From a virus, in IMG/VR virus record IMGVR_UViG_3300048008_000310, positions 1 through 34,613 of that record: a stretch of DNA of 34,613 nt. One strand, given 5' to 3'. Of the stretch, positions 1 through 34,613 are shown one piece after another. The notes beneath the pieces were generated by a model. It searched no databases. It saw only the letters and a program-made list of their open reading frames with translations, and was not told the origin of the DNA. Every line of letters starts with the position of its first letter. Within the stretch, counting starts at the first letter, position 1. The position numbers and the translations under genes are program-made.

Positions 1-2
1 GC

Positions 3-569
3 GATAGATACGATAACAAAATAAAGCTAGGCGACGTTACATTAATACTAAACACTAAAATTGAAGACTTTAAGTCTGTAAACAATTTAGCTATAGTGGT
101 TGAAACACCAAAAGCTTTTAAAACAAATATAGAAAAAGGAGACATAATAATAATACATCATAATGTATTTAGAGTTTTTTATGACATCCGAGGTAATAAG
201 AAAAGAAGTAGATCTCATTTTAAAGATGACTTACACTTTTGTTCAGCAGATCAAATATATTTGTATAAAAATACAGGGGATTGGAAATCATTTGGAGACA
301 GATGCTTTGTAATGCCTTTAAAAAACAAAGACACTTTAAGATCACAAAAAGAGCAAGACCTTATTGGTATATTAAAAATAGGTAATAGTTCTTTAAAAGC
401 GCTTAATATCAATCCAGGGGACACAGTAGGGTTTACGCCCGGTAGTGAATGGGATTTTATAATAGACGATCAAAGAGTTTATTGTATGAAATCTAATGAT
501 ATTGTAATTAAGTATGAACACAAAAGAAACCAAGAAGAATATAATCCTAGCTGGGCAAAAAGCAGTTAA
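3..569 (+). CDS. Phage protein with two GroES-like (cpn10-like) repeats, 5' end outside window
   Basis: The reading frame is open to the left edge without a stop, so the gene begins upstream. A GTG at 96 is the first start-like codon inside the window, but the codons before it look coding (GDVTLILNTKIEDF), so it is probably internal. The protein seems to hold two similar units. Each has a 'KGD/PGD' turn after a strand (IEKGDIIIIHHNVFR, then LNINPGDTVGFTPGSEW) and ends in a short polar-hydrophobic strand (ADQIYLYK, then SNDIVIKY). This layout recalls the GroES/cpn10 beta-barrel, where a 'VGDIVIF' turn is followed by a 'SDILAIV' end. Phages may encode a co-chaperonin for capsid folding, as T4 gp31 does, and the position just before the head genes would suit that. 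I see the pattern; the fold and function are inference. It overlaps the next gene by 56 bases. Confidence 0.6.
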   Translation, partial: DRYDNKIKLGDVTLILNTKIEDFKSVNNLAIVVETPKAFKTNIEKGDIIIIHHNVFRVFYDIRGNKKRSRSHFKDDLHFCSADQIYLYKNTGDWKSFGDRCFVMPLKNKDTLRSQKEQDLIGILKIGNSSLKALNINPGDTVGFTPGSEWDFIIDDQRVYCMKSNDIVIKYEHKRNQEEYNPSWAKSS

Positions 570-789
570 GGAGTTAATTAAAGTGGCAGAAGAAAAGATC
601 GTTGACTCAGAAGATGATTTATCAGCTGACAGACTTAAAAATGCTGCCGCAACAAAAAAATTAGCTATATTCGATGCTTTTGAAATACTTGCTAGAATAG
701 AAGAGGAGGATGAAAGATTAAATGAAAACCCAAAAGAAGCTAAAGAAGAAAAAGCTTTTAGGGGTTTTGCTGAAGGAAGATCTAGATAA
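514..789 (+). CDS. Small acidic helical protein before terminase; possible small terminase subunit
   Basis: This 91-residue protein is predicted to be helical and charged, with a lysine-rich start (KETKKN), a central helix region (RLKNAAATKKLAIFDAFEIL) and an acidic tail (EEEDERL). It has no signal peptide or membrane segment and no enzymatic motif that I recognise. Its 3' end overlaps the terminase start by one base (TAATG), which suggests translational coupling. A small helical gene directly before terL is where a small terminase subunit usually sits, but I see no clear helix-turn-helix, so that role comes from position only. The start overlaps the preceding gene by 56 bases. The only later start is a GTG at 583, which would remove the first helix. 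Confidence 0.75.
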   Translation: MNTKETKKNIILAGQKAVKELIKVAEEKIVDSEDDLSADRLKNAAATKKLAIFDAFEILARIEEEDERLNENPKEAKEEKAFRGFAEGRSR

Positions 790-2999
790 TGTACGAACAA
801 ACCTTAGTAGCAGTATTAAAAGACTATATTAAACCTAAGATATTAAAGAGGTTAAACAGGTATAAGAAATGGGAGTACGGTTATAACGAAGAGCACGATG
901 TAGTTGTGATCAGTAGAACCGGACAGATAGGAGAGGTTTACGAAATACAAGGAATAAAAATAGCATTACCAAAAGAAGATGATGTTATTAAATTTGAAGG
1001 AGACAAGTGGAGACACACTGAATACCCAAAAGAGCTTTCAAAGATAAAATCGGTATTTGATTGGGACGAATACCCTTCACAGTTTAAAGAAAAGTGGTAT
1101 GACTATATTGATACAGAATTTAAAAGGCGTGAAGAAGGTTTTTGGTTTTTTAATAAAGACAAGCCTTCTTATATTACTGGTACTCACTACATGTACTTGC
1201 AGTGGTCCAAAATTGATGTTGGGGCAGCAGACTTTAGGGAGTCAAACAGATTATTCTTTATATTCTGGGAAGCTTGTAAAGCAGATGTACGTTGTTACGG
1301 AATGTGCTATCTTAAGAACAGACGGTCAGGGTTTTCTTTCATGGCCTCAGGCGAAACGGTTAATCAAGCTACAATATCCACAGACTCCAGATTCGGAATT
1401 TTATCAAAGTCTGGTCCAGATGCGAAAAAGATGTTTACTGATAAAGTGGTACCCATCTCGGTTAATTATCCCTTCTTCTTCAAACCAATCCAGGACGGTA
1501 TGGACAGGCCGAAGACGGAACTTGCGTACAGAGTTCCCGCGTCCAAATTTACGAGAAAAAAGCTTGATACCAATGAGAAGCTACAAGAGATTACCGGTCT
1601 CGATACCACGATCGACTGGAAGAACACCGGGGACAACTCGTACGACGGTGAAAAATTAAAACTATTAGTCCACGATGAAAGTGGTAAATGGGAAAGACCT
1701 ACAAACATATTAAACAACTGGAGGGTTACAAAAACTTGTTTGAGATTAGGTTCAAAAATTATAGGTAAGTGTATGATGGGTTCAACATCAAATGCTTTAG
1801 ATAAAGGTGGCGAGAACTTTAAAAAACTATACTATGACTCCGACGCAACAAAAAGAAATGCAAATGGACAGACTCGTTCGGGACTCTATAGCTTGTTCAT
1901 TCCTATGGAATGGAACTACGAAGGCTACATTGATTCTTATGGATTTCCTGTATTTGAAACGCCAAAAAAACCAGCTGAAGGCCCTGACGGATCGCTTATA
2001 AAGCAAGGTGTAATTGAATACTGGAATAATGAAGTTGAAGGATTAAAAGGGGATCAAGATGGTTTAAACGAATACTATCGTCAGTTTCCAAGAACAGAGC
2101 AACACGCTTTTAGAGACGAAGCAAAGCAATCTCTGTTTAACTTAACAAAGATATACGAACAAATAGATTATAACGAAGACCTTAGGAATACATCGATAAT
2201 AACCACTGGAAGTTTTATGTGGGAAAACGGTATAAAAGATACTAAGGTGATATTTGTACCAAATAAAAACGGTAGGTTCAACGTTAGTTGGGTGCCTCCT
2301 GTACAAATGCAAAACAGAGTTATAGTAAAAGGTAATACAAAATATCCAGGTAACGAACACTGTGGCGCTTTTGGGTGTGACAGTTACGATATATCAGGTA
2401 CAGTTGATAAAAGAGGTTCTAATGGAGCCTTGCACGGTTTAACTAAGTTTAGTATGGAAGATGTTCCACCTAACAGATTTTTTTTAGAATATATAGCTAG
2501 ACCACAAACTGCTGAGATATTTTTTGAAGATGTATTGATGGCTTGCATATTTTATGGTATGCCAATACTTGCGGAAAATAATAAACCTAGATTACTGTAT
2601 CATTTTAAAAGAAGAGGTTATAGAGGCTTCTCAATGAACAGACCTGATAAAAGATTAAACAAATTATCTGTAACTGAAAGAGAAATAGGTGGTATACCAA
2701 ACTCTAGTGAAGATATAAAGCAAGCACACGCTGCAGCTATAGAATCATATATAGAAACTTGTGTTGGACGAACAGAAGCCGGTTATGGAGATATGTACTT
2801 TCAAAGAACATTAGAAGACTGGGGTAAATTCAATATAAACAATAGAACAAAGCATGATGCTTCTATAAGTTCTGGGTTAGCAATAATGGCTTGTAATAAA
2901 AACCTATACTCACCGGTTAGTCCAGTGCAAAAAAAGGTTTACGATTTAGGAATTAAAAGATATGACAATAGAGGTTCTACGTCTAAAATATTAAGATAA
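789..2999 (+). CDS. terL: Terminase large subunit
   Basis: This 736-residue protein is the DNA-packaging motor: an ATPase that pumps DNA into the prohead and a nuclease that cuts it. The N-terminal half has an arginine-rich, divergent Walker A-like segment (KNRRSGFSFMASGE, about residues 175-188). A Walker B motif (LLVHDE, with D296 and E297) follows, and then a coupling-motif-like stretch (CMMGSTSN). The C-terminal half contains FGCDSYD (D531, D534), which fits the first acidic residue of an RNase H-like nuclease. Length is slightly above the common 500-700. It overlaps the small upstream gene by one base and abuts the portal start with no gap. Bases of about 1440-1655 are much richer in GC (near 48 %) than the rest of the gene (near 30 %), with C-ending codons that are rare elsewhere. 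Family assignment is firm; exact catalytic residues are read by eye. Confidence 0.9.
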   Translation: MYEQTLVAVLKDYIKPKILKRLNRYKKWEYGYNEEHDVVVISRTGQIGEVYEIQGIKIALPKEDDVIKFEGDKWRHTEYPKELSKIKSVFDWDEYPSQFKEKWYDYIDTEFKRREEGFWFFNKDKPSYITGTHYMYLQWSKIDVGAADFRESNRLFFIFWEACKADVRCYGMCYLKNRRSGFSFMASGETVNQATISTDSRFGILSKSGPDAKKMFTDKVVPISVNYPFFFKPIQDGMDRPKTELAYRVPASKFTRKKLDTNEKLQEITGLDTTIDWKNTGDNSYDGEKLKLLVHDESGKWERPTNILNNWRVTKTCLRLGSKIIGKCMMGSTSNALDKGGENFKKLYYDSDATKRNANGQTRSGLYSLFIPMEWNYEGYIDSYGFPVFETPKKPAEGPDGSLIKQGVIEYWNNEVEGLKGDQDGLNEYYRQFPRTEQHAFRDEAKQSLFNLTKIYEQIDYNEDLRNTSIITTGSFMWENGIKDTKVIFVPNKNGRFNVSWVPPVQMQNRVIVKGNTKYPGNEHCGAFGCDSYDISGTVDKRGSNGALHGLTKFSMEDVPPNRFFLEYIARPQTAEIFFEDVLMACIFYGMPILAENNKPRLLYHFKRRGYRGFSMNRPDKRLNKLSVTEREIGGIPNSSEDIKQAHAAAIESYIETCVGRTEAGYGDMYFQRTLEDWGKFNINNRTKHDASISSGLAIMACNKNLYSPVSPVQKKVYDLGIKRYDNRGSTSKILR

Positions 3000-5408
3000 A
3001 TGAAAATACAAACAAATACTGATAGTTCTTTTCCTAACCAGGTTGTTAGCGACGAAGTAAAAGCTAGTTATGATTACGGCTTACAAGTCTCTAGAGCTAT
3101 TGAACGAGAATGGTTCAATCAAGGAAGAGGCAACGGTAATAGATACTTAAATAATTGGAATAGCTTTCACTCACTGAGATTATATGCAAGAGGGGAGCAA
3201 TCAATACAAAAGTATAAAGATGAATTGTCCATAAACGGTGATTTATCTTATCTTAATTTAGATTGGAAACCAATACCAGTTATATCAAAGTTTGTTGATA
3301 TTGTTGTAAACGGAATGTCAAACAAATCATACGACATAAATGCTTTTGCCCAAGATCCATTTTCTGTAAAAAACAGAACAGATTATGCGGCTGCAATTGA
3401 ACGCGATATGCTTACTAAAAAAGCTTTAGTAAATATTAAAGAAAACGTTGGATTAGATTTATCTTTAACAGGTGATTTAGCTTCTTTACCTGAAAGTAGA
3501 GAGGAACTTGATGTACATATGCAAATGACTTATAAACAAAACGTTGAAGTCGCGGAAGAGGAAGTCATAAACAATGTATTAGATTTCAACAAGTATAATG
3601 AAATAAAAAAACGGTTAGCTCACGATTTAACTACGATAGGTATTGGAGCTGTTAAAACATCATTTAACAAATCAGAAGGTATAGTTACTGATTATGTTGA
3701 CCCTGCTAACGTGATTTATTCGTATACAGAGGATCCAAATTTCGAGGATATATACTATGTAGGGGAAGTAAAGTCTATATCATTAGCTGAGCTTAAAAAA
3801 CAGTTTCCATCGTTATCAGCTTCAGAATTAGAAAAGATACAAGATATGCCGGGTAATTCACAGTATGTAACAAACTGGGGAAATTACGATGGTAACACCA
3901 TACAAGTTTTATACTTTGAATATAAAACATATTCAGATCAAGTATTCAAAATAAAGAAAACAGACCAAGGATTAGAAAAGACTTTGGAAAAACCTGATAC
4001 ATTTAATCCACCAGCTAATGATAATTTTGAAAGAATATCTAGAACAATAGAAGTTTTATATACTGGAGCCAAGGTGTTAGGTACAAATATTATGTTAGAC
4101 TGGAAGCTAGCAGAGAATATGACAAGGCCTACAGCTGATACTACTAAAGTAATGATGAATTACTGTATATCAGCACCTAGAATGTACAAAGGGCGTATAG
4201 AATCTATAGTTAGTAAAATTACTAGCTTTGCTGATATGATTCAAATAACACACCTTAAACTGCAACAGGTGATGTCTAGAATAGTACCAGATGGTGTATT
4301 CTTAGATATGGACGGTTTAGCTGAAGTTGATTTAGGTAATGGCACAACGTACAATCCAGCAGAAGCATTAAACATGTACTTTCAAACAGGTTCTGTTGTA
4401 GGTAGATCGTTAACGCAAGACGGAGAACTAAACAGAGGTAAAGTACCTGTGCAAGAATTATCGTCTTCGAGCGGTCAAGGAAAAATACAAAGTTTAATAG
4501 GTACATACCAGTACTACTTACAAATGATAAGAGATGTAACCGGTTTAAATGAAGCAAGAGACGGTAGTGCACCACATAAAGATTCATTAGTAGGTTTGCA
4601 AAAAATGGCAGCTAACGCTTCTAATATTGCAACTAAGCACGTGCTAGACTCTTTGTTGTACTTGACAATTAGAACTTGTGAGAATATAAGCTTAAAAGTA
4701 GCTGATGTTATTGAAAACCCTTTAACAGAAAATGCTTTAACAAACGCTATAAGTACATTTAATACTAAAACTCTTGAGGAGTTAATGAATTTGCAGCTAC
4801 ATGATTTTGGTATTTATTTAGAGTTAGAACCAGAAGATGAAGAAAAAGCTTTGTTAGAACAGAATATACAAATAGCTTTGCAGACGCAAGCAATAGCTTT
4901 ATCTGACGCAATTGATATTAGACAAATAAAAAATATAAAATTAGCTAACCAATTCTTAAAGCTTAGGCAAACTCAGAAAATAAAAAGAGAACAAGAACAA
5001 CAACAAGCTAATATTCAAGCACAAGCGCAGGCAAATGCTGATGCATCTGAAAAAGCTGCAATGGCTGAAGTGCAGAAGCAGCAAGCACTTACTCAAGAAA
5101 AGGTAAGTATAGAACAAGCGAAGTCACAGTTTGAAATACAAAGAATGCAAACTGAAGCTCAAATAAAAAGAGAGTTAATGGCTGAAGAATTTAACTTTAA
5201 TATGCAATTAGCGCAGGTAAGAGCAAATGCGGAAGGGAATAAAGAAAAAGAAATTGAAGATAGAAAAGATAAAAGAATAAAGATGCAGGGATCCCAACAG
5301 TCTGAGTTAATACAACAAAGACAAACAGAAGGATTACCTAAAAACTTTGAATCATCAGGAAACGATGTGTTAGGTGGATTTGGAATAGAAGAGTTCGGTC
5401 CTAGCTAA
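3000..5408 (+). CDS. Portal protein
   Basis: This 802-residue protein lies directly after terL (stop TAA and start ATG adjacent). The portal is the dodecameric ring at one capsid vertex through which DNA passes. Portal-like features are the segment YVDPANVIYSYTEDPNFED (about residues 232-250), the earlier FVDIVVNGMSNKSYDINA segment, and the long helical middle. From about residue 655 the C-terminus is a glutamine-, lysine- and glutamate-rich helical coiled coil, as in the long barrel or crown of podovirus portals such as P22 gp1. The length also fits those large portals rather than the ~500-residue siphovirus type. No lipoprotein or signal sequence is visible. The call rests on position, length and motif resemblance. 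Confidence 0.85.
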   Translation: MKIQTNTDSSFPNQVVSDEVKASYDYGLQVSRAIEREWFNQGRGNGNRYLNNWNSFHSLRLYARGEQSIQKYKDELSINGDLSYLNLDWKPIPVISKFVDIVVNGMSNKSYDINAFAQDPFSVKNRTDYAAAIERDMLTKKALVNIKENVGLDLSLTGDLASLPESREELDVHMQMTYKQNVEVAEEEVINNVLDFNKYNEIKKRLAHDLTTIGIGAVKTSFNKSEGIVTDYVDPANVIYSYTEDPNFEDIYYVGEVKSISLAELKKQFPSLSASELEKIQDMPGNSQYVTNWGNYDGNTIQVLYFEYKTYSDQVFKIKKTDQGLEKTLEKPDTFNPPANDNFERISRTIEVLYTGAKVLGTNIMLDWKLAENMTRPTADTTKVMMNYCISAPRMYKGRIESIVSKITSFADMIQITHLKLQQVMSRIVPDGVFLDMDGLAEVDLGNGTTYNPAEALNMYFQTGSVVGRSLTQDGELNRGKVPVQELSSSSGQGKIQSLIGTYQYYLQMIRDVTGLNEARDGSAPHKDSLVGLQKMAANASNIATKHVLDSLLYLTIRTCENISLKVADVIENPLTENALTNAISTFNTKTLEELMNLQLHDFGIYLELEPEDEEKALLEQNIQIALQTQAIALSDAIDIRQIKNIKLANQFLKLRQTQKIKREQEQQQANIQAQAQANADASEKAAMAEVQKQQALTQEKVSIEQAKSQFEIQRMQTEAQIKRELMAEEFNFNMQLAQVRANAEGNKEKEIEDRKDKRIKMQGSQQSELIQQRQTEGLPKNFESSGNDVLGGFGIEEFGPS

Positions 5409-5422
5409 TAAACAATTATTTA

Positions 5423-5438
5423 ATTATATTATATTATG
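5423..5438 (+). promoter_or_regulatory. AT-only leader shared by two late genes
   Basis: The 16 bases ATTATATTATATTATG, ending in the start codon of the scaffold-like gene, recur exactly at 8121-8136 in front of the gene after the capsid. There is no Shine-Dalgarno sequence at either place. AT-rich, SD-less leaders are usual for Bacteroidetes. The repeat could be a translation-initiation element or could overlap a promoter; the sequence alone does not decide. Confidence 0.4.
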
Positions 5439-6563
5439 TCAGAAGTAAAACAAGAAGGGGATTTTAAAATTAAATCCAAGAAAACAAGTCCTAAGCAATT
5501 AGGCAATCAATCTAACGAGCCTATAAAGGTTAACATAGATGAAGTAGAAGAACCAGTAGCTGAAGAAGTTGCTAAGGTAGTAATACCAGAAGTTAAAGAA
5601 GACGTAGTTGAAGAACCTGTCGTAGTCGTTAACGATACACCGGACGATACCGCACAAGATGGTATTATAGAAATTGTAGATGAAGAGCCTGCTCAAGAGC
5701 TTGAAAAAGTTATTGAACAACAACCTCAGCCAGTAGCAGAACAAAGAGTGTTGCCGGAAAACATAGATAAACTTGTTACTTTCATGGAAGAGACAGGTGG
5801 ATCAGTAGAAGACTACGTTAGATTAAACGCGGACTACTCAAGTGTTGATGACAAAACACTATTAAAAGAATATTACAAACAAACAAAACCTTATCTAGAA
5901 TCAGATGACGTTAGCCTACTATTAGAAGACTACGATTATGATGAAGACATAGATGAGGAAAGAGATATACGCAAAAAGAAAATTGCGTTTAAAGAAGAAG
6001 TTGGAAAAGCTAAAAGCTTTTTGGAAAAAACCAAGAGTAAATATTACGACGAAATCAAGTTGAGACCCGGCGTTACTCAGGAACAACAAAAAGCAACAGA
6101 GTTTTTCAACCGATACCAAGAAGATCAGAAAATAGCTGAGCAACAGCACTCGGACTTTAAATCAAAAACAAATGATTACTTTACTAATGAATTCAAAGGT
6201 TTTGATTTCAATGTAGGTAAGAAAAAGTTTAGATATGGTTTACAAGATCCTAATAAAGTTGCAGAGAACCAATCAAGCATTAACAATTTCGTAGGAAAGT
6301 TTCTTGACGAAAGCGGTAATATAAAAGATACGAAAGGTTATCACAAAGCTATTTATATCGCTTCAAATGCTGACAAGATTATTAATCACTTTTATGAACA
6401 AGGAAGAACAGATGCTACTAAAGAAATAGTTAGTAGTTCTAAAAATCCAAGCACAGAGCCAAGACAAACTACCTCTGGCGAGTTCGTAAACGGAATAAAA
6501 GTTAAGTCAATAAGCGGTTATGATTCTTCTAAGCTTAAAATTAAAACAAAAAAATTTAACTAA
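5436..6563 (+). CDS. Acidic coiled-coil protein, probable head scaffolding protein
   Basis: This 375-residue protein sits between portal and capsid, the usual place of the scaffolding protein that guides prohead assembly and then leaves or is cleaved. Residues from about 25 to 105 are low-complexity and rich in glutamate, valine and proline (EEPVAEEVAKVVIPEVKE). The middle has a strongly acidic stretch (LLLEDYDYDEDIDEERD), then charged helices (about residues 170-240). The C-terminus is lysine-rich (SSKLKIKTKKFN), the kind of basic tail that binds capsid protein in P22-type scaffolds. No protease motif is visible, so a protease-scaffold fusion is unlikely. It starts 27 bases after the portal stop behind an AT-only leader. 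Function is inferred from position and composition. Confidence 0.7.
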   Translation: MSEVKQEGDFKIKSKKTSPKQLGNQSNEPIKVNIDEVEEPVAEEVAKVVIPEVKEDVVEEPVVVVNDTPDDTAQDGIIEIVDEEPAQELEKVIEQQPQPVAEQRVLPENIDKLVTFMEETGGSVEDYVRLNADYSSVDDKTLLKEYYKQTKPYLESDDVSLLLEDYDYDEDIDEERDIRKKKIAFKEEVGKAKSFLEKTKSKYYDEIKLRPGVTQEQQKATEFFNRYQEDQKIAEQQHSDFKSKTNDYFTNEFKGFDFNVGKKKFRYGLQDPNKVAENQSSINNFVGKFLDESGNIKDTKGYHKAIYIASNADKIINHFYEQGRTDATKEIVSSSKNPSTEPRQTTSGEFVNGIKVKSISGYDSSKLKIKTKKFN

Positions 6564-6577
6564 AAAATTAAAAAATT

Positions 6578-8047
6578 ATGGCAAATGTAAGCCCAGTGTT
6601 TGGAAGCTTAATTCCAACGCAAAAAAAACAAGCCTTAGAAGGCAATTATTTAAACTTTACTGACGGTACGAATGATTTCGCGCAACAGTATTTACCAGAA
6701 ATCTATGAAGCTGAAGTAGAGCGTTATGGAAATAGAACCTTAGGTGGTTTCTTAAGAATGGTAGGAGCTGAAATGCCAATGACTTCTGATCAAGTAGTAT
6801 GGTCTGAGCAAAATAGATTACACATCTCTTACGAGAATGTAATAGCAACTAATGCAGGTGCTGTAGGAGCAAAAGTTTCTACTTTAACTATTCCTGTAGG
6901 AGCTGGTATTGAAAACGTTGTATCTCCTGGTTCTACAATTGTAGTGATGAATCCAGCAAATGGAGCAGAATTAAACTGTTACGTTGTTGCTTCTGGAGCT
7001 ACTCCTGGTAGTGCATTAGGTGCAGGTGTATTAACCGTAGCGCCTTATTCGCAAGAAGCCTTAGATGGAACTGGAGCAGGTGCTGCTGAAGTAGATTTAG
7101 TAACTGGTGGACCAGCGCTTAAGATTTTCGTATACGGATCTGAGTATGGAAAAGGAACTGGAGATGCTAACAGAGTTTCTGTAACACCTTCTTTCACTCA
7201 ATATTCTAACTCTCCTATTATCATCAAAGACAAGTATGCAATCAATGGATCTGACACTGCTCAGATTGGATGGGTTGAAGTAGCTACTGAGTCTGGTCAA
7301 GGAGGTTTCTTATGGTACTTAAAAGCTGAATCTGAAACAAGATTACGTTTTGAAGACTACTTAGAAATGTCTATGGTAGAAGGTGAATTAAAATCTGGAA
7401 GTTCAACTACAACTGCTAGAGGTACTGAAGGTCTTTTTGCTGCTGTTAAAAGCCGTGGAAATGTATTAGTAGACTTTACTGCAACAACTGGTTTAGCTCA
7501 GTTTGATTCAATTCTTAAAAACTTAGATACTCAAGGAGCAATCGAAGAAAACATGTTATTCTTAAATAGAGAAACTTCTCTAGACTTTGATGATATGTTG
7601 GCTGGCGTAGGGCAAACAGCTGGAGCTGGTGCTTATTACGGTGGTGGTAGTTCTTTTGGTGTATTTGAAAATTCTGAAGAAATGGCATTAAACTTAGGTT
7701 TTTCTGGATTCAGAAGAGGTTCTTATGACTTCTACAAAACTGACTGGAAATACTTAAACGATGCTTCTACTCGTGGAGGTGTTGCTGATGCTGGAATCGA
7801 AGGAGTATTAGTACCTGCTGGAACTTCTACAGTTTACGATCAAATATTAGGAACTAACATCAGAAGACCTTTCTTACACGTAAGATATAGAGCTTCTCAA
7901 GCTGATGATAGAAGAATGAAAAACTGGATCACTGGATCTGTAGGTGGCGCTGCTACTTCTGATTTAGATGCGATGGAGGTTCACTTCTTATCTGAAAGAT
8001 GTTTAGTAACTCAAGCGGCTAACAACTTTGTGTTATTCACAGACTAG
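6578..8047 (+). CDS. Major capsid protein
   Basis: This 489-residue protein follows portal and scaffold and forms the icosahedral shell, presumably with the HK97 fold. The N-terminal part has a long charged region (LPEIYEAEVERYGNRTLGG) like the N-arm and spine helix. A glycine- and alanine-rich middle and a C-terminal beta-rich end (RRPFLHVRYRAS) follow. Codon use differs from its neighbours: isoleucine is mostly ATT or ATC, whereas adjacent genes favour ATA, and GCT, TCT and GGA dominate. This fits selection for very high expression. A strong hairpin lies immediately downstream. There is no Shine-Dalgarno sequence; the start is preceded by an A-rich leader. Position and codon bias support the call; the fold is not visible directly. 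Confidence 0.85.
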   Translation: MANVSPVFGSLIPTQKKQALEGNYLNFTDGTNDFAQQYLPEIYEAEVERYGNRTLGGFLRMVGAEMPMTSDQVVWSEQNRLHISYENVIATNAGAVGAKVSTLTIPVGAGIENVVSPGSTIVVMNPANGAELNCYVVASGATPGSALGAGVLTVAPYSQEALDGTGAGAAEVDLVTGGPALKIFVYGSEYGKGTGDANRVSVTPSFTQYSNSPIIIKDKYAINGSDTAQIGWVEVATESGQGGFLWYLKAESETRLRFEDYLEMSMVEGELKSGSSTTTARGTEGLFAAVKSRGNVLVDFTATTGLAQFDSILKNLDTQGAIEENMLFLNRETSLDFDDMLAGVGQTAGAGAYYGGGSSFGVFENSEEMALNLGFSGFRRGSYDFYKTDWKYLNDASTRGGVADAGIEGVLVPAGTSTVYDQILGTNIRRPFLHVRYRASQADDRRMKNWITGSVGGAATSDLDAMEVHFLSERCLVTQAANNFVLFTD

Positions 8048-8063
8048 TACCGATTAAATTAAT

Positions 8064-8104
8064 GTAGTAGTTACCCTTGTTGAACTGACAGGGGTAATTA
8101 TTAC
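8064..8104 (+). terminator. Long hairpin after the capsid gene
   Basis: Bases 8064-8080 pair with 8088-8104 over 17 positions, without a bulge (13 Watson-Crick and 4 G-U pairs), closing a seven-base loop (TGAACTG). The core is TTACCCTTGT with ACAGGGGTAA. Downstream is a T-rich but interrupted stretch (TCTTATTAAAAATTTT), so it may act as a partial terminator, or as a 3' stabiliser or processing site for the capsid mRNA. Seen directly by pairing; function inferred. Confidence 0.7.
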
Positions 8105-8133
8105 TCTTATTAAAAATTTTATTATATTATATT

Positions 8134-8976
8134 ATGGCAGCAAATGCAAACAAGACTACAGCTAAAAAGCCTGTAGCAAAAAAAGAAATAGTACAAGAGC
8201 AAGAAGTAATGACTGCTCCAAAGAAACAAGAACCAGCTAAACCAAGTTGGGAAATAAAGGATAGAATGTACATAGTTATAGGTCAAGCACCTTTAACATT
8301 AACAATTTCATCCAAACATACATCAAGACACCCTTTATTATATTTTGATAAAGACAAGGGTCTTCAAAGAGAACTTAGATACGCAACAAATCAAAATTCT
8401 CCTTTTATAGATGAGCAAAACGGTCAAGCAACATTAGGACATATAATGTTTAAAGACGGCGCTCTATATGTTAAAAAAGAACAACAAAACCTACAAAAAT
8501 TACTATCTTTATATCATCCATTATTAGGTAATAAATACTACGAACATAATCCAGTAGCTATAGCCGAAGATGAATTAGAAGATTTAGAAGTTCAAATAGA
8601 TGCAATGATGGCCGCAAGAACTATGGATGTTGATGACGCTGAAGCAATACTTCGTGTTGAACTAGGGTCTAAGGTTTCAAGCATGACAACTAAAGAACTA
8701 AAAAGAGATCTATTATTATTTGCTAAAAGACAACCAGATTTGTTTATGGAGTTAGCAAATGACGACAATGTACAATTAAGAAACATAGCTATAAAAGCTT
8801 CTGAAATGGGTATTATTAAATTGTCGCAAGATCAAAGAACATTTACTTGGGGATCAAACGGTAGAAAATTAATGACAGTACCTTTTGACGAAAACCCATA
8901 CTCTGCAATGGCAGCTTACTTTAAAACCGATGAAGGCGTAGAAGTTTATAGATCAGTAGAGAAAAACTTAGAATAA
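8134..8976 (+). CDS. Virion-associated protein of unknown function
   Basis: I do not recognise this 280-residue protein. Its first ~40 residues are low-complexity, rich in alanine, lysine and glutamine (NKTTAKKPVAKKEIVQEQE). A compact domain follows (WEIKDRMYIVIGQAPLTLTI) that reads as beta strands and contains LLYFDKDKGLQRELRYATNQ. The second half is helical and acidic (AEDELEDLEVQIDAMMAART). There is no signal peptide or membrane segment. It lies between capsid and connector genes and is bracketed by two hairpins (8064-8104 and 8992-9027), so its mRNA level may be set separately from the capsid gene. Position suggests a head-completion or decoration role, but no sequence motif supports that. 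The AT-only leader matches that of the scaffold-like gene. Confidence 0.8.
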   Translation: MAANANKTTAKKPVAKKEIVQEQEVMTAPKKQEPAKPSWEIKDRMYIVIGQAPLTLTISSKHTSRHPLLYFDKDKGLQRELRYATNQNSPFIDEQNGQATLGHIMFKDGALYVKKEQQNLQKLLSLYHPLLGNKYYEHNPVAIAEDELEDLEVQIDAMMAARTMDVDDAEAILRVELGSKVSSMTTKELKRDLLLFAKRQPDLFMELANDDNVQLRNIAIKASEMGIIKLSQDQRTFTWGSNGRKLMTVPFDENPYSAMAAYFKTDEGVEVYRSVEKNLE

Positions 8977-8991
8977 CGTGTAATAATAAAA

Positions 8992-9027
8992 AGTATAAGA
9001 GGTTATAATAGCATAGCCTCTTATATT
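8992..9027 (+). terminator. Second hairpin between virion genes
   Basis: TATAAGAGGTTA (8994-9005) pairs with TAGCCTCTTATA (9014-9025) over 12 positions with one G-U pair and an eight-base loop; two more pairs extend it outward to 8992 and 9027. No T-run follows, so it is a weak terminator candidate. RNA processing, stabilisation or translational control of the next gene (start at 9055) are alternatives. Confidence 0.5.
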
Positions 9028-9054
9028 AAACAAGCAAATTTAAAAATAAAAGAA

Positions 9055-9744
9055 ATGGCTATAGACATAAACAAGGTTTATAAAGCTGTTCTAGTTGTGC
9101 TAGAACAAGAAAAAAGAGGAGTGTTGACGCCTAACGAGTTCAACAAAATTGCTGCTCAAGCGCAACAAGAAATTTTTACTCAGTACTTTGATGATTTAAA
9201 TCAATTGCTTGGAATGCCTCAAACATCATTAGCTTACGCTGACAGGATGGCTTTACTAGATGAAAAAATATCTATATTTAAAACAAATGAAACATTAACA
9301 TTGAATGGCTCTTCAAAGGTAATACCTACCGCATCTGTTCAAGAATTAGGTTCTGTTATATATAGTAATAGAGAAGCTCAAAGAATACAACAGTACGAGA
9401 TATATACAACTAATCAATCTCCATTAACTGCTCCCACGGCTTATTATCCTGCTTATACTTATGAAGGAGGTGTAATAACTCTATATCCTACACTTACCGG
9501 TGATGTTGTTTTAAATTATTTAAAATTCCCAGCAGATCCTAAATGGGGATTTAATGTAGATACTGAGTTGGGTCACTACATATATAATGAATTAGATTCT
9601 CAAGACTTTGAAATACATAAATCAGATCAACCATTGTTGATAGATAAAATACTAGGGTATGCAGGTGTAATGTCTAAAGATCAATTTGTTATGTCTTTAG
9701 CTAACGGTAAAGAACAACAAATAAACGCTAACGATCAAAAATAA
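9055..9744 (+). CDS. Connector/tail protein, copy A1 of a duplicated module
   Basis: This 229-residue protein is a paralogue of the 247-residue protein at 10342-11085. About half of the first 76 residues are identical, including shared blocks such as RG-x2-TP-x-EFNK and YF-x-DLNQ. The N-terminal ~60 residues look helical; the rest is mixed beta, ending in a helix (DKILGYAGVMSKDQFVMSLA). No enzymatic motif or membrane segment is visible. Position after the head genes and before the large tail proteins suggests a head-tail adaptor or other neck structural protein; this is inference. It is followed after six bases by the B1 gene. The start at 9055 is fixed by the shared N-terminus with A2 (MAI-x2-N-x-VY). 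Confidence 0.85.
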   Translation: MAIDINKVYKAVLVVLEQEKRGVLTPNEFNKIAAQAQQEIFTQYFDDLNQLLGMPQTSLAYADRMALLDEKISIFKTNETLTLNGSSKVIPTASVQELGSVIYSNREAQRIQQYEIYTTNQSPLTAPTAYYPAYTYEGGVITLYPTLTGDVVLNYLKFPADPKWGFNVDTELGHYIYNELDSQDFEIHKSDQPLLIDKILGYAGVMSKDQFVMSLANGKEQQINANDQK

Positions 9745-9750
9745 TAAAAA

Positions 9751-10329
9751 ATGGCAAATACATTATCAACTAATGCTTTTATATCATTAAATGATATAAT
9801 AAACAACTTTATAATATCATACACTGGGCCTGGTAAACTCATACCAGATTCTAAACGAACAGAAGTAATATTTCACGCTAGGCGTTGTCTACAAGAGTTT
9901 GCTTACGAAACTTTGAAAAGTAAGTTTACAGTAGAGGCAAGTGTATTACCAGCTACCTACACTTTGCCTAATGATTTTGTAACTATAATTAATATAGAAG
10001 CAGACAACATAAATTTTGTTCAAGTCAAAGAGAATCCAGGTCAAGCAGAATATGCTATAGATTATAATACTAAAATTGTATCATTTAACGCTGGAAACGT
10101 AAATGATCCTGATTTCGAATTAACATATTTGTCAAACTCTCTTACAACAGATGAGAACGCTGCTATTCCAAAGTTAGCAGAAGAGGCTTTATACGCTTGT
10201 ATGGTTTACGCTATATTAGCTAATAGAGAAAAAACAGATCCAAACTTACTACAAAGATTATTAATAGAAAAAATAGACAAATTAGAAAGATCAAAATCTA
10301 GATTAATTTTTACTAACTTTTCTGAATAA
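9751..10329 (+). CDS. Connector/tail protein, copy B1 of a duplicated module (tail tubular A-like)
   Basis: This 192-residue protein is a paralogue of the C-terminal two thirds of the 400-residue protein at 11089-12291. Shared blocks are DDIINNF/NDIINNF, GKLI-x4-KRT, FHA-x-R-x-LQEF, and the exact PKLAEEALYA. The shape, an N-terminal helical part, a beta middle and a C-terminal helix, fits adaptor proteins such as T7 gp11 or P22 gp4, but no firm family hit can be claimed from sight. The beta middle (ATYTLPNDFVTIINI) and the helix (LLIEKIDKLERSKSRL) are visible. It is probably part of the neck that joins portal and tail. It lies six bases after A1 and twelve before A2. Confidence 0.8.
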   Translation: MANTLSTNAFISLNDIINNFIISYTGPGKLIPDSKRTEVIFHARRCLQEFAYETLKSKFTVEASVLPATYTLPNDFVTIINIEADNINFVQVKENPGQAEYAIDYNTKIVSFNAGNVNDPDFELTYLSNSLTTDENAAIPKLAEEALYACMVYAILANREKTDPNLLQRLLIEKIDKLERSKSRLIFTNFSE

Positions 10330-10341
10330 AACCACATCGCT

Positions 10342-11085
10342 ATGGCAATAAATGTAAATAACGTGTATAGAACTGTTCTTTTAATACTTAATCAAGAGCA
10401 GCGCGGGTACATAACGCCTGACGAATTCAACAAAACAGCAACTCAAGTTCAGTTAGATATATTTGAAAGATACTTTGAAGATCTTAATCAACAGCTACGT
10501 GTAACTCAAGCAGACTTTGATTACAGCAATAGACAAGTTGATATAGACGATAAAATATCAAATTTTAAATGTATAGGTTCTTGCAACTACGGACCTAATT
10601 CATTTGCGTTACCGATAGTTGATGATTTAACAAGCACTACTATAGTTTACAACGACGCTCCTACCGCTAGCCAGTTTGCTTTTTATAGATTAGGTACTGT
10701 TACTTATGATGATATAGAAATTCAAAGACTTCAAAGAGTTGAGTTTTATAATATAGATAAATCAGATTTAACTATTCCTAGCGAAAACTTTCCAGTATAT
10801 CTTTATGAAAGTGGTAAGCTGAATATAAAACCTGCTTCAATAACCACTGACGTAAAAGCATCTTTCCTTAGAAAGCCTAAAAACGTTGTTTGGAATTTCA
10901 ACTCTACAACTGGTAATTATATTTATGACTCTTCAACTTCTGTAGATTTTGAATTAAATTCATCTGAACAAACTAACGTTATAACTAGAATACTTTTATA
11001 TGCTGGAATTGTAGTAAAAGATCCAACAATAATACAAGTAGCTGCTCAACAAATTCAACAAGAAGAACAAAACGCAAAATCTTAA
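10342..11085 (+). CDS. Connector/tail protein, copy A2 of a duplicated module
   Basis: This 247-residue protein is the second copy of A1. The match runs from the first residue through the N-terminal helices (RGYITPDEFNKTATQVQ) and into the beta-rich C-terminal half, which ends in a helix and a glutamine-rich tail (QQIQQEEQNAK). It is 18 residues longer than A1 mainly because of an insertion before the shared EIQRLQRVEFYN/EAQRIQQYEIYT block (here YNDAPTASQFAFYRL). It presumably forms the same or a neighbouring ring in the neck, perhaps as a hetero-oligomer with A1. There is no motif for catalysis. B2 follows after three bases. The duplication is seen directly; the structural role is inferred. 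Confidence 0.85.
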   Translation: MAINVNNVYRTVLLILNQEQRGYITPDEFNKTATQVQLDIFERYFEDLNQQLRVTQADFDYSNRQVDIDDKISNFKCIGSCNYGPNSFALPIVDDLTSTTIVYNDAPTASQFAFYRLGTVTYDDIEIQRLQRVEFYNIDKSDLTIPSENFPVYLYESGKLNIKPASITTDVKASFLRKPKNVVWNFNSTTGNYIYDSSTSVDFELNSSEQTNVITRILLYAGIVVKDPTIIQVAAQQIQQEEQNAKS

Positions 11086-11088
11086 TAC

Positions 11089-12291
11089 ATGGGTTTAATC
11101 ACAGAAAATAATCAGCAATACTACGCAGGAGTACAAAAATTCTTATCTGCAGCTGGTACTGGGCAAGCTTTCACGACTACATTTGATACTGAACTAGTAT
11201 TAGGCAGTTATGATCCTCTTCAGTCAAACTACGCTTTAAATAATTTTAAGTTATACACCGCAAACGCTGGTGTTTTAACATATACAGAATACACTTCACC
11301 TTATACCGTATCAGGTAATACAATAACATTTACAGGGAACCTAGCCGCAAACACAAGTATAATTGTTCAATTAAAAATATTAAGCGGCGGTGAATACGGA
11401 AACAGAGATGCTTATGGTAATACTGTTGAGGAAAACTACGGATCTTATTCTTACATAAAGCTTGATGATATTATCAACAACTTCTTAGTTGCTTATGTAG
11501 GGGATGGTAAACTAATAACAAGTTGTAAAAGAACGGATCTTGTTTTTCATGCAAAGCGTGGATTGCAAGAATTTAGTTATGATACACTAAAAAGTATTAA
11601 ATCTCAAGAATTAAATATACCTCCTGAGTTGAGCATTGTTATACCGCAAGACTATGTAAACTATACTAAAATATCTTGGATAGATCAATTAGGTGTTAAA
11701 AGACCTATATATCCTGCAAATAATTTAACTACAAACCCTTTAGAAAATCCTGTACAAGATTCAAAAGGTGTGCCAACGCAGGATAACTTTGGAAATAACA
11801 TAGAGGGAACATCGATAACAGAAAAAAGATGGAGGTCAGCAGATGACACTTTAATAAATCAAGATGATATAGAAGATCTATATAATGAAGGCTACGACAG
11901 TTGGGGATGGGATGAACAACTTCTAGGTCAAAACTACGGATTAGATCCTCAGTATGCTCAAGTGAACGGATGGTTTACTATAAACTACAGAGAAGGTAAA
12001 ATATCTTTTTCTAGTAATTTAGCTGGAGCGCTTATAGTTTTAGAATATATTTCTGATGGTTTAGCTTCTGATATGGAAACTAAAGTTCCTAAGCTTGCAG
12101 AAGAGGCTCTATATGCTCATATGAGTCACGCTGTGATAGCTTCTAGAATAAACCAACCTGAATATATAGTTAGAAGATTAAAGCAGGAGAGAAGCGCTAA
12201 ATTACGAAACGCTAAAATAAGATTATCAAATATAAAACTTGACGAAATAGTTCAGGTAATGAGAGGTAAATCTAAATGGATAAAACACTAA
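11089..12291 (+). CDS. Connector/tail protein, copy B2 with an extra N-terminal beta domain
   Basis: This 400-residue protein matches B1 from about residue 125 onwards (YIKLDDIINNF, GKLITSCKRT, FHAKRGLQEF, PKLAEEALYA). Before that it has a domain of ~115 residues not in B1. Its pattern, NNFKLYTANAGVLTYTEY then YTVSGNTITFTGNLAANTSI, is typical of small beta modules in phage tail and fibre proteins. A second insertion (about residues 215-295, containing ISWIDQLGVKRPIYP and a tryptophan-rich YDSWGWDEQL) separates the shared blocks. The additions suggest that B2 took on a new surface, for instance at the outer neck, while B1 kept the core role; this is inference. It ends six bases before the large tail gene. 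Confidence 0.85.
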   Translation: MGLITENNQQYYAGVQKFLSAAGTGQAFTTTFDTELVLGSYDPLQSNYALNNFKLYTANAGVLTYTEYTSPYTVSGNTITFTGNLAANTSIIVQLKILSGGEYGNRDAYGNTVEENYGSYSYIKLDDIINNFLVAYVGDGKLITSCKRTDLVFHAKRGLQEFSYDTLKSIKSQELNIPPELSIVIPQDYVNYTKISWIDQLGVKRPIYPANNLTTNPLENPVQDSKGVPTQDNFGNNIEGTSITEKRWRSADDTLINQDDIEDLYNEGYDSWGWDEQLLGQNYGLDPQYAQVNGWFTINYREGKISFSSNLAGALIVLEYISDGLASDMETKVPKLAEEALYAHMSHAVIASRINQPEYIVRRLKQERSAKLRNAKIRLSNIKLDEIVQVMRGKSKWIKH

Positions 12292-12297
12292 AATTAA

Positions 12298-15200
12298 ATG
12301 GCTGAAATTAAAAACTCATTTTTAAAGGGCAAGATGAATCAAGATCTTGACTCTAGAATATTACCTAAAGGTGAATATAGGGAGGCCAATAATTTATCCT
12401 TAAGTAGATCAGAAGGATCTGACGTAGGTGCTTTAGAATCAATATTAGGTAATTCTGAAGTTGTTAATGGCAGTGGTAGCAGTAATAAAATAATAGGTCA
12501 TTTCGTAGATGACTCTAGCGGTGACGTTTATTATTTTAGAACAAATTACGACGAATTAGCTCCAGCTCCCAGTAATACTTTACATCAAATATGTGTATAT
12601 AATGCGGTTACTAATACTAATACAGTACTGGTTGAGGGTGCATGGCTTAATTTTTCTGTGCACAATCAAATAATAGGTATAAATTTAGTAGAGGGGCTTT
12701 TGTTTTTTTCAGACAATAGAAACCAACCAAGAAAAATAAATATAAACAATGCTTTAAACAGTATATATTACTACACTAATGAGGATCAAATATCTGTAGC
12801 AAAATTTGCTCCAACGTTTGCCCCTGAGTATATTAATTTAAGAGCTAATTTAACCAACAATTATACTCCAGAATTAACTAACCTACCTTCAACAATGACA
12901 AATGCAGCTGACCTGGAAACAGTACCTGCTGGAATTTATGAGGTAAGTGATTCAAATTTAAGTGTAAAAAAATATGCAAACGGAGATCCTATAACTGAAG
13001 CTCAAACACTAACTGCTTGGAATGCTGCGACTACAGCAGGGGAAGGTTGTTTTGCTTATTACGATAATTATATAGGTAATGAAGTTACATACGGAATTTT
13101 ATATAATAAATATGCTGTAATAGACCCTAGAGGTTTAGCTCCTGTTGGATTTTCTGTGCCAAGCGATGCTGATTGGGCTCAAATTATAAGCACATCAGGT
13201 ACAACTGCTGATTTATATAAAAGTACTAATCTATGGAATTCTGCTACAGGTACAAATGCAAATGGGTTAAATATAAAACCAGCTGGTATTAGAGAAGCTG
13301 GGGTTACAACTGATTTTTCAGAGCTTACAACAGAGACTAGGTTTTGGACTAGTAGCGCTATAGCTTCAGGAGCCGCTTCTTATGTTGCTTTTGATGATAC
13401 AAATGTAATACCAAATACAACTACAGCTAATGTAAACCAGGGATATTCAGTTAGAGTAATAAAAGATAATAATTATAATGGATGGAATGGTGATCCTGAG
13501 TTAATAAAAGATAAATTTGTAAAATTTAGTTACAGGTTTAAATTTGATGATAATGAATATTCTGTTATCGCACCATTTAGCCAAGATGTGTTTATACCAG
13601 AACAACAAGGTGAGTTCATAAATGATGATGAAACAAAAGCTTTTGTTTCTACCGTTGTAGAATTTATGCAAAATTCTGTAAATAATGCAGTACTAAATAT
13701 AAAACTACCTTGTATAGATATTATAAATAAATACAAGATAAAAGGTATAGAAATAATATTTACAGAATCAGACAAGCAAGCATATCAAGTACTAGAAAAA
13801 ATAAAAGTTAATTCAGATTTTATAGCTAGCTTAAACTATACTAATATATATCAATACAGTTATCAGTCAACAAAGCCAATAAATACTTTACCAGCTTTTG
13901 AAACTACAAGAGTATACGATAAAGTTCCAGTTAAAGCTTTAGCTCAAGAATCCGTAGGTAATAGAATATTGTACTCTAATTACCATGAAAGCTACGATGC
14001 TCCTGCTGGATTAGATTACTATGTAAGTGTTGAAGACAAAAGCAATCAACAATTTATAGAATACCCTCAACATTCACTTAAGCAGAATAGAAACTACCAA
14101 GTTGGCGTTGTTTTAGCTGACAAATATGGTAGACAAACAGATGTTATACTATCTAACTACGACGGTCTTTTAGATGTAAACGGAGATCCTCAACCTGGAT
14201 CTAATGTTTATTCTGACTACAATACACTTCAGTTTACAGGAAATGTTGCTAGCTGGCCGGGAGATACGCTAGCTGTTAATTTTGATCACCCAATAAGCAT
14301 AAACAACTACGCACAGCCTAATTATTATTCTGTAGACCTTGATGAAACTACTGGTGCTTTAAATCCTTTCTTTGAAAGTGATAGCTACCAATATTTTACA
14401 TCAACAAGCGCTACTAATTTTTTATCAGTTCTTAGTTATGCCGACGCTACAGATGCTAACAATACATTAAATGTTTTTGTAAACGAAGGCAATGGATGGA
14501 TATTAAAAGAAATAACTACAGACTACACGGCTGTAGATACTTCCGGTAAGGTTCAAATAAATTTTGGAGCTAATATTACGGCTGGCTTTAATGTAAAAAT
14601 AGAAATATTATTTTCTTCAGAAAAACTATATAAATATAGGACAGGTGGTGGAAATACATTAGGGCAAAGACCATTATTTCCTAACTTTCCAACAACATAT
14701 CAAAATTATTTTGCTCCTGGTAAAAAATTATCTGGCCAATATATTGATTATACTGAAATAATTAGTGTTACACCACCTTCAGAAGGAATTATTACATATG
14801 TATCTTTAACTACAAAAGAAGAAGTATCTGTAAGATATTTATTTTCAAATACGTCACAAACAAGACCAGAGCCTGCAATAACGCTAAATACGGTTAAAAC
14901 ATTTGCAACTTATGATATAAATGTAAACGGTTTTTACACTTATAGGCTAGGTGTAAAACAGCAGCAACAAGATTACTATAATGTTTATTTACCTGGAATA
15001 GTAAATGGGTACCCTTTAATAGGTTCTAGTTTAGAGCAGGGTGAAACAGGTTTTATAACGCTAGTGTCTGACAACATAAACAAAGTGCCTAGGAACTTAC
15101 AAGAAGTAGGTCCTTTGCAAAACCAATTTACGTCAGATGAAACAATGTTTCCAAGAGTAGTTAACATGGCTCCTACTGGAACTTCCCCTTATATAACAAG

Positions 15201-17187
15201 AACCAAACAATTTGACCCGTCTAATTCACCTGATTCAGTTGATTTAGTTGGTACAGTGGAAGATATTTTCCCAGGGTTAACCACAGCATCAGGAGGCGGT
15301 GATGTTAATGAATTTGCTGTGTATGATTTTGATACTAAACCTTATATAGCTAAATTATCAACTCAAAAACCAATAGGAATTGTACAGGGTGATTTTGTGC
15401 ACCCAGGAACAGGTTATCCATACCCTGAAAATATGAGTTTAGCTGTTTATGAAACATCACCATCTGTATCTCAACTTGAATTGTTTTATGAAACATCTTC
15501 AGCTCAGTTAATATCTGACTTAAATATAGAAATACAAAATGAAGGTGATGAAATAAACGGGTCTACCTTTGACAGCGTAGCTGTAGCTTTTAGCGAAAAT
15601 GATGCGGTAGGAACTATACTTACTGGAGACTTTTTCCCTACAATTGGAGCGCAAATAGTAACGGATGCTACATGCAGTATTTTAAGCGTTTATTCGGAGG
15701 ACCCTAGTACTCAATCAATAGATACAAACATAAACTATATTACTAGATTTGCTATAGAATCAGGAGCATCTACTGGTAGTGTACGTATAAAAACAGCAGC
15801 AGGAACAAATGATCCTACTGGTTTTTACGCTGGAGGTCCTACTGAAAATTTATACAATGTACAGTATAGGGGTAGATTTCAAATAACACTTAGATGGTCT
15901 AGAGGTGGAGTTGATACTGAAGAAATAATAACTATTCAGTTATCAAACGATGATCCTATAATATATGATATAGCTGAAGCTTCTGAAATATTTCCAGCTA
16001 CCAATCCTCCGGGAGAACAAATAATAATGAAGCAATATCCTATTTTTATTTTTCAACCAGTAGAAGCTATAAGATGTCCTAAAGGTATAAATGGTAGTGC
16101 TGCTGATGCATTTTCTCCTAACCCTTCGGCTGGTAATCGCACTGTTTTTGATACTACAAACTATGGATGGTCTGTAGAAGGAGCTAGATATATAAGTGCT
16201 GATGGAACTACGACTAATTATTATGGCTCATACCCTGGAAACTCGGGATCTACAAATCCTATAACTGATATAGTTTATCAACTAACGTCTTCAGATCAAG
16301 GACATTTCTTTGAGCCTAGTGATGCTAATGTACCTTTAGCTTTAGGTTTTCAATTAAAAGGTAAAGCACTTGCTGTTTCTAATCCAGGGTCTTATGACTA
16401 CTACTTAAAATTAACAGACAACCTAGGAGCATCAACCACCGCTACCACAGGGTATACTATAGGAGGAGCATCTTACTGGGGATGGATCGTAAATGCACCC
16501 TACTCAGCTTCAGCACCTGGAGATACATACAGAGGAAACTCAGATATAACATTAGATACTAGAGACCAAAGCGGATTACCTGTTTGGCAAGGGCAAATAC
16601 AAAACTGGAGTTCTGATGATTTATGGATATGGGCACAGGTTTCAATTCCTACGGTTCAAATTGTAAATTCGAATTACCCAAATACGGTAACAGCATCGGC
16701 GTTTGGGTCAGACGCTGTTTTAGGAACAAACTCAGCAGGCAATATCAGTTCTGGTTATGGCATTGCAAACACTACGGTTACTCATAGTAATAATTATGGC
16801 AACCCTGTTATATTTGGCTCTTGGGTTTTAGTTGCTAAATTAAAAGGATTTAATCCAACAGCTGCTCAAATAACTGCCGGTGTAGTTCCTGGTCAAGAAA
16901 GCCCAGTAGGTTCAAACGAATCCTATGACTGGCGAGAGTGTGCTATAGTAAATGCCACGTTTGAAGTAACTTCTCCATCTAATGATCTTAGTGGAAATAG
17001 CTATGGATTAGTAAACTTAGGCTATATGACTAGTAATAACCCTCCTAATATTTTTTCAGATGTTTTACCTTATAACGCTGAAAATGTTAATCCTCCTTTT
17101 TATCCTCAAAATTCTCCTAATGACGAAAATTTAAAGTATAAGACTGTAGTTGGAGCTAACACTTTTATAGGACCAACAATTCCTTAG
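12298..17187 (+). CDS. Large tail protein, nozzle/propeller-like, with inserted FISUMP domain
   Basis: This 1,629-residue protein begins with a motif (SFLKGKMNQDLDSRILPKGE) and propeller-like blades (HFVDDSSGDVYYFRTN; LLFFSDNRNQPRKININ, about residues 132-148) like those in nozzle proteins of podovirus tails (T7 gp12, P22 gp10). Residues about 222-389 are a FISUMP domain, listed separately. The nozzle-like sequence resumes at about residue 397 (GDPELIKDKFVKFSYRFKF). Residues 722-770 resemble small tail beta modules (VFVNEGNGWILKEITTDYTA). The C-terminal third is long, aromatic and rich in Ser, Thr, Asn and Gly, as in receptor-binding or baseplate proteins. There is no signal peptide. It probably forms the tail tube or hub with exposed adhesion domains. 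The next gene may supply the rest of the nozzle. Tail role is well supported by context; details are inferred. Confidence 0.8.
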   Translation: MAEIKNSFLKGKMNQDLDSRILPKGEYREANNLSLSRSEGSDVGALESILGNSEVVNGSGSSNKIIGHFVDDSSGDVYYFRTNYDELAPAPSNTLHQICVYNAVTNTNTVLVEGAWLNFSVHNQIIGINLVEGLLFFSDNRNQPRKININNALNSIYYYTNEDQISVAKFAPTFAPEYINLRANLTNNYTPELTNLPSTMTNAADLETVPAGIYEVSDSNLSVKKYANGDPITEAQTLTAWNAATTAGEGCFAYYDNYIGNEVTYGILYNKYAVIDPRGLAPVGFSVPSDADWAQIISTSGTTADLYKSTNLWNSATGTNANGLNIKPAGIREAGVTTDFSELTTETRFWTSSAIASGAASYVAFDDTNVIPNTTTANVNQGYSVRVIKDNNYNGWNGDPELIKDKFVKFSYRFKFDDNEYSVIAPFSQDVFIPEQQGEFINDDETKAFVSTVVEFMQNSVNNAVLNIKLPCIDIINKYKIKGIEIIFTESDKQAYQVLEKIKVNSDFIASLNYTNIYQYSYQSTKPINTLPAFETTRVYDKVPVKALAQESVGNRILYSNYHESYDAPAGLDYYVSVEDKSNQQFIEYPQHSLKQNRNYQVGVVLADKYGRQTDVILSNYDGLLDVNGDPQPGSNVYSDYNTLQFTGNVASWPGDTLAVNFDHPISINNYAQPNYYSVDLDETTGALNPFFESDSYQYFTSTSATNFLSVLSYADATDANNTLNVFVNEGNGWILKEITTDYTAVDTSGKVQINFGANITAGFNVKIEILFSSEKLYKYRTGGGNTLGQRPLFPNFPTTYQNYFAPGKKLSGQYIDYTEIISVTPPSEGIITYVSLTTKEEVSVRYLFSNTSQTRPEPAITLNTVKTFATYDINVNGFYTYRLGVKQQQQDYYNVYLPGIVNGYPLIGSSLEQGETGFITLVSDNINKVPRNLQEVGPLQNQFTSDETMFPRVVNMAPTGTSPYITRTKQFDPSNSPDSVDLVGTVEDIFPGLTTASGGGDVNEFAVYDFDTKPYIAKLSTQKPIGIVQGDFVHPGTGYPYPENMSLAVYETSPSVSQLELFYETSSAQLISDLNIEIQNEGDEINGSTFDSVAVAFSENDAVGTILTGDFFPTIGAQIVTDATCSILSVYSEDPSTQSIDTNINYITRFAIESGASTGSVRIKTAAGTNDPTGFYAGGPTENLYNVQYRGRFQITLRWSRGGVDTEEIITIQLSNDDPIIYDIAEASEIFPATNPPGEQIIMKQYPIFIFQPVEAIRCPKGINGSAADAFSPNPSAGNRTVFDTTNYGWSVEGARYISADGTTTNYYGSYPGNSGSTNPITDIVYQLTSSDQGHFFEPSDANVPLALGFQLKGKALAVSNPGSYDYYLKLTDNLGASTTATTGYTIGGASYWGWIVNAPYSASAPGDTYRGNSDITLDTRDQSGLPVWQGQIQNWSSDDLWIWAQVSIPTVQIVNSNYPNTVTASAFGSDAVLGTNSAGNISSGYGIANTTVTHSNNYGNPVIFGSWVLVAKLKGFNPTAAQITAGVVPGQESPVGSNESYDWRECAIVNATFEVTSPSNDLSGNSYGLVNLGYMTSNNPPNIFSDVLPYNAENVNPPFYPQNSPNDENLKYKTVVGANTFIGPTIP
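12961..13464 (+). other. FISUMP (Fib_succ_major) domain inside the tail protein
   Basis: Residues about 222-389 match the Fibrobacter succinogenes major paralogous domain as I know it. The order is KYANGDPI, TAWNAATTAGEGCFAYYDN, YGILYNKYAVIDPRGLAP, GFSVPSDADWAQI, NGLNIKPAGIREAG, RFWTSS and a closing GYSVRVIKD. The family has a C-type-lectin-like fold and is common on the surface of Bacteroidetes and Fibrobacteres. Here it interrupts a tail domain whose sequence continues on both sides, so it looks inserted. A host-surface binding role is inference. Confidence 0.85.
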
Positions 17188-17238
17188 GATATTTAAGAAC
17201 ATAGAGAAAAATTAAAAAAAACAAGTAATAATAAAAGT

Positions 17239-18516
17239 ATGGCAGCCACCGTAAAAGTTAAATACTACAATACATACGTTTTAAAAAAAATAAACAGAGG
17301 TGCAGTAGGCATATCTTCATACAACTGGTATGTAGAGGAGTCTAGAATACGCGGAGGCTATAACAACGTTCAAACCGGGTTAGCACCCAGAGCTTTTATA
17401 GTATCAGAGAAGAATAAGCAACAAGTTTTAAGTAACTCTATCATATACTCAGGTGTAATAAACTCAAGAACAGGTATTAATCAAACAAATGTTTTTCCAT
17501 CAGGTGAAGATATTACAAGATCATTAGATCCTTCTAAAGGTAGTGTTCAAAAACTACACGCGGAAGATAACAACTTGATTGTATTTCAAGAAAGAAAAGT
17601 AAATAGAGCTTTGATAGACAAAGACGCTATATACACTCAAGAAGGCATGCCTATACAAACTACCTCTAATGTAGTTATTGGACAAATACAACCATATGCA
17701 GGAGACTTTGGTATATCTAGAAACCCGGAAAGCTTTGCTGTTTACGGTTATCAAAAATACTTTACAGATGCCAACAAAGGAGCTGTACTTAGATTATCTA
17801 TGGATGGTTTAACGGAGATTTCCAATTATGGTATGTATGATTTTTTTAGAGATCAACTATCTTCTATAAACGGAGGTTTTGCTATTGGTGGGTATGATGT
17901 CTACAATAAATGCTATACATTATCTATACAGCCAAATTCTGCTTCTAATGGTTATAAAACATTAAGCTTTGACGAACAAGTTAAAGGCTGGACAAGTTTT
18001 TACGACTATAAGCCATTGCAAATGTTTAGTATACGTAATAACTTTTTTACCACTAACAATGGTAGCTTATATAAGCATTATCAAAATAACATACCTAGAG
18101 GTAATTTTTATGATCAACAGTACAATTCGTCTATAGAAACTATATTCAATGATAACCCCTCACTTGTTAAATCATTTAAAACAATAAACTACGAGGGAAG
18201 TGGCAACTGGGAAATGGCAACATTTGAAACAGATCAAGATACAGCGTCTAGTATATTAAAGTTTACTACGCCTACTACATTGCAAGAGATGCAAGACAGC
18301 TTACTTAGACATGAGTTTAAAAAGAAAGACGGTAAGTATTTTGCCAATATAATAAACGCTAGTGTACCAGAACAAGGCGAGGTATTATACGGTCAATCAA
18401 TATCTGGAGTTAAAGGTTTCTACGGAACAATTAAAATGACCGCAACAAACACAGCAAACACAGGAATAAATGAATTATTTGCAGTATCAACTAATTATTC
18501 AAACGCTTCCTATTAA
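17239..18516 (+). CDS. Tail protein with propeller-like repeats
   Basis: This 425-residue protein starts with a beta-rich segment (SSYNWYVEESRIRGGYNN) and contains a blade-like repeat (YFTDANKGAVLRLSMDGL, about residues 174-191) similar in style to beta-propellers in phage nozzle proteins. Aromatic-rich segments follow (GGYDVYNKCYTLSIQP; VKGWTSFYDYKPLQMFSI). No signal peptide or enzymatic motif is present. It lies 51 bases after the large tail gene behind an A-rich leader and before the internal virion genes. One reading is that this gene and the C-terminally extended upstream gene share the nozzle function held by one longer protein in other podoviruses. Structural tail protein is likely; its exact place is not determined. 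Confidence 0.75.
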   Translation: MAATVKVKYYNTYVLKKINRGAVGISSYNWYVEESRIRGGYNNVQTGLAPRAFIVSEKNKQQVLSNSIIYSGVINSRTGINQTNVFPSGEDITRSLDPSKGSVQKLHAEDNNLIVFQERKVNRALIDKDAIYTQEGMPIQTTSNVVIGQIQPYAGDFGISRNPESFAVYGYQKYFTDANKGAVLRLSMDGLTEISNYGMYDFFRDQLSSINGGFAIGGYDVYNKCYTLSIQPNSASNGYKTLSFDEQVKGWTSFYDYKPLQMFSIRNNFFTTNNGSLYKHYQNNIPRGNFYDQQYNSSIETIFNDNPSLVKSFKTINYEGSGNWEMATFETDQDTASSILKFTTPTTLQEMQDSLLRHEFKKKDGKYFANIINASVPEQGEVLYGQSISGVKGFYGTIKMTATNTANTGINELFAVSTNYSNASY

Positions 18517-18533
18517 GTATAAAAACAAATAAC

Positions 18534-19337
18534 ATGATAGAATTTTTAGAAATATTTTTCTTTGGACGAGGAAATGTTCAAATGGGAGATCCAACAGGAG
18601 GATTACTAACAGGAGCTTTAATATCTGGAGGTGTTCAGTTACTGAGTGGTTTGTTTGGTGCTGGTGCTGCTAAAAGAAAAGAACAAGCAGCTGCAAGAGA
18701 AAGACAAAGACTGGAGCGAAAGCTTACAAATCTAGAAAACAGCAGACAAGAAATAATTAATCCTTTTGCCGGAGCTACGGACTTAAGTAGTTTAGCTACT
18801 GATCTAAGTTCAAAAATGTCAAATGAGTTAGCTAATTTAAGCGTAGCTACACAAGCTGCAGAAATTGAAATAGAACAAGCCGATATATCTTTAGCAAATA
18901 CATTAGATACTGTTAGAGCAACAGGCGCAAGTGCCGGTGGAGCAACAGCGTTAGCGCAGGCCGCTTTAGCTAGTAAAAAAGGTGTATCAGCTAATATAGA
19001 ACAACAAGAAGTTCAAAACGAAAAACTAAGAGCTCAAGGTGAACAAGATCTTCAAAACAGAAGACTAGACGAGCAGCGAAGACTTCAAGGAATAAGTTTA
19101 AGTGAAGGCCAAAGGATGCAAGGTTTAGATGCTGCCGGTCAACAGTTCATGTTTGGTACTCGCGAGTCTAGAGAAATGCAACAACTAGATAGAGTTTCAA
19201 ATCAGATCTCTAATGCGCAACAAAGACAGACGCAAGCCAGTGCAGATAGGACAGGTGCTTTAACTGGTATGGTCGGAGGTTTAGCTTCAACAGCTGGAAG
19301 TTATATGACAGGTTATGCAACAATGAATGCTGGATAA
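18534..19337 (+). CDS. Internal virion (ejection) protein, glycine-rich hydrophobic start
   Basis: This 267-residue protein has a hydrophobic, glycine-rich segment near the start (GGLLTGALISGGVQLLSGLF, about residues 22-41), followed by long alanine- and glutamine-rich helices (AAARERQRLERKL; SNQISNAQQRQTQASADR), and ends in another Gly-rich hydrophobic stretch (ALTGMVGGLASTAGSYMTGY). This matches the style of the small ejection proteins of podoviruses (T7 gp14, P22 gp7/gp16), which leave the particle and form a conduit across the cell envelope. It is the first of three genes, with growing size (267, 476, 2,587), the usual layout of an ejection trio. An internal start at 18582 (MGDPTGG) is possible, but 18534 has the A-rich leader seen elsewhere. 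Confidence 0.7.
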   Translation: MIEFLEIFFFGRGNVQMGDPTGGLLTGALISGGVQLLSGLFGAGAAKRKEQAAARERQRLERKLTNLENSRQEIINPFAGATDLSSLATDLSSKMSNELANLSVATQAAEIEIEQADISLANTLDTVRATGASAGGATALAQAALASKKGVSANIEQQEVQNEKLRAQGEQDLQNRRLDEQRRLQGISLSEGQRMQGLDAAGQQFMFGTRESREMQQLDRVSNQISNAQQRQTQASADRTGALTGMVGGLASTAGSYMTGYATMNAG

Positions 19338-19353
19338 GAACAAAAAATAAGAT

Positions 19354-20784
19354 ATGAGTTATACAAACCCAAAACAATACATAGACACGCAGTCGGGCCA
19401 ATACATTAGGGAAATGCAAAAATCAGTCGCATCTTCTTACGGCAAAATGGCTAGTGGTATAGCCGAAATAGCTAGAAGAACAGCTGAAGAAACACTAGCT
19501 AGAGAAACAAATGCAGCGAGCAGAACGTCAAAGCTTCGTAATAATTTATTTGCTCAAGCTAAAAACAATAGAAGTATAGATTATACTACTGCTGCAAATG
19601 AGCAGTTAGCTAAATACGAGCAGTTGGCTAAATTAAAAGTTAATAAGTTGACAGCAGAAGACCGTCAGTTTATGGCTAACGTTGAGACTATGGGTACTAA
19701 TATACGAACAAACCTTGAAGACTTAATGGCTAAAGGTCAAACATATCTTGACGCGGCTGAAATTGGATCAGGTAATGAAGGGGGTCTTGATAAATACAAC
19801 TCACCTAAAGTATTAGAAACAAACGATATTGCTTATGACTGGAAAAATACACCAGGTAGAAAAACAGCTGCTATAGATTGTTCTGGAAATAGCGGTTGCC
19901 AGATAGGTGTAACATCATATAAAGAAGGTGAAACAGAAGGTGTTGGCTCGATAGGAGCTCAATCTCAAGCTAGAATTGTTCCTAATTCTTCTAAAAATAG
20001 AGCAGAACTTAAAAAATTAACTGATGTTATTGATTTTGCAAGTATTACTTCTGACGTTTATAAGGGTCAAGAAAAAAAGACATTTAATGATGGGAAAGCT
20101 ACTGTTACTCAAGTGTTTCCAGACAAAGAGGTTATTAAGCCTTTTGTTGAAAGCCAAGCTAGAGCATGGATAGAATCACTAACACCAGAAGAAGCGTCTA
20201 TTTACTATAATAATAGATTGTCAGAAGGTCCTAAAGATACAATGTTTGCTGAAATGGAAGAAGGTTCTGATGAATTATTACCAATATCATCATGGAAAAC
20301 AGATGAAGAAACTGGAAAAATAAACGATCCTTTAAGAGAGCAAATTGTACAAGCTTACATACAAAATGTTTTAGACACAACCCCTGAATACAATAAAGCT
20401 TTAACTACATCTAGAGTTAATAATCCTAAGCCTTCGAAGAATACTAATAAACCTACAGAGCTAGAGTTAAGAACATCAAAAGCAGGTAAAAAATTCAAAC
20501 TGCTACAAGATTGGGACCTTAAAGGCAAACCACCTATAAAAACCATAACTTCAGCTATGGATAAAAACATTCAACTTAGATGGAGAGAAGAAACAACAAA
20601 AGAAATACCTGGCGAAACTGATGGTAAACAAAATACAAGAACTATAGATGCTGGATGGGATTTATTAAGTAGAGGAAGCAACAAATGGAATGTAATAGCA
20701 GACTACAAACCTGGCGAGATTGAAGAAATAGCATTAGAATTAGGTTTTGATAAAAAGAAAGTTAACCAAGATTTTAACAAATAA
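19354..20784 (+). CDS. Internal virion (ejection) protein, second of trio
   Basis: This 476-residue protein is mainly helical and charged. The N-terminal half has long amphipathic helices (SVASSYGKMASGIAEIARRT; RQFMANVETMGTNIRTNLED). A middle region has two cysteines close together (AAIDCSGNSGCQIGVTSY). A more globular C-terminal half ends in ELGFDKKKVNQDF. No membrane segment or catalytic motif is visible. By position and size it would correspond to the middle ejection protein, as T7 gp15 does, forming a tube with the first and third members. It lies 16 bases after the first member and 13 before the giant third. Assignment is by context only. Confidence 0.65.
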   Translation: MSYTNPKQYIDTQSGQYIREMQKSVASSYGKMASGIAEIARRTAEETLARETNAASRTSKLRNNLFAQAKNNRSIDYTTAANEQLAKYEQLAKLKVNKLTAEDRQFMANVETMGTNIRTNLEDLMAKGQTYLDAAEIGSGNEGGLDKYNSPKVLETNDIAYDWKNTPGRKTAAIDCSGNSGCQIGVTSYKEGETEGVGSIGAQSQARIVPNSSKNRAELKKLTDVIDFASITSDVYKGQEKKTFNDGKATVTQVFPDKEVIKPFVESQARAWIESLTPEEASIYYNNRLSEGPKDTMFAEMEEGSDELLPISSWKTDEETGKINDPLREQIVQAYIQNVLDTTPEYNKALTTSRVNNPKPSKNTNKPTELELRTSKAGKKFKLLQDWDLKGKPPIKTITSAMDKNIQLRWREETTKEIPGETDGKQNTRTIDAGWDLLSRGSNKWNVIADYKPGEIEEIALELGFDKKKVNQDFNK

Positions 20785-20797
20785 AATTAAATAAAAT

Positions 20798-23700
20798 ATG
20801 CCAGTAAAAAGATATGAAGTTGACGGTAATCCTTATGATGTATCAGAAGCTAAAGAACAAGAATTTTTAAGTAAATTCAATAATGCTGTTCTAATAGGTG
20901 TTTTAGATGAAGACACTAACGAGGTTATAACACAAGACGAACCACAGGATTTTCCAACAAGCACTGTAGAGGATGCGGATGCAGTGCAGCAACCAATGAC
21001 AGCATCACAAGCAGGTTTTACGGAATCACCTTCGGTAAATACTCTTTCGGATTTAGAAGATCCTAAGCCGTTTGTAATAAATGGTAGAGAAGTAACTCAA
21101 CAAGAATTTGAAGATTACAAAAGAGATACTGAAAAAAAAGAAATATACGGGACTTATTTAAAAGAAGACGGAACTACTGGTTACAATGAAAAACCTTACA
21201 GTGTACAGTTGCAAGATTATAAAGGAAGTTTTGAAAGTATATTGAAAGCAGAAGGCGTTTATGAATTTTTAAAAGATTACGATATAGAATACCGCCAAGA
21301 GTTTGCAGCATCTCAATTAGCTAATAAGGTTCCTAGATACACAAGACAGCAATACAATCAATCAACTAATACTTACGATTCAATACCTACAGAAGATGCT
21401 GAAAAACAATTTTCTAAAAATCTGCCGAGTAATTTTGATCTTTTTGATGATAAAAAAGACTTTAATATAGCTTTAGATCAAGGTATACAAAAAACAATTG
21501 CAGAAAACCCACTTATAAACTATCAAATAAAAATAGCTTCTAAAAAAGCTGAACGAGAGTTAAAAGATTATGCTCTTGGTTTAAGAGAAGAATATGATTT
21601 CAACACCCCTGAAGGAATTGCTGACGCTGAAGAAGCATACAATAATAGGTGGAAGGAACTTGTAATAGACCCGGTATCTCAATCTACTGCTTATAAAAAC
21701 ACAGTAAAAGATTTACAATTAGTAGCTAGCAATGTTGCTGAAAAGGAAAATATAAATTTCGGAAGGTATAAGAGTGCTTTTTTAAGCTCTATAGATTTTC
21801 TTGATCAATATGATCCTACTGGTATTCTTTCAAATGTTGTAGAGCCTCTTGTAGGTACAGGTGTGCAAATGAGGGGTGACTTTAATAAAGCAGCGGTATC
21901 AGCTCAGCAAGTAGAAATACAGAATAAGTATGACGAAATAACTAGATTAAAAAATGATGTTGAATCTGGTAAATTAAAGGAAGATGCTAAAGTAATATAT
22001 GGTGGATCTTTTAGTCAAAAAAGCAATACTAGAGTTGGAGGTAAAAGCGGTACTGTAAAAGATAAAATAAAATATCTTGAAGATCAAATTAATTTAACAC
22101 ATGAATCAATTGCTGAAGATATACAAGATGTTATGGACTCTTCTGAATATGGCTCTCTTTTTACTCAAGCAGATTTTTCTGATGGAGTACAATTTAAGGA
22201 CATTGTAAAAACTATATCTGCATCGGCACCTTATATGGCTGTAGCGGCAGGTGGAGCAATGACTGGTAACCCAGTGCTAGCAGGAGCGGGGTTTATGTCT
22301 ATGTTCACTATGGAATACGGGGCTTCTTATATGGGGGCTATAGAGCAGGGTTTAAAAAATGACGGTCTAGAATACAACGAAAAAAACATTATAGAAGCAT
22401 TAAAGGAAGGCAAATACGCTTCTCAAGCGCAAGCTGCTGCTACAGGTGTAGTTTCCGCTAGTCTAGAGCAATTAGGAGCTACTAAAGTTGCTAAAAATAC
22501 AATGAAAGCATTAGGTCTAGGTGGTACTTTAAAAAAATCGCTAGGCTCTTTATATAAAGGCGAGGTAAAACAATTTGTAAAATCTACAGCTAGAGGGTTA
22601 AAACAGCAATCTATAGCAGGTATCGGAGAAGCCGGTACTGAATTAGGTCAAAATTTAGCTTCGCAAATAAGCACAGGAACTCAGCTAGAAGGACTTAGTG
22701 GTATAGGTAAATATATAGATACTGAAGCCAACAGAGAAGCTGCATTAGGTGGAGGTTTGGCAGGATTCTTTATACCTTTTGGGGCAAGCGTAGTGAGACA
22801 ATCTGTTTCAGAATTAAGAAATTCAGCCAGAGATGTAGCTACAAAATTTGATTTAACTAGTAAATTTGGATCAAGTCTTAAAGCTGCTAATAATTTTTTT
22901 AAGGAAGCTGAAAGTAATTTACAGGGAAAGCTGGATAACGGTGAGATCACACAAGAAGAATACAGAAACGAAAGTGAAAACTTAAGTACTATAAGAAATT
23001 CTGGATTAAAAATTCCAAAAACATTTAGTGAATCTGGAAAGAAAAAAGCATTTGACTTAATAATAGAAAAAAATAATATTGAGCAAAATATTGCAAATAA
23101 AGATCCTGAATTAGTAAAAAAAGAAAAAGCTAGGATTAACGAAATAAATGAAGAGTTAAATAATGTTTCCGCAAAAGAGGCATTATTAGCTGAAACAGTT
23201 AAATCTGAAAAAGGTGCGGTTGAAATATTAAAAAGCGTAAAAGGGGCAAATATTGAATTTGCAGATGATCAAGCAACCGTAAACGCGTTAGTAGATAAAA
23301 TTAGAGAAGAAGACGGTAAGAAACCTATTGTAAATTATAGCGATGCTTATGGTCAAACTATAACTAGAAAAGATGGCAGCCAAATAATATTAATAAATAG
23401 AGCAGAAGCTTTCAAGGACGGTGTAGTAAATACAGCTGCTCACGAAGTTTTACATGCTGCTCTAGACCAAACTTTAAAATCCGGTTTATCACCAGAAAAT
23501 CAAATTAGCGTAAGTAATAGTCTTTTTGATTTCATGAAAACTCTTAAAGTAAAAACTGATAACAAGTTTTTGCAAGCAAGGTTGGATCAATATCAAGCAA
23601 AGTACCAACCTAAAATTGATAAGCTAAAAAGCATATCAGAAAGCATGCAAGACCCTAAATTAGCTAAAAAAGCTAACGATAAGGCTATGAAAGCATTGGG

Positions 23701-26700
23701 TAACTTGAGAGAAGAAACCATAACTCTTTTAAGTGAAGCTATGCTGGATGGAGATATTCAGTATAATGAAAATTTAGGAACAAAACTTAAAGATCTTTTT
23801 AGAAGATTATTTAGTAAATTTGGATGGAAAGCTGAATTTAATACAGGAAAAGACGTTTTTAACTTTATTAAAGACTACAATAGAAGTATTAAAAAAGGTA
23901 AAGGACTAAGTAAAGGTCTTGAAAAATCATTACAAGAAGGTATTAAAGGTAAGCTTGTTAACAGTGATTTAAAAGGAACAGGAACTGCCAGCGATAAGCC
24001 TTCGCTATCTCTACAGGAACAATTAGATGATTTAGACTTAAGTGATTTTGATGGGGATGAATATGCGCTTAATAATGCTAAAAGTAATTTAGAGCTAAAA
24101 ATTAGAAAAGCTAAACAAAAAGAAATTTCTAAACCATCTGAATTTAAAGAAAAAGTTAAAATTGATACCAAAAAAAATGAAAAAAGAATTGGTGATCAGT
24201 TAAAAGAAATGGTACCTACAGGTACAACTAATAAAGAATTTAAAGAAAAGGTAGCGATAAAAGTTATAGACAACATTGATAGAGGTATGCTTAATCCTTT
24301 AATTAAAAAGATCGCTGCAGGCTATGGCGTTGTTGCTGACAATGTATACGGTAAAAGCTGGGATGATTTTTTTATAGAAGTAGGTGGTGTTCAATTAAAG
24401 AAAAACATAATGAATTTTAATCCTGAATCAAACAATGATTTAGGTGGATATATAATAGGTAGTCAATACGGTGTAAGAAACAGAGTGAAAGAAGCTTTAG
24501 CTAAATTTAAAAAAGAAGGCGAGGGTGGATTTAAAGAGGACGTTAGTGTGGCTAAAAACATTATAGCCAGAGAAGATGCTACCCCTCAAGAGGCTGAGAA
24601 AAGAAAATATACACCACTTACTAAAAGCAATGTGGTTCCTAATTTTACTTTAACAGGCATTACAGATAAGTTGACTACTGTGTTATCAGGTCTTACAAGT
24701 AAGATGACAGATAAAAGAGGTGACAATTCTTCCACTACTCCTTTAGTTGCTGAAATAAAAAAGAAAATAGGAAAAGTTGTAGGTGATCCTGAAGCTGCAC
24801 CTAAGATTGTTATACAAAGACTAGGTAAATTAAAAGATGGAACTTATGAAAAAAATCTTATAAAAAATAAGAAAGCTATCATAGAGAACATGACCACCAC
24901 TTTTTTAATGGGTAAAGATAGCGGTAGTAAAGTTAGCGGAGGTATTCCTCAAGCGATTGAAAAATCAGTTGGCGGTAAATTTACTGGTAAAAAAGTAACT
25001 GTAAATGTTGGTGGTAAAGAAATAGTTCAAGAAGAATTTGCGCCAAACTTTGTACCATATCCAGAATGGGTTGGTCAAAAGATTGATCGTGAAAAAACAT
25101 TAGTAAGAGGCGCTACGGCTGGTAATGAAATAGTTAGAAGAGTATCTGCTGATAAAGTTTCAGACTCTGACTTTGTAGGATTGTTTATTGATGAGAAAGG
25201 TAAACTAATTAGAGGTAAAAGAGAAGCTTTGGGTAAAGCTTTAGCTGAGGAAATGGCTTTTGAAATATTTTCTAGAGAAATTCAAAATGAAAACTCAGAA
25301 ATAAGTAAAGCTTTTGAAAGCAATCAAGAAGCTTTAGGGGAAATTCTTAGCGATAATTTTGTTAATGAATTACAAAGAGACTTAGATAGAGGTACTGTAA
25401 AGTATTCATTGAAAATTGAAGATATAAAAAATATAGAAAAAATTGCAATAAAAGAAGGTCTTACTTCTGAAAAGATTAAAGATATAGCCATTGCAAATAA
25501 AATACCTGTAAATATAATTGAGGGAGTATTAGAAGATATTATACATGAAGGGGTGCTCCAAAGAATGCAAGAAACTAAAGCATCTAACGAAGGCTTAAAA
25601 TATGAGCAAGCACTAAAAAAGGTTTTAAACAAATATACTAGCGGTGATATAAAAATTAAGTTAATAAAATCTCAAAAGGGGGATATTGTAATTAACGCAA
25701 ATGGTAAAGACTATAAAGTGGAAGTTAAGCTAAACGATAAAGCTCAAATAGGTAGCATATCTACTGGTTTATTTCAAACAAAAAACAGTAAAATATCTTT
25801 AATAAACTCTGACAATTTAAAAATAAATAATAAATTAAGCGAGGATAATAAAAAAGAATTTATAGATTTTTTAAGCAAAAATAAAAAGTACTTAAATAGC
25901 TTAATTAATGCCGTTAATAAAGCTAATTCAAAATCAAATGAAAAAGCTTTTATAAATCAAAAAGGCCACCTAGAGTTACCTTACAAAGAATTTTGGAAAA
26001 ATATAAAAGATGAAATGCCTGGTAAAATAGCTGGATATGTTAGCTATGAAGGAAATCAATCTATTGTAGAAGATTTTTATAAAGGAATAGACTTAATGCA
26101 AATTGGAGGATATGGAGCTTTTGCTATAGGTAATAAAAGTAAGCTTTCTGGTTTTTATCAAAAATTAGAGGCTACTACAAATAATGTATTAAGACCCGTA
26201 AGATCTACCACTACCATATACATGAGGTTGTTTCCAAATTTCAAAGAAATAAAAAACCCTAAAAGTAATTCATTAGCTACAGCTAAAGGTATAATGACTT
26301 TAACTAAATCTGTTAGAGCTGCAACAGAGTTAGATAACATGAAACCTAGTTTGAAGTTGGATAAAAGCTTTAATAAAATGCTAGAAAGAAGTACAGGTAT
26401 TAAAGCAAATGAAACTATAAGCAAAGTAATAGCTAGAAGAAAAGGTGTAGGTAAAAGTAAATTTAAAGTTTTTATGCCTTCTTCATTAGATGATTTTAAA
26501 GGATTGACTTCTTATACTTTTGCAGGTAAAGGTAAGCAAGGTGAAGCTGATCAAAAGTTTTTTCAAGATAACTTAATAGATCCGTACTTTAAAGGCATAA
26601 GAGCTATTGAGGAAACTAGACAGTCGTTTAAGGACGATTTTAAGACGCTTAATAAACAAATGAGACCTGTTATAAAGAAACTTGGTAAACTTGTGCCAGG

Positions 26701-28561
26701 GACTGAATTTACACATGATCAAGCTATAAGAGTTGCTCTATGGAATGCTTCTGGATATGAAATACCAGGTTTATCTGAAATAGATCAGAAAAAATTAGTT
26801 GATTATGTAAACGACAATGCAGACTTAAGTGAGTATGCTAGAAAGTTACAACAAATATCAAAAAGACCTAAATGGGCTAAGCCCGGGGATTTTTGGGATG
26901 CTGAAACTATACTATCTGACTTAAATAACTTAACTGAAAAAATAGGTAGAAAAGAATTCTTATCAGAATTTATTGAAAATGCAGATGTGATATTCAGTGA
27001 AGACAATCTTAACAAAGTAGAAGCTGGTTATGGTAAAGCTACTAGAGATGCATTGGAAGATATTTTATACAGAATGAAGAACGGTACAAACAGGCCTTCA
27101 TCCACTACTGATAATACTAATAGATTTAATACTTGGATTAACAATTCTATTGGGGCAATAATGTTTTTCAATAGAAGATCAGCATTACTACAAACATTGT
27201 CGACAGTAAACTTTATTAATTGGTCAGATAATAACCCTTTAAAAGCAGCAATAGCATTTGCTAATCAAAAACAATACTGGTCTGATTTTGCAACACTCTT
27301 TAATTCTCCTAAACTTAAACAAAGAAGATCTGGTTTGAAAAGTGATGTTAATGAAGCTGAGATTGCAAGAGCGGTTAAAGGATCTAAGAACAAAGCAGTA
27401 GCTGCATTAAGTTATTTATTAAAAATTGGTTTTACGCCAACACAAATGGCAGATAGTTTTGCTATAGCTTCAGGTGGCGCTACATTTTATAGGAATAGAA
27501 TAAAATCTTATTTGAAAAAAGTAAACGAAGAAGGAGAAGCTTTATATACTAAAGAGCAAGCGGAAGAAATGGCTTTTAAAGATTTTAGTCAAATATCTGA
27601 AGAAACTCAGCAATCTGGGGACCCTGCTTTAATATCTTCTGATCAGGCGAGTATAGTGGGTAGAGTATTACTTGCGTTTCAAAATACACCTATACAGTTA
27701 AATAGGTCTATAAAGAAAGCTGCTTTAGATATAAAAAACAGAAGAAGAACACCTGGGCAGACTATGACGCAGAGTGATTTTTCCAACTTAAGTAAAATTA
27801 TATATTATGGCACTGTTCAAAACATCATATTCTCCGCATTGCAAAATGCTTTATTTGCTTTAATACCAGGATTTGAAGATGAGGATGATGAGCTTACTGA
27901 AGAAGAGCAGCTAAAAAAGTATGGAAAAGTGTATAGCACAAAGCAAGGTAGAATAATAAATGGAATGATTGATACTACTTTAAAAGGAGGTTTTGGATTA
28001 CCTGGTGCTTTCATATCTACCATTAAAAATGCTTATCAAGAATATGACAAACAGGAGAAAAAGAAATTTATGGCTGATCATACTTATACTATATTGGCTT
28101 TAGCAAATTTATCTCCATCTATTGGATCAAAACTTAGAAAAGTTTACAGCGGTATTCAAACAAAGAAATTTGAAAAAGATGTTATTGAAAAAAGAGATTG
28201 GGATATTACTATAGATGGTAAATTTAATTTAAGTCCATCATATAAAGTACTAGGATCAGTAACTGAAGGTATCACAAACTTACCTTTAGATAGAGCTGTA
28301 ACAGAAGTGAATGCTTTAACTGAAGCCTTAGATTATAGAAACACTGTTTGGCAAAGGGTAGCTCTTGCTTTAGGTTGGAGATCTTGGGATGTTGGTGCAG
28401 AGAATGAAGAACACGAACTTATAAAAACTGAAGCTAAAGCTAGAAGAAAAGAAGAAGGTAAAGAGAAAGCAAAGGCGACTAGAGCAGAAAATAAAAAAGA
28501 AAAAGAAAGAGAGGCTAATTTAAAGCAATATCAAAGAATTATGAAATCTAGAGAAAAATGA
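20798..28561 (+). CDS. Giant internal virion protein with zincin motif and possible nuclease domain
   Basis: This 2,587-residue protein starts with MPVKRYEVDGNPYDVSEAKE, a form common in large phage virion proteins. Residues about 474-516 are hydrophobic and Gly/Ala-rich (SAPYMAVAAGGAMTGNP, then FMSMFTMEYGASYM), followed by LGGGLAGFFIPFGASVV at about 650-667; both fit membrane or channel segments. H882-E883-x-x-H886 (TAAHEVLHAALD) is a zinc-metalloprotease signature. D1629 and E1642-x-K1644 (GDIVINANGKDYKVEVKL) have the spacing of a PD-(D/E)XK nuclease. The C-terminal part is helical, with a hydrophobic segment at about 2334-2359, and ends in a charged coiled coil. Size and position correspond to T7 gp16-like ejected proteins. 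The endolysin start overlaps its stop by four bases. Virion role is likely; protease and nuclease activities are inferred from short motifs. Confidence 0.75.
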   Translation: MPVKRYEVDGNPYDVSEAKEQEFLSKFNNAVLIGVLDEDTNEVITQDEPQDFPTSTVEDADAVQQPMTASQAGFTESPSVNTLSDLEDPKPFVINGREVTQQEFEDYKRDTEKKEIYGTYLKEDGTTGYNEKPYSVQLQDYKGSFESILKAEGVYEFLKDYDIEYRQEFAASQLANKVPRYTRQQYNQSTNTYDSIPTEDAEKQFSKNLPSNFDLFDDKKDFNIALDQGIQKTIAENPLINYQIKIASKKAERELKDYALGLREEYDFNTPEGIADAEEAYNNRWKELVIDPVSQSTAYKNTVKDLQLVASNVAEKENINFGRYKSAFLSSIDFLDQYDPTGILSNVVEPLVGTGVQMRGDFNKAAVSAQQVEIQNKYDEITRLKNDVESGKLKEDAKVIYGGSFSQKSNTRVGGKSGTVKDKIKYLEDQINLTHESIAEDIQDVMDSSEYGSLFTQADFSDGVQFKDIVKTISASAPYMAVAAGGAMTGNPVLAGAGFMSMFTMEYGASYMGAIEQGLKNDGLEYNEKNIIEALKEGKYASQAQAAATGVVSASLEQLGATKVAKNTMKALGLGGTLKKSLGSLYKGEVKQFVKSTARGLKQQSIAGIGEAGTELGQNLASQISTGTQLEGLSGIGKYIDTEANREAALGGGLAGFFIPFGASVVRQSVSELRNSARDVATKFDLTSKFGSSLKAANNFFKEAESNLQGKLDNGEITQEEYRNESENLSTIRNSGLKIPKTFSESGKKKAFDLIIEKNNIEQNIANKDPELVKKEKARINEINEELNNVSAKEALLAETVKSEKGAVEILKSVKGANIEFADDQATVNALVDKIREEDGKKPIVNYSDAYGQTITRKDGSQIILINRAEAFKDGVVNTAAHEVLHAALDQTLKSGLSPENQISVSNSLFDFMKTLKVKTDNKFLQARLDQYQAKYQPKIDKLKSISESMQDPKLAKKANDKAMKALGNLREETITLLSEAMLDGDIQYNENLGTKLKDLFRRLFSKFGWKAEFNTGKDVFNFIKDYNRSIKKGKGLSKGLEKSLQEGIKGKLVNSDLKGTGTASDKPSLSLQEQLDDLDLSDFDGDEYALNNAKSNLELKIRKAKQKEISKPSEFKEKVKIDTKKNEKRIGDQLKEMVPTGTTNKEFKEKVAIKVIDNIDRGMLNPLIKKIAAGYGVVADNVYGKSWDDFFIEVGGVQLKKNIMNFNPESNNDLGGYIIGSQYGVRNRVKEALAKFKKEGEGGFKEDVSVAKNIIAREDATPQEAEKRKYTPLTKSNVVPNFTLTGITDKLTTVLSGLTSKMTDKRGDNSSTTPLVAEIKKKIGKVVGDPEAAPKIVIQRLGKLKDGTYEKNLIKNKKAIIENMTTTFLMGKDSGSKVSGGIPQAIEKSVGGKFTGKKVTVNVGGKEIVQEEFAPNFVPYPEWVGQKIDREKTLVRGATAGNEIVRRVSADKVSDSDFVGLFIDEKGKLIRGKREALGKALAEEMAFEIFSREIQNENSEISKAFESNQEALGEILSDNFVNELQRDLDRGTVKYSLKIEDIKNIEKIAIKEGLTSEKIKDIAIANKIPVNIIEGVLEDIIHEGVLQRMQETKASNEGLKYEQALKKVLNKYTSGDIKIKLIKSQKGDIVINANGKDYKVEVKLNDKAQIGSISTGLFQTKNSKISLINSDNLKINNKLSEDNKKEFIDFLSKNKKYLNSLINAVNKANSKSNEKAFINQKGHLELPYKEFWKNIKDEMPGKIAGYVSYEGNQSIVEDFYKGIDLMQIGGYGAFAIGNKSKLSGFYQKLEATTNNVLRPVRSTTTIYMRLFPNFKEIKNPKSNSLATAKGIMTLTKSVRAATELDNMKPSLKLDKSFNKMLERSTGIKANETISKVIARRKGVGKSKFKVFMPSSLDDFKGLTSYTFAGKGKQGEADQKFFQDNLIDPYFKGIRAIEETRQSFKDDFKTLNKQMRPVIKKLGKLVPGTEFTHDQAIRVALWNASGYEIPGLSEIDQKKLVDYVNDNADLSEYARKLQQISKRPKWAKPGDFWDAETILSDLNNLTEKIGRKEFLSEFIENADVIFSEDNLNKVEAGYGKATRDALEDILYRMKNGTNRPSSTTDNTNRFNTWINNSIGAIMFFNRRSALLQTLSTVNFINWSDNNPLKAAIAFANQKQYWSDFATLFNSPKLKQRRSGLKSDVNEAEIARAVKGSKNKAVAALSYLLKIGFTPTQMADSFAIASGGATFYRNRIKSYLKKVNEEGEALYTKEQAEEMAFKDFSQISEETQQSGDPALISSDQASIVGRVLLAFQNTPIQLNRSIKKAALDIKNRRRTPGQTMTQSDFSNLSKIIYYGTVQNIIFSALQNALFALIPGFEDEDDELTEEEQLKKYGKVYSTKQGRIINGMIDTTLKGGFGLPGAFISTIKNAYQEYDKQEKKKFMADHTYTILALANLSPSIGSKLRKVYSGIQTKKFEKDVIEKRDWDITIDGKFNLSPSYKVLGSVTEGITNLPLDRAVTEVNALTEALDYRNTVWQRVALALGWRSWDVGAENEEHELIKTEAKARRKEEGKEKAKATRAENKKEKEREANLKQYQRIMKSREK

Positions 28562-28917
28562 AATTAAAATACTTTACATACGAAGAGTTTGATTCGCCTG
28601 ATGTTCAAGGGAGCGGTCAATTAATGAATGAAGAGTTACTTAACATGCTCGATGTTGTTAGAAAAAAATACGGTAAATCTATTGTTATTAACTCAGGTTA
28701 CAGAACTGTAAAACATAACGCTAAAGTAGGTGGAACTCCTGAATCATCTCACACAAAAGGTTTAGCGGTTGACATTGCATGTAATAATTCTACTGACAGA
28801 TTTAAATTAGAAGGTATATTAAGAGAAGTTGGATTTAAAAGAATTGGTATTGCTAAAACTTTTATTCACGCTGATATAGATAAAGATAAAGCACAAAACG
28901 TATTATGGACTTATTAA
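28558..28917 (+). CDS. M15-family peptidase, probable endolysin
   Basis: This 119-residue protein carries the metal-binding pattern of M15A (D-Ala-D-Ala carboxypeptidase/L-Ala-D-Glu-type) peptidases: SSHTKGLAVDI gives H65 and D72, and FIHADID gives H104. The preceding NSGYRT block (residues 45-50) is typical of the fold. It would cleave peptides in peptidoglycan, releasing progeny, or act as a virion-linked lysin during entry. There is no signal peptide, so export at lysis would need a holin, which I do not recognise in this window. Its start overlaps the stop of the giant virion gene (ATGA), so translation is probably coupled. Length matches other small phage M15 enzymes. The call is confident; the lysis role is from context. 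Confidence 0.92.
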   Translation: MKLKYFTYEEFDSPDVQGSGQLMNEELLNMLDVVRKKYGKSIVINSGYRTVKHNAKVGGTPESSHTKGLAVDIACNNSTDRFKLEGILREVGFKRIGIAKTFIHADIDKDKAQNVLWTY

Positions 28918-28927
28918 AAATAAAATT

Positions 28928-29065
28928 ATGAAACTAACAAAAGGATCACCCTTCCAATTAAAAGACGCATGTTACCATAAGGTAAAGAAGCAATACAAAG
29001 TATTTCCTTCAGCATATGCAAGTGGAGCAATAGCTAAGTGTAGAAAAAATAAAGGTAAAAAATAA
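28928..29065 (+). CDS. 45-residue basic protein with two cysteines
   Basis: A short gene reads MKLTKGSPFQLKDACYHKVK at its start and continues with YKVFPSAYASGAIAKCRK. The pattern C-Y-x-K-V-K, V-F-P-S-A-Y-A-S-G-A and K-C-R-K is one I associate with small proteins that recur in marine phage genomes, function unknown. The protein is strongly basic, and its two cysteines could bind metal or form a disulfide, but no fold can be claimed. It has an A-rich leader (TAAAATT) and its stop overlaps the next start by one base (TAATG). This coupling and the clean coding pattern are the reasons for calling so short a gene. Confidence 0.75.
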   Translation: MKLTKGSPFQLKDACYHKVKKQYKVFPSAYASGAIAKCRKNKGKK

Positions 29066-29334
29066 TGAGAAAGTCACCGTTGTTTGTTAGAAAAACAAAA
29101 GAGGGTGCAAACCTTAAGCGTTGGTTTAAAGAAAAATGGACTGATGAAAAAGGTAACCCTTGTGGATCTACTAAAAATAAAAACACTAAAAAGTGTAGAC
29201 CTAGTAAAAGGATTAGCGGTGAAACTGTTAAGACCTGGAGTGAAATGTCTTCAGCTGAAAAGAAAAAAGTTGTAGCTGAAAAGAAAAGAGTTGGGATGGG
29301 TAATAGAGCATCCAATATAAAAAGAAATAAATAG
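29065..29334 (+). CDS. 89-residue basic protein, DUF5872-like
   Basis: This lysine-rich protein has the layout LKRWFKEKWTDEKGNPCGST, then KKCRPSKRISGETVKTW, then SSAEKKKVVAEKKRVG. It resembles, from memory, a family of small proteins in phages and large viruses annotated as DUF5872; I cannot confirm the accession. Two cysteines separated by about 14 residues, each in a basic setting, might bind metal or nucleic acid. It is translated in a one-base overlap with the preceding 45-residue gene. The high positive charge suggests nucleic-acid binding, perhaps in the virion or on host DNA, but this is inference. Confidence 0.75.
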   Translation: MRKSPLFVRKTKEGANLKRWFKEKWTDEKGNPCGSTKNKNTKKCRPSKRISGETVKTWSEMSSAEKKKVVAEKKRVGMGNRASNIKRNK

Positions 29335-29341
29335 GAGTAAA
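29329..29341 (+). repeat. 13-base repeat placed over the stop codons of two small genes
   Basis: AAATAGGAGTAAA occurs at 29329-29341 and again, exactly, at 29801-29813. In both copies the TAG is the stop codon of a small gene (29332-29334 and 29804-29806). The AGGAG inside looks like a Shine-Dalgarno sequence but is 16 bases from the next start in the first case and has no following gene in the second. Confidence 0.5.
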
Positions 29342-29353
29342 AAAATAAACATT

Positions 29354-29713
29354 ATGAATAAATTTTCAAGTCCATTTATGGCAAAAAGTCCTTTGTTAAA
29401 AGAAAAATTAACTTCTAAGGAAAAAAAAGCTGCTAGATTAGTAGGTAAAGAGCAAAGAGTTAGGAACAAAGCTAGAAAAATAGATGCTAAAAACCAACCA
29501 CCAACCCCCACAAAGCCTTTGCAGGAAGGTGTAGATTACCTTGCAACAGCAGAAGGTACAACTAAAAAATCAAGTAGAAAAATTAAAAGAGCTGATAAAA
29601 TTAAGAAGAAACGAGATAAAGCAGTAGAAAAAGCCGGTGATTTTAATAGTAAAAGCGATGCTGTAAAAAAGAAAATGGTAAAGAAAAAATTTAAAGCAGC
29701 AAATAGAAGATAA
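29354..29713 (+). CDS. Very basic small protein, function unknown
   Basis: This 119-residue protein is dominated by lysine, alanine and arginine, with a proline/threonine linker (NQPPTPTKPLQ) between two basic helical halves. The first half contains LTSKEKKAARLVGKEQRVRN and the second KKSSRKIKRADKIKKKRD. The start may be 29354 or the second Met at 29378 (MAKSPLLKEKL); the latter resembles the N-terminus of the preceding basic protein (MRKSPLF). The composition recalls nucleoid-like, DNA-condensing or capsid-internal proteins, but nothing specific is recognisable. It is the third in a row of four small genes that close the late operon. Confidence 0.7.
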   Translation: MNKFSSPFMAKSPLLKEKLTSKEKKAARLVGKEQRVRNKARKIDAKNQPPTPTKPLQEGVDYLATAEGTTKKSSRKIKRADKIKKKRDKAVEKAGDFNSKSDAVKKKMVKKKFKAANRR

Positions 29714-29725
29714 AAAATAAAAATT

Positions 29726-29806
29726 ATGAAAAAATTAATTGATAAATTGCAACACCAGTGGAATAGATTAATGTATAAATTAATGTTTCATAAGTACAAA
29801 AAATAG
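29726..29806 (+). CDS. 26-residue amphipathic basic peptide
   Basis: A tiny reading frame encodes MKKLIDKLQHQWNRLMYKLM plus a basic end (FHKYKK). It would form a single amphipathic helix with a hydrophobic face (leucine, isoleucine, tryptophan, methionine) and a positive face. The start has the AAAAATT leader seen before other genes here, and the stop lies in a 13-base repeat shared with an earlier gene. It is too short for firm support. It could be a membrane-active peptide assisting lysis, a regulator, or a chance frame. No holin is otherwise evident in the window. Confidence 0.45.
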   Translation: MKKLIDKLQHQWNRLMYKLMFHKYKK

Positions 29807-29851
29807 GAGTAAAGATTATCAGGCGTACCATACCTGCAATTCCTATAATAG

Positions 29852-29880
29852 AAGGGGCCTCATTATGAGACCCCTTTTTT
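29852..29880 (+). terminator. Terminator of the late operon
   Basis: AAGGGGCCTCA (29852-29862) pairs with TGAGACCCCTT (29866-29876) except for one C-A mismatch, with a three-base loop and a T-run (29875-29880). This is a standard intrinsic terminator for the plus-strand operon. Read from the minus strand the hairpin is also present but has a poorer T-run, so it may act weakly for the nrd operon. Confidence 0.85.
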
Positions 29881-29931
29881 AATATGTATAGATTATTTAA
29901 TTATTTATACATATTAATTATTATATGTATA
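29879..29931. repeat. Palindromic AT-rich repeats in the convergent junction
   Basis: TTAATATGTATA (29879-29890) and TATACATATTAA (29906-29917) are perfect 12-base inverted arms; a third copy of ATATGTATA follows at 29923-29931. The middle arm can pair with either side. The site lies between two converging operons. It might help end nrdA transcription or serve as a protein-binding site; nothing in the sequence decides. The rest of the gap between 29,807 and 29,953 holds no gene that I can support. Confidence 0.6.
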
Positions 29932-29953
29932 AAAAAGTCATAACTTTTAACCT

Positions 29954-31672
29954 TTAGCCATCACAAGCTAAACAATCTTCACTCATTGCTTGCTGAGCTA
30001 TATCACCACGTAAAACAGATTCTGTTCTAGTATAATATAGAGTTTTAACACCTTTCTTCCAAGCTTCAAAATGAACTTTGTTCAACCACTTAGGTGTAGC
30101 TTCAGAAGGAAAAGCTAAGTTTAAACTAACTGACTGATCTACGTATTGTTGTCTAAGACCAGCTTGATTAACTAATTCTAGTTGATTAATCTCTTTAAAA
30201 GTTTTAAAAACTTCTTTAACTGGAATGTCATGACCCATAGTAATATTATCCAAAGCATCGATACCCTGTATGCTGCCCCCGTCAGCCAGTATTTTATTCC
30301 ACGTTTCATTTGTATTTAGTTTATGTTTCTTTAATAGTTTAACTAACGTCGGGTTTTTCCTAATGAAAGTCCCCTTTGCACTCTGCTCTGTAAAAACATT
30401 CGCAGCCCACGGCTCAACACCAGGAGAAACATTACCGCTAAGCTTGCTATTAGAAACAGTAGGAGCAATAGCACGGAGATGAGTATTACGCATACCCGTC
30501 CCAACACACCATAAAGGCTCGCCGTAAATTTCCGCCAAGTCTCTCGAGGCTCTTTCACTTTCAATTTTAATTTGCGAAAATATTTTCCTAGTTTCAAACT
30601 GAGATAGTAAACCCTCGAAAGGAATACCATTTTCTTGGAGATAGGTGTGCCATCCGAGTACACCAAGTCCCAATGCTCTCCCCTTCTGCGCAGACCGAAC
30701 AGCATTTTCAAACCCGCGAAGTCCCTTGGCTCTTTGAATAAATTCCTCCATAACTCCATCAAGAAAGAAAGTGGCGTCATATATAAGATTAGTGTCTTTC
30801 CATTCTTCATATTTTGCTAAATTTAATGATGATAAACAACATACAAAACTATGGTTTTCATCTGTGTGTAATGTAATTTCTGAACATATGTTAGTCATAT
30901 GTACCTTTAATCCGTTTTCTTTATATGCTTCTGGATTTGCTTTGTTAACATTTCCTTTAAACATAATATACGGTTCTCCAGTTCCTTTTCGTTTTCTAAG
31001 TAATTTACCCCATCTAGATCTTGCTTCCTTATCTCCTTGTTCAAGCTTTCGCATAAACTTATCACCAACAATTGCGCACTGATGAAGGTTAAGCGATTGT
31101 CTGTTAACATCTCCTTTAGGTTCCCTGATTTCAAGCCAGTCCTCGAAGTCGCCATGTTCAATGTTGATATTAACTGAGGCAGCTCCACGACGGACACTCC
31201 CTTGATTAGTTGCAAGAATTGTTGAGTCATATATCTTGCAGAAAGGTACGACTCCGTCTGATGTTCCATTACCTGTTATTCTAGCGCCAGCGGGTCTAAT
31301 TTGATTTACACCGATACCAACTCCACCGCCGTGCTTAGCGAGTAGCATCATCTCTAAATTTTTACTTCCTATGTCTTGTATAGAGTCAGCAACATCGATA
31401 CCAAAGCAACTAATAGGAAGACCACGATCTGTACCAGTATTGGAAAGTACTGGAGAAGCAAGGCAAAGCCAACCATTCCAGATATAATTAAAAAACGTTT
31501 CAGCCATCTCTGGTTTATATAACCTACGAGCAACTGTTTTAGCGACTCTTTGGTATGCCTCTCTAGGCGTTTCTCCGTCGTATAAATATCCCCCGGATAT
31601 TGTCTTCTTGTATACGTCGTTATTACCCCACGCAGGGTAATCTTCTCCTTTTTTCCAATCATTATTCCACAT
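29954..31672 (-). CDS. nrdA: Ribonucleotide reductase class I, large (catalytic) subunit
   Basis: This 572-residue enzyme reduces ribonucleoside diphosphates to deoxy forms together with NrdB. Visible active-site residues are C89 (GLPISCFGI), N261-C263-E265 (NICSEI), C278/C279 (FVCCLSSLNL), the radical-transfer pair Y546-Y547 (LYYTRTES) and the C-terminal cysteine pair C567/C570 (CLACDG). It is shorter than the ~760-residue E. coli enzyme because the N-terminal ATP-cone is missing, so dATP feedback inhibition at that site is not expected. It lies 21 bases after nrdB in the same operon. Two stretches (about 30,430-30,770 and 31,090-31,370) are GC-richer than the intervening segment. The enzyme looks complete and active. 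Confidence 0.95.
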   Translation of the reverse strand: MWNNDWKKGEDYPAWGNNDVYKKTISGGYLYDGETPREAYQRVAKTVARRLYKPEMAETFFNYIWNGWLCLASPVLSNTGTDRGLPISCFGIDVADSIQDIGSKNLEMMLLAKHGGGVGIGVNQIRPAGARITGNGTSDGVVPFCKIYDSTILATNQGSVRRGAASVNINIEHGDFEDWLEIREPKGDVNRQSLNLHQCAIVGDKFMRKLEQGDKEARSRWGKLLRKRKGTGEPYIMFKGNVNKANPEAYKENGLKVHMTNICSEITLHTDENHSFVCCLSSLNLAKYEEWKDTNLIYDATFFLDGVMEEFIQRAKGLRGFENAVRSAQKGRALGLGVLGWHTYLQENGIPFEGLLSQFETRKIFSQIKIESERASRDLAEIYGEPLWCVGTGMRNTHLRAIAPTVSNSKLSGNVSPGVEPWAANVFTEQSAKGTFIRKNPTLVKLLKKHKLNTNETWNKILADGGSIQGIDALDNITMGHDIPVKEVFKTFKEINQLELVNQAGLRQQYVDQSVSLNLAFPSEATPKWLNKVHFEAWKKGVKTLYYTRTESVLRGDIAQQAMSEDCLACDG

Positions 31673-31693
31673 ATTTATTATTTGTTTTTATTA

Positions 31694-32662
31694 TTACCAC
31701 ATGTCTTCATAGTCCTCATTTTCTCCTGCTTTTGAATAATCAGTCGGCCTAATAGCGAAAAAATCAGTATGAGTGACGCCCCCGGTAAGATGGTAAAACC
31801 AATCAAGATTAGACGCTGCTTTGTCGTCATACGCGAAATAGTTTCCAAGGTCAACGTAACCGAGTTCCACAAGTTTTTCATTTGTTCTTTTCTTTATAAA
31901 GTGTTTTAGATCATTAGATGATATACCTTCTATATCACCCATTTCAAACATTTTGTCAATATATTTAACCTCAAGATTAACCATTGTTTCTGCAGCTTTT
32001 ATTATATCTTCTCGACATAAACTCAGTAATTGATTATCTTCTTCGCACATATGACGAAATAAAGTGCAACCCATTTTACTGTGTAATGATTCATCTCTTA
32101 CCGACCACTTCATTTGTTGCCCAATACCTTTAAGCAAATTTCTAAGCTGAAAAGAATAAAGTACTGCAAAGGCAGAATATAAAGAAACTCCTTCGGCAAA
32201 TGCAGAAAATACAGCGAGAGACTTAGCAATACCAATTGAATTAGTCCCACTATAAGATACAAGATTATCAAATCTTTCTGCTGTAGCAGGTTCGTGTAAA
32301 AACGCTTCATAATCTTCTAATTTTAAAGTTTCATTTAAGTAGCTATAAGCAACTGCATGTATAGTTTCTTGCGATCCAAACATCATTGCCATTTGTTGTA
32401 TTTCATGTTTAGGAAACCAACCAACTACTTTTTGCGTCCAGTAATCAGATACTGCACATTCGGTTTGAGCAAAACCTAATAGTATATTGCCTACTAAGTT
32501 TTTTTCTTTTTCATTTAATTTTTCTTTCCAGTCTTTAACATCGCTTTGCATTGATATTTCTGTATGCAACCAAAAAGCTTGAGCTTGTTTTAACCAACCC
32601 TCAGTATAATACTCAGGGTACTCAAAAGGCTTATAAGGTATTCTTTTATCAAATAATCCCAT
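31694..32662 (-). CDS. nrdB: Ribonucleotide reductase class I, small (radical) subunit
   Basis: This 322-residue protein generates the radical or metal oxidant used by NrdA. Aligned by eye with E. coli NrdB, the metal ligands are E68, E99, H102, E157, E191 and H194. The radical tyrosine equivalent is Y106 (QETIHAVAY). E. coli has aspartate (D84) where this protein has E68 (FAQTECAVSDY); glutamate at that place is known in some non-Ia subclasses, so the metal cofactor may differ from the classic di-iron one. The C-terminus (YEDMW) is suited to docking on NrdA. The start overlaps the stop of the upstream 55-residue gene by one base (TAATG). nrdA follows after 21 bases. Confidence 0.95.
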   Translation of the reverse strand: MGLFDKRIPYKPFEYPEYYTEGWLKQAQAFWLHTEISMQSDVKDWKEKLNEKEKNLVGNILLGFAQTECAVSDYWTQKVVGWFPKHEIQQMAMMFGSQETIHAVAYSYLNETLKLEDYEAFLHEPATAERFDNLVSYSGTNSIGIAKSLAVFSAFAEGVSLYSAFAVLYSFQLRNLLKGIGQQMKWSVRDESLHSKMGCTLFRHMCEEDNQLLSLCREDIIKAAETMVNLEVKYIDKMFEMGDIEGISSNDLKHFIKKRTNEKLVELGYVDLGNYFAYDDKAASNLDWFYHLTGGVTHTDFFAIRPTDYSKAGENEDYEDMW

Positions 32663-32829
32663 TATGTTTTTGTAAATTGTTTTATTGTTTCTAATTCGTT
32701 CTTCCAGGCATCTATATGAGCCAATATAACAGGTTTTGTTGTAGACTTAGATACATTCTTCATATCATGCAATACGTTGTCTATAAATAAGCCTACAGCA
32801 GCCACCACACTTTCTAAATTATCATCCAC
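32662..32829 (-). CDS. 55-residue protein upstream of nrdB
   Basis: A short frame starts at a GTG (no in-frame ATG before it) and reads DDNLESVVAAVGLFIDNVLH, then KPVILAHIDAWKNELETIKQ. It looks like two helices with a regular hydrophobic pattern. Its GTG overlaps the previous stop (TAGTG) and its stop overlaps nrdB's ATG (TAATG), one base each. These overlaps, and the absence of any other coding use of the space, support a real gene translated by coupling. I do not recognise the family. A modulator of ribonucleotide reductase is possible from position only. Confidence 0.6.
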   Translation of the reverse strand: MDDNLESVVAAVGLFIDNVLHDMKNVSKSTTKPVILAHIDAWKNELETIKQFTKT

Positions 32830-32981
32830 TATTTGAATATTTTTAAAGCTATATCAAAAAATGGTAGATACAAAACGTGTATAGCAATATCTTCTTCTAT
32901 GTAAGATCTAAATCCAAATAGTACTCCAGGATAAAATCCTATTTCTATAACCCACGCTGTTTCGTTTTCGTCTTCTTTCAT
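32829..32981 (-). CDS. 50-residue protein of unknown function
   Basis: The frame reads MKEDENETAWVIEIGFYPGV, then LFGFRSYIEEDIAIHVLYLP and FFDIALKIF. A start at 32981 forms a four-base ATGA overlap with the upstream gene; an alternative ATG lies six bases earlier at 32987. The pattern of alternating hydrophobic and aromatic residues with an acidic start suggests a small beta or alpha-beta protein, not a membrane protein. I have a recollection of similar small proteins (ETAWVIEIGFYPG) in marine phages, of unknown role. It is in a chain of overlapping genes leading into nrdB. Confidence 0.65.
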   Translation of the reverse strand: MKEDENETAWVIEIGFYPGVLFGFRSYIEEDIAIHVLYLPFFDIALKIFK

Positions 32982-33148
32982 GTACATATTATATTATGTC
33001 TTTTATGTAATTGTTCTATATCTATTGATCTCACTTTGCCTTTAGCTTCCCAGCTCCATTTAACAAACTTGTCAATCTGGCGCTCTGCGTATTTTTGTCT
33101 TGCTATTCTCTTTGCTTCGAAAGGATTAACTCTACGGTCTTGTCGCAT
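32978..33148 (-). CDS. 56-residue basic protein of unknown function
   Basis: The frame starts at an ATG inside the end of the nuclease gene (46-base overlap) and reads MRQDRRVNPFEAKRIARQKY, then AERQIDKFVKWSWEAKGKVR and SIDIEQLHKRHNIICT. It is basic and probably helical, with a tryptophan pair (KWSWEAKG). The stop overlaps the next start (ATGA). No family is recognised. The coding pattern continues cleanly outside the overlap, which argues against a chance frame. Neighbours point to a role in DNA or nucleotide metabolism, without further support. Confidence 0.65.
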   Translation of the reverse strand: MRQDRRVNPFEAKRIARQKYAERQIDKFVKWSWEAKGKVRSIDIEQLHKRHNIICT

Positions 33149-33561
33149 TCTTTTTGATTTTGTGGTTTGTATAATGTTACATTTGGAAATTGTCTTACTA
33201 TAAGCTGTTTAAACAACTTCCATCTCATAGGAAATGATTCATTTGCTCTACCTTTAGTTTCAATTATAAAATCTTCGCCAATAAAATCAGGTGTATACTT
33301 AATAGGTAAAATACGTTTGCACCCTCTATTTTTATAATCACCCTTACCATTAGCTTGTCTTTCATAAACTTCATTTTCAAAATGAAAACCATTTAATAAA
33401 ACAAATGTTTCTCCTTCGTACTTAGCTTTTATCTTTGCTTTTCTTAAAGCTATATACATATATTTCTCAAGACCTGAAGCAAAGTTGATACCATCATATG
33501 ATACCTTCTTTGCTCTTACTGGTCCACGCTTTCCGCTCTTTCTTTTAAATAATTTTTTCAT
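33103..33561 (-). CDS. T7 endonuclease I-like nuclease (PD-(D/E)XK)
   Basis: This 152-residue protein begins with a basic tail (KRKSGKRGPVRAKKV) and carries the pattern of phage endonuclease I-like resolvases. It has a helix with a glutamate (SGLEKYMYIAL, E32), then YTPDF (D92) and IETKGR (E101, K103). In T7 this enzyme cuts branched DNA and helps degrade host DNA. A cysteine (C81) near the basic middle (NRGCKRILPIKYTPDF) has no partner. It overlaps the upstream small gene by 17 bases and the downstream 56-residue gene by 46. PD-(D/E)XK family membership is well supported; specificity for Holliday junctions is inferred from the family. Confidence 0.85.
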   Translation of the reverse strand: MKKLFKRKSGKRGPVRAKKVSYDGINFASGLEKYMYIALRKAKIKAKYEGETFVLLNGFHFENEVYERQANGKGDYKNRGCKRILPIKYTPDFIGEDFIIETKGRANESFPMRWKLFKQLIVRQFPNVTLYKPQNQKECDKTVELILSKQRE

Positions 33562-33808
33562 AATCTACATCTAAATCGCTTAGCAAGTCTTCTTGAAGAT
33601 TAGTAGTATAAACTTCTTTAGCTTTTTGTAAATACAACACAGCATCCATAAGCTCTTCTTGTAAATGATTTAGCCATTCAAACATTTTAGACGGATCTTG
33701 TTCTAATGTTACACCGTACTTAGCAAAGCCTATGTCTGATCTTGATACAAATTTTTGTACAACCCTGTGAACAACTGGATCTCTAAATTCTATTTCTTGC
33801 TTATTCAT
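33545..33808 (-). CDS. Small helical protein, possibly MazG-like
   Basis: This 87-residue protein is common in style among phage small proteins: DPVVHRVVQKFVSRSDIGFA, then KYGVTLEQDPSKMFEWLNHL, then the helix QEELMDAVLYLQKA. The EELMD motif (residues 51-55) is like the EExxD/E pair of all-alpha NTP pyrophosphatases (MazG and dUTPase-like folds), but the second motif (ExxD) is not clear, so activity is doubtful. It lies next to nuclease and MazG-type genes. Its stop lies inside the nuclease gene (17-base overlap), consistent with coupled translation. Family resemblance is moderate. Confidence 0.75.
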   Translation of the reverse strand: MNKQEIEFRDPVVHRVVQKFVSRSDIGFAKYGVTLEQDPSKMFEWLNHLQEELMDAVLYLQKAKEVYTTNLQEDLLSDLDVDYEKII

Positions 33809-33817
33809 ATAATCATT

Positions 33818-33934
33818 TTAGTTTTTATCAAAGCCAGTTACTCTTTTGTTTCTCCAGCTAAGATGTTTGTTAATAGGTTTCTTACTAATCCGTTCTTTAG
33901 TTTTTTGTAATCTTGTTTCAGTTTTTGTTATCAT
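33818..33934 (-). CDS. 38-residue basic protein
   Basis: The frame reads MITKTETRLQKTKERISKKP, then INKHLSWRNKRVTGFDKN. It is highly basic and possibly helical in the first half. Its ATG overlaps the stop of the MazG-like gene (ATGA) and it ends nine bases before the next start. No family is recognised. The overlap, tight fit and lack of competing frames favour a true gene. Confidence 0.6.
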   Translation of the reverse strand: MITKTETRLQKTKERISKKPINKHLSWRNKRVTGFDKN

Positions 33935-34611
33935 AGGGTTTGTTTTACAAATGTTCCGTTTATCATTTCGCCTTTCCGCTTAGCTATAACGTTGTAGGCA
34001 CTGCTGATGCAGTCTTCTATATTGTGTCCTCTTAACTTTGCTAAATTAGTTAATACAACAACCATATCACCGATAGCATCAATTACTTCAGGTTCATCGT
34101 TTTTTAATATAGCTTGAGCTAATTCACCAGCCTCTTCCATCAGTTTTACAAATTGAGTTCTAGCATCACCTGATCTATATATACCTTTATCACTAGCCCA
34201 TTCTCTTATTAATTCAAATTGATCTTGATAAGAATATAACTTTTCTGGATATGTAGAATTAGTTGTATCTGTAGATTCATTAAGGTATCTATTAAAAGCT
34301 TTATTATATATGTAGCATCTATTGTTGTTATACATAGAGGTTTTAACATTTAATAATATCCAATTTATATTTTCTTTAGTTATTTCAAATTTATAACCTT
34401 GAGGCGTCTCCCACTTTAAGCCTATATTATCCATCAGGTTGCCTCTTAATTTGTAAACAGGAACCGGAAATGTAGTTGTTTGATCTGTAGGGTTTAATTT
34501 CATTCGATTTGATTTTTTAGTTAAAAAATTATATTTTTGTCTGTCGACTTTATACCCATAAGACTTTTGAAGTTCTATTTCCTTGTCAGATATATAATCT
34601 ATATCATCGCT
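33931..34611 (-). CDS. MazG-like nucleoside triphosphate pyrophosphohydrolase with N-terminal extension
   Basis: The C-terminal half is a MazG-type domain, counting residues from the ATG at 34503: LMEEAGELAQAI (E123, E124, E127) and EPEVIDAIGDMVVVL (E139, D142), closing with KRKGEMINGTFVK. Such enzymes remove non-canonical or excess NTPs or lower (p)ppGpp. Before it lies a ~90-residue segment that I do not recognise (GLKWETPQGYKFEITKENIN). The frame stays open from 34503 to the right edge (SDKEIELQKSYGYKVD), so the true start may lie outside the window and the ATG at 34503 may be internal; the latter does have an A-rich leader (AACTAAAAAATCAAATCG). Coordinates give the open frame. The stop overlaps the 38-residue gene. 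MazG domain: confident; start: uncertain. Confidence 0.8.
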   Translation of the reverse strand, partial: SDDIDYISDKEIELQKSYGYKVDRQKYNFLTKKSNRMKLNPTDQTTTFPVPVYKLRGNLMDNIGLKWETPQGYKFEITKENINWILLNVKTSMYNNNRCYIYNKAFNRYLNESTDTTNSTYPEKLYSYQDQFELIREWASDKGIYRSGDARTQFVKLMEEAGELAQAILKNDEPEVIDAIGDMVVVLTNLAKLRGHNIEDCISSAYNVIAKRKGEMINGTFVKQTL

Positions 34612-34613
34612 AG

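Follow-up and report, generated by a model that had tools for sequence, protein, structure and literature searches.

A FISUMP domain inserted into the two-gene muzzle of a phi38:1-like podovirus

The window, which is the whole stretch of 34,613 nt analysed here and to whose positions all coordinates refer unless a relative is named, contains an intact open reading frame (ORF) of 1629 codons at 12298-17187, which encodes muzzle or nozzle chain A. It is followed by a separate gene for the 425-amino-acid muzzle chain B (17239-18516); both genes and all features described within them lie on the plus strand. From the N- to the C-terminus, chain A consists of propeller blades, a domain resembling the immunoglobulin-like domain IG1 of the PhicrAss001 muzzle, which appears to carry a FISUMP domain (residues 205-392, 12910-13473), and an IG2-like domain with further distal domains. 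The genes for terminase, portal, capsid-region proteins, small structural proteins and chain A are arranged as in the Cellulophaga phage phi38:1 (Pervagoviridae) and the Flavobacterium elemo phages, and the virus belongs to a large marine group whose hosts are probably flavobacteria. Further downstream, an ORF of 2587 amino acids (20798-28561), which has no Pfam match, occupies the position of phi38:1 gp101 and is followed by a gene for a small M15 peptidase (28558-28917).

Chain A is a podovirus nozzle or muzzle protein related to the muzzle of PhicrAss001 and to gp97 of phi38:1, an identity that rests on its relatives and on profile and structure comparisons. It was assigned to phrog_14478, a family of virion structural proteins in PHROGs, and its residues 1-153 align with residues 1-152 of the PhicrAss001 muzzle gp44 in a profile comparison with hhalign (E 1.5e-5). 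The Pfam muzzle family PF25731 is matched by 22 of the 42 aligned relatives of chain A (best 6.5e-14); in the window's own chain A, PF09603 is the sole Pfam family found and a muzzle match is absent. An AlphaFold2 model of residues 1-649, which is of moderate confidence (mean pLDDT 65, pTM 0.45), has chain 7qol_P, the PhicrAss001 muzzle, as its best solved match (Z 9.7, 229 residues), and the same muzzle ranks first in Foldseek, with a weak E of 8e-3. In this model, the propeller matches bring together segments from about residue 51 onwards and up to about residue 568, which gives FISUMP and the IG1-like part the appearance of a lateral insert within the propeller. The flank preceding the insertion (residues 1-172, 12298-12813) comprises the ring-joining part and propeller blades 1 and 2, is propeller-like in the model and is kept in relatives with and without FISUMP. 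The flank following it (residues 396-640, 13483-14217) contains the rest of the IG1-like domain, the return to propeller blade 3 and the start of the IG2-like domain. Both flanks align with FISUMP-free relatives, which agrees with the initial annotation, where a nozzle-like tail sequence was described on both sides of the domain.

The C-terminal half of the propeller is encoded by the chain B gene. Chain B matches PF25729 (crAss_MUZ_C, E=3.7e-15) and PF25731 (crAss_MUZ, positions 1050-1223, E=1.2e-12), both above the Pfam cut-off, and aligns with gp44 residues 1034-1304 in hhalign (E 6.1e-9). Its model, which is weak (mean pLDDT 54), resembles residues 1075-1371 of 7qol_P (Z 10.9) and the nozzles of phages Pa223, GP4 and VP1; the top Foldseek matches are the tails of phages Pa223, SU10 and VP1. 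Chain B is a separate ORF in the window and in all environmental relatives with downstream sequence (52/52), whereas a single ORF spans both muzzle halves in phi38:1 and elemoF. Assembly of the propeller may involve two chains. A general mechanism that joins both muzzle genes by read-through or a frameshift was rejected because their frame offset varies (0, 1 or 2) among relatives; in some of these, for example L065, a single in-frame stop lies between the two genes. In the Manatee Spring phage (L075, MW202828.1, 13665-15021), a gene annotated as putative glycosidase is located between the muzzle ORF and a further ORF with the last muzzle part. Interrupted muzzle ORFs were also seen in single relatives (L006, 10938-12208; L052, 5998-11025; L031, 5998-8577) and might reflect frameshifts, stops or assembly errors.

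The FISUMP domain, which is otherwise known from surface proteins of bacteria and had been proposed in the initial annotation, is confirmed by two profiles. Residues 219-389 of chain A (12952-13464) match PF09603 (Fib_succ_major) with an E of 1.7e-21 and 77.8 bits (cut-off 33.9) over positions 11-187 of the 187 profile positions, and TIGR02145 of NCBIfam is matched with 51.6 and 56.6 bits (cut-off 41.65). The span of 12961-13464 given at that time is exact at its end and starts three codons late. In the model, the domain is slightly wider than the Pfam match, extending from about residue 205 to about residue 392, and is mostly modelled at a pLDDT of about 66-90. Core motifs common to this domain and bacterial members of the family are Asn-Leu, Asn-Gly, Tyr-Gly-x-Leu-Tyr-Asn, Arg-Gly-Leu-x-Pro-x-Gly, Trp and Ser-Val-Arg. 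The order of strands and helices is compatible with, rather than independent proof of, a C-type-lectin fold. Among the matches listed in fold searches with the 649-residue model, all were propellers and none was a solved C-type-lectin structure, which says nothing against this fold. When the PDB was searched by sequence, no meaningful relative emerged for the domain, the full-length protein or the profiles, and weak matches to a designed propeller, a xylanase and alphavirus E1 were taken as chance. PF09603 is matched by 30 of the 42 aligned relatives of chain A, the remaining 12 having other inserts or an empty site, and a FISUMP match was also found in the unannotated 5.5 kb INPHARED record MT838249.

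The site at which FISUMP is inserted differs in content between relatives. In the cultured phages phi38:1, elemoF, Manatee Spring phage and Panino, the flanks nearly meet and the insert is absent, and the site is nearly empty in L070, too. In a sister group (L054-L069 and L071-L072), unrelated inserts of roughly 70-190 residues are found at the FISUMP site. Most of these alternative inserts received no identification by Pfam or PHROGs; the insert of L064 resembles a phage structural-protein module (phrog_697, E 1.1e-3). A second, phrog_697-like module of about 75 residues (E 5.3e-7) is nested inside the FISUMP domain of L036, L037 and L045. FISUMP is separable, because the site is near-empty in cultured relatives and holds other modules in the sister group, and relatives without the domain or with other inserts rule out that it is an ordinary part of the tail fold. 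The earlier suggestion of a separate domain has thus withstood the comparison with relatives, in which the segment is absent or replaced.

The insertion lies between propeller blades 2 and 3, where PhicrAss001 has IG1. In PhicrAss001 gp44, IG1 (163-292) is inserted between these blades and IG2 into blade 3, and muzzle length was reported to vary through insertions that affect the crass and IG2 domains but not IG1 (PMC10172136). Alignment across the empty site suggests that FISUMP is located within the IG1-like domain rather than just before it. Chain A and chain B together resemble gp44 (PMC10172136; PDB 7QOK, 7QOL) in having an N-terminal ring-joining and propeller part, a domain inserted between blades 2 and 3 and a C-terminal propeller half. 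However, gp44 is a single chain and possesses only the immunoglobulin-like IG1 at this site, whereas FISUMP is added in or next to IG1 here and the muzzle is encoded by two genes. The virion structural protein gp97 of phi38:1 and gp22 of Flavobacterium phage elemoF share the gene order and the flanks (28-34% identity), but lack the insert.

Viral contigs were scanned with the FISUMP profile, which yielded 123 relatives, 80 of which were kept. At all 80 loci the domain is part of the muzzle protein. The flank behind the domain is present wherever the contig extends that far, and the flank ahead of it in all loci except L158, whose ORF starts shortly before the domain. In a tree based on the flanks only, the 34 FISUMP-bearing rows form one group (support 99/100). 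In a tree of the domain itself, the 31 phage sequences are separated by a long stem from 27 bacterial ones (support 100/100), the latter being a small and biased sample for which seven genomes were searched. Since FISUMP carriers form one clade both by their flanks and by the domain, these trees indicate that FISUMP was gained once in this clade. The nearest bacterial domains (28-42% identity) are found in Flavobacteriales, other Bacteroidota, Calditrichota, Neomarinimicrobiota and a bin labelled Bdellovibrio. A domain with 47% identity (L078), encoded on the Flavobacteriaceae MAG contig CALKFR010000081.1, is itself part of a phage muzzle with FISUMP at the same site; this contig could represent a prophage or phage DNA that was binned together with the bacterium, and it provides a hint to the host. 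As the outgroups have an empty site, the gain is most simply explained by capture from a bacterium, and the donor most likely belonged to the Bacteroidota/FCB. The view of FISUMP as a domain common to Bacteroidota/FCB proteins that was acquired by the phage is thereby supported, with a single acquisition.

Phage and bacterial FISUMP domains differ in their cysteines. A C-terminal cysteine is present in 25 of 27 bacterial versus 4 of 31 phage domains, and a cysteine preceding a proline in 12 of 27 versus none of 31. One other cysteine is kept in 30 of the 31 phage domains and absent in that of the window. The loss of the bacterial cysteines would fit the folding of a virion protein inside the cytoplasm. 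Over 13 close pairs, the dN/dS of FISUMP ranges from 0.06 to 0.27, which indicates purifying selection and is similar to that of the rest of the protein, except for the very conserved region behind the insert. In most of these pairs, the domains are 89-99% identical with a dN/dS of 0.06-0.21, and no hypervariable patch is evident. FISUMP is not rapidly diversified; it is stable and vertically inherited. Between distant members, the mean identity of FISUMP is 42%, compared to 63% and 73% for the flanks. The C-terminal part of chain A (residues 1251-1629, 16048-17184) diverges far more, with a mean identity of 14% between distant members, a value lowered by truncated contigs, and is a better candidate for host specificity.

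On balance, FISUMP was most likely captured once, into a muzzle loop of a phi38:1-like marine podovirus, and it is moderately likely to act in adhesion, as a conserved domain close to the tail gate. As known from PhicrAss001 and T7, a muzzle hexamer would close the tail, and six FISUMP domains would project sideways from the level of the propeller and IG1 near the tail tip. This outward projection is drawn by analogy, the muzzle model being of the moderate confidence given above. The domains would then grip a glycan or protein of the host surface, the candidate ligands, and this grip would keep the muzzle in place at the outer membrane until opening. Finer discrimination between hosts would probably be provided elsewhere, for instance by fibres or by the variable C-terminal part of the muzzle. 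However, the strong conservation and single vertical inheritance of FISUMP also fit a structural or decoration role, in which the domain would stabilise the muzzle or fill the space between subunits or fibre hubs without binding the host. Such a role is possible, if rather doubtful. It is in line with the low dN/dS and the fixed position of FISUMP, with some sister phages that fill the slot with a beta module of a type known from phage structural proteins (phrog_697, baseplate families), and with cultured relatives that manage with no module at the site. Against it, a binding role is presumed for the lipoproteins and DGR target proteins in which FISUMP is found elsewhere (PMC4159848, PMC8143477), and the loop indels and an identity below that of the flanks (42% versus 63% and 73%) suggest an exposed surface.

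The initial annotation had suggested that FISUMP may set host range. That it is the main determinant of host range, varying by ordinary substitution or domain exchange, is unlikely, even though it sits in a tail protein, is more divergent than the flanks between distant members, and FISUMP/DUF1566 domains have been proposed to determine tropism in Bacuni phages (PMC8143477). In close pairs, purifying selection acts on FISUMP as it does on the remainder of the protein, FISUMP represents one vertical lineage, and residues 1251-1629 are far more divergent than FISUMP (14%, lowered by truncated contigs, versus 42% mean identity). Although FISUMP is a known DGR target domain (PMC4159848, PMC8143477), it is extremely improbable that it serves as one here, as it does in the Bacuni phages of Bacteroides uniformis, and the retroelement diversification considered earlier was rejected for several reasons: neither the window nor 15 relatives of 50-68 kb, all of them virus contigs and potentially incomplete, yielded a reverse transcriptase (RVT_1), the window contains no template-like near repeat, dN/dS is low, no hypervariable patch is evident in close pairs, and the domain is internal rather than C-terminal.

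With adhesion near the tail gate as the preferred reading, it is tempting to speculate further that the muzzle loop linking blades 2 and 3 serves generally for docking, that Bacteroidota phages load exchangeable, even host-derived, surface domains onto it, and that six copies of the bacterial FISUMP form a conserved host grip on a two-protein propeller muzzle in this clade; this wider proposal is tentative. In a widespread type of Bacteroidota phage, the muzzle forms the gate that is opened at infection, and a series found in nature at a single position, from an empty site through a generic module to FISUMP, offers a direct test of what a side domain does on this gate. In addition, the stability of FISUMP revises the assumption that retroelement-driven variation is what C-type-lectin-like domains serve in phages of Bacteroidota hosts.

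Use of FISUMP by phages for host contact has a precedent in the DGR-bearing Bacuni phages (PMC8143477), and FISUMP has been listed among DGR targets (PMC4159848). As in the window, the domain of the Bacuni targets is part of a phage protein that probably contacts the host; however, it forms the C-terminal variable part of fimbrial-tip-like proteins and is diversified by a reverse transcriptase, whereas it is internal in a nozzle and undiversified here (PMC8143477). A literature search found no paper that pairs the name 'FISUMP' with 'phage', but papers using the name Fib_succ_major do so. FISUMP in viral proteins is furthermore known from database annotation of the uncultured Caudovirales proteins A0A6J5LVS1 and A0A6J5N676 ('Fibrobacter succinogenes major paralogous domain'), the former of which was matched over 182 columns with an rmsd of 2.7 Å and 35% identity.
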